Shown: positions 1 to 64,000 of the stretch, one piece after another
Layout of the letters: every line of letters begins with the position of its first letter
Position numbering within the stretch: position 1 is the stretch's first letter
Origin: Acarospora socialis
Taxonomy: Eukaryota; Ascomycota; Lecanoromycetes; Acarosporales; Acarosporaceae
Assembly: GCA_025617375.2 (NCBI GenBank)
Contig: JAMYGW020000002.1
Location: forward strand, 496,001 to 560,000
Reading direction: 5' to 3'
Length of the DNA: 64,000 nt
Made by a program: the position numbers and the translations under genes
The notes under the pieces: model-generated
Seen by the model: only the letters and a program-made list of their open reading frames with translations
What the model was told of the DNA's origin: nothing
The model's database searches: none

Positions 1-3000
1 GTGGCCTTTTCGCTTGCCGCCTCGGCGTCGTTGCGGAGGCTCTGCTTCGCCGCGGCCATGACGCCAGGGAACCACTGCCCCAGCCGGCCTTTGTCCACGT
101 AGTATTGTAGGAGGTCGTCTTCGGTCCGCAGGTCGCGTGCCACCGGCTCACGGTATTCCTCGGCGCCGTCGCCATACCGCCGCCGAAGCTCATTGGCCGT
201 GCAGCCGACGCCGAGGACGTCAGAGGGGGTGAGAGGGTGGTCGGCGTCGGCACCTTCCCAGAGACCTTTGCGGGCGGACGGTCAGTATTGCGAAGTAGGT
301 AGAGGGGTTGGTGGCAGGGTGAGGGCTGTTACCTATTCTGTGGCCTTCCTTGAAGGTCTTGAACAGTGCGGTGGCGCAGGTCTCGACCTCGACCTGAGTG
401 TCGGCCTTCAGCTCCGTTTTGTTGATTGCTTCCCAGTCGTCTTTGATCATACAGCGCCGCCAGATAATCTTCTTGAGGAGAGTGCTGAGTTCCGGTTCGC
501 GAGCGGCGAGGCCGCTAAGTTTGAGTACTTGAAGAGCGATGATGTGCTCCTGACCACCGAATTCTTCCCCGTCGTATGAGATCTCGTCAATGAGCGTAAG
601 AACATCGATGAGCTCCGTGGGGCTCAGCACTTCGCGATGAACGAGCTTAGTAAAGCCATGTTCTAGTACCGTGCGTAACGCCGGCTTCCCTTCGACGAAG
701 TGCTTTGCAAACTCCGCCATAACAAGGTCGACTTCGGCCGTCTCGTCAATCGCCGCCTGTATCGTTGGCAGAATATGAGCATACAATCGATCTTGAAGAG
801 CGATGAGAGATAGCTCATAGTCGATTCGAGGGATCTGATCACTTTCATCTGTCTGATGTGCATGGTCGGCCTGCTCGGACACGGCCATCCCTGCCAGTTT
901 GGCGAGCGACAGTTCAATCTTTTTGTTCCAGAGAACCGTCTCATTGGTTAGAGCGTGAGTACGCAGGGTACGAGCCGCTTCACGGTAGTTCCTCTCGTTC
1001 ACCACTTCGTTGATCCAGCCTATCTTCGCGTACGCCGGTTCGCTTCGTAAAAATCGTGTTAGGAATTCCTGTACCTCAGTACCATCATCCAACAAGTCGG
1101 CTAACAGACCGTTCGAGATTTTCTTCGAGAACAACGCTCGTGCCCACTTATCGCCATAGGTGTGAAAGTATGAGGCCATGCGCTCCTGGATGGCTTCCAT
1201 GCGACGATCGAGAGCCGCCTCATCTTCGTTACTTAATCCAGGTTGATGCGAGCGGTTTGCAGTGTCGCCTAGGGCTTCCACGATCAAGTTGACTAATGCT
1301 CCCATGTCGCTGTATTTCTCAGCCAGAGCGATTCCTTCCTCTAGCAGACCGATTTCTGCAAGCTTTGTGATCTGGACTCCCCTTATGCCGCTATGTGCCG
1401 CTCTGAGATATTCGCCATCCGCTTTGTTCAGCTCATCATTCTGTGCCCTACACCACCTGATCCGTTCGATGTATATTTGACAGCACACGTCAACTTGACG
1501 TGCATTCTCCCCAGCGACTTTCTTCACCAGGATTGGGTTGGGGTCCCCTTCAGCCGGGGGTTTATCGTAGTACTTGAAGGTCAACTCTCTTGCAAAATCA
1601 ACCAACTGTCTGGTGGTAAGAATTGTCGGTTTAGTGGAAGTCCAGAATTCTGGTAGTCCTTCGAAGCCTTCTCTAAGGATACCGCCATCAAACACCTCGC
1701 TTCCCAGCCCGTATAAGCCTGCATTCTCTTCTCGAAACTTCAAAGCTGTCTCCAGTGCTCCGAGAGAAACATCATTGGCTTCGCTAACTAGTCTCAAAAG
1801 ACTGGGATGGTCTTTGGTTCCCTCTTGATATAGCTCTTGGACCGCATTGAAAGCCCACGGGACAACGTACTGGATACGCCAGACGTCTTTGATGAACCAG
1901 TGCCTTACCGGATCTGACTCGCCTTGTTCAGGCTGATTTTCGGTTTTGAATTGCTCGTGAAGCATCTCCACAAGTTCGTAGAGAAGGCTGCTTTGATCTT
2001 TGCCTTTTTTCTTGAGAGAGGCGTCGTAGTTCTTCCATACCACCCTGGCCGCAGCCAACTTTTCCGCATTCCACAACAGCTTCCACTTGGCCAGCCTAGA
2101 AAGAGGGGGGTAATTCGAATTGGTATGTCGGATCAGATCCCTCAGAGCCGTCGCACGGAGCTTTAGCTGGAGATCCAGAGAAGGCGTTATCGCCGGGAGG
2201 AAGTTCGAAGAAGATCTCAAGATCTCGTCGCTGATTTCCAATGCGGCCGCCTCAACTTCTGCTTGTGCAAAGGTAGTCGTTGATTTTTTGGTGAAATCAA
2301 TCAGATTCTGTGCCATGCTTCCATAGAACACAGCCTGCTCAATTTTCGTCTTTGCTGTAACCTTCGCTTGATTGAAGGCATCCGCTCCATCCTGTATAGG
2401 AAGAGCTGCTACACGTACAACGCCAAAGCTTCGGATCATCAGAGCGCAACTCGGTAGCTTTTGCGTGCTACCTTGGTCCTCCACAGAGCAACCAATGACC
2501 TCGAAGCCATCATTCTTTCGAAAATGAACAACGTCTTGGAAGGGCTGGGGAAGTTTGTGAGAGTCCATCAGCAGCTGAGACTCTGGCGATTCCTCGATTC
2601 GCACCAGCGATACAAGGACGACCGCGGTTGCAAAAACCACAAAGGCAGTTTGTGAGCGGTCAGGAAGATAGACTTTTGGAGTCCAGTTTTGCGAGGAGGG
2701 TGTGGGCGTTGTATAGCATGTGATGGGATGGACAACGTCCACGATTACTGAATCCTCAACGAGCGTCATTTCCACCAAGGCGTACTTGGTGGAATGTTCG
2801 CCAGATAAGGCGATTAGTGCAAGGAGCCCGAAGCCTTGATTGCCACCCACGAGTGCAATTTCTCTGGAGCGTTCGTTCGTGGTCACGATGGTAACATCGA
2901 GGACCATGAGAGTGTGCTCCCTTTGATCGGCTCCTGTTGCTCCACCTTCTTTGAGTGCAGCAAGCAAATCTTCCTCTGCGTCAATCTCATGCTGAAGTGA

Positions 3001-4164
3001 GTCGTTCCCACTCCAGTTGAGGTCCCACATCTGTAAGACGGCCTTGGATGTTGCCACAATCACATTCCTTTGGCCTCGTGAGCGTGATGTGCCTGCACTG
3101 ACAGCGACAATATCTCTTTTCCATGCCCCACCGCCAAAAACGTTCTTCAAGCCGCCCAGCAGGGTACCTGTCTGATTGTTGCCACTCCCTCGCAAGAACC
3201 GGACATTGATAGCTGGCTTCCCTTGTAGATCTCTCACGTTCAAGTGCGCAATCCTTCCAGTGCTGAAGGTAAGCACGAAACCTGCTGGCTCGGCACTTGT
3301 GACATTCGTGACGGTTTCGCCATACAGCATGCTACCAGTGCTGCCTTGGAACCCATGTTGCTTCTGCTTCATCAAATCCTCAGTCGCGGCTGTTGATATA
3401 TCCTCCCAGAACGTTACTCTTCCAGTAGTTGGTCCGACCACGAGAAGACCTGGTTCAGCTGAGGCAGGACCGGGAACCAAAGCACCAAGAGGAAGTGGAT
3501 CAGATACATTTCTGGCTGGATGTGGCAACGTGATGGTATATGTTCTTGAAGGGTCTGGAGAGGTATTATTCGACGTGTATGGCCATATTATTGCATGAGT
3601 CCGTGTAAAGACAAGAGTCTGGCTTGTTTTGGCGGAGATGAGGCTTCGCATCCGCTCTGCAGAGATCAGTATCTACTCCCACACCTAGTACTTTCCCATA
3701 CCTTTACTGCTTCGTATAAGGTCTGGTAGGGCTGGAAGCTGCGCAACAATGTAGTGGTCGTTTTTGGTCTTGTGAACACCAACAGCGTTAGCACATTCAG
3801 GCAGTGGAGACAGCATCTTGAAGGGCACGATGCTTACAAGTACAACAGATCCGTCCCCATGTCCTCCCCTTTTCTCCCTTTCTTGCTTTTTACCTCCTCG
3901 ATATGCCAGGCTTGTAGTATCGGAACTCGCATCGCGAGTACTTCGTCCAGATACAGCATGGCCATTAGCGACCAGTGATTCCGTAGCGTGTCCGTTCGTC
4001 TGCTGCTCCGAGACCGGTTCAAAGGTGTCATGTGCAAGAGGCGTGCGCACTCGCTTTGCCGGAGGACGGACGCCAAAAGAATCATCAGAGTGTGTTCTCT
4101 GGCGTCGCCGAGGGTTGCGTTGCGAAGGAGGGACGGCATGGATTGATGCCTCTGGGGAGAACAT
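1..4164 (-). CDS. NUP133: Nucleoporin Nup133-like, 3' end cut by window edge
   Basis: Structural nucleoporin of the Nup84/Nup107-160 Y-complex, which scaffolds the nuclear pore. The model is complement of 1..265, 333..3656 and 3702..4164. The two introns are 67 and 45 nt with GT-AG borders, and the frame is kept across both. About 1350 residues are visible and the protein continues past base 1. The first ~150 residues are low-complexity and basic (PPAKRVR, a likely nuclear localisation signal). A beta-propeller-like half follows (residues ~150-600), then an all-helical half resembling the Nup133/Nup155 C-terminal domain. The start ATG at 4162-4164 is the first in frame. Identification rests on overall architecture and family resemblance rather than one diagnostic motif. 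Length fits fungal Nup133 of about 1150-1400 aa. Confidence 0.85.
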
Positions 4165-4865
4165 TTCGGTATACTCACACCCACAGGTACAGTTTGAAGC
4201 TGTAGAGGGTGTATCTGGATAGCTCGTGAGTCTCTTGATTAAGGAAACTGCGTAAGTAGCAGTTTGTTGACATCCGACACCAGCGATGTAAGTTTACGAG
4301 TAGCTTCACTTTTCTCGACCGACAAAATTGCGCTAGTGAGATGCCAGTTTCGCGACGGCGCTGTTGTGCATGTCGCTCAACCATATATACATGTCGAATT
4401 CAATGCAAGGCCTTTTTAAGAGGCGTCAAATGCTTTTAGATCGGCTTGAAAACCTCTCTTTGCAGGCCAGGAGCCACAAAATTCTACCTCACCTCACTTC
4501 TATGGTCTATCTCTGGAAAGTGTTCTTGAGTGTGTTCTTTAAACCCAGAAGCCTTGATTATGATGGGAGCGCAAGCTTACGATCGCTCGTCACTCGTCTG
4601 CCTGCAGCCAACCAGCTTACAAGATATTCGATGACCCATGACTCTCTAACTTGGCTGCGCGATAGGTAGACTGACTGAAAGGGGCCGACCTTGTCTGCAA
4701 GGATAATAAGACATTTCATTGAAGTAGTCAGAAGGAATCAAGCTCTGCCCAAGCCCAATATTCTCTACTACCTAGCTGCACAGCAGACACATATCATCAC
4801 AAGCTGGCTCATGTAAACAAACGAATCTCTGTCCCTCTGACCAGCTAATCCGCTTCGTTATGATT
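4165..4865. other. Intergenic, NUP133 promoter and STF2-like 3' side
   Basis: About 700 bp between the NUP133 start and the stop of the STF2-like gene, both on the minus strand. It must hold the NUP133 promoter and the STF2-like terminator. Short ORFs here have no recognisable protein. A TATA-like stretch lies near 4383-4390, on the upstream side of NUP133. Nothing else seen. Confidence 0.6.
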
Positions 4866-5513
4866 TCAGACTTTCTTCACGTGCTCCTCCTCCTCAACGC
4901 TGCCCCCACTGGTACTATCGGCCGTCTCCTCCTTGTGCAAGTCTGGGTGATCGTCCAACTCGTCCATATCGGCCGGAGCGCCATGAAGCTGCTCCTCGAA
5001 GACCGGCTCAGGATCGGCGGCTTCGAATTTGGTCTTGAAATCACCAATGGCATGGCCGTGGGAGCTGCTGTTGGAGCGACGGCGAGCGTTGGTGAAGTTG
5101 TAGCCATAGTCCTGCATTTCATCGCCAGAGCGGCCCCTATGGACGAATGTTTAATTACGCTGGATGCTAGACGAACTGACTGATGGGAAGCAGCAGGACG
5201 TACCAGTTACCCTTCCCGCCGCCTTCCTTCTTGATCTTCTTCGGATCAGCGTCAACATGGCCGGACTTGGCGAAGTAACGGGGAAGGTGTTCCTCAGCGG
5301 AGGCGGACCCATCGGCCAAAGCGACGTGGTCACGGTCGTTGAGTTTATGAGAACGAGTCACTGAAGGCACAGACGTCAGCTGCTTCTACCACGCTGTCTT
5401 CATCCCTTATGTCTGAGTTCAAGGTCCCAAGCCGATGATGTCAACATGATGGTACGTGTACAGCTGCACAACCCAGACTGTGGAAAGCAGTAGCAATGGC
5501 AGTGTGACTTACT
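4866..5513 (-). CDS. STF2/ATPase-stabilising-factor-like small protein with split start codon
   Basis: Small hydrophilic protein of the fungal Stf2-like family (HABP4/PAI-RBP1-like). Members are linked to F1Fo-ATPase stabilisation, ribosome or mRNA binding and desiccation tolerance. The model is complement of 4866..5136, 5204..5360 and the single base 5513, giving 142 aa. The start codon is split: A at 5513 is followed by a donor gtaagt, and TG opens the next exon at 5360 after cttcag. The N-terminus then reads MTRSHKLNDRDHVALADGS, which fits the family. The core GGGKGNWGRSGDE spans the second junction and is followed by MQDYGYNFTNARRRS. The acidic tail ends at residue 142. An in-frame TAG lies just upstream of the split codon and there is no other ATG. 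Function is inferred from family only. Confidence 0.85.
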
Positions 5514-6628
5514 AACTATTTGCTTGAGATGCTAGAGTACTTGTTTGTCTGAGAGAATGGTGATTGTTGGTGAGTAAAGGTTTGAGGTAGTCTGAAGGTG
5601 GTGAAGGCCAGGTCAGCTTTACTTGAACAAGAGCTTCGATAGCCAATGAACGAGAGGAGCAAACAATGCAATCCAAACACCAAACTGGTGCGGGGGACGC
5701 TTGTACCTCACCGTAGCTGCTAGAGCCTGTCAATTCGAATAAAACTTTCAAGATCAAGAGGATAATTGTAAGATCTTGAGTTGCAAGAATGGGAGTGTCG
5801 TTGGAGATAGGTTACAGCTTAGTCGCGTGATGTCTGTTCCCCTTACGAGTTACCTCACTTCCCTGCTGTAAGGTAAGGTAAGCTGTACGAGTACCTCTTT
5901 AACACCCAAGCTACCCCGGAAGAGCTACTGCAGAGTACATCGAATGTGGGGTGTCTTAGCGCCTTCCATCTTGGGGTGGGAAGGGGGAAGGTCCGAGACC
6001 ACATCAGATAAAATAATATACATGTATCTGAGTTACCTTACCAGATGAACAGTCTTACGGATAACGGCCAGGGCAATGATGTGCTCCATCAGGTGACAGA
6101 TGCACATGAAGCAGGTCGTACATGAGGCAGGCGTCAGGTAACATAGATTGCCAGAGGTCGGTACCTGAAGCGGAGACCAAGAGCCGGAACTCTGATGTAT
6201 GATGCGACATGAGGTCTTTCTCGGTCCCGTCTATTTTCCTAAATGACCTGGCAAAAGGTAGCTATGCTTTAAGACAACATTGGGTCCTCCATAGAGCAAG
6301 AGAACCTCTCTGTGACGGTTCTCCATTGAAATAGACAGCATACGGAACAATTAGATGAATTGTTCCAGAATGGCGATCATGGCGCTAGATGTGTTAGTCA
6401 CAGCACTCTTAAACGTCAGCTTACCTAATATGACCCATGGAAGTCGGACCGTACCTATCACGCAACTCTCTATAAGCATTGGTGACAAAGCACTGCACAA
6501 ATTTGAGATCACAACTATCCAGCAGGATCCACAACTGAAGTACTTCTCTCAACCAATCTTAATCTCGCACTCCTCTGCAGCTGCGGTCGACGAAGCTTTA
6601 TCATCCCATCTTTGCCCGGTCCGGCACA
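5514..6628. promoter_or_regulatory. Divergent promoter region, STF2-like and DRE2
   Basis: About 1.1 kb between divergently transcribed genes. It contains the 5' leader of the STF2-like gene directly above 5513. Two clusters of the motif GGTAAGGTA or its complement lie near 5871-5882 and 6033-6042. Short ORFs here look like noise. Confidence 0.5.
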
Positions 6629-7733
6629 ATGGCACCTTCAGCCACGCTCGACATCACCTCCGACTTCGACAGCAGCCCCGCCACCATGACGAAAGCTTCC
6701 TCAGCACAACGCACACTCCTCCTCTCCCCACCTTCCCTCTCTGCCCATCCAGAAAGACTCAACGCCGTGCTCGAAGCCCATGACCGCAATGCCACGGACA
6801 TCCAAATGTTGGACCGCCTCTCACTCAGCCTGGTCTCCCTGCCTGACTCTACATACGATGTCATTATCATCCTCACAGACGCCGACGGCACTAGGGCCGA
6901 GAGCCAGAAGCTGTTGGGACGCGAGATGCTTGCTACAATCGTCAAGGCACTGAAGGCAAACGGGAAGCTACGAAGTCAGGACGGCCGATTCGCGTCCGTG
7001 GACGGAGCCGAGAGGACGGAAGCTATCCTTGCAGGCCTGATAATGCAAGGGAACGGTGAAGCAGTCAAGCCCGATCGCTCCGCTTCACAATCAGTACCTC
7101 TACGGCTAGGCAAGGCGAAACGAGACGGCGGTGCGGCCGCAACGACAAGCATAAACGGAACGGGCGCCGTGCCTCTACCGCCAAACGGGAAGCGGAAAAG
7201 CGACACCTTCGAGTCCCCGAAGCCCGCAGGAGTCGGCTTCGTCGACTTCAGCGACGACTTCGACGACCCCGTCGCGGAGGTCGACGACGACGAAGAGCTC
7301 ATCGACGAAGACACCCTTCTGGACGAAGAAGATCTCGCCCGACCCATTGTGCAACGTAAGTCCCTCAACCTCCACTCTACCGCTACCCAACCCACCACCC
7401 ATCTGACAATGTCTCTCCCTCTTAGCGCCCGAATGCCGCCCCAAATCCGGCAAGCGCCGCCGCGCCTGCAAAGACTGCACGTGCGGCCTGAAGCAGAAGA
7501 TCGAAGCCGAAGACGCGGCGAAGCGCAGCGCCGCCGACAGCGCCCTCAGCACGCTGAAGCTGGGTGCCGACGAGTTGGCCGAGGTCGACTTTACGGTGCA
7601 GGGGAAGGTGGGCAGCTGTGGAAATTGCGCGCTCGGCGACGCGTTCAGGTGCGATGGGTGTCCGTATATTGGGCTGCCGGCTTTCAGGCCGGGGGAGGAG
7701 GTTAGGTTGCTGAATGATGAGGTGCAGTTGTAG
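6629..7733 (+). CDS. DRE2: Fe-S cluster assembly protein DRE2 (anamorsin)
   Basis: Cytosolic Fe-S protein that receives electrons from Tah18 and feeds the early cytosolic iron-sulfur assembly pathway. The model is 6629..7355 and 7436..7733 as plotted by frame; the acceptor cttag ends at 7425, so exon two is 7426..7733. The result is 344 aa. The N-terminal region (residues ~20-125) fits the Dre2 N-domain. An acidic linker follows (~205-240). The C-terminal CIAPIN1 domain has both cluster motifs: [17 protein letters not shown] for [2Fe-2S], and the twin CX2C motif [15 protein letters not shown] (CX2C-X7-CX2C) for [4Fe-4S]. Reading through the intron gives a longer but wrong frame that lacks these cysteines. 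All eight cluster cysteines are present, so the gene looks functional. Confidence 0.95.
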
Positions 7734-8141
7734 ATTTGCTGGGGTATTTGGGGTTATGGCGTAGTCCGGGGTCGTGTCTTCTGCTTTGTTTGGAGGGCGA
7801 CAGCTTTGTTTAAGGGCCCCTAGATCATCTTGAGATTTTCTGTAGATTCGACTCCCAAGGCAAATAGAATATCAGCTCCAGAGGCTACCTTGTCTATACT
7901 TGTTCTGAGTGTAGGCCCTGTATGTAGATGGATCACTTATCGATAAGCCAAAACCCAAAGAAACCCCTCAGTCTCCAGGCTCTCACAAGCCGAGGATGGC
8001 GGGGCTACTGTCACACGAACCGCCCATAGGAAACAAACCCCCCACCTACCGATTGCCCGCAGCATTTCACGCTCACACCCAAACCCTACCATTAACTCCA
8101 AATAAACAATCAATCACTCGTTTCTATCTCCCCTAGACACA
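7734..8141. other. Intergenic, DRE2 3' side and dehydrogenase promoter
   Basis: About 400 bp between two plus-strand genes. The last ~150 bases are rich in C, A and T, as is typical of fungal 5' leaders. No other feature seen. Confidence 0.5.
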
Positions 8142-9486
8142 ATGCCGTACGCCCTTAAAAACCGCAATGTGCTCATCACCGGCGGAGGACGGTATACCCC
8201 CCTCCCCATCCCTATCCCAAAGCCGCACTCCATCCCTTCGCAAAGCATCCACACTGACATCTGAGTCGCCGCAACATAGGGGCCTCGGCGCATTGGTAGC
8301 CGAGAAATTCGCGGCGGAAGGTTGCAACGTAGCGATCAACTACGTATCGAACGCGGAGCGGGCGAAGGAGACGGCGGAGAAGGTGGAGGGGTACGGGGGA
8401 AAGAGTTTGGTGGTTCATGGGGTAGGTTGAAATTCTGTGCTTCGAGGGTTTGCTAGGGAGAGGGCGGGAAGGATAGAGTCGTATATGTTCGAGGGAGGAG
8501 AGGAAAGATGCTGACGGTGAATATGTCGGGTTTCATTAGGATGTTGGCGTCTTGGACGATTGCGTGAGGATAGTGAAGGAGAGTATACAGGGGTTAGGGG
8601 GATTGGATATTATCATCTCGAATGCAGTGAGTCTTTTGGTGTTTATCTTTTCTGGCGCCGAGGTTGTGTGACGGCGCTGTGGCTGAGTGGTCGAATAGGG
8701 CTGGACGAAGTTCTCCCAGTTCGGCGATCTTCACGCTCTGTCTGAGGCGGACTGGGACAAGGTAAATTTTGCAACGTGAGCCTGATGGATTGAGGTTTAC
8801 ATGCGTGTTGTACCGCAGTGCTGGGCTATCAATTGCAAGGGCAACATGCATCTCCTGCGCGAAGCGCTGCCCACGTTCAATTCCAACGCCGAGGGCGGCG
8901 TCTTCTTAATGACTTCGTCGATAGCGGTAGGTCCGAACTGAATGGCTAGTGGTAGGATCTGTTCCTGACCTTGCTTCTAGGGTGTAGCCGTGCAAGGCAG
9001 CACGATGGCGTATTCAGTCTCCAAAGCAGCTGGTATGCTAGCCTCCTGCGCAAGACCCGAGGATAAGGTACTGAATTGTCCTAGGGCTTCATCTTATGAG
9101 ATGTCTCGCGCAAACGCAAGGTCCTAAGATTCGAGTCAACGCCGTGCTTCCGGGGCTTTTGTTGACAGAATGGGTAGGGTGCCGCATTTTCACTTGCTTG
9201 TTTTGAGTCAGCTAACTTTATGTTAGGGAAACCAATTCTCGCCGGAGAAAATAAAGCAAGTAGAGGATAAAGCTGTGCTTAAGCAGGTGGTAAGTGTCAA
9301 TTCACGCTTAGCTAGCTCTGTCAGACTTACTCTCTAGACCAACCTCGAGGATTGTGCAGACGCCTTCATTATGGCAGCGAAAAACTCCACAATGACAGGG
9401 CAGAAGATCCAGATCGGTGAGTTTCAGCCCATCAGATTAGTGACAAGAATCTGATTACTTTCGCAGATGCTGGCCTCGTAATATGA
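8142..9486 (+). CDS. Short-chain dehydrogenase/reductase with ten exons
   Basis: NAD(P)-dependent classical SDR oxidoreductase, substrate unknown. The ten exons are 8142..8191, 8280..8421, 8540..8626, 8699..8761, 8819..8926, 8981..9032, 9085..9173, 9227..9289, 9338..9416 and 9467..9486. They total 753 nt and 250 aa. All nine introns have GT-AG borders and keep frame. The cofactor motif TGGGRGLG is at residues 13-20 and is split by intron one. The SNA stretch that replaces NNAG is near residue 92. Catalytic Ser148, Tyr161 and Lys165 (YSVSK) are all present and correctly spaced. The protein ends in DAGLVI, as expected for an SDR. It lies 137 bp from the convergent formyltransferase gene. It is unusually intron-dense compared with the second SDR at 36 kb. 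Confidence 0.9.
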
Positions 9487-9623
9487 TCCCGTTGGAAGCC
9501 TTGAACATGTTCGTGCTATTGCCGTAACATTTCTTGGCCGGAAATAGACTTCAGGTAGAAAGCGGGTCCACCGAAACTAGAAGTAATTTGGATGTGATTT
9601 TTCCATCGTCCAAGCCCCAGAAT

Positions 9624-10936
9624 CTACTTCAGCGTATGCCAGAACCTGCCAGATGGATCATCGGTCATTCTGGGCATCAGCCCAGCTTGGCTTGCGGCAA
9701 GCCAGGCGCGCGACGCTTTCTCGCCTTCGATTTTAGCGTCATTGATCTTCAACGTCTTGCCGTCACATGTCCCGACTAGTAGATAACTACCTTGGGCCTG
9801 TGTTTCTGCGAAGGGGGTACCAGGACGCAGGTGCTGCTGTCGAGCTGCTTCGGACAGTTGGAATCCTGAGCTCCAAATAACTCGTTTCTCGCATCCGCGG
9901 GCATCACCACAAGCAGCAGTGTTCCATAGCGGACCAATAACGCGATTCCGCCGCAGTATTTCTTCTGCAGTCCACGAGTCCCAGTTGATATGCCTGTCCT
10001 CAGACGTGATCTTAGGTGCATGCCTTAGGTTCGCCGTATTCTCTGAACCGCGGAACCAGCCCACATCCTTCAGTGGTGGCACGAATAGACCATGTCGTAA
10101 ACCCTGAACAAGCATATCGGCTCCTTTAGGCGCTACAATGTCGAGGAGCTGCGGGACGGTGCAGTTGTGGGGGTCGGAAATCTCAAAACCAGGATAGGGT
10201 GTTTGCGCCAGGATAGTTCCGTGGTCAAATCGTTGAGGGTGTAAAGTCTGCAACGTGATCCCTGAATTTCTGCATCCTGCTAGCAACGTATGATGTAAAG
10301 GGGCTGGACCGCGAAAACTGCATGAGTTAGTCATCCCAAACTTGTGGATGTGGGTCGATCAATCATACTCGGGTAGTAGAGATGGGTGAACGTTTAGTCC
10401 GCCATATCGCGCCCCTTTCAATATCCGTGGAGGGACCAGTAAGCCAAAGGACACGGCTATGATCAGGTTAATCGATTCGTTCTGTGGTTGTGGAGGCTAT
10501 CGACGGTTATAATCCACGTGGCTTGTGGTCACAATATCCAGTTTGAACGTACCTGCCACCCAGTGAATGTATCGATAGTATGTATGGTAAGGGCAAGCTC
10601 TCTAGCAACAGCTTGAATGGGTACTGGGATTAGGTTAGGGCACGTTCGAGGATTGTGAAGGCTTAAGGAGCGTTTACCCTCCCGAACAGCTTTTAGCCCT
10701 CTTCCTACCCGTTTTCCAGGTCTGCATACGACATCAATAGATGCAATCCTGTTTGGGTGGTCGGAATGCTCTCTGTGTAGGGCACGGAGAGAGGCAATGC
10801 TGAAGTCCTCCGATCCACAGAATAAGATCCGTAATGGATGGTGAGCAGGGGTTGAGGCATAACGACGGCCTGGGAAGGTTTGAGAAGTTCGTATAAAGAG
10901 GTATTGAGAGGCCTGAGTTCTCCAGAATACTCTCAT
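9624..10936 (-). CDS. FMT1: Mitochondrial methionyl-tRNA formyltransferase
   Basis: Transfers a formyl group from 10-formyl-tetrahydrofolate to initiator Met-tRNA in mitochondria. The model is complement of 9624..10317, 10369..10496 and 10553..10936, giving 401 aa with two introns of about 50 nt. The N-terminus is basic and Ser/Thr-rich (residues 1-30), consistent with a mitochondrial presequence. The formyltransferase core starts with ILFCGSEDFS. The catalytic triad is visible: Asn163 and His165 in NVHPSLLPDFRGPAP, and Asp202 in RFDHG. The C-terminal domain (~290-401) fits the tRNA-binding domain. The start ATG lies 178 bp from the CCZ1 start on the other strand. Confidence 0.93.
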
Positions 10937-11114
10937 CGTATGTGGTGCTCGTAAGTGTGGGAGCCGGGAGATGACCTTTAGTGCCGTTACACCAAATGGT
11001 TGCGGAACGATTCCGGGAGATCGACAGCGTCACGTCACACCGCGAACTTCGAGATTCGCATCGTGTTGTGTTACATGTCCTGGATACATGTACCATGCCA
11101 GTGCAAACAATGCG
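10937..11114. promoter_or_regulatory. Compact divergent promoter, FMT1 and CCZ1
   Basis: Only 178 bp separate the start codons of two divergent genes, so both promoters and 5' leaders must overlap here. No TATA box is obvious. If CCZ1 instead starts at the in-frame ATG at 11091, the gap shrinks to about 154 bp. Confidence 0.6.
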
Positions 11115-13811
11115 ATGTCCGAATTCTCCACCTGGTCAGGAGTTGTGCCTGCGCAGCTCTCATTTTTGGCAATATATAACCCCTCTCTAGGCTCAAATGA
11201 TGAAAATCTCCATGACCAGGTTGTGTTCTATAGCTCGAAAGCGAGTCGTGCGAGATCTGGCCGGAAAACTAACAGTGAAGGCGGGGATCAAGGGCAGCAT
11301 GAAGAGGAAAATGAGAAGCTGCGTCAGATAGGTCTGGCGCAGGGCATGGTTGAATTTGCTAAGTGCGCAACTTACCACCTCTACATAGGCTTGTACTAAC
11401 CAGTAACTAGGAGTTTCTCAATCGGCGAAGCGGTGGACTCGGTCGAGACAGAAAAGTCTCGGATCCTGTTACATGAGCTGGAAAGGGGATGGTGGATATT
11501 AGCAGTAGGTTCCCTGAGTAGTATATCTGCAGTTCTGATCGCCAGTAGTCCATAGATTTGACGCGCCTGCCTTCAAACTCTCTGAACGATTCTCAGTCCT
11601 CCAAGACCAGTGCATCAACGCCTGTGCAAAACGTTGAGTACTCTGCTAGAGAGGTGTGTCCGCCGACACTGTTGCTACAACAGCTTCTTCGCGCCCACCG
11701 CATCTTCCTCCTTCATCATGGCCCATCTCTCAGTGAACTATATGAACGAACGCCACGCGCAAAGTTTTGCAGCATTCTGAACCGGTTCTGGACAAGGTTC
11801 GCTTGGAATTGGGATGTCATGTTGAACGGTAATCCTGCTGTGGATATATTCAATGGGTTGAAGCTAGCCGCCGGTGGGGAGCTGGGAATTGGGGTAGGCG
11901 AAGAAGACTGGGGAAGTGGGGAACGAGAAGTGCTTGAAGGGTTTGTTGAGAGAACCGAGGGGCTCGTGGACTTGGTTGTTTCAAGGTTTGGTGAGCCAGT
12001 TGCCGAATTCGTGAACTCATCCAGAAGCCACCAAAGCGCTTCAGGAATGCCGAATGCGAATCCTGATAATCGGCAATGGCTCGGCACTGGCGTAGCTCCA
12101 GGGCCTTCGGACGGCGTGATCTTCTCTGGTGTTGGTGCCATCACGCGAACATCGCTCAGGGGTGTCTCAGATTGGATGCAGTGGCTGTACGCCTTTGGTG
12201 AAGATGCCTACGGTGTCCACGAGAATCCAAATTCAGCCCACCGACGGAAACGAAGGAGGGTCCAGTTAGAGGGGACGAACGACCGGGCAACGTATAAAGA
12301 CAATCATGCGCCTATACCTTTGGAGAGTCTTGCGCAGGAATCATCTAGGCATGGTAAGCAAGAACTGAATGTCAATAGAGAGCGACAGGAAGGAATGGCT
12401 GTTGGTATACCTCCGCCCATCGTTTCTGCAGCAGAGCAGTCATTATCGAAAGCTACCACTTCAGCGACAGCAATCCGAGACCGAAGTCGGACTCGCGGTT
12501 CTACGGAGAACAGGTCCTCAGTTGAACCTGGAAATTCTACGTCAAGCACAGATACCCTGATGAAATACCTGACCTTAGGAGTGTATGGCTCAAGCTGGGG
12601 CCTGTCTAGCGGAAGACCGGCTGTGCAGCGGCGTGTGTCAGTCGACTCTCAGAAGACCACCAGTGTGAACCCCGCCGACGGCCAGGAAGTGCCTGCAATG
12701 AAGCATATCGACCCTAAAGCCGAACCAGCACCGGATGAAGACAGGGGCTCTGCTCCCGGAATGGCAAACAGTAGTTGCAGGTTTGTTATAGGCTTGCAGG
12801 GAAACCTTGAGGAAGAAGATGCCGAAGAAGACGACGCAGAGATTGTAGAGTCAGGAACCGATCACGAAGTTCGGTCCCGGGATTCAAACAGCAGGATCTT
12901 GATCCGAGCGTTGCACACCGCGCTAACGAATTCTGAGTCTGTTGACAGGAATTCAGACGAACATGACCAAAGTGAGTAGATGCGGAGAACTTGCGAGAAT
13001 AGGCAGCTAATACGAGGAGACTTAGCCAACGTCAGGGAGCCACACTCAACGAGTCGTGAGAGGTTAAGGGTTGTGGTTTATGTTGTACGTTCTGGGCCAT
13101 CAACATACTACAAGCTTGGTTCTAAACTACATGTAGCATCAGCCGTTCATTTTCACATTCCTATTCGATCTACACACCGATTCGCTGGCGATGCCTTCGT
13201 TCTATCGGTCTCTACATCATCAGCTCAGCCCACTTTATCGGTCTCTGTTGACTTCCACATCACCCACGAAAGTCTCCGAGCGCCTTCAGAATGCGTTCAT
13301 ACCCCGCAGCACTAGTTCAACCAGCAACGGTGAAGCAATCTATGACCTGCTTTATGACCCGTCCAATCTGACCATTCACACCTCCATTCCAAACATTCCG
13401 GAACCAGGCACTGTAGCGGCCGAAGGATTGGACCTGAACGCAAGTCCATGGAGCCGAATCGAAGCTTTGAACGTACACACTCAGATTCTGAACACATACA
13501 TCTCTACCCGTCGTCACAGCTCAGAGCTAGAGCGCACTTGCAAAACAAGCAGGGGTTGGTGGGTAGTGTGGATGCGTCTTCCGCACGCTCCGACGACTTC
13601 GGAAACGCACAGCAATGTGTACCGCGAAGCTTTCCTCGTGCGAAGAGCTAGCGACTCTACGGTTGCTGGATCCAAGAAGCTGAGTGGTAGGCTCGGCCTC
13701 GATGGACGTGGGTCGAATGGGGGGAGCGGGTGGGGCCCGTCGAAACTGGCTGAGGGGATAGGCATTGATACCAGGAAGTACATTGAGGGTCTACTGAGTC
13801 TGAATCGATGA
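11115..13811 (+). CDS. CCZ1: Vacuolar fusion protein CCZ1
   Basis: Subunit of the Mon1-Ccz1 guanine-nucleotide exchange factor that activates Rab7/Ypt7 on late endosomes and vacuoles. The model is 11115..11362, 11411..11504, 11549..12971, 13026..13084 and 13143..13811, giving 830 aa. The N-terminal longin domain shows VVPAQLSFLAIYNPSLG, EENEKLRQIGLAQGMVEFAK and GWWILASIDLTRLP, the last formed across intron two. The centre (residues ~320-590) is low-complexity and charged. The C-terminus carries PFIFTFLFDLHTDSLAM, IHTSIPNIPEPGTVAAEGL and RGWWVVWMRL, typical of fungal CCZ1. Intron three is 54 nt, a multiple of three, and contains an in-frame TAG, so it must be spliced. An upstream in-frame ATG at 11091 is an alternative start. 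Confidence 0.92.
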
Positions 13812-15481
13812 CAGAGAAAAAGACAGTCAGTCGCATGTCCAGCCCAACATGTCCCTTCTGCACAGCTGCACCGGACACAAGTCTCATCTCAATATCTGCT
13901 GAGCCATTGCTCTGAAATCGGGAGCTTACAGAAAAGACCAGCCTTAGAAAGGTTCAATGTCCGCTTCGAGCACAAGTTCCTACGTCGCAGCAACATCGAC
14001 GCCATAGATCATTGCAAGCCTTTCAAACTCGATCGAACGCCGGCGTGTGACGGATCCCATCCAGGAACCGACATCCGTCATGAATTAGGCCAATATGCTT
14101 CTCTTGATTCGCCGGAGCGGTGCTGCTTGTTCGGTCTGTACAACAGGAGTATGCTAGAGACGCAGAGACGGAGTTCCCAGCTGCAGTTGACACCTCATGA
14201 TTCATCACGCACATATCAAAGATAGAAACATGAGACAGAAGAGCGTTGACAATTCATAAGGAAGGTCAATAGTTTGGATCTAATTGTTGCCGTATACATA
14301 ATACATGGCTAATGAGCGGTCTACTTGATAAAACAGCTCGAAGCTGGGCGAAGTTAGACATATCTCCTGAACGGGAAACCGATCATTGCGACGGTCGGTA
14401 GTCGTCCAGAAGCCCTTTGGTTCGAGGTCCTCCTTTGTGGCTCGTCGTTGGCGGTCTTTCTGTTCTGCGTCTTAATTGGATTACATCGCGCATAACTACG
14501 GAGTATCTAAGGTATATCTGTACGAGTACCGGAGGTTGGTTCGTGGGGTCTGTTCAAGATACTCGGTGTGAACAAAGCTGGCGAGGCAAGTTGCTACAGT
14601 TTTGCAATCGTCAGTGAAGCTACTCCGTATATTTAGGTAGCGATATACTGTTAATCGACTCAGAAGGTATCTTACCATGGTGAGTGAATTGCGCTTTTCA
14701 GCTTGCAAACCGCAGGTACTCTGCAGGCCAGCAAGGCAGGACGTGGCTAAGGTGCCTGTGGATCAGATGTACTCTACAAGTACTGTGTATGGCGAAACGA
14801 AGACAGCTACAACGTATCAACCATACAACTATAGGGACACGCAAGCTGGAAAAGCCTCTCGGTCGTACTCGTAATAATGGAATAGTTGAGTGGGACAAAT
14901 GAGAAAGCTGAAACGCTCTGAAGTTCGACGAGCGAGTCGAGCCGCTTTCTTTCGGTTCCTGGATCGGCGGGCCATCTGAATCGCTGATTGGTTGTTGATC
15001 CCCTCTTCCCCCTGCAGTAGCCTCTCTCTCTCGTCCCGCTTCCTCCGCTTCCGCGTCTCACCGCCGCACGTGTAAGACTGGAATTCGTACGGCGTACGGA
15101 GGTACTTCAATCTCTGCAGCGCCCACATTCCTTCTCCTTTTCCTTTTCTCTTCCCCTCACCCTCTCTGCTATTGCTTAACGGACTCGTGTGACTTCTTCA
15201 TTCACTCATTTTCAAATCAAACGGACTTGATTGTCATTCATTCCTTCTGAGATCATCTGGCATCTCAATTTGCACTCTTTTATTACATTCACAACCACAT
15301 CGGTCGAAAGCCCCATCCAAAACGCAAGTTCGAAACACTGAACACACAACTCTCACTACCAATTAGGTCCACCAAAATCGCCAGTCGATTCACCCCCACA
15401 GTCATTAAGCTGCACGAATATCGCGATTAAGCTCCTATATAGAATCCTCATCCCGACATAGAATCAATACCATCCACCAAA
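13812..15481. other. Long intergenic region before the secreted protein gene
   Basis: About 1.67 kb with no convincing gene. Near 14494-14515 and 14620-14640 lies an inverted pair of the motif TACGGAGTA/TACTCCGTA. From about 15125 the strand becomes pyrimidine-rich, then C/A-rich, as expected for the promoter and long 5' leader of the gene at 15482. Short ORFs here look like noise. Confidence 0.5.
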
Positions 15482-16418
15482 ATGAAGAGAGTTGCCATCA
15501 TCGCCCTTCTTGCTACCCTCGTCACGGCTGTGCCGTTTGCGAAACGAGACATCGTCTGGACGACCACCACTCAAGAAGTCACTGAGACTACCGTTGTTAC
15601 CACTACCATTTGGGTCGATCCTGCCCCAGCATCGGTAGCGATCACATCGAGCGCTGCTCCTCCTGTGACTACGACAGAGTCCGCTCTCGCCAAACAATTC
15701 TTCGAGAATGCTCCCTCGTCTTCGCCACCGTCGTCGTCGGTCACGTCTTCAAGCACAAGCCCTGTAGATGTACCAGCCTACACTCCATCCTCTACTCCAT
15801 CTCTGTCCTCGTCCTCGTCTTCCAGCGCTGCCTACGTTCCTCCTCCTCCTCCGCCGGCCAGCTCCGCCCCAACAACCGCAGAAGCGCCGGCATCCGCCTA
15901 CGTCCCGCCGCCTGCCCCCACTTCGGTTGCACCTACCACGACTTCGGCTGCACCAGCGACCCCCGCTCAAGGCATGGGTACAGTCCCAGTCCAGTCCGGC
16001 GCCGCTCCCGCAGTCGGTGTTGCCGACACCAGCATATGCGCACCAGGCTCGCCGTGTTCGGGCGATATCACCTATTACACCGTAGGTCAAGGAGCGTGCG
16101 GGATTACCAACGACGGCTCCAAGGACAACGTCATTGCCTTGCCTCATGAGATGATGGGCCCACTGAGCAACAGCAACCCCTACTGCGGGAAGACCGTCAC
16201 CATCAAATATAATGGCAAGACGGCCAAGGCCGTTGTGGCGGACAAGTGTGGAGATTGCGTAAGTCGCTAAGATTGTTTACCAGGAAGACGTAACCGATGG
16301 CTAATTGAATTCCGTTGTACAGAAAGGTCAATCTATCGATCTCTCCGAGGTGCTCTTCAAGTCGCTCTCCGATTTGACTCCAGGACGTATTCCTGGTGTT
16401 GAGTGGTGGTTCGACTGA
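15482..16418 (+). CDS. Secreted barwin/RlpA-like double-psi beta-barrel protein
   Basis: Secreted or wall-associated protein of the expansin-like/RlpA-like double-psi beta-barrel superfamily. Relatives bind or loosen cell-wall polysaccharide or act as protease inhibitors; the role here is unknown. The exons are 15482..16258 and 16323..16418, giving 290 aa. A signal peptide occupies residues 1-16 and a Lys-Arg pair at 21-22 is a possible Kex2 site. A long Ser/Thr/Pro-rich linker (~40-175) is probably O-glycosylated. The barrel domain (~178-290) has GDITYYTVGQGACG, AVVADKCGDC and the terminal GVEWWFD. At least six cysteines could pair. The 64-nt intron falls just after CGDC, so reading through it would truncate the domain. 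Confidence 0.9.
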
Positions 16419-16848
16419 AACCTGTCCTTGCTCCAAGACGCGAGACGTTCGCTTCTGTGAAGCGTCTGCTCTCGCGCCGTAGCAGCATAGAAAGACACTG
16501 CAAGTTCGGTGTCTGACCCATCTTTTACGATATGAGAAAAGGATTGGCATTCTGCGACGTCAATGTCAAAGGGTACAGGTTTCGGGTTGATCTGGGACTT
16601 TGGTTGGGGAAGGAGACGAGAGGGAGGGGTGTTGACTATCTCACCCAAAGATGACAAAACCTTCATTGTAAATAATTATATTTATACAACGATAGGACAC
16701 CCGCACCAGTACGATTCAGAAACCTTAAAAGTAAAAATTGTATCTTCCTCCTGACAAGTCATCACTGTCCTGTATACTACACGGCCTATTATCAATCCAT
16801 CACAACCCTCCACTTCCAAAGCTCACACACAGCACCAAGCAAACCACC
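16419..16848. other. Intergenic
   Basis: About 430 bp between two plus-strand genes. An AT-rich stretch near 16665-16740 may hold the upstream 3' end signals, and a CA-rich leader precedes 16849. Nothing else seen. Confidence 0.5.
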
Positions 16849-18105
16849 ATGACAAGCTCCACCACCACTCCGCCATCCCCAGCCGTCTCCGCCTCCAAAA
16901 TCACCAAATCCACCCTCAACGCCCTCCTCCTCCGCTACGACGCCCTAATCACCCACCTCTCCTCCTCCTCGCCTTCCTCCCTCAACACCAAACCTCCAAC
17001 CCCGGACCTCAAAACGCTCGACCATCTCCGCTACACCGAGATCCCGCACCGCCTCGCAGCGCGGAAGAAAGACGGCGAAAGCATTGACGGCAAGGGAGGA
17101 GGAGGCGGCGGCGCACACCTCGAGAAAGCGGAAGTGGAAGACCTGGTGCGGTGGAAATTGTACGTCACCCCTTCCCGCCTCCCCACACCACCACGGGACC
17201 AGCCCACACCGGATCGCAAGACTCGGCCCTCCGACTCCCCCTGCCCTTCGTTTCCAGACCCAGCACCAGCGGCCCGTAGGCATTAGGCTAATGGCAGTCG
17301 CAGACGCCACGGCACCTTCCGCCCGCGCCTGACGCAGCTTGTGGCGTCGAACAGCGCGGCCTCGGTGCGCGACACGACGCGCAGGGCGTTTGCGCTTTAC
17401 GCTGGGGATGGGGAGGAGGAAGGGGAGGCGTACATGTCCGCCATCAAGATGCTGGCGACGCTGAAGGGCGTCGGACCCGCCACGGCGAGCTTGCTGTTGG
17501 CGGTTTTCGATCCGGTGCGGGTGCCGTTCTTCGCGGACGAGTTGTTTGGGTGGGTTTGTTGTGGGGGGGAGTGGGGGACGGGGATTAGGTATACGGTCGG
17601 GGAGTATAAGGCGCTGTGGGAGGGGGTGAGGGGGGTGAGGGGGAGGTTGAATGCCCAGGAAGGAGCGGAGGGAGTCGGAGAAGGGGAGGGAGTGAGGGCT
17701 GTGGAGTTGGAGAAAGCGGCGTGGGTGTTGGGATGGGAGGCGCGAGGCGGGGGCGGTGGTGGTGGAGGGGGGAAGAAGGGGCGGACCCAGCCCACGGGAA
17801 AGACGGAGAAGGAGGTGGGTACCGGACGCGCGACGAAAAAGAGGAAGATTGCGAACGGGTCAGGAGCAGATGGAGAGTCTCGACCGGAGGACGAGAGGGA
17901 TCTCGACAACGTCAATGCCTCAACGCCGAACCGCCCCAACAAAACACCCACCACCTCCGCTCCACCCTCGGCTCCCGAACCCGATCGCCCAATAAGCCCT
18001 CCTCCTCCAAAGCGCCAACTCTCCCACCCAAACCCCTCAAACTCCAAAAATGAACCCGCCGCTGACCGCCCACTCCGAAGGTCGAAACGGACAAATCTCC
18101 CTTGA
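16849..18105 (+). CDS. Conserved fungal protein with helix-hairpin-helix-like motif
   Basis: I recognise no named family with certainty. The exons are 16849..17159 and 17304..18105, giving 370 aa. The junction restores RWKLRHGTFRPRLTQLV, a stretch I associate with an uncharacterised ascomycete family. The core (residues ~130-185) has MLATLKGVGPATASLLLA followed by PVRVPFFADELFGWV, which resembles the helix-hairpin-helix of base-excision DNA glycosylases. No catalytic Asp/Lys pair was identified. The C-terminal third is basic and low-complexity, with poly-Gly, KKRK and the terminal LRRSKRTNLP; this suggests nuclear targeting. DNA binding is an inference only. Confidence 0.75.
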
Positions 18106-19071
18106 GCCACACATAACATCACCATGGCTCCCATATCCGCCGAGCAGACTCACTGCCCTGCATCCATGGAGGAGGCAGAGCCACACAAACATGTCCGTTT
18201 GGGTCGGCGCGCCCAACTCGCTCTCTACTCTCGAAAATCCTAAGACACTTTGACGTTCTAGCCGGCGTGCGAACGGGGACGAGCGTGCGCGTGCACGCTG
18301 TTTCGGAGACTGGTCCTTTATATAACGGACGAGTACACGATGCTGCGGGAGGAAGATCCTCGATAGCTGAACTCCGTTGCTGTAGGGTCGATAGGGCTTA
18401 TCTTTTAGGTGCATTGAATGGACGTGGGAAGAGTACTGGAGCGGGCATGGATGGATGGATGGACGAACGGTCAGAGTGTGAGTGAGTGAGTGAGCGAGGG
18501 AGCGAGGCGGGAGGGAAAGAAAAAATTGGCGCAAGACGAAGAGGTAAAAGGGAGAGGATGAGGTGGTTCTTGATGCGTACTGGGAGAGACAGGGAGGACG
18601 AAAAATGACGAGTGGAGCTCGACCGACGGTGGCGGTGGATGGTTCTAAGGCGCATGAGTCAAGGAAACCCGCGACCCAACCCACTCTCTGACGACGAAGG
18701 TATGTGTCCCGAAGGCAGTTGTGGTGGATGGATATGAGCACAGTAGCTGGGCCGCATGTCAGGCTCACCTGGGCAATGCATGCATAAGGCCCGTACAAGG
18801 ATATCTGCCAGGGTAGGGGAAATAGTAGTGTACCTTGTACGCCACGTTGTATGCCTACGGAAGTCAATGGAATCCGGCTTTTGAAGGAGCCGAGTCGAGT
18901 CAAGGCAGCGATCACGATCTGCAAATCTTTCAGGTCCCGATGAACGGCTGATTCGCTTCGTAACTCATACACATGCACCCAAACCATACCATACCGCCCA
19001 CTACAGGACAAGACACGACACGACACGGTATATGCAAGCGAGCCCTTCCCTCCCCCCTCCCTCGCTCCCAT
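18037..19071 (-). CDS. Orphan 344-codon open frame, coding status doubtful
   Basis: An ATG-initiated open frame of 344 codons lies on the minus strand in an otherwise gene-free gap. Its last 69 bases run antisense to the end of the helix-hairpin-helix-like gene. The translated protein is rich in Ser, Arg, Leu and Cys and has no domain, signal peptide or family likeness I know. Part of it reads through a stop-free GAGT/GAGC microsatellite. Its length is surprising for random sequence, but the composition looks like translated non-coding DNA. Confidence 0.15.
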   Translation of the reverse strand: MGAREGGGKGSLAYTVSCRVLSCSGRYGMVWVHVYELRSESAVHRDLKDLQIVIAALTRLGSFKSRIPLTSVGIQRGVQGTLLFPLPWQISLYGPYACIAQVSLTCGPATVLISIHHNCLRDTYLRRQRVGWVAGFLDSCALEPSTATVGRAPLVIFRPPCLSQYASRTTSSSPFYLFVLRQFFLSLPPRSLAHSLTHTLTVRPSIHPCPLQYSSHVHSMHLKDKPYRPYSNGVQLSRIFLPQHRVLVRYIKDQSPKQRARARSSPFARRLERQSVLGFSRVESELGAPTQTDMFVWLCLLHGCRAVSLLGGYGSHGDVMCGSREICPFRPSEWAVSGGFIFGV

Positions 19072-19198
19072 TCGTGCTCTGAACTTACAAGGAACCCTTT
19101 AGCTCAATCTCTTGCCTTTCGCCAACGGTAGCTACACATGTAAGATACCGTTGCTGTATACAGATTTAAACGAATGACCAAACCGTAACCGACAACCT
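18106..19198. other. Intergenic between convergent genes
   Basis: About 1.1 kb between the 3' ends of the helix-hairpin-helix-like gene and RSP5. It contains microsatellites and the doubtful minus-strand open frame listed separately. Nothing else recognisable. Confidence 0.5.
18447..18515. repeat. ATGG and GAGT/GAGC microsatellites
   Basis: A short run of ATGG units (about 18447-18462) is followed by GAGT and GAGC/GAGG units (about 18474-18515). Both lie in the gap between two genes. Confidence 0.8.
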
Positions 19199-22186
<2,988 letters not shown>

Positions 22187-22963
22187 CTTTCAGCCCGCTC
22201 ACACAGTGCACCAGAACTCGAGACTCGAGACTCGCGGTGTTACTTGCCACCTCTTCAGGCAGTATATCGTGAGAGGGTGAGCTTGACTCGGTCGAATGGT
22301 TAGTTGTACTCAGGTTGCATGCACGATGCTACTGGTTAGTAACCGGTGGGGCTGTGCAATATAAAGCACGGCTGTTCCGGCACAGTAGGAACATATAGCT
22401 TTGAGCAGAATTCGAGCACTTGTCCTAAGATCTTCAGTGCTGTGAATGAAGTGTTGCCGTGTCGGGTTGATTGATTGATGTTGTTGCTCGGACCACTTAA
22501 CAACCATGATGTCTAGTCCCGCTAAGCTTTCCAGTCGTTCACGCCGCCAAAGATAGAAACCGCTGCCCCGCGCTTCACCGGTCGTCAAAGAGATGCATCA
22601 CCAACTCTACAGGCTACCCCTACACTTGGAACTGTAAGCTGGTCGATAGCGTTTCTGCAAATAATAAGGCAGACCAAGTTAGATATGATATGGCCATGAT
22701 ACACGTCTCAGTGTCTATGTTATTGCGTAACCGTGATAGCCCACGACGATTCAAACTAAGTGGGACCTCCCAGCATGTAATATGCACTGCGATTTCTCCC
22801 TCTTCTTTTGGAACCTTGTACCTCAGCCTTTTATCATACACTCGCCGTTGAAAACCCAAAAAGTATCTGCGTGCCTCGCCAACAAAGGCAGTTCTGGACA
22901 AATGAAAACAGCAAAGGATTAAGGGGCAGCGCATTGCATCGAGGTGGGTCACACGACGCATTT
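22187..22963. promoter_or_regulatory. RSP5 promoter and PAB2 3' side
   Basis: About 780 bp between RSP5 and PAB2, both on the minus strand. It must hold the RSP5 promoter and leader and the PAB2 3' region. The repeated CGAGACTCGAGACTCG-like stretch near 22214-22232 is the only local repeat seen. Confidence 0.5.
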
Positions 22964-23853
22964 CTAGTATGGAGCGTATCCTCGCCCTCTGCCCCTGTAG
23001 CCTCCACGATAACCCCCGCGCGGTGCATAACCGCCACGAGGATAGCCGCCTCTCCCTCCGCCTCGAGGGCCACCCCGCCCACGGCCTCCGCGTGTCATGC
23101 CTGGTAGATTTGTCCGCTTGGGTACAACCTGAGCATCACTTCAGTGTCAGGGACCTCGGTGCGAGCGCCGACATCATGACTCACCTTGAGGTTCCTACCA
23201 CGGAACAAGCTTTCGTTGAGCACAAGCGCTTGGCCCACAAGACTTGGCTCGGTGAACTCGACATAAGCATACCTGCATGGTCCCATTAGCGGTCCATCTC
23301 TTGCCAGGTAGCGAGAGTTGAGGGTCGAAGACATCGGAGAGCCGACAAGCAGGGATTGTGACTTCAACGGAAGATCCAGGGCCGAGAGACGAACCCTTTG
23401 GGATGGCCAGTAAACTTATCCAACAGAATCGTAACCCGGTTGATCGAGCCACAACTTTGAAAGTGTGCCTGAATCTCCTCGGGCGATGCGCCATAGTCCA
23501 CGTTGCCAACGAATATGCTCCGCGCATCAATGTCCTCCTTGTCCTCTCGCAAATCATTGCTCTGCTGGTCGAGCGTTGCTTGCATCTCTCGGAGCTTGGC
23601 GGCTTCGGCTTCCATCTCAGCAACCCTCCTTTTCATCGCTGATATCTCTTCCTAGAACGCCACTTTTAGTCCTCTTTCCTACAGCTCCTGATGATAACGC
23701 TTGCGATATGACAGCCTGCAAGTGCTACGAGCTCTTCTAATAGCAGGGTGTGATCGAAGGTCGGAGGAAAAGTCCAGCTCTTACTTCATCATCTCCACCT
23801 TCGTCATGAACGTCAACATGTTCGTCCTCCGCCCTTGAGCCGTTGTCTGACAT
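22964..23853 (-). CDS. PAB2: Nuclear poly(A)-binding protein PAB2/PABPN1-like
   Basis: RNA-binding protein of the PABPN1 type that binds nascent poly(A) tails and helps nuclear polyadenylation and RNA decay. The model is complement of 22964..23128, 23185..23272, 23395..23651 and 23785..23853, giving 192 aa. An acidic N-terminus is followed by a coiled coil (residues ~25-60). One RRM follows (~65-140), with RNP2 SIFVGNV and RNP1 KGYAYVEF; RNP1 is rebuilt across intron two. The conserved segment [10 protein letters not shown] then leads into an Arg/Gly-rich tail (~150-192, RGG and GGY repeats), probably arginine-methylated. The stop falls after YAPY. Length matches fungal Pab2 proteins. Confidence 0.95.
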
Positions 23854-24396
23854 CTTGAAGAGCAGTAATTGATCTAGGTGGAATGTCAGTAAAAAGGCTC
23901 GATGAGGTGGGAGAGAGAGTTAGCTCAGGCACACACCAAGTAGATAGTCAAAGATATTTCGTGTGCGCACCAGTACAATCCTGAAGTCTGTGTATACTAG
24001 GCTAGACTGTGCTCTGAAGGTCTTGTTGGATAAGTAAAGACTGGATAACGATAAAGTAGGTAGGATCTTGAAGAAAGCCTTGTGCCTAAGCTCTGGCCTT
24101 GATGTGGATGAATGCAGTTAGATCGAAAGTGGTGCGACGCCTTGCCTCGAATGAGACTCAGTGAATGCCGCCCGAAATATCGTTGCAATCTCAGCCTTGG
24201 CTGTGCGTTACAGTTGGATCTACCGGTTACCTACTCGAACCTGAGACATCCAGGCTGTTCAAAACAGGTTGCATGACTATGGGAAGCACAGCATGAGCGC
24301 CAAAGCAACATGTCTTGGCGCTTGCATCTGGGGTGATGCAACCCCCTCTGCCAGCTCCGACTTCCGTTTCTCAACCCCGCCACAACAGCAAACATC
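23854..24396. promoter_or_regulatory. Divergent promoter, PAB2 and proton channel
   Basis: About 540 bp separate two divergent start codons. No defined element was recognised; the short ORFs here are unconvincing. Confidence 0.5.
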
Positions 24397-25117
24397 ATGA
24401 ATAGCAACAGCAGACAGCCCTTGCTCCGCGACCATCGTCGCGCTCAAGGTGACGCTGCTGACGACCACATTCACGAGCACATCAACTGGTTGGCTCCCAA
24501 TGGCGAGGATTCCTACCTCCACACAACCCGTACGCGGACCCAGCAATTCCTTACGTCGAAGGCTGGACACTACTCCGTCTTGCTCCTGGTCTCGCTGGAC
24601 GTGTCGTGCATCTTCGCGGACTTCATCATCAGCCTGTACGTCTGCGACCAGAAGCACCCGGACAAAGGGTGGGGTGAAGCACAAGAGGCGCTTGGGATAG
24701 TTAGCTTGGTGTTCTCATGCCTGTTCATGACTGAATTGCTTGCTGCCATCTGGGCGTTTGGACTGCCGTTAGTACCTTGTTTGTGATTGCGTGTTAGTGT
24801 AATTCTGACTCGCTCCTAGCTACTTCTATTCCTGGTTCCATTGCTTCGATGCCCTCGTCATCGTCGCAGGCTTCGTCCTGGACATCTGTCTCCGGGGCGT
24901 GCTGGAAGAAGTCGGCTCTTTGATCGTTGTCCTCCGTCTATGGCGTGTCTTCAAGATCATTGAGGAGTTCAGCGTAGGTGCGAAAGACCAGATCGACGCC
25001 CTGTCGGAGCGGATCGGAGAGTTGGAGATGGAGAACAGTGATCTGAAGAAAGAGCTACACGCACTTCAAGTCAAAAACGGTGGAAGTTTCGTGGACTCTT
25101 CCGAGTATCAGAGGTGA
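24397..25117 (+). CDS. Voltage-gated proton channel (Hv1-like)
   Basis: Voltage-sensor-only membrane protein that passes protons outward when the membrane depolarises, controlling cytosolic pH. The exons are 24397..24767 and 24820..25117, giving 222 aa. There are four predicted transmembrane segments. S1 (~59-80) carries Asp68 in VSLDVS, matching the proton-selectivity aspartate. S2 is at about 95-118. S3 (~131-149) carries Asp134 and Asp145. S4 (~156-171) has Arg163, Arg166 and Lys169 in VLRLWRVFK, spaced three apart as in voltage sensors. A coiled coil (~176-207) follows, as in dimeric Hv1. There is no separate pore domain, which separates it from Kv or Nav channels. The intron is 52 nt. 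Confidence 0.9.
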
Positions 25118-25579
25118 ATATGTGCTACTGGCCTCAATGGATCATACTCCTTATCGCCATGAGCCATTTTTCCCCGAGGAGATGTTTTCGCAGCGATACC
25201 TGGCCCTTCTCGCATCACTCATTGTCAGTTACGCATACATCACTCAAGGAGGTTTTGCAAGCGTGGGACCTATCTCTCTCCATTCATCTTTCATTATTAT
25301 GTAGCTGTAAACCAAGCAAATCCAAACGCAGCGGACGGCTTGCATTGAGTGCACCGTCCATTGTTTACAGTCCTTGTCCGACCCCGGCAGATCCCCTTCT
25401 GCCTGTTTTACACCCATCCACTCCCAATCTGTCTATAAAAACATGCCGAGAAGAGAGTGTAGTTTGGACTCCTAACCAAAATCCGCGCCACGCTCAATAC
25501 GCCCTGTGCCCACCCAATCTACAAAAGCTGCACGCAAACAATCATCATACAGAGTCATACTAGAACCAAACCGGTCTCA
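25118..25579. other. Intergenic between convergent genes
   Basis: About 460 bp between the proton-channel stop and the AHC1-like stop. It should contain both 3' ends. Nothing else seen. Confidence 0.5.
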
Positions 25580-27745
25580 CTACTTGCTCATCTTCCGTGC
25601 ACCAGCTCTCCTTCTGCCTCTTGGTTTAGTGGGGCTGACGAATGTGACATGCCTCTCGTCGCCGCCATCCCTCGAAGCCGTACCTTTCAGCGCAGAGGGT
25701 CTCCTTGTCGGATGTGCCTTCGTAGAATTCGTAAGCTCTGGATCTGCCGCTGTGGCTCCGCTTCCCTCTCCTTCATGCTCCACCGCAATGCCCAAGTAAC
25801 CGTCTTCGTCGTCAGGCTCTGCGGAGCTCAGGCTTTCCGACTCAGAATGAGCTTCGTAGTCGCCATCATCACTCACAAGACTTGGTGCTTGATTTGATTC
25901 AACCGTATTTGGGCTGAGGTTGAGAGTCGTGGACACGTCCATCATCATCAGATCGGAACCTTGTAGCTTGTCCGGCTCAGTAGTGGGAGGTTTGGACGCG
26001 TATGGCGAGGCGTACGTTGAGCGCGGGACGATACCATTCAGGTAACTGGGCTTGCGAATACTCTTCTCAAAGCCTTTACTGCTACTAGGACGCTCGAGCG
26101 GCGCTGGCAACATTGTGGCTCGGACGGGCAGTCGGCTGCCAGCGAAACTTCCGAAGGGTCCTTGCCTTTCGAAGTTCGTGTGGGGATCCTCTTCTCCTTC
26201 TCCATCGCTATCTTCCTCATCTGGTAGGTCGAGGTCTAGATCGAGCTTCGTCTTTGCCTGACTTATCAGATCTGGGAGATCTCCACTTTGTCCTTTCATC
26301 TGCATGAGTGCGGAAAGATGAGGTGTTTGCGGGGACGGCACAAAGGCGCTGTTGCCTTTGATAACGCTAGTTATTGGTCGAAGTGGTGTTGAAGTTCTCA
26401 AGTTTGCCGGCGTCTCGTATCCGGCAGCGGCCTGATTGGCGAAAGCCTTCCGGGCTCCAAGCAGAGCATTGGATTTCTGCATTTCTTGATCCATTACAGA
26501 AGCGTGTGCCACAGACGGCTTTGAAAGAGTGCTTTGCGTGGGCTTTATTGAGTGCGCAGACCGTATCAGAGGATGTACAAATCCTACCACGGCACCACTG
26601 CCATGTTCGCTATCAATGACCATCCCTCCAGACTCATCCGTGACGATCTCTTCTCCGCATGCGATAGCAGCAGCGTCATGGCTGGCGAAGCCTCTATTGT
26701 GGGCTATTCGGCAGTGGTTGATGAAGCCTTGCGCGCTAGAGAAATTGTCTCGCCGACAGTCGAGGCACACAAGCTTGACGAGCTGCCCATCGGTTGAGCG
26801 CTTGAGTATCAGGGGGCCGGCCTTGTCCTTCGGCGGAGGATAACCGCTGGAAAGTGCCTGCAGCTTAGACCCAGCTGATCCTCTCTGTGACCGGGATTTG
26901 CCAGCCACGGAGCCGGTGTCGGTGAAACTCCCACGAGTTGCTCGACCCTCCGCGGCTGTCCTGCCAGCGGGCGGCCCCTCGAGAACGGTCTGTGCATTGC
27001 TTTTCCCATCGAATACCTCGTCAGGGATCAACCACTTGGCGTAATGCCGCGTGTATGGTCCGTCCGCAACACCCCAAGGGGCTGAGTGGCGTGGTTGTGT
27101 TTCTCCCTCGATCTGTGTCGATGACCCTTTACCATCGCTGACTTGCTTCATCTTCTCTGGGTCAAGCGAAGAAGCGGGGAAAGGTATTATCTGGCAACGA
27201 CGGAGCTGTTCGAGCGCAATTTGACATTTTGCAAGCTCTTGATCGATGAGGCGGAGTTCGTTATGCTTCATGAGGATCTCGAGGCTGAACTGGGCTTCGA
27301 TCTGTTGCTGAAGAGGTGTGAGCCCGACAGGATCTAGTCACAAAAGCCGTATTAGTTGATATTCGCAGGTCTAGGGACAAGCGCCAACTCGCATACCAGG
27401 AGGGCTGGAGAAAATGGTGGCGACAGGATTCGCTTGCCCCACTCTTGAGTCCTTGTTCTCACCATCCGCTGCCTCCTCACGAGGACCTGTGACTGAACCA
27501 TCCTGGACAGGAGACTGAGTTGAGATATCTCCTGCAAACCAACGGTTCTGGTCTGAGCCATTCGACACCGGACCCGGTTCGAACCGCGAAGACACAGACT
27601 CTTGGCTATCGGATCTTTTCCGCTTCATATGATTTTCCAGTCTCTCTTTCATGACCGACGAACGAGCTGGCTTCGTTGCTCCCAGCTTAGCCTTCTCCAA
27701 TGCCACCTTATCAGTCCCCGACCCCGAACCCCAGAGGCGAAACAT
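25580..27745 (-). CDS. AHC1-like C2H2 zinc-finger protein
   Basis: Likely relative of yeast Ahc1, a subunit specific to the ADA histone acetyltransferase complex; the assignment rests mainly on the zinc finger. The model is complement of 25580..27333 and 27397..27745, giving 700 aa with one 63-nt intron. The start is the ATG giving MFRLWG; a longer open frame upstream begins at a non-ATG codon. Residues ~125-170 contain a conserved-looking helical segment (LTPLQQQIEAQFSLEILMKH). Around residues 306-327 is a CX2C-X13-H-X4-H zinc finger (VCLDCRRDNF to NHCRIAH). The second half is low-complexity, acidic and Ser-rich, and ends with the basic PRGRRRAGARKMSK. Nuclear location is inferred. Confidence 0.78.
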
Positions 27746-28898
27746 GGCATATGATGGCGGCCACAAAGGCCAAGTGGTGTTGTCAGGTTGTCTAGTCCGA
27801 GAACCTTTCGGCTAAGCGGTGGAGACTGAGCGCATCGAACCAGTTCTACTCAGTGGTTACCAACGGGATCCTAAGGATGTCGCGCATAAAAGACTTCTGT
27901 AGTGTTCGAGCTTTGCGCATCCGGCCTCAACATAGACGGTGGGTTTTAGTAGTAGTCAAGGAAGATCTGTGTAGTAAGTGCGTCTAATGATTGTGGAGAA
28001 TCGAAGGAGCCGTTGCGGTGTTGATCCTGGAGTTGGGCGACCGGAGGTGAATACTGATTGAGCAAAAGAAATTGTTGAATGAAGAGGTGTCATGCATTAA
28101 TGATAAGAATAGAACAAAGATACAGTGCAAGACTCAGTAGCGAGGTTGCTCCAAAGAAGAAAATACGAGATGTTGTTGGGTGGTTGTGATGTTGACGATG
28201 AGACAGACCGAGGAGGCCTCTACCTACCTTGCGAAGGTAAGGTACGAAGCGATTGTCGTGAGGAGACGCAAGTAAGTGTCACGTCGGGAAGGGTTGCCGT
28301 GTACGGACTCAAATGCACAGTTGCCGCCTGGGCACCTTTCGCTTAGAGAGTCTATTGCAGTAAGGTGGCAAATGATGTTGGAGGTAAGAAGCACGTTTCA
28401 ATTGGTGGTAGATTACAGGGAATGGTACTGCTAAGGTACATGTAACGATGGCTAAGATGTCCTGATGAATGGCGATAAAAATATCCATAGGCAAGTTTCT
28501 TCATGTACAACGGACAGAGAGAGATACAATACGGCAATGACCATGTGCGTAAGATCATGATAATTACCTAGTGAAAACCGTATTGTATCACATGCTATCT
28601 GTCTTAGCTGGTCCGAGTGTCTTATCAAAATACCCGTTCAGAGCCGCAACACCATGGTGAAATCAATAACATCTACTAAATCTGAATCAGCGTAACAATC
28701 GTTGATGAGCATGTCAGACAAAAGTTCGTTCGTAATCTGCTCTTTCTGATGTATTCGTGCTCTTGCGCTTTGTTATATGAATCATAACCTTTCTTTCAGG
28801 TATAATTTTGTGCCTTGCGCTTCCAGATGACTCGGCGTGTCTCGGCGTGTTGCTGTGCATGTATCTTCAGTCCATGTTAGCGACGTTTACCTTGGAAC
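27746..28898. promoter_or_regulatory. Divergent promoter, AHC1-like and Alba-like genes
   Basis: About 1.15 kb between divergent genes. It contains a near-palindrome at 28221-28243 (TACCTACCTT, 3-nt spacer, AAGGTAAGGTA) and a perfect 10-bp tandem pair CTCGGCGTGT at 28831-28850. The middle (28480-28800) is AT-rich. No gene recognised. Confidence 0.55.
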
Positions 28899-29855
28899 AT
28901 GACACGTAAAAAGAGCCACAAGCCTGGCGGTGAACCTCGACAGATCAAACCGCACAGCAAGGCCATCGTTCCTACACCATCAACTCTCCCGAACGCAGAC
29001 AAGATGACAGAAACCCCCTTTCCTGATGATACGCTCGGCAAAGTTGATGCCCTCGAGAACTCAGACCGACCAAGCAAACGCGCAAGAGTCGACGACCAAA
29101 CCGCTTCCGAGGTCCCGCAGTTTGCAAACCCTACTCCGGAAGATCACGCTTGGCATTTCGAGAAGGACCTTACCTTCAACATCCCGGTCTCGATATTACC
29201 TCCTCACCTTCAGTCGCTGCAGGCCAAGTATGATTTCAGTACTATGAGTATCATCTCGTCTTCCAAGATCGAGACGAAAGTCAAGACGCTTCTGGCTCGA
29301 CTTGGAACCTTCAGCTGGGCCAACACAGACGCTAAGCCGGCCGTCGTCATTCTCAGTGCCAAGGCGAGTGTGGCGAACAAGATGATCTCGGTTGTCGAGA
29401 TCGCGAAGCGGGAGCTCGAAGCGCAAGGAGCGAGGTGGTGGCAGTACTCGGGAGTATATAGCCAGATGACTGAGTTGAAAGAAAAGACCAGCAAGAAGAC
29501 CGACGGAGGGAAGACGCTGCTACAATGGGAGGCTGAGCAAGCTGCGAAGTCTGAGGAAAAACTACGGGACTCCAAGAAGGTTGTTGAGGATTCGACCATG
29601 ATAGATGTTGATGGTGGGGACGAGGATGAAGAAGACGCGTTCGAGACGGTGGTCCCGAATGGCAAGCAATCGGCTGTCCCGCCAACAGAAGAGATCGCAG
29701 CCAGGAAGAAGATCAGAGCAGTGCCCGTAATGACCATACACATGTCGAGAGTACCTGTGGTGGAACTCAAGCAAGCCTATGGGTGTGTGCTGCCTAGCCA
29801 TCTCGGTTCCACAGTCAAAACTAAGATTTCACGTAGGGAACAGACGAACGCCTAG
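28899..29855 (+). CDS. Fungal Alba-like DNA/RNA-binding protein
   Basis: Protein with an Alba-type fold, a small alpha/beta domain that binds RNA or DNA. The exons are 28899..29782 and 29837..29855, giving 300 aa; the second exon adds only the last residues EQTNA. An N-terminal basic and polar tail (~1-90, with KRARV) precedes the conserved core (~107-195). The core includes STMSIISSSKIETKVKTLL, VVILSAKASVANKMISVVE and RWWQYSGVY, the last two matching the domain's helix and strand pattern. A charged segment and an acidic patch (DGGDEDEED, ~245) follow. The C-terminal stretch VPVMTIHMSRVPVVELKQAYG is also conserved. Ribosome or RNA association is inferred from the family. Confidence 0.82.
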   Translation: MTRKKSHKPGGEPRQIKPHSKAIVPTPSTLPNADKMTETPFPDDTLGKVDALENSDRPSKRARVDDQTASEVPQFANPTPEDHAWHFEKDLTFNIPVSILPPHLQSLQAKYDFSTMSIISSSKIETKVKTLLARLGTFSWANTDAKPAVVILSAKASVANKMISVVEIAKRELEAQGARWWQYSGVYSQMTELKEKTSKKTDGGKTLLQWEAEQAAKSEEKLRDSKKVVEDSTMIDVDGGDEDEEDAFETVVPNGKQSAVPPTEEIAARKKIRAVPVMTIHMSRVPVVELKQAYGCVLPSHLGSTVKTKISRREQTNA

Positions 29856-30277
29856 ATCAGAGAACCACACGGCCAGCCGCCAATGTCTTCCCAAGAACCC
29901 TTCCCCGCTCAACGATCAGGTGCTACCTCCCTCAACAGTCCGGGTTTGTCAGAGCTTGTTCGGCGCTATGTGGCGAGGTCATTTGCGTTGCTTTAGCCTA
30001 CGGGCCTAGCTTGATACCCATATAGAACGTCTCGATGAAGCCTTCCTAGATCTCGCTATCTTTTCAACGATCCAGAACTGCTGCACAGATCTGCGTTGAT
30101 CAGAATGTAAAGTCTGTGCTAACAGCAAGCCCTTTCACATGGGATCAATCCCAATTCATCCGATAGCCAAACTAATGACAACGCCAAGTAAGCCAGTAAA
30201 GACCTTGAGCTTTGTACTATGCCAACTCATCCTATGTAAAAGATGCGACCCATATCCTCCCAAACCCTTGCCGCATG
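29856..30277. other. Intergenic between convergent genes
   Basis: About 420 bp between the Alba-like stop and the VTC1 stop. Both 3' ends lie here. Nothing else seen. Confidence 0.5.
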
Positions 30278-30795
30278 TCATGAGTCCCTCGCCCCCTTGG
30301 TAATCCTCAAGACGAAATTCACCACCACAGCCGCCAAGAGCGCCACAGCCAGGACACTCGGACCGAGCCGATCGTCAAACCCCCCTTGTCCGCGTTGACG
30401 GATACTCTTCGCCCTCCAGTGAAACGTGACCAACGCATATATCATGGTGGCCATGGCCACCAACGTGAAAAGGCCCGCGCTGATCCTCCCAACGCTGTCG
30501 CCGAAGTTCAGGAGACCGATGGCCAGGGCGCCGAGGACGACGGCGAAGTTGAGCCATGAGAGGAAGGTCCGTTCGTTGGCGAAGAAGACTTTAGGTTCGA
30601 CACGGGTGGGGAGGGCGATGCGTTTTCCTAGGAGGAGGGTTAGAGAGACAGTCAAATGTGACGCTTGGGATGCGTTGTGGGTAGACATGGAAAAGGCTAA
30701 TTGGTCTTCTTGAATAGAATCCCTGATGAACGTCTATGATATGATCGTTGCGGTAACTTACCAGGCGGTACCTGGAGTAAAGGTTGACTCGACAT
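30278..30795 (-). CDS. VTC1: Vacuolar transporter chaperone 1 (VTC1)
   Basis: Small membrane subunit of the VTC complex, which makes polyphosphate and moves it into the vacuole. The model is complement of 30278..30627 and 30762..30795, giving 127 aa. The 134-nt intron lies after codon 11; splicing restores [19 protein letters not shown], whereas the longer unspliced frame starts with unrelated residues. The DUF202 domain follows, with [19 protein letters not shown] and three transmembrane helices at about 33-55, 61-82 and 100-120. The conserved basic residues facing the pore are present. Length matches yeast Vtc1 (129 aa). Confidence 0.95.
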
Positions 30796-31699
30796 GCGTG
30801 TCCAACTGCACGCTTCGCACCGTCTTTCCACCTTCTGCTGAAGCGCCGTATGCCCAGACGATGCGCAAATACAAACACAAAGCCACGAATGCACGAACGA
30901 TGGATCCTTTTAGAGCACAGTACAGCCAGGCCACTCCAGGATTATTCAATTGAGATGCTCTGCACAACGCCCCAACGTGCAACCAGTGCCGCCTCGCTTG
31001 GTCTCTTGAGGTAGTGGGAGAGAGCGATAAGATAAGATCTGAACCAAGTACTCTACTAGTGGCTGTTGGCTCATCCCGCATAATGTTTCCTTTAGCGCTA
31101 CCAGAACATGTCTATGATGTCTCTGTGAAATAACATCTTTATCAGAAAGCTTAGTGGAAATGACGCAAATAGTGTTCCAGCCATGTAGCAATACGGGTGG
31201 AACCCTGCTCAAAAAAGAGCATAATCTATCGCTTCCTGAGAAGGAAAAGAGATCCTTCAAAGATTATTCCTATTGGGTCAAGACTACGACTTGCCCTGTG
31301 CTGCTGAGCTGAGGGACCAGCAAACACACAAATGGTCAACCAGTTCTGTCATATGGCTGTGCAAGGTGTCTTTCGTGTGGTAACTAGCTCAGAACTCAGT
31401 GATGATTCCACTTGTTGGGTCAATAGCTGATGTTGATTAAGTTGTTTAATCGGTACAGTCTCTGTCATGCTTCTATCTCAAACACTTTGACTACTCTTTC
31501 TGACTGTACCCAAGGTCTGCCCATAATGCTCAAGCCATCTGAGATAACGCGTATGCTTCTCCCTTAGCACCGCTGCGAAGGCGTCACTCTGTGACTTCAA
31601 ACTCACACCCCTCTACGAGATACATGAATGCCGGCCCCTGCGACTTCTGATCTTCACTGGGCACATATTCCTTCCTCCCCCAGAAACTACTCCTCCACC
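30796..31699. other. Intergenic, VTC1 promoter side
   Basis: About 900 bp between VTC1 and the next minus-strand gene. It holds the VTC1 promoter and the 3' side of the gene at 31700-32353. Short ORFs here do not look like genes. Confidence 0.5.
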
Positions 31700-32353
31700 T
31701 CAACACTTCCCATTTCCGCCCATATCTCCACCATCCAACCCTACCCCCGCATCCCATCCACTAATTTCCACCCTATACCTCCGTCCCACCCTCAAGGGGA
31801 CGACATCATCGAACCTCGGCACGAACCCGTGCTCGGCGGTAACTGGTACACCAGGTTCCATCGACAAGAAATTGTCCGCGTACCGGTACGAGAGCTCTTT
31901 CTCCCACCAATCATCGATCGTCATGGCGTCGATGGGATATCTAGAGACCTTCTCACCCGTGCTTGAGTCCACGAGGTCGAAGCCGAAGGAAGAGGAAAGG
32001 TTAGGGGTTTGGTCGAAGATAGTGCGCTTGGAGTAGATGGTGATTGGGGAACACGGGGGCTGGAGGACGGCTTTAACATGGATGAGGAGAGGCTCCTTGC
32101 TGCAGAGGCTATATGAAGGGCGAGCGGTGGAGAGGTATACGTGAATGCGAGGGCTGTTTAGTTGAGGCGTGAAAGAATGTGGCCAAAGCCTTCGTGGGAT
32201 CAAGGCTGAGGCAGCTGATGGTACTGCTGATGAGGACTCATCCTTTGATGCTTCAGCAGCTTTGTCCACTGCTTCTTGAGTATGGGCGGATTCTTGTGCA
32301 GCTTGTGTTGGACTTGCCAACCCGCTGCCCATTTCTCCGGAGGTAGGCATCAT
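31700..32353 (-). CDS. Uncharacterised fungal protein, member A of a local two-gene family
   Basis: No named family recognised. A single open exon gives 217 aa from the ATG at 32351-32353; the open frame extends further up only to a GTG codon. Residues 1-65 are polar and low-complexity. Residues ~66-217 look beta-rich and follow the same pattern as the gene at 39424-40057. Shared points include strand-like ITIYSKRTIF versus VTLDVRGQF, FGFDLVDSSTGEKV versus FEWFDLTTGQVV, SMEPGVPVTAEHGFVP versus TLRPGSPLVTSQVFDP, and a final LxxGxxYRxxI/L. The set suggests a beta-sandwich fold. No catalytic residues or signal peptide are visible. Function is unknown. Confidence 0.6.
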   Translation of the reverse strand: MMPTSGEMGSGLASPTQAAQESAHTQEAVDKAAEASKDESSSAVPSAASALIPRRLWPHSFTPQLNSPRIHVYLSTARPSYSLCSKEPLLIHVKAVLQPPCSPITIYSKRTIFDQTPNLSSSFGFDLVDSSTGEKVSRYPIDAMTIDDWWEKELSYRYADNFLSMEPGVPVTAEHGFVPRFDDVVPLRVGRRYRVEISGWDAGVGLDGGDMGGNGKC

Positions 32354-33788
32354 GTGTAGAGACAGACAGCAGTGACGAGGAAGCTTCACAAAAATGTATC
32401 TGGTAAACGGAAGTCACAAGGGCGCCTCCGGTCATAAATGAAAAGTAGGGTCGAGGTTGCTGCCTGTTGCTGCCTGCCTAAGCGGGCAGACGTCCTTTCG
32501 GGCAGACGTCCTTTCTAAAATGCTAGAGATTCGTGTGGTAGAGCTTGAATCGAGAGCAGCTACAAATCAGCCGGCCCGGGATTGTTGCTTTGTTTCACCC
32601 GTTTTAGCAGGGGCAATATACCACATAGCCAGAGGCAGTAAGAGCCGCCTGCCCGCCGAACCTTCCCTCACTGAAGAGTAGACTGCCATTTCTTAGCAAG
32701 ATGAGTAAGTCGAGAGAAAGTATGGATCGTCCCACCAAGTGTCCACGGCTCTTTCCACCCAGGGTCTCCTACACCGTCCTTACATAAATACCGTTCCTCT
32801 GCCTCTTCCTCCTGCTTCTCCTCTTCATCTTCTCGCAACCACTGCTCAATAACTCATACGTCTTTCTACTCTGCCCTTCTTATGAGTATTACCATCACAC
32901 AAGCCCATACACCTTATATACCCTTGTGACTCCTTTGGTCTCGGTCTCTTCGCCACGCAATTGTCTCGGATAACTAAGGCAATGGGGCCTTCGGCAGCGT
33001 CATACTTGGTTTGCAACCATCGCTCCCTATCGAGTCTTATCCTAATCGGCCATAACTCCAGTACCTCACCGCCGACATCTTCCCTATACGCATCTTCCCC
33101 GCCTCTCGCTATCCTTTCTCTCGTACATGCACTCCGAGGCTTTGGCGATAAGATATATTATAGCTCCGGACGTCGGACGCAGGCAGTCTGGCCCTGAGCA
33201 CTGAACTCCAATGGTAGAGTGTCTCTGACCAGCGAAAGTTGAAGGCTTGTTGGTCGCCGATATGCTAACGTCTTCTCAGTGCGAGCAGCGCCCAACAGAA
33301 AGCAATATTCGGATGTAGAGACGAGGCTGAGGTTGAGGTGTGGGGGCGAATCCATCAAAGGTAAGGGTACTTCGTACCGTTCCAGTGACCAATGATGAAG
33401 TAGTTATGTCATCCTTTTGAGAGTGCGTTTGACTTGTCAGCGCCTCAATGATGAGTTGCTAATCTTCTGAGCGAGATTCTCGAGGGTTTTACAAATAATT
33501 TTGGGACAGAGTTTCCGGCACGCAGTTCCCGCGCTTGCTTTGTTCGTTGAGCCTCTCTCTGGTATGTTCCTTGTCCCCATTGAAATCTGCATACTAATTT
33601 TTGTCATAAGGCTTGTATCCTCCTGCAAAGAAGTCAGTGCGATCCGGCGTCGTGGACGGTTGGAGGCTGGGAGTTTATGTGTGCCTATTGTGTATATGGT
33701 GGCGTTGTTGACTTCATACTATGATAGGACTCTTGATAGCCACTGATTGCAGATCAGATGATGCGCTGATGTATAGTATATGATTCTA

Positions 33789-33886
33789 GGTCCGAGGGAG
33801 GGCTGAAGATTCGTGGCACCGCGCAGGGCCAAAAAATCAATTTGCTGTGTCGCGGTGCCACGAAATCCTCAGCCCTTCCTCGGTCG
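33789..33886. mobile_element. MITE-like 98-bp hairpin element
   Basis: Two arms of about 33 bp (33791-33823 and 33851-33884) are reverse complements with four or five differences and one single-base gap. The 27-nt AT-rich spacer lies between them. The inner ends (CGTGGCACCGCG) match exactly. The whole 98-bp unit is bounded on both sides by TA (33787-33788 and 33887-33888), as Tc1/mariner-type insertions are. There is no coding capacity. It may be a miniature inverted-repeat element or a structured RNA locus. Confidence 0.6.
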
Positions 33887-34417
33887 TAAATGATTACATA
33901 ACTGAATCATAATGTCTCCCTTTTATAGTATGATAAAGTGACGTATTACAATAGAGAAAAACAAGATCTAAATTCTGCAACTAGATGTTTAGTGTACTAT
34001 CATACAAGTGTAATACTGAAAGCATTGAACCGGCTGCTGTTGATGCTGTCTAGACATATTCTCTGTATAGGCCGGTTATGGTTCTGCCGCAACCTCTGTC
34101 CTCTGGCCTGGGCCGCCGCGCTGGTACGAAATCGGAAGACATAAGTCTCCGCAATACGACCAAAACATCACTTTTAACATTTATCACTCTATCACAGAAG
34201 GCACTATTGAATCAGAATTTGGTAGAGAGCTATTCTGTATATTCGACAGGAATGTCTGAAATTTTCATTATATAATACTGCTTTTGTGGTTGTAGATATA
34301 CAGAGATTCTGAATCATCAATGTTGGTGTGCATGTGTGATTTTGATAATTTGCTACGGCCCGAACTTAGTTTACTGTGAAGACTTATGTCCGCCGACTTT
34401 GTACTAGGAACTTAGCG

Positions 34418-34444
34418 ATAACTGCGCCATATGAGCGCAGTTAT
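34418..34444. repeat. Perfect 10-bp inverted repeat
   Basis: ATAACTGCGC at 34418-34427 is repeated as its exact complement GCGCAGTTAT at 34435-34444 with a 7-nt loop. It lies in AT-rich intergenic DNA and could form a stable hairpin. Confidence 0.8.
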
Positions 34445-34615
34445 AGTGGTCAGTTGGCTCAGTGAATTGCAGGGAAATTTCTTCAGGCGTCGCTAAGCGC
34501 TCGCTCTTACTACTTTCGAAGCCAAGCGTACCGCAGCCGCCTCTCTCATCGAGCTGCAGGCACATTGTTAGTGTTCCGCCCCCGAACTCCGGTGTAAAAG
34601 AGACAAAGAAAAAAA

Positions 34616-34734
34616 GTATGGACCGGGAGTTGAACTCGAACCGAAAATCAGGACAAAAGTTATGTCATCCTGTTTAAATGTGCCATCCTGTTTCTATTGC
34701 ACCATTTAGTGCTTTAACCCACATGCCCACATAC
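34616..34734 (-). other. tRNA-like element with Pol III box motifs
   Basis: Read on the minus strand, a 5' segment GTATG pairs exactly with a 3' CATAC, like an acceptor stem. An A-box-like TGGGCATGTGG and a consensus B-box GTTCAACTC (loop TTCAACT) are in order. A run of seven T follows directly, fitting a Pol III terminator. The middle is too long and holds a repeated ACAGGATG unit, so it does not fold as a normal tRNA. It is either a decayed intron-bearing tRNA or a tRNA-derived SINE head. Confidence 0.4.
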
Positions 34735-34854
34735 AACTTTCTTCCAGTGCAATATATATAAACAAAAACAATACCGATTTATGTGACCGCGAAACTATTC
34801 GATCGTCACCCTTTTTCACTTTTGATAGATTCGAACAACATTACAACGTTCACG

Positions 34855-35630
34855 ATGGTCGCAGAGAGCTCAAGCATGATGACTCCTGTACGCAAACTCT
34901 CGCGGCGCACATCTCCACTCTCGTCGAAGCTCCACAGCTAACATCTCTTTCGCAGCCAATACCATACACAAGACTGCGGCACATCACCAACGACGTGAGT
35001 ATCTTCTCAGCCCACCGAACCACACTCCGAAGCTAACCAAGCACCAAAGGTCTGCTCATCAACCTTCAAATCAGTAGACAGCTACGATCACTCCAGAACC
35101 GAACAATGGAACACCAACATAATCGTCGGTTTCTTCCTTCCTTCTCACCACCTCTACATCCGCATGTTCGTTCCCCGACTGACCCAAGAACACAGCAATC
35201 CATCCTCCAATCCCTCATCTCCGAAACCTCCTCCCCGGACTCGCCCCCCTCCTACAAATACGCCGTCAACAGCACCATCATCCAGCACCAGCTCCCCTCC
35301 CACTCCAACCCATCAAAGACCCTCTCCCCACCCCCCACATCCACCGCCTCCACAAGCACGACCACAGACGTCACCGGCGCCAACGAAGCCTCCACGGCCG
35401 ACGAGACACACCCGGTGCCTGGCGGCGCAGACGACGAGCGAGTCGGAGCGAGGACAGAGGGTGTGACGGGCGCGAACAGCGGCGGCGGCGGCGGGGCGAG
35501 GAGGGGCATGCATTCGGCGACGGGCGCGTATTGGAATACGGAGAAGGATGGGATGTGGAGTTATAAGTATGAGGGCGGGGAGGCGAGGGGGTTCGATGTG
35601 GTGATCTGTGTGATTTGGATGGCGGTTTGA
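34855..35630 (+). CDS. Tctex-type dynein light chain with low-complexity insertion
   Basis: Light chain of cytoplasmic dynein, the minus-end microtubule motor. The exons are 34855..34887, 34956..34994, 35050..35124 and 35196..35630, giving 193 aa. The Tctex core begins near residue 40 with WNTNIIQSILQSLISE and KYAVNSTIIQHQ, and resumes at ~153 with GMHSATGAYWNTEKDGMW and VVICVIWMAV, matching the family's last beta-strands. Between them (residues ~83-152) is a Ser/Thr/Gly/Pro-rich insertion of about 70 residues, in the loop before the penultimate strand. Most family members are 105-150 aa. The insertion is in frame with no stop, and no good intron removes it. Function is inferred from the core fold. 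Confidence 0.82.
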
Positions 35631-36009
35631 TGAGAGACGGACGTGTGGTGGGTTTGGTGGCGGCAGATTTTGGAGGGAAGATTTGGGGGGGTGAAGGATA
35701 GATGGCTGATCTCGCTCTTCTGTTCGTCCTAAAATCCTGCTGGCTCGGATGTTATGGTCGTCAGAACAAATACAGAGACTTAAACCAATAAGATGGCTGC
35801 TGTAACCGTTGGCCTGCTTTACTGCTGGTGCTGGTTTGTTTCAAAGATGTGTGAAGTCACATTACAGTCTTCGTGTTCGAGCTTATGCTCATGCTCATAT
35901 CCTGAATCGTACGCTCTGCTCGATGGGAGGTATCCAGACTCTGACAAACCCATCCAATCCCGCTCTAGGGCCAATCTTATATCCATCCCTGTCCAGACAA
36001 CCACCCACT
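35631..36009. other. Intergenic between convergent genes
   Basis: About 380 bp between the dynein light chain stop and the dehydrogenase stop. Nothing recognised besides expected 3' regions. Confidence 0.5.
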
Positions 36010-36974
36010 CTACGTACTAAACCTCATCCCCCCATTAGCACACACCACCGACCCCGTACACCACGCCGCATCCTCCAAGCAAAGCATCGCCACCACGCCC
36101 GCAATCTCATAATCGTACGCCGGCCTGCCCCCCGCCCTCTCCGCGTCCTTCACGAACCCCTCCTCATCGATCCCCTCCCTCACCTTCATCAGCGGCGTCG
36201 TCTGAATAAACGGCTTCACCTGCCGCTGAAACTCCTCGCTCGTGGCCCCATACATTTCCGTCGCGACCGGGCCGGGATTGACGGCATTGACCGTCGCGTT
36301 TTCCGCGAGTTCACGCGCCCACGTGCGCGTCATGGCCTCGAGGGCTGCCTTCGAGCCGCCGTAGACGGACTGCCCGATGGCGCCGATGGTCGAGGAGATG
36401 GAGGAGACGTTGACGATGCGGCCGGAGCGGTCGGTGGGCAGGTAGGGGATCGCGGCCTGGACGAGGAGCAGGGGGCCCAGCACGTTGACCTGGTACAGGG
36501 AGTCGAAGTGGTCGACGGTGATTTCGGGCAGGGCGACGTTGGCGCCGACGCCGGCGTTGTTGATGAGGATGTCGATTTGGAACTTGTGCGTCTTCGGGTG
36601 GGCGAAGTTGTTTTTGGCCGTGGATATGATGTGCGACGGGCCGTTGGGCTTGCCGAGGTCGGCTTGCACGGTGATGGCTTTGATGCCGTGCGAGTCTTGG
36701 AGGGAGGAGGCGAGGTCGGCGGCTTTTTGAGAGGAGGAATCCGACGTGTAGTTGAGGACTAAGGAGGCGCCTTTACTGGCGAGGTTGCGGGCGATGGCGG
36801 CGCCGATTCCTGCGAGGGACTTGTAAGCCGTTATGGTATGTTTGTGGGTATCGATGTGTTTGTATCACCTCTCGACGCCCCGGTCACAATTGCAAGCTTG
36901 CCCTCAAGAGGTCGTGCTACCATGCCCGCGGTAAGGTTGGTCGAAGCCGCCCGTTGGTAACCTGGTCTTGACAT
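36010..36974 (-). CDS. Short-chain dehydrogenase/reductase (second SDR)
   Basis: Classical NADP(H)-type SDR, resembling 3-ketoacyl reductase or sugar/sorbose reductase-like enzymes; substrate unknown. The model is complement of 36010..36809 and 36869..36974, giving 301 aa with one 59-nt intron that falls inside the cofactor motif. TGASRGIG is at residues 31-38, NNAG at 119-122, and catalytic Ser172, Tyr185 and Lys189 (YGGSK) are all in place. AVNPGPVATEMYG follows, as in the family. The start gives MSRPGYQRAAS; a 25-residue N-terminal extension precedes the domain. Its coding DNA is much more GC-rich than the flanks, which creates long antisense open frames. Confidence 0.92.
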
Positions 36975-37681
36975 GTTGCTTGTGGCCCGTAACGAGATCT
37001 TTGCGTTGATATTTGGAGTACTGTAAGGAGAGACAAATTCAATTGGCGGGCACGATGTGAACTATACTGAGTCTGATTTTGGTTGATATACGTTGAGTGG
37101 GTGCAGCCCTTATAGGTACTCGTATATTCCGCCGAGACCCATGCGGAAACACCCAACTTCCGAAAGACCGGAGCTCAAACGAGTACGGAATTACCTTAGT
37201 CATGCGACCGCACTCCGATTACCTTACCTAATGATCATAATCTCAAAGCTGGAAGGATAGGATCCTGTACAGACTCAGGGATCATTCCAAGCAAATCGCT
37301 ATTACACGCAATTGGAGTTGCACAAATATGTGACCCGGTCCAGTCAGTCAGCAGCGAAGGTTGAGACCACATGTTGCTCTTTAACTGCTGCCTACGACCG
37401 TAGCTGGAAGTCGCCGCCGAAATGCCCGACTTGCGGGGTTTCAATCTGAAATGCTTGCAATGCTCTCTCAACTGATTGGTTGAGCTTGCTTTCATGGATG
37501 AATCATATCGCCGACTTCTACGGCTCCAAAGGCCCAAGCCGTTTTTAGCTTGAAGAGTGTTCAGAATCATATGAATATTAATACCCTTTGCCTACATATT
37601 TCTTACCCATTTAACTGTCTTTATCAGCTGTTTCCCTTACTCGGACTGAACATTAAAAACATTTTACCTATACCTATCGAA
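36975..37681. promoter_or_regulatory. Divergent promoter, SDR and PPPY protein
   Basis: About 700 bp between divergent genes. Two copies of a TTACCTTA motif lie at about 37190-37227. The stretch 37560-37680 is AT/pyrimidine-rich, typical of a leader. Nothing else seen. Confidence 0.5.
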
Positions 37682-38632
37682 ATGGATACTCTTCCACCAC
37701 CTCCACCGTACACGCCGAGGGATGATCTCATTCCATCTTCATCAGCTGAGGCATCGCCGACTTCCCGCAACCTATGCCTAAACCAGCCTGAACATGATAG
37801 CGACAACGGACCGAGCCATGATTACTCTGCCTACGAGCAAGTTTTACCAGAAACCGATCCTAATCCAACCGAACCTGACGAGCCGTTACCCGCCTACCAC
37901 CCCGGACCGCACAGGTCGAACGTTGACAGACACATTCACATACCTGACGTTCCCTTGGCCGGCGCCGTGCCACGCGCTCCGTGTGGTCGGTCCATCCCGC
38001 CTGGCGTGTCGAGGCATCCCGCGCCATCTACAGCATGGACAGCTCGCGCTCCATCTTGTCCAGCCAATCTTGCACGGGCATCCTCGCAATCCGCTCCATC
38101 CGGTGTCTCGGCGCTTCAACGGGCAATCGACCTAACCAGACAGTTATCAGAACGCTCAGCGGACCAAGTAGCAAGGTCTGTTCGAGCTGGTCTTACGCCT
38201 CGGTCTGATCGACAACGTCGTCCAGCGCCCATTCGTATTACTTCCTCCTCCTCATCGTCTTCTTTGGAGGAATTTCTACCGGTTCCAGACTATAGAGCCC
38301 TCGACAACCTCAACCTCACTACTTTACACACGTCCATTGCGAACCTGATGCGTGATCCCGGCAATCAGGATGAGATCCTCCAGGCTGTGAGTCAACTTCG
38401 CGATGACCTACACAATCGACGCGATCAGGTCATCCCGAAGCAGCCGGTGAGGGAATTCAAAGCTGAGATTCTCGCCAATAGGAAGAAGGTCAGGGCTATG
38501 AGGGAGGAGGTAAAGGCGGCTAAGAAGGCCGAGGACAAGCAAAGCAGACGTGAAAAGCGAGCCGAGAAAAGGACAGTGAAAAGGGGCTTGATTACGGAAA
38601 GGGGGGACAACGTCTGGACTTCACCAGCATGA
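37682..38632 (+). CDS. Uncharacterised PPPY-motif coiled-coil protein
   Basis: No family recognised. A single exon gives 316 aa from the ATG in an A-rich context at 37682; the open frame extends further up through an AT-rich leader, which is unlikely to be coding. The N-terminus MDTLPPPPPYTPRDD contains a PPPY motif, and LPAYHPG near residue 78 is a weaker LPxY-like site. Both are ligands for WW domains such as those of Rsp5. The centre is Pro/Ser/Arg-rich. Residues ~200-310 are helical and charged, ending with KKAEDKQSRREKRAEKRTVK. There is no transmembrane segment or signal peptide. A role as an Rsp5 substrate or adaptor is speculation. Confidence 0.65.
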   Translation: MDTLPPPPPYTPRDDLIPSSSAEASPTSRNLCLNQPEHDSDNGPSHDYSAYEQVLPETDPNPTEPDEPLPAYHPGPHRSNVDRHIHIPDVPLAGAVPRAPCGRSIPPGVSRHPAPSTAWTARAPSCPANLARASSQSAPSGVSALQRAIDLTRQLSERSADQVARSVRAGLTPRSDRQRRPAPIRITSSSSSSSLEEFLPVPDYRALDNLNLTTLHTSIANLMRDPGNQDEILQAVSQLRDDLHNRRDQVIPKQPVREFKAEILANRKKVRAMREEVKAAKKAEDKQSRREKRAEKRTVKRGLITERGDNVWTSPA

Positions 38633-38797
38633 AAAGCATTTCTGGTGATAGGGTTATTTATCTTTACATGCAGTACTTACTACTGTCAATCAATTTCTTT
38701 ATATCTGGTGTTTAAAGTAAGTTCGTAATGTTAAACTCACGGACGGACTAGGTATTGTAGTTACAGCAGATGACGAACTTTTCAAGGTTGGTGCTTT

Positions 38798-39326
38798 TCA
38801 TCGACTCCGTCCAGGAATAGGGGTTCCCGGTTCCGGTGCGGGATGAAAGACTTCGCACTCCCAATCATAAATGTCTAATATTCGCCCGGGCGATGACAAC
38901 CAGGTAGCATCCAAAGGGTCTTCTGTCCACCCGCAGCGGGCCAAGTACGGCAGTTCATCGGATGAAAAGCGCTCGGAAGGATGTCTGCTTGATATTCGTT
39001 CCAATGTCACCCAGAACCGCGACCATTCCTCCATAGGGTCTTATGCATGCTAAAACGCACGTAATGCTCGAACCGCCAAAGAATCCTTCGGCCCCCAGAC
39101 TCGGCAGCGTGAATCGAAGGCGGATGTTTAACACAGTCTCATTTCGCATTTCACTGATGTCATGTAATAATGAAAGGACGTTGGCTCCAAATCTGGCAGC
39201 GTTGGTTCAGATACAGCTATTTTGATGTCTCATTGATAGCTGAGCCACAGTTTGCTGGCATGATATCTTCATTCTCCAACACCTGTCATACGGTCTAAGC
39301 AAGGCATCCATATCTTCCATCTCCAT
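38798..39326 (-). pseudogene. Possible broken or misresolved small gene
   Basis: Coding-like sequence in two frames. From an ATG at 39326, exon one (39283..39326) joins exon two at 39192 with GT-AG borders and gives MEMEDMDALLRPYDRFGANV, continuing open with NETVLNIRLRFTLPSLGAEG. Near 39060-39025 the plausible frame shifts by one base to MEEWSRFWVTLERISSRHPS, which runs to a stop at 38798. Only introns of 34 nt or less would bridge the shift, which is too short. So it is a decayed gene, an assembly error, or two chance frames. No family recognised. Confidence 0.35.
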
Positions 39327-39423
39327 TTCACTCAACCCGATCCCAAGTCTATCGCCGACATTACAGCGTCAATTCATGTGTAGACTTCTCAGCTATCTCG
39401 GCTTACGTTTCGCTTCTCAAGGC

Positions 39424-40057
39424 ATGGCAGAGACACATGACGCCGAAAAACACGGCGGTGAGTTTTCCCATACATCGGCTTGGGCGCAGAAAGGGCTGAT
39501 ATCTTTCAGAAGCCGAGCCATCACCACCCTCCATTTCTATCCATCTTAAACTGTCCTCAAATGTGCTCCGCCGCTCCGACAAGGAGCTCATCTCGTTGGT
39601 CGTCACGACGCAGCTGTTGCACAGCACTCATCCAGTCACGCTCGACGTACGCGGCCAGTTTCGAGCCGAGACGGTCCTCGAGGACGCTTTCCGTTTCCAG
39701 CACTTCGAGTGGTTCGACCTCACCACCGGCCAAGTCGTCGAGATGGAGCCGCATGAAGGCTTGTGTGACCCGGGCGACGAGCTGCATCCATACCAAGTCA
39801 TCACGCTCCGGCCAGGCTCCCCGCTGGTGACATCCCAAGTGTTCGATCCCATCTCGCCGCTCTGCGACCCGGTGATGGTCCTGAGGTCCGGACACGAGTA
39901 CCGGATTAGACTCAAGCCACGGCAGGTCTGGTGGATTGCCAAAACGACAGAGGAGCTTTTTGGGGACGAGGATTACATTCTGGTGAATGACCTACCTGAT
40001 GTCCCTTTTGTGCATTTGGAGTCTGCAGATGAGCTGAGACTAAAAGTCGAGGATTGA
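39424..40057 (+). CDS. Uncharacterised fungal protein, member B of a local two-gene family
   Basis: No named family recognised. The exons are 39424..39457 and 39510..40057, giving 193 aa. The 52-nt intron gives MAETHDAEKHGEAEPSPPS at the start; the exon-two frame alone has only a non-native internal start. From about residue 18 the protein is beta-rich and parallels the product at 31700-32353: ISIHLKLSSNVLRRSDKEL, LVVTTQLLHSTHPVTLDVR, HFEWFDLTTGQVV, ITLRPGSPLVTSQVFDP and VLRSGHEYRIRLKP. The paired proteins sit 7 kb apart in opposite orientation. No signal peptide, membrane segment or catalytic motif is visible. Confidence 0.75.
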
Positions 40058-40666
40058 AGGATGATCTGTTCTTAATATGCACTTCAAACATATGTATCTT
40101 CATTCCTAGGCTCGGTGAAGTTCTTCTACTTTCATCAGACAAGAGATCAAGATTTAACTTCAATATATGACTTTGAGCAATGTAGTAATCAAAGTGATCT
40201 TAAAACTGTTATTTCTCAGTCCATTACTTTATTGCACTTCTGAGTTGACTTTAGGCTGAGATAAGCCTCAGCCATTAGTCCAGTCAGGGCCATGGTATCA
40301 GCGCACCCGAGACAGTGGTGGAAAGTGATATCGTTCATTTGGGACGGATTGGACTTGCGACTCGCGAGCGTTGGTTTGTGATGCTCTCTCAACAGCATGT
40401 TATTAAACCTAGCTCCCTTACTGAAGCTGGTTATAGTTGGTGGCCCAAACTGGGGTTGAGTCTTGCTCAACCGCGCACGGCAAGCGGCGCATGAGATGGA
40501 GATAACCAGGTAGAATATTTTGTCAGGTCCAGCGATGGCGTGCGATACCCTAGATAGGCCCAAAACTCAATGCTAGCCTCTCTTCCCAAGTTACTCACTG
40601 AAGTCTATAAATCGCATGGAGTGTAAATGCTACAGTAGGTATCGTGCAATCAACCAGCCTCTATCG
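40058..40666. other. Intergenic between convergent genes
   Basis: About 610 bp between two stop codons. Short ORFs here are unconvincing. Nothing else seen. Confidence 0.5.
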
Positions 40667-41473
40667 TCAATGCTGACTCTCATTCCTTTCCACCAGATCT
40701 CCCACGCCCAGACCCCGACCCACCTTGACCTTCCTCTTCTTCGCTTTGCCCTTCTTCTCCTTCTCCTCACCCTCCCCTTTCTTTCCCACATCGCCCACGC
40801 CTTCCCCTTCGTCCTTGGCCCCATCTTCGCGCGAATCCCCATCACTTTCCGCATCCAGCGCCTCCTCTCGTATATAGCTCAGATCCATCTTCATACTGTA
40901 CGCGTCCTCCCCATCGGCGTAATATTTCGCCTCGATCTTCTCGACCTTGAAGCCCAGCGTGTCCCGATACAGACGCAGGGCCGCGACGTTCGAGACACGG
41001 ACGTGTAAGGAGACGTAGTGCGCGCCGAACGTCTCGACCATTGCCCTTTCTGATTCACGGGAACAATCATCCAATCAGCCTTCCGCTCTCCCTGAGACGT
41101 GTCCTCCCCTACTCCCCTCCCTCATCACTGCACAGACACCAGGAAGAAAGAGGCACCTACGACTCTGCCGCATCAACTTCTCCGCCAGCCCCAACCGCCG
41201 ATGCGTCCGCATGACGCTCAAACTCGTGATATGACCGTGCTGCACCCCGTCCGCCGGCTCCTCCTCCATCTTGGCCAGCACATAGCCGACGATCTTGGGG
41301 GGGTCGTAGGGGGTTTTCTTGGGGCGGGAGGCGTCGACGGCGACGTAGGAGAGCTGCGGCCAAGACAGGGCGTGGTAGAGGTAGTATTTGCAGAAGTAGT
41401 TTTCCGGCAGGTTGGTGATGTTGGCGGTTTGCACGTGCGGGATGTCGGAGGGGTGGAGGAGGCGGATGTCCAT
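40667..41473 (-). CDS. NAA10: N-alpha-acetyltransferase catalytic subunit NAA10/ARD1
   Basis: Catalytic subunit of the NatA complex, which acetylates nascent protein N-termini at the ribosome. The model is complement of 40667..41049 and 41161..41473, giving 231 aa with a 111-nt intron. The GNAT fold covers residues 1-150. NLPENY at 21-26 holds the substrate-loop glutamate Glu24. The acetyl-CoA motif RRLGLA is at 92-97, followed by LMRQSQRAMVE across the junction. [19 protein letters not shown] and [19 protein letters not shown] are typical. The C-terminal tail (~155-231) is highly charged, Lys/Glu/Gly-rich, as in other Naa10 proteins. Confidence 0.95.
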
Positions 41474-42035
41474 AGTTGGGGAGTGAGGGGAGTGGGATGT
41501 GGTATAAGGATAAGAGGTGGTTATGAAAGTGGAAGTTTGTTGCCGTGGTACTCGTACTGTCAGGCGTGGAAAAGCCGGGCTGAGATGTATAGGGCTGCAG
41601 ATCGGACAAATTGTCTGTTCTAAGATAGAGTACTCGTACCAATCGGCAGCGCGCCAGGCTTAGCGAAGGAGATCGACAACCGCCCTCCGCTCCCGCAGTG
41701 TCTGACGCTAATGGATATCAAGAAGCGCACAGTCCATTGATCTTCAGGATATGATGGGTAACCATTACCTCCTAGATGACTCTCTATCATGGCAGCCTTC
41801 TCTATTTGTCCGAATGATAATGGATCGAATGCGGCTTTACGGTCGGTACCTGCGTACCGATGTGAAATCAGGAAACCGCTATCCACGCTAACGACGTCAC
41901 AAGCTTGGAGCTTCAGAAGTTCCCGATTCGGTAGTTGCGATTGAGTGTTAGAGGTTTGTTTGTGTTGCAAAACAATTCACTAGATTCACTGGCGCACATA
42001 ACATCAACACTTCTCTCTTCTTCTCTTCTACATCT
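41474..42035. other. Intergenic, NAA10 promoter side
   Basis: Region between the NAA10 start and the tandem repeat array. A 116-codon minus-strand open frame at 41620-41970 has no recognisable protein and no conserved look. Its bases 41474-41640 contain the NAA10 leader. Confidence 0.5.
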
Positions 42036-42990
42036 CTCAACTCCACTCGGTCGTCACACTTTGAACTGCTTTACAGAGCATTCGAAAGTAGCGACCCTTT
42101 TCAGACTCAATCGGTCGTCTTGAGACATACTTCGAACTCCATTGCAAAGGCGCACAAAAGTGGTCTTCTTCTTCAAGCTTAAAACTCACTTCTTGACTGA
42201 GACGCGATTTAAATCTCGAGCTCACTTGTTTCATACTCTTCTGATTTCTTCTCGGGACCTTCGATAGTAGCTACGCTTTTCAGACTTGAACAGTTACCTT
42301 GATACATTACTTCGAACCCAGTTCCGAAGGCGCGCGAAAGTGTTTACCTTCTGCAAGCTCAATATTCACTCTTGCAATTGGAAACCAACACTTCTCACCT
42401 TCTACTTCGTTCAACCCCACTCATTCGACACGGTGTCAATCGCTTTACGGAACGCTCGATACCAGCTACGCTTTCAGACTCAGCGATTACCTTGACACAT
42501 TACCTCGAACTTCGTTTACAAAGGCGCACAAATTTGATCCCCTTCTTCAAGCTTAAGACTCAAATCTCCATTGAGACGCGACTTGAGCTTCGTTCTCATT
42601 ACACTTTCGATTGCTTTACAGGCTGCTTCACGGGGACTCGACGGTAGCTACGCCTTTCAGACTCAAACGGTTACCCTTACTTCGAACTCCGTTCCAAAGC
42701 ACACGAAAGTGTTCACCTTCTTCAAGTTCAAGACTCATCTCGATTGCGCGTACCGAATCTCATTCTCACAACACTTTCAACTGCTATAAAGGATATTCAA
42801 CAGTAGCTACGCCTCTCAGACTCAAACAGCTACCTTACTTCGCACTCCGTTCTAGAGGCACACACAAGCATTCACCGTCTTCAGGCTCAAGATTCACTTC
42901 TCCATTGGAACGCGCCGTGATTCTCAAACGTCACTTGTTCTATACACTTTCGATTGCTTCACGGGAAGTCAGGGTTGTTCCGTTCATCCA
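42036..42990 (+). repeat. Diverged tandem array, about 180-bp unit, five copies
   Basis: Five diverged copies, plus a weak sixth, of one unit lie head to tail. The anchor AGTAGCTACGC followed by TTTCAGACT occurs near 42088, 42266, 42463, 42643 and 42802, so spacing is 178, 197, 180 and 159 bp. Other parts recur in order in each unit: TTGCTTTACAG-like, TACTTCGAACTCCGTT, AAAGGCGCACGAAAGTG, TTCTTCAAGCTCAAGACTCA and GAGACGCGACTT. The array ends about 180 bp before the ATG at 43171. Reading frames are interrupted and unit lengths are not all multiples of three, so it does not look coding. Confidence 0.85.
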
Positions 42991-43170
42991 GTCAGAGAAG
43001 TCACCTTAAGTGTATACTACGAACTGCCATACCAAAGCTAGGGTATTTTGTCCTGTACAAGCAACATTCACTCTTCAACAGAAGCGCGCCCTAAATTTTG
43101 ACTCCAGCTACTAGCTACTCCTTCGTGCTACACCATCACATCAAAGTATCTCCGAGTCCTAGTCGACGCA

Positions 43171-44658
43171 ATGGCGGAACCCCAAGAGACCCAGTATGTG
43201 CCATCGTGGACGATTGCCATGGAAAAGATAAAGAAAGATGACGAAGACCGAGCTAGAAGGATCGCTGAAAGGCAAAAGAAAGAGAAAGCTAGAGCTAAGA
43301 AGCTCAAGAAAGCCTCTATGGGGAAGGGGCCCGTCGGCGACCAAAAGAATGGCGTCAGCAAAATTGGAGGCGGAATCCCATACGAAGACGATGAAGACGA
43401 CGATTTGGATACTCCCCGCGCGCCACGAGAGCTAGGAATCAATGAGCTCATCAAGAAAGCAAAGGAAACCTTCGCGAAGAACAAGGCGAGACGAGAAGAT
43501 GGAGAAGTCGCGCGTCGTACTGAAGCCGCTCGCGTTGAGATGCGTCTTGAGCTTGAGGAAGAGCAGAGAGCCTACCTGGCATCCGTCGTACACAAGGAGG
43601 CAATCGCACAGTTAAAGAACGAACTGAGAGCACAGGCGATGGAGGAGTTGAAAGCGGAAATCTACGAGCAAGGCGTCAAAGACTTCCTTGCCATGAACGA
43701 AGCCAAGATGAAGGAGCAGCTCGAAAAGCACCTTCTCGCCCACCTCACCGAACACCTACCAGCGCAGCTCGCAGCAGAACTCAAGCCGGAAGTCGAACAG
43801 AAGCTGAGACAAGAGCTCGAGGGCGAAGTTCGCGCACAACTGATGAGGGAACTGCCGGCCAAGCTGGCACCAAAGATCGAAGCCGCCCTCAAGCCCAAGA
43901 TCGAAGAGCGACTTCACCAGGAACTCAGCGCGAAACTCGAGGAAGACCAGCGCGCGAGAGCAGACCTGAAGCGCGCCTCACCGGACGACGACTTCCCTCG
44001 CGACAACAAGCGCCGCCGCCCCTCCTACGACTACGACGGCGAGCACTCCGGCGACCACGAGGAGCGCGTCGCCAGCCTCCTCGAGCGAGCCCTCCCCTCC
44101 GCGTACGACGACCTTCCCGACTATGAAGACGTCGTCGGCGCGGAGGAGGAGGTGCTGGCGGCTCCAAAGGAGAAGAGGGAGGAGGGGCCGCCCACGCCCA
44201 ACGAAGACGAGGTCTTCGACATCCGCGCCTACCACCGCCAACAGGCGCTCAAGCGCGGGCGGCCCGTCGAGGAAGACGAGGAGGGCGACGACGATGACTT
44301 CGAGATCCGGAAGAAGCTCGTCGACGCTTTTTGGGCGTCGATGGACTCCCCTCCCCCCTCCCCCTCCCCCTCCGCCACCCCGTCCGCCTCGCCGTCGCTC
44401 GTTGACGAGGGCCGCAAGGGCGACAACGGCGTGGGGCATTGGGAGGAGGTGGACGGGGAGTCGGAGTGGGTCAGTGCGGAGGGGCCGGAGACGACGGACG
44501 GGGAGGATGATGAGGAGGGTGAGGAGGATGATGAGGAGGAGGATGAGGAGGAGGAGGAGGAGGAGGAAGAGGAAGAAGAAGAAGAGGAAGGGGAGGGGGT
44601 CGAGGTGCGAGGCTCCTCGAAAGAGGACGCCATCCTCCTCGACTCGGACCCCGAGTAG
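43171..44658 (+). CDS. Uncharacterised highly charged coiled-coil protein
   Basis: No family recognised. A single exon gives 495 aa. Residues ~20-55 are Lys-rich. A long charged helical region (~85-265) is dominated by Glu, Lys, Leu and Ala, with a repeated pattern such as ELKPEVEQKLRQELE and ALKPKIEERLHQELS; this predicts a coiled coil. A basic patch NKRRRPSYD (~278) may be a nuclear signal. The C-terminal ~140 residues are very acidic, with a run of more than 20 Asp/Glu near 450-475. The last residues DAILLDSDPE resemble a SUMO-interacting motif (hydrophobic core then acidic). Its 5' side carries the ~180-bp repeat array. Nuclear role is inference. Confidence 0.75.
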   Translation: MAEPQETQYVPSWTIAMEKIKKDDEDRARRIAERQKKEKARAKKLKKASMGKGPVGDQKNGVSKIGGGIPYEDDEDDDLDTPRAPRELGINELIKKAKETFAKNKARREDGEVARRTEAARVEMRLELEEEQRAYLASVVHKEAIAQLKNELRAQAMEELKAEIYEQGVKDFLAMNEAKMKEQLEKHLLAHLTEHLPAQLAAELKPEVEQKLRQELEGEVRAQLMRELPAKLAPKIEAALKPKIEERLHQELSAKLEEDQRARADLKRASPDDDFPRDNKRRRPSYDYDGEHSGDHEERVASLLERALPSAYDDLPDYEDVVGAEEEVLAAPKEKREEGPPTPNEDEVFDIRAYHRQQALKRGRPVEEDEEGDDDDFEIRKKLVDAFWASMDSPPPSPSPSATPSASPSLVDEGRKGDNGVGHWEEVDGESEWVSAEGPETTDGEDDEEGEEDDEEEDEEEEEEEEEEEEEEEGEGVEVRGSSKEDAILLDSDPE

Positions 44659-45447
44659 GAGGGCGGGCCGTCGGTGCGGATGGGGATGGCGGGCGGTGGG
44701 CGGGGCGGGGGGATGGGAAGGGGAGGACGATAACCAATGACGACGACGACGACCCTCATGACCACGATACCCCCTCTGCACAACCGAGCGAGCGATGGCG
44801 TTGGTGGTCTCCCTGGTGTTTTTTTTTTTTTTCTTTTCTTTGTACCCTTCCTCTCCTTTCTCGTCCAAAGGTTGGTCCACCACGGCAAGTCGATCCGCGT
44901 TTTTCGCTGGATCCTTGTCGCGTTGCATGGGCACTTTGGACGAGGGGGCAGGGGAGGGGGAGCGGGGTTGTGGGCGCGTGGGTTGGTGGGGAGGTTGGTC
45001 TCGCTCTTTACGGGCTTGTAGGCACTCTTTGTGTGGGCTGGTGCCGGGGTTGGTGTATGTCGTTCGTGTTCAGGGTTGTACTCTAGAGGTTGCGTGTGTT
45101 GTCGTGTGTTTTTGTACGTATGTATTTGTAGAGAAAATGCACATATTTAAGAAAAGTCACTGCTTGTTCGTGTGAAACGAGCTTTTCTCAGTAACGGGAT
45201 CTCCGGTGAGCTGATGAGCTGGTGACTGCTTGGTGGAAACGATATCTAATCATATCTCTTACAGGAAGCTGCTGCCTCCGGGCTCCTTATATACTCTGCA
45301 TGTGAAGAAATTGCATACCAAAAGTGCTCCGTCACTTCGTCTGAGTTCTCTGTCCAGGTGCTTGCTACCACGGCCTGGGTACTCGCAACTCCAACCCCCT
45401 TTTCTACGCTATGCTATGCTCTGAAAAGTCTATCCCACCCCACACTC
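44659..45447. other. Intergenic between convergent genes
   Basis: About 790 bp between two stop codons. It has a 13-base or longer T run near 44819-44832 and a GT-rich stretch from 45040 to 45130. Nothing else seen. Confidence 0.5.
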
Positions 45448-47006
45448 CTACCAAAGCACCAACACACCAGAAACCAGAAATGCCAAGGATACAAGAAGGA
45501 CATGTCCTGACCTTTCCCATCGAGCGGCGGCAGCAGAAGGCACGAGACCGCAGCAGGGACGCGTGTACGTGACGTTGTTGTGTTGGGCCGCGACCTCGAA
45601 GACGGAGCCGTTGTCGACGTTGTAGTAGTCTACCAGGAGGAAGTTCGGGGGGCGGGGCCATAGGGCTGCGTCATTGGATTGTCAGCTTCCTGGTAGTTGT
45701 TTGTGACCTGAAGTGGGTATGATTAGAAAAACTGAGGGACGCAGAACAGGATTTACCGGCACAATTATTCGCCATGAGCCCCAGACTCCCAAACCCCGTG
45801 ACGTTATTCGTCTCGTTCAGCAGTACCGTATTCGGCACCAAGATGCTCTGTCCCGCAAAATTAATCTCGAGGTTCAGATTGTGGTTGGCGATGTACAACA
45901 TCTCGCCTGCCTGCTGGTCGGTGATGCCTGGAGGTCGGTCGACCGTGCAGGGGAAGTTGCGGTCCGTGGGTGAGAAGGGCGTCTCCCACATCTGGCTGAA
46001 CTCGTCGAGGATGTAGGGCACGGCGGTCTGGTTGGCTTTGTAGTCCATGAAGATGACGGCGCGCTTGCCGGTGAGGATCAGTTCGGAAAGGGTGGGCCAG
46101 TCGTTGACGGAGAGGGGTGTTGGCGAAGGGGTGTAGGCATATCTGCTTAGGCCGCTGTTTTCGATGGGCGTGGTGTACTTGCCTACGTCGACGAAATCGC
46201 CGTTGCCGATGAGGATGGTGACGACGTCGTAAGGGTGCCCTTGGATCCAGGAGGTGACGTCGCGGAGGTAGGATTCCATGGTGCCGGCGTTGAGGAGGTC
46301 GCAGGAGGTGTGACAGTAGTAGAGGGTGTCGTTCACCATGTGCGTTTGGCCTTGTACTGTGTAGTAATGGAAGGTCAGCCCGCGTTGAAGAAGGAATTGT
46401 TGGAAGTAAGGGCGTACACATGCGAATTCCATCGTCAAGCTGAGTAATGACGCCAAGCTCCTGATTACTCGCTGCGTTGCCAGGCCTTACGAAGGGGCTG
46501 TTGTGTGCTCCCACTTCCGTGATGTTGCTGTACTTTCTAGTGCAGAGCTCAGGGTAGTTGTTGCACGGCTGTGTATTCGATGGTTGGGCGGAAGTAGTTT
46601 TAGTAACGGTGGCATTGCCTCCGGTTGTCGCGTTCGCTACCGCGGTGCCGTTTAATAAGGTTGACGTGGGTTGGACTGCGCCAGTCAGAATGGTCACCGA
46701 CGGTGAAGAGGTCGTTCGTATGGAGGAGGAGGTTTGTGAAGCGTTCACTGTTGCCATGGTACTGAAAAGGAGAGTGACGGCGCCATCTGGATTTCCACTC
46801 GTCGCCGCGGTTGATGACAACAGGTTAGTCGAGGCAGAGCTAGCGGACGAGACCTCAGTGCCCGTGAGAACAGAACCTCCTCCTATACTCGACGTGGATG
46901 CCAAGTTGGTTCCCGAGAGGATTATGGCAGAGCCTGAAGTGACCTCTTGCGCGATTGTTGCAGCAACAAGGAGGCAACATATGGGTAGTAGTCGGGGAAG
47001 TAGCAT
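45448..47006 (-). CDS. Secreted GPI-anchored PI-PLC X-domain-like protein
   Basis: Cell-surface protein of the PLC-like phosphodiesterase superfamily; substrate unknown. The model is complement of 45448..45665, 45757..46356 and 46418..47006, giving 468 aa. The ATG at 47006 gives a signal peptide (MLLPRLLPICCLLVAATIAQ). A Ser/Thr-rich stretch (~20-145) follows. The X-like domain (~150-430) has ITEVGAHNSPF with one candidate catalytic His and LYYCHTSCDLLNAG with another. It also has VVTILIGNGDFV and RPPNFLLVDYYNVDNGSVF. Many NxT/S sites are present. The last ~30 residues (PSAAAARWERS then a hydrophobic stretch ending LVLW) fit a GPI-attachment signal. The last intron contains a coding-like run but must be removed because its frame does not match the final exon. 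Confidence 0.88.
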
Positions 47007-47855
47007 AACAGGCTTGATTGAAGCAGTCAGGATATTAGAGGTTGCAGTCGACCGCAATTGAAGATGCTACAGCGTAGATTCGCATGCATTCAAGGTCATC
47101 AACATTGAGAGACTAACTAACATGAAACGAAAGACTGGAAAGCGAGCGTGATGTGGATTGTTCACAATGTGGAAGCAGATCACCGTCTTACATCAGATGT
47201 CAAAGATGATGAAGTGTAGAGATTTTAAGCCTTAAGCTGAAAGTGAGATCTTACAAGAAATTCAATAATTGCAAGCGAATGATTGCATCAGAGTACTGTA
47301 CTGGAGATGTTACATTAAATAAACGGTTGGTGCGAGGAGGAGCCCGACGATGTGGGAACCCCCCGCCGGCATCCGGTAAGGGTAGAGAGTCTGAGCCCCT
47401 CGGATCCTCCACTGCATGTCGGTGACTCCTCAATAATCCGTGTAACATCCAGCTATAGACTACCTTACCTGTACAGGCAGTCCTTCGAGGATGACCAAAG
47501 CCAATGGGTCAGAGTTCCTTGGCAATGACGTGGGCTTACGTCCGAACGCGTATACGGTGACAATTTTGAAGGCTGAGGTGGATCGAGCGGCAGCTGTCTG
47601 TTCACTTGTCCGCAACAGATCCACCCATACTCAACTGACGACCGTCAACCATTACAGCTCATACATTGTTTTGTTTTCCTGTGTTTCCATTCGGAGTAAT
47701 CGAATGAGATCACCCAACCAAGACCGTGACTCTCCATTAGCTCTGTCTCTATACATCTCTCCTCTGAAAAGATACCGCCTCGCCGCTGGCGCATTGAGCC
47801 TTTCAATATCCATATAGCCTCATACACGCCAAGGCTCCATTCCTCCCAGCCAACC
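47007..47855. promoter_or_regulatory. Divergent promoter, PLC-like and SUR7-like genes
   Basis: About 850 bp between divergent genes. A copy of the ACCTTACC motif lies near 47462. The last 100 bases before 47856 are C-rich leader. Nothing else seen. Confidence 0.5.
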
Positions 47856-48971
47856 ATGGACCTCCCATCCTTCCCCTCCATCCGCCGACTCCGACCAAGA
47901 CGCTCCCCTCGCCTCCCCACCCCAACATCATCCAACACCACCCTCCCCCGATCCCGCAAACCCTCCCGCATCACCCCCACCACCCCCCGCAACCACCACA
48001 CACACAAAACCCTCACCGTCCTCTCCACACTCTCCTTCCTCGCCGCCCTGCCCCTCCTCCTCCTCGTCGAAATCGGCAACACCCACAACAACCCGACCCT
48101 TGGCTCCATCTACTTCCTGCGCCTGGACTTCTCGCACATCATCCCGCGCAGCGTGCCCAACGCCGTGCTGATCAACTCCATCGCCCGCACCCTGGGCCTG
48201 CACGACTTCTACCAGGCCGGGCTGTGGAACTACTGCGAGGGGTACCTTGGGAGCGGGATCACGAGCTGCGGGGCGCCGAGGACGGGGTATTGGTTCAATC
48301 CGGTGGAAATTCTGCTCGAGGAATTGTTGGCGGGAGCGACGAGTAGGTGGTGCTCTTTCTCTTAGTTTGGAGAGACGAAGGGGTGGTTTGCTGTTCTGGG
48401 AAATCGAGCGGGATAGTTGGCTGACACAGGGGCGATGTCCACAGTCGCGCTCCCGACGACCGTCGTCTCGGCCCTCTCCCTCGTCCGCACGGCGTCGCAT
48501 TGGACGGCCGCTCTCTTCCTGACCTCCACAATCCTGACCTTCCTCTCGATCCCCCTCGCCTTGATCCCTCTTTCTGGGCACTATCATGCCTCTCGGCTGC
48601 TCCGCACCCTACCGCCCCTCATAATTACTGTAACGACCCTCGTGACGACAATCGCAGCGGTAGTAGCAACGACGATGTTCGTCATCTTCCGCAACGTCTT
48701 CGCGAACGTCAGTGTGGATCTCAACATCGACGCGCAGCTGGGGACGAAGATGTTTGCTTTCGTGTGGGTGGCTGTTGGGTGTGAGCTGTTGGGCATGGTG
48801 CTGCAGTGGGGGATGTGTTGTTGTTCTTGTTGTGGGTGCTGTGGGGGGAGGAAGAGCGGTAGGGAGAAGAAGAGTCATGGTATAGATGGTGAAGATGGGG
48901 AGAAGGCTCCGGTGCTTGAGACGCATGACGGGCGGAGGAGAAGGGTTCAGTCTGGAGGGGACAAGGTGTAG
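47856..48971 (+). CDS. SUR7/PalI-type four-helix membrane protein
   Basis: Eisosome or pH-signalling type membrane protein of the SUR7/PalI superfamily (claudin-like, four helices). The exons are 47856..48342 and 48445..48971, giving 337 aa with a 102-nt intron. A basic, Pro/Thr-rich cytosolic N-terminus (1-50) precedes helix one (~53-72). The extracellular loop (~75-160) has GLWNYCEGYLGSGITSC, the family hallmark with paired cysteines. Helices two to four lie near 175-205, 215-240 and 262-290. A cysteine cluster MCCCSCCGCCGG directly after helix four may be palmitoylated. The tail is charged and cytosolic. Whether it is Sur7-like or PalI-like cannot be settled here. Confidence 0.82.
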
Positions 48972-49139
48972 GCTACGGGGTCTTTGATGGTTGTTAGCAT
49001 AGCGTAGAGAGGTCACGGAAGCATAGCGTGGCGTCAGACATTTCATATGATCATCTAGACTCATTACTTTTGCAATGTAGATTATCTACAGTCATGGGTA
49101 TCATCTCCTCATATCCGAAACACGCACAGAGCTCGATAC

Positions 49140-52100
49140 CTATTCTTCTTCGCTCTCTTCACAGCTCTCCTCCATTGCTCGACTTAGAGCCATGTCAGCA
49201 GCTTCGTCCCAGCCACCTTCCGCCCCTCCCTGCACGTCCCCCATCTCCTGAGGCTCCTCTTCGTCTAACCCGAACAACTCCTCATCCCTTGCCCTTTCTT
49301 CCGCTTCCCTCTGCCGCTGCTCGTCCTCCATCCTCTGTTGCTTCTCCGCCACCAACCTCTCCAGCTCTTCCTCCACCAGACCGGTCGTTGCAGCCGTTGC
49401 CGCCACCTTCGCCCTCCGCTCTTTCGTCGCCTTTTGTTTCGCCGTCGTCTTCTGGCGCCTCTGCCGTTTCCGCTGCTGCTCCCGCTCCTCGGCATGCTGC
49501 GAGGCCAGCAGCTCGCGCTCCAGCTCCGCCTCGAGCTCGGCCTCGGCATCAAACACCGGACCTTCGACGTCGAGCTCGATTGCCGTTGATGGTCGCTTGC
49601 CGCGAGCTGCTGGGCTCGGTTTCGTCACCATGTGGTTTGATTTGTCGGGGAGCCACGAGTAGGTTTTCCGCTTCATGGTAGTGCGGAGCGCGGCCGCTGC
49701 AGGCGACGAAGGCAGAGGCGGAGACGGCGCTGACGGTAGAGTTGCTAGTGTTGATGATGGCTCTGGGGTACCCTCGGTCAGATCAATGGAGACTCGTTTA
49801 GACGCTGGCGGTGTCGGTTCAGCAGTGGGGACGGAACGCTTCTTGTAGACACCCGTGAAGGGTCCATTATCCTGCCATACCACATCTACACGCGGTTCAC
49901 GCCCGTTTCGGTTGGTGCGACTAGGAGGAGCTCCAGACAGCAATGGCGATGTATAGTTCAATTGAAGTGAGGCAGGGCGTGAAGCTTCGAAGTCGAACCA
50001 GGCTTTCCTCAAACGCTCAGCCTCCACCGTCTTGTCCGCCAACTTACTACGGAGACTCCTAAGTTCTCGACTCATTGACTGCCCCTTCGTTAGACCTGAT
50101 TCGGGATCCGTAGTGGCCCACTCGCGAGCCGCTCTTTTGAATCTGTCACGCTCCTTTTGTAAGATGGCGTTCCTCTGTAGAAGGTCGTGGTTCCTTAGGG
50201 AAAGGCTGTGATTCTTGTATAGCAGGTCCATGTGATCGGCCGGACACGCATCACCGGCTGGTTGTTGAGAGTCTCTTGGTGGAGCGGGAGGGTCACTGGA
50301 TTGGGGGAACGTCTCAATGAAGCTAATGACTCGAGGTACTATGTCGGCATGATGAATACGACTAATTATTACTGAGGTAATGGCATGAAGGCCCTTTTTT
50401 GCGGTATTGACAAGCGCGGGCGAAACTGGGATCCGTTCTGTTGGGGCCGACGATCCATCGCTAGATGATTCACTCGAGGACTCGTCAGACTCGGCCGAAT
50501 CTTGTGCGGATGATGCTACGTCGGGTGATCCAGTCTTTGAGACGGAATCGTGGCTCGGGGCAGGTGGCGACGGCACAGAGAGATGAGGCTTCGATTGTAC
50601 GGCTGCCCTGAGCTGCGAGGTCGTTCTCCGAGATGGTCTGTTGCTTAAAGTCGGCGTAGCAGGGTGCGGATGTTGAGACCCGGGACGAAGAGTTGGAGCT
50701 GTTGCAGTTATTTCAGTTTCCAGCGCGGATTGCTCCATAGACTTTTGATATCCTGTAGTAGGTGCGGTGCTTCTTTCGTCCGTCTGGGAACCAAGTAGAT
50801 GTTGCAGTCGCCGCGATCTCGGAGCGTATGGAGACTCGTAAGCTTCTTGGCTGGGCAATGGTCCAATGCGATAAGGTAAGGCTGTTTCGATTAGCAGACC
50901 ATGTTCTTGAGTGGTAGTGTCTGCAGTGTTATCCAAGCTCGTCTTGACGTGAATAGAGTCATTATTGCACTTGTCAAACTGTCCAGTGAATGGAATCTCC
51001 GCCGGGCTCATTCTCGTCAAGCTCATCGTATGGAGAGCTTCCGCCGAGTTGCTTTGCGTAGGCTGTGCCGAGAAGGAGCTGGTCGCTACTGAAGGTTCAG
51101 GCAACCTTTTCGGCTCTTGATGGTCATGTAACGGCACAGCTGTAGTGGAGGGAAGTCTCCCGAGAAGAGCTTCCGCCGAGTTGCTTTGCGTAGGCTGTGC
51201 CGAGAAGGAGCTGGTCGCTACTGAAGGTTCAGGCAACCTTTTCGGCTCTTGATGGTCATGTAACGGCACAGCTGTAGTGGAGGGAAGTCTCCCGAGAAGA
51301 GCAGACCTCTCGTTGTGAGCAATTTCGGGTTGCGAAAAGAGAGTGAAAAATTCGTCCGTTTGAGGAGTGTTCGAAGAATTCGCAATTGAAGCAGAAGGTG
51401 CTGTGGAGTTTGGTTGCTCATTAATTTGGCGCGACATCGCTCGATTTTCTGTAGCCAACGCAGTTGTAGTGATGACTCGCGAAGTTTGCGGTAGAGTAGA
51501 AAGCGGTGTACGGAAGCGCTCTGAACGTGCTGAATGATGGGTTGAATGGCCTGACGAGATGTCTGAGCTTCTTGGAGTACTAGGACCTTGAGGTCGAGGT
51601 TTTAATGCAAGCGTTGAAGTAGGTCGAGTTGGGACGTAATGAGGTTTGGAGCCTGTGCCACGTGCAACCCTAACGATATTATTCGTCGGGCTGTGACTGC
51701 GGCCGCGCAACGCCCCACTTGCCTCTGTTGAAAGCACTCCAATGTCCTCATCATTCAACCCACGTTCCCATAGGTCCACACCCAAGTCCAATTGTTCCAC
51801 CAGAGCATCTTGAAGGTCGTAAAACAGTGGACATGGTAAGTCCTCCTCCGTCTTCTGTCTCTTATACGGACGAAGCTCTTCTAGGCCGCCTTTTGCATAA
51901 CTTTCACCGGATCCAGAGTCATCCCCCAAGACAACACACTCTCCTTCCACGCTGTGGATGAGTCCATGGACGGGCTCTCTCGCTCCGGACTCATCGATCT
52001 CCCTTACAGCCGTTGATGAACCTTGACTAACAGACACATTGACTGAATAGGCACATGTGTGCACCTGGGAGCCGTTCCAATCACAAGAGCGAGAACGTGC

Positions 52101-52556
52101 TGGTTCTTTTGACACCACAGAAGCCTTGTGTGGCTCACTACGTGCTCTGTCGCCTGATCCATCTGCAGTCTTTCTGCATGAACGACCAGGTGCGCAAGTT
52201 GTCTCATGTCGTTTGGATACTGTGTTACCTTCTGGTTCTATCTCCACGGTGTCTCGAGTTTTCTCTTGTGAACACACATCTTCATGTGCTTCTCCGTGCA
52301 ATGTACTCTCTTCAGATTTTGACGCAATCCCCCTTTTGCTGCCGTTGTTGAGCTCCCTAAGAAACTCTCGCTCATGGTGGACTTTGTCCGGCCTCGAATG
52401 GCCTTGCTTGTCACACTCTGTCTGTATCTGTGATCCGGGGAGAAGTGTAAGCCCCAGATCGGTTCTATCCACTTCACCTACATCTGAAGCGTTCGAAGAA
52501 GCATAAATACCTTCTTGTGTTCCACCCTCCATCTTCTTGAGCGATGGGGTAGTCAT
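49140..52556 (-). CDS. Uncharacterised 1138-aa protein with internal 44-residue duplication
   Basis: No family recognised. A single exon gives 1138 aa from the ATG at 52554-52556. Most of it is polar, low-complexity and Ser/Thr/Pro-rich. Residues ~420-507 contain two identical 44-residue repeats (ALLGRLPSTTAVPLHDHQEP and following). A more ordered segment (~730-860) has VISRIHHADIVPRVISFIE and a coiled coil (NHDLLQRNAILQKERDRFK and EWATTDPE). KRVSIDLTEGTPEPS (~920) matches a SUMO-interacting motif. The last 150 residues are a charged helix, Glu/Arg/Gln-rich, ending in an acidic ESEEE. Nuclear location and a scaffold role are inferences. Confidence 0.72.
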   Translation of the reverse strand: MTTPSLKKMEGGTQEGIYASSNASDVGEVDRTDLGLTLLPGSQIQTECDKQGHSRPDKVHHEREFLRELNNGSKRGIASKSEESTLHGEAHEDVCSQEKTRDTVEIEPEGNTVSKRHETTCAPGRSCRKTADGSGDRARSEPHKASVVSKEPARSRSCDWNGSQVHTCAYSVNVSVSQGSSTAVREIDESGAREPVHGLIHSVEGECVVLGDDSGSGESYAKGGLEELRPYKRQKTEEDLPCPLFYDLQDALVEQLDLGVDLWERGLNDEDIGVLSTEASGALRGRSHSPTNNIVRVARGTGSKPHYVPTRPTSTLALKPRPQGPSTPRSSDISSGHSTHHSARSERFRTPLSTLPQTSRVITTTALATENRAMSRQINEQPNSTAPSASIANSSNTPQTDEFFTLFSQPEIAHNERSALLGRLPSTTAVPLHDHQEPKRLPEPSVATSSFSAQPTQSNSAEALLGRLPSTTAVPLHDHQEPKRLPEPSVATSSFSAQPTQSNSAEALHTMSLTRMSPAEIPFTGQFDKCNNDSIHVKTSLDNTADTTTQEHGLLIETALPYRIGPLPSQEAYESPYAPRSRRLQHLLGSQTDERSTAPTTGYQKSMEQSALETEITATAPTLRPGSQHPHPATPTLSNRPSRRTTSQLRAAVQSKPHLSVPSPPAPSHDSVSKTGSPDVASSAQDSAESDESSSESSSDGSSAPTERIPVSPALVNTAKKGLHAITSVIISRIHHADIVPRVISFIETFPQSSDPPAPPRDSQQPAGDACPADHMDLLYKNHSLSLRNHDLLQRNAILQKERDRFKRAAREWATTDPESGLTKGQSMSRELRSLRSKLADKTVEAERLRKAWFDFEASRPASLQLNYTSPLLSGAPPSRTNRNGREPRVDVVWQDNGPFTGVYKKRSVPTAEPTPPASKRVSIDLTEGTPEPSSTLATLPSAPSPPLPSSPAAAALRTTMKRKTYSWLPDKSNHMVTKPSPAARGKRPSTAIELDVEGPVFDAEAELEAELERELLASQHAEEREQQRKRQRRQKTTAKQKATKERRAKVAATAATTGLVEEELERLVAEKQQRMEDEQRQREAEERARDEELFGLDEEEPQEMGDVQGGAEGGWDEAADMALSRAMEESCEESEEE
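51034..51297. repeat. Perfect 132-bp tandem duplication inside a gene
   Basis: Two adjacent 132-bp copies (about 51034-51165 and 51166-51297) appear identical at every base, including synonymous sites. The unit is a multiple of three and adds 44 residues in frame to the 1138-aa protein. Confidence 0.9.
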
Positions 52557-52855
52557 AACAGCCGCTGACTTCCCGAGTCAGGCCAAGCGACGCTGCTAAA
52601 GCTGATTGTCTCTGAGCCTTTGCAGCTCCCCTCGTCCGTAAGGACTGAAGTGGAGTGAGTTTACCCTCAACTGAGCCTTCCTCGAGGCACCTTTAATAGC
52701 ATGCTTTTGCATGTCGTTGGAATAAAATAAGATGAGCTGTGTAGCGAGCGTTGTTTACTCGCGCTCTATGCGGCAGCTAATCCCAGTATCGTAAGGCGTC
52801 TTTACCACCGACCAACTTCAAGCTCCGCCAGTAGTGCGGCAAGAACAAGTTCAAT

Positions 52856-54084
52856 ATGAGCGTAATCCTGTGTACTGGTATGTCTTGCCTAGCTATCCAT
52901 TTTACTTCCAGCTGTCCAAACAAACCTGAGACAGGATCAGCTGCAGAGATACACATACCTCCATGGGTCTGGGGCTAACGTTTATCATGTAGCGGGCTAC
53001 GATCACACTATCCGGTAAGGCCTCTCCCATGTTTAGCTACCTTATATCAGTCAAGAATATCGAGCTGGCTCTAATGAAGGCCCAGCTTCTGGGAGGCTTT
53101 ATCTGGAATATGCCAACGCACCATTCAGCACCCCGACTCTCAAGTGAACCGCCTTTGCATCTCGCCCGAAAAACGCTATCTTGCAGCCGCAGGAAATCAA
53201 TTTGTCAAACTCTACGACATCAAGTCCTCAAACCCTAACCCCGTTCTTACCTTCGAAGGCCATACCGGCAACATCACCGGCGTAGCCTTCCACTGCGAGG
53301 GCAAATGGATGGTCACTAGCTCCGAAGATGGCACCGTCAAGATCTGGGATACTCGCACTGCCAGCATCCAGCGCAATTACCCCCACGGAGTCCCCGTCAA
53401 CGACGTCGTCATTCATCCCAACCAAGGTGAGCTGATCAGCTGTGACCGTGGAGGGAACGTTCGCATCTGGGACTTGGGCGAGAACAAGTGTACTCACCAG
53501 CTCATCCCTGAAGACGATGTCTCCGTGGCTAGTGTGACCGTAGCGAGTGATGGGTCCCTCTTATGCGCTGGGAACAACTCTGTAAGACCCTCATCCTCTC
53601 CTCTAACATCTGGAAACTTCAAAGCTGAAGCCCTGACTAGGGCAACGTCTACGTCTGGCGCATGATCCAGAACCGCGACGTCACGTCTCTCGTCCCGGTC
53701 ACCAGCTTCCTGGCCCACCATCGATACATCAACCGCATCCTTCTGTCCCCTGACGTCCGACACCTCGCAACTTGCTCGGCCGACCACACCGCGAGAATCT
53801 GGTCCGTCGATCCAACGGCACCACACAATGCCACCGGTTCTGACAACCTTCCAACCACTAACCGTCATGTCAACGCGTTCCCTCTCGAGACGACGTTGCA
53901 GGGCCATCAGCGCTGGGTGTGGGACTGTGCGTTCAGTGCCGATTCGGCGTATTTGGTGACAGCGTGCTCGGACCATTACGCTCGCTTGTGGGAGTTGAGT
54001 AGTCAGTCCGTCATTCGCCAGTACGAAGGACATCATCGTGGTGCAGTGTGCGTAGCCTTGAACGACTATTCTGAGAGTCGCTAG
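52856..54084 (+). CDS. LST8: TOR complex subunit LST8 (WD40 protein)
   Basis: Seven-bladed WD40 protein that binds the TOR kinase domain in TORC1 and TORC2. The exons are 52856..52877, 52993..53014, 53086..53581 and 53641..54084, giving 327 aa. The first two exons are only 22 nt each and give MSVILCTAGYDHTIRFWEA across two splices. The expected blades follow, with LTFEGHTGNITGVAF, EDGTVKIWDTR, GNVRIWDLGENKC, GNVYVWRMI, HHRYINRILLSPD, DHTARIWSVD and HQRWVWDCAFSAD. Yeast Lst8 is 303 aa; the extra length is a loop near 235-260. Identification is by whole-length similarity. Confidence 0.96.
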
Positions 54085-54399
54085 GGACTTCAACTTCGGT
54101 GTTACACGCGGTGTCATGGCATAGGGAGGTTACCATCTCGTTGGATTTAGATTGCTCCTTAGCGCAGGTGTTACTGGTGCCCGGCTGCGTGTTACGGAGA
54201 CAGTGGCCAAAGCCGGTCATAATATGAATTGATGATAAGTGTTTGGACATGTGTAATATTGCACCCTATGTAACTCCATAAACTTGGACAACTACAGAGA
54301 AAGAAAACGCCGCGATGCATGGAACATCCAATACTCCAAAGTACTTCTTTATAACCTAATGCACTCCGCGCAATGCAACTACGCTGTAACAACTATTAT
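54085..54399. other. Intergenic between convergent genes
   Basis: About 315 bp between LST8 and CEX1 stop codons. It is AT-rich toward 54330-54400. Nothing else seen. Confidence 0.5.
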
Positions 54400-57204
54400 C
54401 TAATCCCAAGCATCACCCCATCCGTCAACCTCATCAGGAGCATCTTTAGGTTTCGTATCGATTTTCTTGGCTATAGTGGCTTTCGGCTTTGTGTCTCTGC
54501 CCGTGGAGTTGTGCGCGCTAGAATTCGACGTCACACTACCGGTAGTGGCAGTTCTGCCACTAGCCACCGGACGGCCATTGCTCGACGCGGATGATTTTGT
54601 AAGACCCTTGGGAAAAGGTTTCTTTGACTTGGCCTGCGCCTGCGCATTAAGCCACCCGGCGAAATCGGGTTCCCCGCCATCATCAAACCTTGGTGTAGGC
54701 GTTGAGGACTGTGTGTCTGTGGTCTCGGAAGGTGCATCGAAGAAAGACTCTTCGCCCAGGTCACCCCAAGCCTCATCCAGCTCGTCGTTTTCATCCTGGA
54801 CGGCGTTGAAGAAGTCATCCGTAGTAGTTCTAATCAGAACTGGCGCTGTAGGTGGTGCAAGAGCCTGACGATGTAACGTCGACGCTGATCCAGTGATTGA
54901 AGAGGGCCGAGCATTGTCTGGATTAGGAGGCAAGGAAGCTGACCTGGTGCTGCTCTTGACGGCTGGCGCTTGAGCATTGGACTGCATCTCGCCGCTGGCA
55001 GCAGCGAGCTTGTTTGTGAATGACGATATTGCCCAGCCCGCCCAGGAAGTGTCGTGCTGAGGTGTGCCGATACGGGGAACAGTAGCATTGTTGGACTCTA
55101 GTGTGTTCGGTGGTGGTGAAACTGTATCTGGAAGTGTAGTGCTGTACTTGCGAACACGTTGCAGATACAGGTCTAGGGTTTTGTTTGCTTGGTCTCGGAC
55201 AAGTCTACTGAAATGTCAACAACCTCGACCCTGTGAGGGTGACTCGTTACTCACTTCTCTTTGTCAACAAGAGATGGGCAAATAGCTGGCATGATTTTGG
55301 TGGCGCAGTCGTCTTCGGTAAATATATCAAATGTCGCGCCCAAGGCCAATAGCGCAGCATTACGAGCATGCACAAAGGGGTCTCTTAACGACCGAGCAAA
55401 GGCTGCAGCAAGAACCTTCTGCCTAGTCTGCTCCAGGTCAATGATCAGGTGCATCGATTGCTCTGAATAGATACTCACGTTTGCGCCCAGATATTTTGCA
55501 ATCTTTCCGAGACAAATGGTCGTATTGGTTCGAATCCCAGGCTGCTCGTCATTTGAGGTCTTTGCTAGGTACTTCAGTAGCTCGCCGTTTATTGTACGAT
55601 CAGACAACTTCGTAATCACAGTCAATACTGCCTTGACAGTCTGTTCTCGGATTACCGGGGCAACATCTGTAAAGCCTGTCACCTAGATTCTCCCTTAGTA
55701 TTAACAAATACGCCGTTGGAGGATGTGTATACCATCTGAGGGAATATCTTATCATTGACGACCTTCTGAGATAGTCGATCAATCATCAATGGAAGATTGT
55801 CAAGTAGACAGACTCTAATTGCCCTGTCTGGGCTCGAGAACAGTCTCACTATGACAGGAGTAACCCTAGCATCGTAATCCTCATCGACTAACTTCGAGCT
55901 AATCTTCATCATGACTCCAAACACTTTGGGACCTCCGCCACCAAATTCAATTGATTTGAGCAGTTCTGGTAGGACCTTCATCTTGAAGAACTCTTCCGGA
56001 AAATCATCTGAGAGACTGTCGAGTTCGCTATTCCGATATAGATCAGGATCAGTTCTGAGAGGTTCAACAATACCTAACTTACTTCAAAAGATCCTCACGT
56101 TCACTCTCACTCTTCAGACCAAGATTCTCCACTCCATCCGTTAACTTAATTAGTGGCGTTTCAAAGAAGCCTCCGCTCTTCCTCCCTTGTTCTAGGAAAT
56201 GTGCCACGCTCAAACGAGTTTTCGGATTCCCGTTCATCAATCTTTTATAAGCTTGATGCATACTCGGGGGCACACTCTTAGTTTGACCGGCATGATCTCC
56301 GCCATTGAAGCTACCATTGAAGACCTCAAAGATCAGAATACCAAAGTCATAGGCGTCTACAGCCGACACTGGGTTTCGCTTGATTGAATCCCAGCCCGCT
56401 TTCACGATTTCTGGGGGCGCATAGCGTCCTGAATCTGGCACAAGGCTACCATAGGTCTGCCGTATAGGTAAGTCAATAAGTACGATTGCGGCTGGGGTAA
56501 AGGCAAACACGTACGTATATGACTGCTTCGTCGTCTTTCATCGAACTCAATATGTCGAGGCCACCAAGCTTCCACTCCCCGCTCTCACAGGTAAATATTG
56601 AGGACACGCGAACATTGCCGTGAACGGAGGAGGCCTCGTCGTTGATGAATTTCAAGGTTGTCTGTACCAAACCTTCAGCTCCACATCTGCAAGTACATCC
56701 AGCGCCTTACGCACCGCGATAGAGTATAGTCCCCATTTCAGAGTCTCCACACTCAAGCTTTTCCGCCGAACGTGCCATCCCAGCGGCGTCAGGCGTTCCG
56801 TTGCAATGTGAATGTAGCTATCTGTCTAAAAGCTCATTAGCTCTGATGCGGGCCTGCCCGCTCAGTTCTTGCAATAACACACTTCGACCGTATCGAGAAA
56901 CCTTATCACTCCAGGATGCCTCAGCGTCCGCAACTTCCGTACCGCGTTCCTCGCCAATGGCAGACGAGACTTGTTGGCGACAGCATCGAAAGAGAATATG
57001 CTACAGGGTGAACCGTCTTCCTATACCCGAAGGTATTGTTAGTACTATCCGTAGATACAGTATAGGCACAAGATGACATACTCGCCTTGTCCCGTTATAC
57101 AATGCCCAGATTGACTGATCAACATCAACCCTATCGCCGAAGCTGTATGGGAACGGAGGACCTTTCGAGATAGCAGAAGCGACAGCAGACTTAAGGAAAT
57201 CCAT
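54400..57204 (-). CDS. CEX1: SCY1-like pseudokinase CEX1/SCYL1
   Basis: Cytoplasmic protein related to yeast Cex1 and animal SCYL1, linked to tRNA export and to COPI traffic. The model is complement of 54400..55207, 55255..55682, 55733..56027, 56083..56456, 56515..56661, 56715..56825, 56883..57020 and 57082..57204; eight exons, 807 aa. The N-terminal kinase fold (~20-310) lacks catalytic motifs: HGN (138-140) stands where HRD belongs and GGLD (157-160) where DFG belongs. APPE is kept near 190. A HEAT-repeat region (~320-560) follows, with IKYLAKTSNDEQPGIRTNT-like units. The tail is low-complexity and ends in WGDAWD, typical of the family. Confidence 0.93.
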
Positions 57205-57726
57205 CCGTATACGCCTCAGTTGCTCAACTCCTGTGCTTCACAGAAGCATGCTAGTCCTTAAGTTCAACGTATGTTCAAGATAGTACAGAAAACGAAGAAG
57301 TCCACAACAAGCCACCTTGAAATGTGGCGAGTATGGAAGGGTCGAGGGGCATTGAGGACCCTGGGGCTGGAAGTTTAAGCGAGCTTCAACCCCGGACTTG
57401 TTAAATAATATCTCATCTTATGAGAGTCCCGCCTACTCTAAGGGGCTCTTGCACAAAGATGAAAAGGTCCTTTTGTCATACCATCAATTGCAACATATGA
57501 CCATTATATAACGCAAAGATCCCTCTTCATCTCCACGGTGACGACTTCTCATCTCAACCTTATCACCCACCTCAAAGTCATTGGGCTTACAGGACGCGGC
57601 GCGCTTCGCCTTTGAAAGCTTCAAGTTCTGGTTGCCGCCGGGTCTTGACATTATTCATGCCAGGACAAGACGCGTCTTCCGGCCTTGCTCGAGGCCAGTG
57701 GCCTAGACGAAGATCTGGCAGGCTCT
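57205..57726. promoter_or_regulatory. Divergent promoter, CEX1 and PHD gene
   Basis: About 520 bp between the CEX1 start and the first tentative exon of the PHD gene. No specific element was recognised. If the PHD gene starts later, the region is longer. Confidence 0.4.
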
Positions 57727-60700
57727 ATGGGCAACGCGGAGTCCAGAGAGATTGCAACCGGTAGCTTCCAGCACAGTTTGAATGATAACGAGTCGAATTC
57801 AGCTAGGCCAAAGGTATGCAAAACGGCTTTTTAGATACGTCCACTGCTTTTTGTATTTCCCATCTCGATCGGAATCACTCCCTACAAGCAGTATTATCTG
57901 TATTCTAGGATACCCTGCATACTCTCACTTCCTTCAAGTCATCCTCAGACGTCAATGATGCAGCAATGGTAAAAGGTCGGACTGCAATACGTCTTTCAAT
58001 GGTCCTCGTCCTCAGGTTAGCGACTTCAAGCTTGCTGAGGAACCCTCCACTCTCCACTCTGCCCTCGTGTGCTGGTGTTTTTCTGGACGGAGCACGCTCT
58101 ATGGAAGCCTGTGAAGGGTGCTCGCCGAGACTGCACATGTAGGCAACTCGCATGGCAAGATGTCAAGTCCTAAAGTCAAGGAATGGGCCCTACTTGGAAG
58201 CGAGGTGTAAAACAATGTCTAAGACAGCACCATAACTTGGGACACCGGTATGGTTGTAATCACAAACTGGCGTCAATGGCAACGGTGTAAAGAAGGGGAT
58301 GAGACGTTCGCAAACTACCAGTCTAGATGACACTTGGAGCGTGGTTTCCTGTTCATGGCTAGGGCCACCACCTGGTTCGGAGTGGAGAGTGGCTGGGAGA
58401 GGCTCGCTCGAGAAACTTCCGGAGGACTGAGAACCTTGAAGACAGCAGGTTGAAGACTCAATTAAAACTGAAAAGACCTGAGACGTCCTGCATGCTTTAG
58501 CAATCTTTGTGGGCTTTGCAGAAGCTACCTGGATCACTCAGACTCCGTCCGCTCAATCCGCTACAGAGCTGACATGCACACTAGAACGCTTCCACACGAT
58601 ATCAGCATCGCCAGAAGTCAAGGGGCTCATCAGGTCAGTCAATTGGCTGGCCCACGCGCATTAGTTAATACAAGTCACAGCTAGGAAAAGTACGGGGGGT
58701 ACTCACCGGTCAAACTCCAATGGTCTTGTTCTAGGAACCCCTCCCCACGATGACTCCAAACTCAATGGCCGTCTCTTTGCTGGAAACGAATCCTTTCCCG
58801 GTCACGAGAGAAGCAAAAAATCATTTAGACGGCCGAAGGGATCGAGATCCGAATCGCCCATAGCTAAGAGACGGCGCCATGACAGAGGATTCGAAACTGG
58901 GACTGCTCATTATTATACAGGCTCTCAAGCAATGGCCTTGCCTATATCGCCTCCTCAACGGCGGAATCTTGGTGCGAAAATTCCAAATAGTTGTGCAATC
59001 AATGACACAGTTGGCCAATCCAGTGGCTCCTATGGCTCAGAACCAAGCGCTCGACCAAGGGTACCACAGTATGATCAAGCCACTAATGATGGTTGGCCCC
59101 CTGGCCGATCTCCTCCGAGTTGTCCCAGATCCATGCGCTCAGCAAACACTAGCACTGCATGTAATTTCTCTAGTCTGCTCGGCACGTCCGCTGAAGCATC
59201 CGGTTGGAACCCGGGTGAAGATATAACCCGCACACCGTTTCGAGTTAATGATAGCCAAGTATATACAGATGGCAAAGCGATGGACTCAGATCCGACTTCC
59301 TCAAGCGGCGCCGCTCTGTTGACAAGCTCATCCACCGTCTCAAGCAGTAAGGTAAAGAGATGTTACAGCTGCCGCAAGCCTCAGAACGCAGAGGAGTCTC
59401 CGGCCTGGGTACAATGCTTGGACTGTAAAAACAGGAACCACCCGTTCTGTTGCACGTTTGAAGCCGCCCGAGAGCGGGGCATGGAGTAAGCTTGCATGCC
59501 TTTCTTCCACACAGTCTCAGATACTGACAATGATTAGGGACCAAGGGTCGGCGTTCCAGCGAGATGCAATATGTTTACAGTGCACAGCGAAGACGCCGAC
59601 GTTGATTCTAGAAAACAACGACGAGTCCAATTCTCCGCACAGGCAAGAACGGCCGTTCAAGCGCCGGAAGACCGAACAGCATAACATGAAGGACGTTGTT
59701 TTTGGTCAGAGATCACCACGTCAAACCGTACATTCAAATGGTTACAACCCCATAGTCACGAATACGACATGGACACCTTTCACGGCAATTGACAGCGAAA
59801 AACCTGCGTACATCGACTCGGAAACGCTAGATTTCTCGAATCCAGATGCACTATTAGAAGATTTAAGGAAGCCAGCCTCTGGTGGTTCACAGTTGGCACA
59901 GAGCCAGAAGTCGTCTATCAGAACACCTGCCCAAACAGAGACCAGTGTTAAAGGCGAGCAGCAAGAACTGAACCCAAATGTGCAAAATCCAGCAGAGACA
60001 GCTGCATGTACTCAAATCTCAGATATCAGTGGTGTGGAAGCATGTCAAACCTCCACTCAAGCTCCTTCACTGCAAGCGTCGAGAAACATCAATCAAGAGG
60101 ACTCGGACAAGCACACACATCACTTGCGGCACTCGGCCCATTCTCCAACCAATCCAAGTGCTGAAATCCAAGAGGTCAAGGTCGAAGGATCTCCGACTCA
60201 GAGCACGAAAGCAGGCAATGGAAGCAGTGATACAGGCAGCGGTTTAACAGGACCAAATACAGTGTCAAAGGACAGTGTGGTGTCCTTCCCTCTGTGCACT
60301 AGCTGCGGTATCAAGAGAGTGTTCAATACACCAAGGAACGGGGAAACGATTATTCTGTGGTAAGTCTCGCACTAAGGCCAACGAGCTCTTTCTGACCAAC
60401 CTAGCAAAACATGCGCAAATGCAAACAGATCTCTGGATACAGTTACCCAATCGCACGGTAGTTCCCTTAGAGATTCCATCAACCTTCAGATTCTCGAGAC
60501 ACCTGCCATCAATAGGAATAGCCAGCGAAATGCATCGCCTGGGCACGAGCGAGAACTTGAAGAGATCGAAAGGTCATTCAGCTTCGCAAACGGCCGTGAT
60601 GTGGATAAATCCGAGATGTGGCCCTTTGGACCCAAGCTCAAGTCGTTGGGCACAATACATAGGTCCGGAGGAAGTCCTATATTGACCCAGGTCGAGGAAT

Positions 60701-61993
60701 CTCCAGTGGCAAGCCGGGCAAATGGGCCGCCCCAATCGGAAGAATTACCAAAAAAAGCCACAGGTATCTGTTCACCTGATACTTCTCTGGCTGCTCAAGC
60801 ACCTTCCTCTGCGCCGACAGCCCTTCCTCCAGCAGAGGTTGAACTATCCTTACAAGATCACGTGGAGTGTGAACCGGGACGGGCCCGTGGGCTGAGCGAA
60901 AGGAGCGAGAAAATCTTGGCGCAAGCTAAGACCATCAGTGATCTAAGATCGACATCGCAGAAGGTCAATGACCTGACCAGGACAATAAGAGAGAATCACC
61001 AAGAGACTCTCAGAAGTGTAGCTCAGGCATCTGTGGCTCAGGTATCTCAAGATTTCAACGCAGTAATCAAGAGTATGGAGGACAAGCAGCAAAGCGCTAT
61101 TCAAGCCAAAGAAAAGGCATTGCAAGATCTTGACGCAGTAATCAAGAGTATGGAGGAAAAGCACCAGAGAGCTATCCAAGCCAAAGAACAGGAGTTGCAG
61201 CAATTAAAGGCCGAACTCGACCAATCAAAAGTCGAGAGTGCCAAGGCTATAGTATCCAGGGACCTCAGCCTCTCAACGGCCAATGATGAAATTACAAACT
61301 TGAGATCTCAACTAGCTTGTCAAGATCAAGATCAAGGCGATAACAATAGAGAGTTGATGAGACTGAGGACTGAAGTAGAAGCCCTCAAAGATCGACTTGC
61401 CTCTTCCGAAAAGTCAGCAAAAGTTGTGCCAAAGTTTATCCACATTAGTCTTTTCGATGCCGCACCTGAACTGCTACCCGAGCATGTCTTCTTCGATGCC
61501 GAAGCAAAGAAGCAGGAGATAGAAAAGAGGCCTTCCAGGAAGCAGAGGTTTGGTAGGCGACTAAACCATATACGCCAAGAACGCGGCCAGTACCCTCACC
61601 GGGAGATTTACAGGCATTCACCGAAGCCATGCGAGATCTACCGAGATGCTACCATCTGTCTAACCGAGGAGCCCACAGGATCAACTCCTGTGAAGCGTAG
61701 GGAACTCCAGGACCTCGGTCCTGGCGAGGTGATTGACGAAGACGTGCGAGGAAGCAAAAGTGAGGAGAAAGGTCCCATGTCTCTCGAAGAGATGATGGGA
61801 GTTCCGCGGAACGCGATCCCGTGCCTCGTTGAAGGCCAGTTGGCTTACCGTGAGGGTACGCGGGTATGTCTGCAGTCACTCCATCCTCTTGGGCCTCCAC
61901 TGACCAAAGCATGTGCAGGACGCAAAGGGTCGACTTTCCCGAGCGAAGGCAACGTACAAGGTTGGGCGCAACGTTGCCGGACAGCTGAAGTGA
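57727..61993 (+). CDS. PHD-type zinc-finger coiled-coil protein, 5' exons tentative
   Basis: Probable chromatin-associated PHD-type protein; no close named relative. The well-supported exons are 58681..59485, 59538..60359, 60405..61863 and 61919..61993. Further upstream exons (57727..57813, 57909..57968, 58016..58066, 58160..58204 and 58585..58633) keep frame and GT-AG borders and would give 1150 aa, but they are weak. The finger has a C4HC3 pattern: CYSC, then CLDC, NHPFCC, and CLQC after an intron. A second pair, CTSC and CKTC, lies about 270 residues later, with the last Cys restored by a splice. A basic patch IAKRRRHD precedes the finger. The coiled coil near 61000-61400 has a 25-residue repeat. 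The end (EEMMGVPRNAIPCL and DAKGRLSRAK) looks conserved. Confidence 0.7.
61055..61205. repeat. 75-bp tandem repeat in coiled-coil coding region
   Basis: Two adjacent 75-bp units encode FNAVIKSMEDKQQSAIQAKE and LDAVIKSMEEKHQRAIQAKE, 25 residues each, with several differences. The duplication lies inside the coiled coil of the PHD-type protein and keeps frame. Confidence 0.85.
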
Positions 61994-63051
61994 TTTCCTT
62001 TCATCAGCCGCATAGGGTGCTGAAGCTGCATCGGGATGCTGGGCGTTTGCTTTTATATCTCTTGGCTCGGGTTTGGGTGGAGTATCCTCCTCAATTTTGA
62101 TTATACTAAGGTACCACGATGAGCATTACCCAACGCGTCTTTGCATTGTTTCAGTTTCAACTCTTAAGCATAGTCTATCTACACAGTTGCCATATCGCAC
62201 GTCTGTTGGTCTCCCATATACGGAGTACCAAGAAGTAGAACTGGGAGATAGAAGCATGAGGACTGGCCGCATGAGCAGTTACTCCAAGTTCAGGATCTAC
62301 CTCTCAGGGACTTGGCAGGTATTCGATTAAGTCTATACAGCGCAGACATCCATGCTACCTCATATTAATAAGTCCCGCTAGGCCAAGATCCAGCGTACAG
62401 TACTATGTAACCTCGCAATTTGATTATGAAATGCTCATAGCAGAGAGCCAGCAAACCAGCCAAGAGTTTCTCACAAGATGCGTAAACATACCTAGTTTAT
62501 AAACGGTTTGGTAACGGCTTTTCACATCGATTGAGATGAATACTGTTACTTGCGACCAAGATGTGCCTGAAGTAAATAGAGACATGTTGACCTCGGTCAA
62601 TAGGGAAGCAATGATGTCATATCATTTGACATACTGTGGCTGGTGACGTGGCTTTGACCTCAGTAACCCACGCTCACAGCAACAGTAATGGTGAAAATAG
62701 GCTGATTAGGGAGTATTTGCTATACAGGAGAGTATCGTCAATACAATGAAAACACAATAAGTGATTGCAGTTATCAAATGCTGTTTTCCGTCTCACACGT
62801 TCTACTTGTGATGCTGCGCAGAAGTTGGTAGCAACCTTTTCGCCTGATGAATTTCCACCGATGTCATTTGCGATTCGATTTCCAGGGTCAGCCACACTTT
62901 CACCTTTGGCTTCTGCAGTGCGCCCCTTCGCTTCAAAAACTCCTAACATCACCCGCCTCGTCTGTCTTTTCTCCCATCCAATCTACCACAGTCCGATCAT
63001 CAAGCATCTACTCATCAACCTCACGTTCATCAATCAAACCAGTCGCTCATC
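61994..63051. other. Intergenic
   Basis: About 1.06 kb between two plus-strand genes. It contains a TACGGAGTA motif near 62220 and a pyrimidine-rich leader from about 62940. Short ORFs look like noise. Confidence 0.5.
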
Positions 63052-63819
63052 ATGTCTCTGCACTGTAAGTCTTTCTTCCCAATCTGCAAATCGTGACTCG
63101 TATCCCTCGCGTGGTGCGAAGTGACGACATTTGCAAAGACTATTCCGGACGTCACGTCCATCCATTGCAAAGCATGAAAACCTTCGATCTTTGCTATGCA
63201 GCCATGCAAGCAATGGCTACATACCGATAAACACGCTTCTCCACCACTATCAAGAAAGATCCAGCTAACAAAATCTCTTATAACCAGACCTCCCACCCGT
63301 CAAGCCCTCAGCCATCGCGCTAGGCACCATCTTCACACACACTGCCTCGCTCGCCGTCCTGGCCCCCGTCTTCGGCGATACCTACACGCGCGCCCAGTCG
63401 GCCAACTCCAAGGAGGAATTCGTGCGGTCCAAGGAAGCCGCCGGTGCCGCCGCCGCGTGGGGGTCGTCCCTCGTCGGCTCCGCGATCCAGACTTACGGCG
63501 TCGGGGCCCTCATCAACGCCACCGGCACGTTGAGCTACAAAGGTGCTGCCTACTTGGGCAGTCTGATCTTCATGGCTAGCTCCGCTCCTTCGGTAAGTTT
63601 CTCTTGAGTTTTGCTTTTCCCAATTGCCGGCATTGCGCGTGACTTGGTTTGGATTGGGTTGAGGCTGATATCGGAGTTTGTTAGTTCGTCTCGCAAATCT
63701 TCACCGAGAAGCGCCCCATGGACACTGTCGCTGTTGGTGCCCTCGCTCGTGTCTTTGAGACTGTCGGCCTGAGCATGTTCCTCACCTGGTGGGGAACTCG
63801 CACCAACCCATTCGACTAA
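63052..63819 (+). CDS. Small fungal membrane protein, DUF1761-like
   Basis: Small membrane protein of unknown function, probably of the DUF1761-like fungal group. The exons are 63052..63064, 63288..63592 and 63685..63819, giving 150 aa. The first exon carries only four codons and one base; splicing gives MSLHYLPPVKPSAIALGT. There are about four hydrophobic segments: ~12-30, ~55-75, ~83-103 and ~125-143. Stretches such as RSKEAAGAAAAWGSSLVGS, GVGALINATGTLSYKGAAYL and LTWWGTRTNPF are characteristic of the family as I recall it. No catalytic motif is visible. Its 223-nt first intron is long for this genome. Confidence 0.8.
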
Positions 63820-64000
63820 GCGCCTCGATTCCGTGGGCTTGAGGTGAAGGGTGTAATGTGGCGAAGTCGTAGCGGTAGTAGTTAGAGGCATTCGTGGCGA
63901 TGCAAAGGGAGAGAGTCAGGGGAGAATGGTGGTTGTGTTGCTTCAATCTCGTCTTCTTGAGTCTACTGATGCTCGTGGCAGTAGTGCAGGCAAATATCTC
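63820..64000. other. 3' region to window edge
   Basis: The last 180 bases hold the 3' region of the DUF1761-like gene. Nothing else seen. Confidence 0.5.

Follow-up and report, generated by a model that had tools for sequence, protein, structure and literature searches.

A tandem array between two divergent genes

The window analyzed here, which is the whole 64,000-nucleotide stretch of Acarospora socialis DNA, carries on its forward strand an uninterrupted open frame of 495 amino acids (43171..44658), whose acidic product is coiled-coil-like as judged by eye from the sequence. This product has no match in Pfam; a scan of nine window proteins gave Pfam matches only in a nucleoporin-like frame at 220-3651. 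Searching the PDB by sequence returned no clear relative of the 495-amino acid product, the three matches obtained (E 0.49-0.5) involving its acidic tail. The divergent neighbor on the reverse strand (41075..41473, with its ATG at 41473) encodes the N-terminal part of a GNAT acetyltransferase (Acetyltransf_1, E 4.9e-7), which presumably resembles Naa10/ARD1. The 1.7-kb gap between these two divergently oriented genes holds a tandem array, located directly upstream of the start codon of the 495-amino acid gene and on the same strand.

In a BLASTN self-comparison of 41400-43400, four strong direct diagonals were found inside the array, at offsets of 179, 381, 557 and 715 (best 167 bits, E 1.8e-44), all of them within approximately 42005-42966; a fifth diagonal, at offset 341, scored 45.5 bits. 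The top self-match of 42005-43127 over 200 dinucleotide shuffles was 28.3 bits, as compared with 167 bits for the real sequence, and thus the five-copy array of the original prediction, which was made from the letters of the sequence by eye, is genuine. Tandem Repeats Finder at a score of 40 does not list it.

Unit boundaries were set at a common core, GTAGC...TTCAGACTC, and a sequence-only unit model was built from units 1-5. Core cut and unit model together place unit 1 at 42088..42266 (179 bp), unit 2 at 42267..42461 (195 bp, including insertions of 11 bp and 4 bp that unit 1 lacks), unit 3 at 42462..42643 (182 bp), unit 4 at 42644..42802 (159 bp) and unit 5 at 42803..42972 (170 bp), all on the forward strand. 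Counted from start to start, and up to the block that follows at 42973, successive units are spaced by 179, 195, 182, 159 and 170 bp; the lower bound of 159 bp given in the original prediction stands, but its upper bound of 197 bp is corrected to 195 bp. Pairwise identity among the five units is 66-76%, and the closest pairs are 3-4 and 4-5 (76% each).

The model also recovered a decayed unit 6 (42973..43127, forward strand), with a match at 42996-43127 (25.7 bits, E 4.6e-7) that reaches position 160 of the 179 in the model. At the left edge of the array lies a half unit, corresponding to the 3' part of a unit (42005..42087, forward strand), which is supported by a model match at 42029-42085 (16.2 bits, E 4e-4) and by the BLAST diagonal starting from 42005. 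No further copies were found by the model in the whole window at E up to 10. The array therefore spans approximately 42005-43127, and because the model adds a sixth unit extending to 43127, it ends about 44 bp before the ATG. The five copies predicted earlier are the clear ones, to which the sixth and the half unit have to be added, and the predicted distance of about 180 bp from the ATG fits only the last clear unit.

Absence of ATG from the sense strand

The last sense ATG upstream of the 495-amino acid gene is at 41860 and the next one is the start codon itself, leaving a forward-strand stretch of 41861..43170 free of ATG. Within 42005-43170 there are no sense ATGs, as compared with 5.1 expected (p 0.004, 1000 dinucleotide shuffles), whereas the antisense strand contains 19 versus 17.1 expected from shuffles. 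In the 525 bp that precede the array (41480-42004), there are 12 ATGs versus 11.6 expected. The corresponding ATG-to-ATG interval of 1311 ends exactly at the start codon and is the largest in the window on either strand; next in length come two minus-strand intervals, of 670 and 590, and a plus-strand one of 583.

For comparison we used a sample of the same genome comprising 20 loci of 10 kb each (L010-L029; 200 kb from contigs C1-C7, less than 1% of the genome). The interval of 1311 exceeds all 7,663 ATG-to-ATG intervals in this sample. Of these, the longest measures 1064 and falls within an open frame rich in Ser and Thr; the second, of 828, is in AT-rich DNA with 37% GC. We also compared 55 open frames that begin with ATG, do not overlap one another and encode 200 amino acids or more, collected from 264 kb, a set from which frames without an upstream ATG in the source were dropped. 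The 495-amino acid gene has the largest upstream ATG-free length among them, 1311, followed by 583 and 405. The median distance is 38 and the 90th percentile 199, the median being biased downward by the internal exons or non-genes that may account for many of the frames. Second in length among these ATG-free sense stretches is the one at 14899-15482 of the window, which extends 583 bp ahead of a 262-amino acid frame starting at 15482 and showed no internal repeat in a self-match screen.

Since copies within an array are not independent, we also simulated drift of the units, starting from an ATG-free consensus unit and applying the observed substitution matrix. The simulation gave 5.07 ATGs expected in units 1-5 (probability of none 0.005), 4.84 when indels were kept (p 0.007), and 3.00 under a stricter version in which the mutated sites were fixed (p 0.017). 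Among trinucleotides with at least two occurrences expected under drift, ATG alone is absent. Ranked by z, it is the second most depleted of the 64 in both the indel-keeping and the fixed-site versions, behind TCC or ACT, and when the array is simply compared with shuffles, TTT, TAA and ATC are more depleted than ATG. We regard these statistics as moderate in strength, good but not overwhelming (p 0.004-0.017).

RNA and strand signals

An Rfam search of 41700-43300 at E up to 5 produced one chance-level match, located in the coding region (13.3 bits versus a cut-off of 50, E 4.1). With no Rfam family matching within the array, a known structured RNA was rejected as a candidate. A tRNA-like reading based on A-box and B-box resemblance seen by eye was dropped as well; ARAGORN identified no tRNA in the window. 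The consensus RNA fold of units 1-5 is weak: 3 of its 20 pairs show two-sided change, and 15 of the 20 are disrupted or fall at a gap in one or more units. Fold energy of the putative leader, which is the stretch preceding the start codon, does not differ from that of 25 shuffles (z -0.79 for the sense and 1.25 for the antisense strand).

The same stretch contains no GTRNGT (0.5 expected) and no CTRAC branch-point-like site (3.4 expected, p 0.028), while a looser branch-site pattern occurs 6 times versus 9.9 expected. The absence of GTRNGT and CTRAC would fit retention of the array in the mature RNA, although this argument is weak because the expectation for GTRNGT is only 0.5 and the looser pattern is found six times. 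Where the consensus has CpG, the units carry CA in its place 12 times and TG only twice (two-sided binomial p 0.013, for cells that are not independent), a strand asymmetry that could reflect either transcription or selection.

Occurrence of the array and of similar arrays in the genome

The assembly that was searched comprises 31.1 Mb in 38 contigs, with closely packed genes and AT-rich repeat blocks. A 971-bp query covering the array matched only itself. The core pattern with up to 3 mismatches gave 19 matches, as compared with 24 for a reversed-pattern control; the four matches with up to 2 mismatches are all in the array (units 1, 2, 4 and 5, with unit 3 escaping the pattern), and the remaining 15 are no more than the control level. 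The array thus appears to be private to this locus, within the limits of a search that missed a 56-bp match to unit 6 at 82% identity. A dispersed repeat or transposon family was rejected in view of the lack of other array copies in this search of limited sensitivity. The earlier description of the array as not obviously transposon-derived is compatible with this result, but only as far as that sensitivity extends.

The 56-bp match lies on contig C1 (L030:1871-4334), in a region that holds scrambled and decayed pieces of the coding region of the 495-amino acid gene. The coding fragments correspond to window positions 43507-43681 (78%) and 43880-43913 (91%), and local BLAST places the piece of unit 6 (42988-43043) between them. 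This region seems to be a broken copy of the gene that retains part of its putative leader; a piece of unit 6 has thus been copied along with coding fragments, which now stand in scrambled order.

A self-match screen of the 20 sampled loci revealed tandem diagonals in nine of them (L010, L012, L014, L015, L016, L017, L020, L024 and L029), a number that sets no genome rate of arrays, as among these nine the sequence was read at L010, L012, L014, L015 and L024 only, and L024 alone was taken further. L024 belongs to a dispersed family of short diverged tandem arrays (L024:3024-3635, L031:1608-2229, L032:2152-2737 and L033:1631-2125), each of the four made up of several units, with copies approximately 110-280 bp apart. 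Inverted repeats resembling GGGAGCACTCCC and CATCATC...GATGATG were seen in them by eye. These arrays lie near open frames, and in two cases a frame (215 or 131 amino acids) overlaps the array. Matches of this type occur on contigs C1, C3, C4, C7 and C12, several being single short matches.

The array studied here is like these in consisting of diverged head-to-tail units of comparable size near genes. It differs from them in that they are spread over five contigs, contain inner inverted repeats and hold many ATGs, whereas it came up at a single locus and lacks ATG on one strand. Neither BLAST of 41401-43400 nor the unit model, run over 28 loci (230,076 bases), detected kinship between the two. 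ATG counts in the L024, L031, L032 and L033 arrays (495-622 bp) are 16, 10, 10 and 8 for the strand as given, and 14, 24, 8 and 14 for its complement; these four arrays form one family with ATG-containing motifs and are therefore a weak control. They show that decaying arrays in this genome can hold ATGs, not how many the array studied here should have.

Nature of the array

The original prediction listed a decayed repeat-protein gene among the possible identities of the array. Some stop-free frames do cross two units (140 amino acids at 42587-43009), as would be expected if the units were such a gene or its exons. However, only 12 of the 52 indels counted over ten unit pairs, which are not independent, are divisible by three, leaving 40 that are not; variable columns are spread evenly across the three phases with no codon phase; and five translated frames of the array gave nothing above the Pfam cut-off (the best, LRRCT, had E 0.17 and 13 bits versus a cut-off of 20). 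We therefore discard this possibility as scarcely credible. It is also very improbable that the unit length serves to place one nucleosome per unit: nucleosome repeat lengths do include the range of 159-195 bp, but the spacing here varies over 36 bp, and phasing would leave the loss of ATG unexplained.

The array could instead act at the DNA level, each unit supplying transcription-factor sites or a start-site module, with transcription starting within or after the last unit and the lack of ATG owed partly to chance or composition. Its position in the 1.7-kb divergent gap speaks for a promoter array, and if the leader is short the array must overlap the core promoter, because it reaches to about 44 bp before the ATG. 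Counts against 500 shuffles show a nominal excess of TTCGAA (4 versus 0.7 expected), CTTCTTC (5 versus 0.7) and YYYYCAAG (3 versus 0.7, p 0.026), which would also suit a promoter, and of ATTGG (2 versus 0.3, p 0.030). Ssd1-type, PUF, heat-shock, STRE and GATA patterns show no excess in the putative leader by the same test. The invariant columns show weak clustering, with p 0.035 when measured by 8-column variance and p 0.13 for the longest run. An excess of these four motifs is, however, what tandem copies of any kind would give anyway when compared with shuffles, and a promoter does not predict loss of ATG from one strand over all units, which makes this an unlikely explanation, though one to be taken seriously. 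Alternatively, the array could be the decaying product of a local tandem duplication, transcribed, if at all, without consequence. The genome does harbor further arrays of diverged tandem units (the L024-type matches on five contigs), this one is apparently locus-private, its unit 6 is badly decayed, and its composite RIP index is raised (0.19 versus a window mean of -0.44). On the other hand, a neutral relic would not be expected to lose ATG from one strand only, and the RIP signature is weak: at columns where C alternates with T, 28 of 101 cells have A as the base after the C, as compared with 41 of 126 at invariant columns, so that there is no CpA excess and RIP is a weak candidate for the source of unit divergence. 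We consider a neutral origin improbable, although not negligibly so.

The ATG-free, repeat-filled stretch points less to a defunct gene or a plain satellite than to the unusually long front end of an mRNA. We favor an array that forms the bulk of a 5' leader of about 1.1-1.3 kb of the 495-amino acid gene and is kept AUG-free through selection, because the loss of ATG is confined to the sense strand and runs exactly to the start codon; judged from the sequence, we give this a little better than an even chance. Of the several identities proposed originally, the repeated leader is thus the one that agrees with the sense-strand pattern, but transcription itself is a matter of inference in it. From the array, its extent and its statistically documented lack of sense ATGs, we infer that the array is transcribed from a start near or before its left edge and is not spliced out of the mRNA, and that the purging of ATGs would be due to selection on translation. 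A leader of this length would be exceptional, given that leaders elsewhere in the genome sample seem to be far shorter.

Under the leader interpretation, a segment of approximately 180 bp lacking AUG would have been duplicated in tandem, stepwise, and the copies would then have diverged to 66-76% identity. New AUGs arising in the units would have been purged by selection, because scanning ribosomes would have to cross the array to reach the AUG at 43171. The outcome would be a long leader that is still permissive for scanning and offers the same ordered short elements in each unit. That duplication of an AUG-free segment is a route to a kilobase leader without upstream starts, with each unit subsequently kept AUG-free, is a tentative proposal to which we assign somewhat less than an even chance.

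Long regulatory 5' leaders, extending approximately 1 kb or more before the main start codon, are found in the WOR1, EFG1 and UME6 genes of Candida, and the putative leader described here would be similar in length. The Candida leaders are not known to be tandem arrays, whereas nearly all of the one proposed here would be made up of copies of a single unit, and it would be AUG-free. Our literature search, which had limited coverage and used narrow terms, found no description of a tandem-repeat fungal leader and says little on the matter. The way in which 5' leaders lengthen remains to be explained, given that every additional base carries the risk of a deleterious upstream AUG. In a neutral model of 5'UTR length, leader length drifts and the risk of forming an upstream AUG is the main limit (PMC12604664). 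The array looks like this brake on AUG gain in action. In the passages of that source on this model, duplicating an AUG-free segment in tandem is not mentioned as a route of lengthening, and under its AUG-risk rule such duplication may be an easy way for a leader to grow. If the leader interpretation is true, a leader made of diverged AUG-free copies would show a simple lengthening mechanism, and the copies within it would be internal replicates from which selection against upstream AUGs could be measured in a single genome. Caution is also warranted in dismissing intergenic repeat arrays, which may be functional transcript leaders.

Other tandem repeats in the window and the sampled loci

Apart from the array, the window contains only two same-strand self-matches at offsets below 2 kb (E up to 1e-4), at 51034 and 61040. 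The former is a perfect 132-bp tandem duplication at 51034-51302 (100% over 137 bp) within a 1138-amino acid frame on the minus strand (49140-52556), and is either a recent in-frame expansion or an effect of assembly. The latter, at 61040-61199, is a 75-bp (25-codon) repeat with copies 84% identical, located in a 499-amino acid frame (60601-62100). Among the sampled loci, L010, L014 and L015 (38, 27 and 26% GC, respectively) carry arrays with a period of approximately 13 bp, which by eye are apparently shared parts of one RIP-mutated element.
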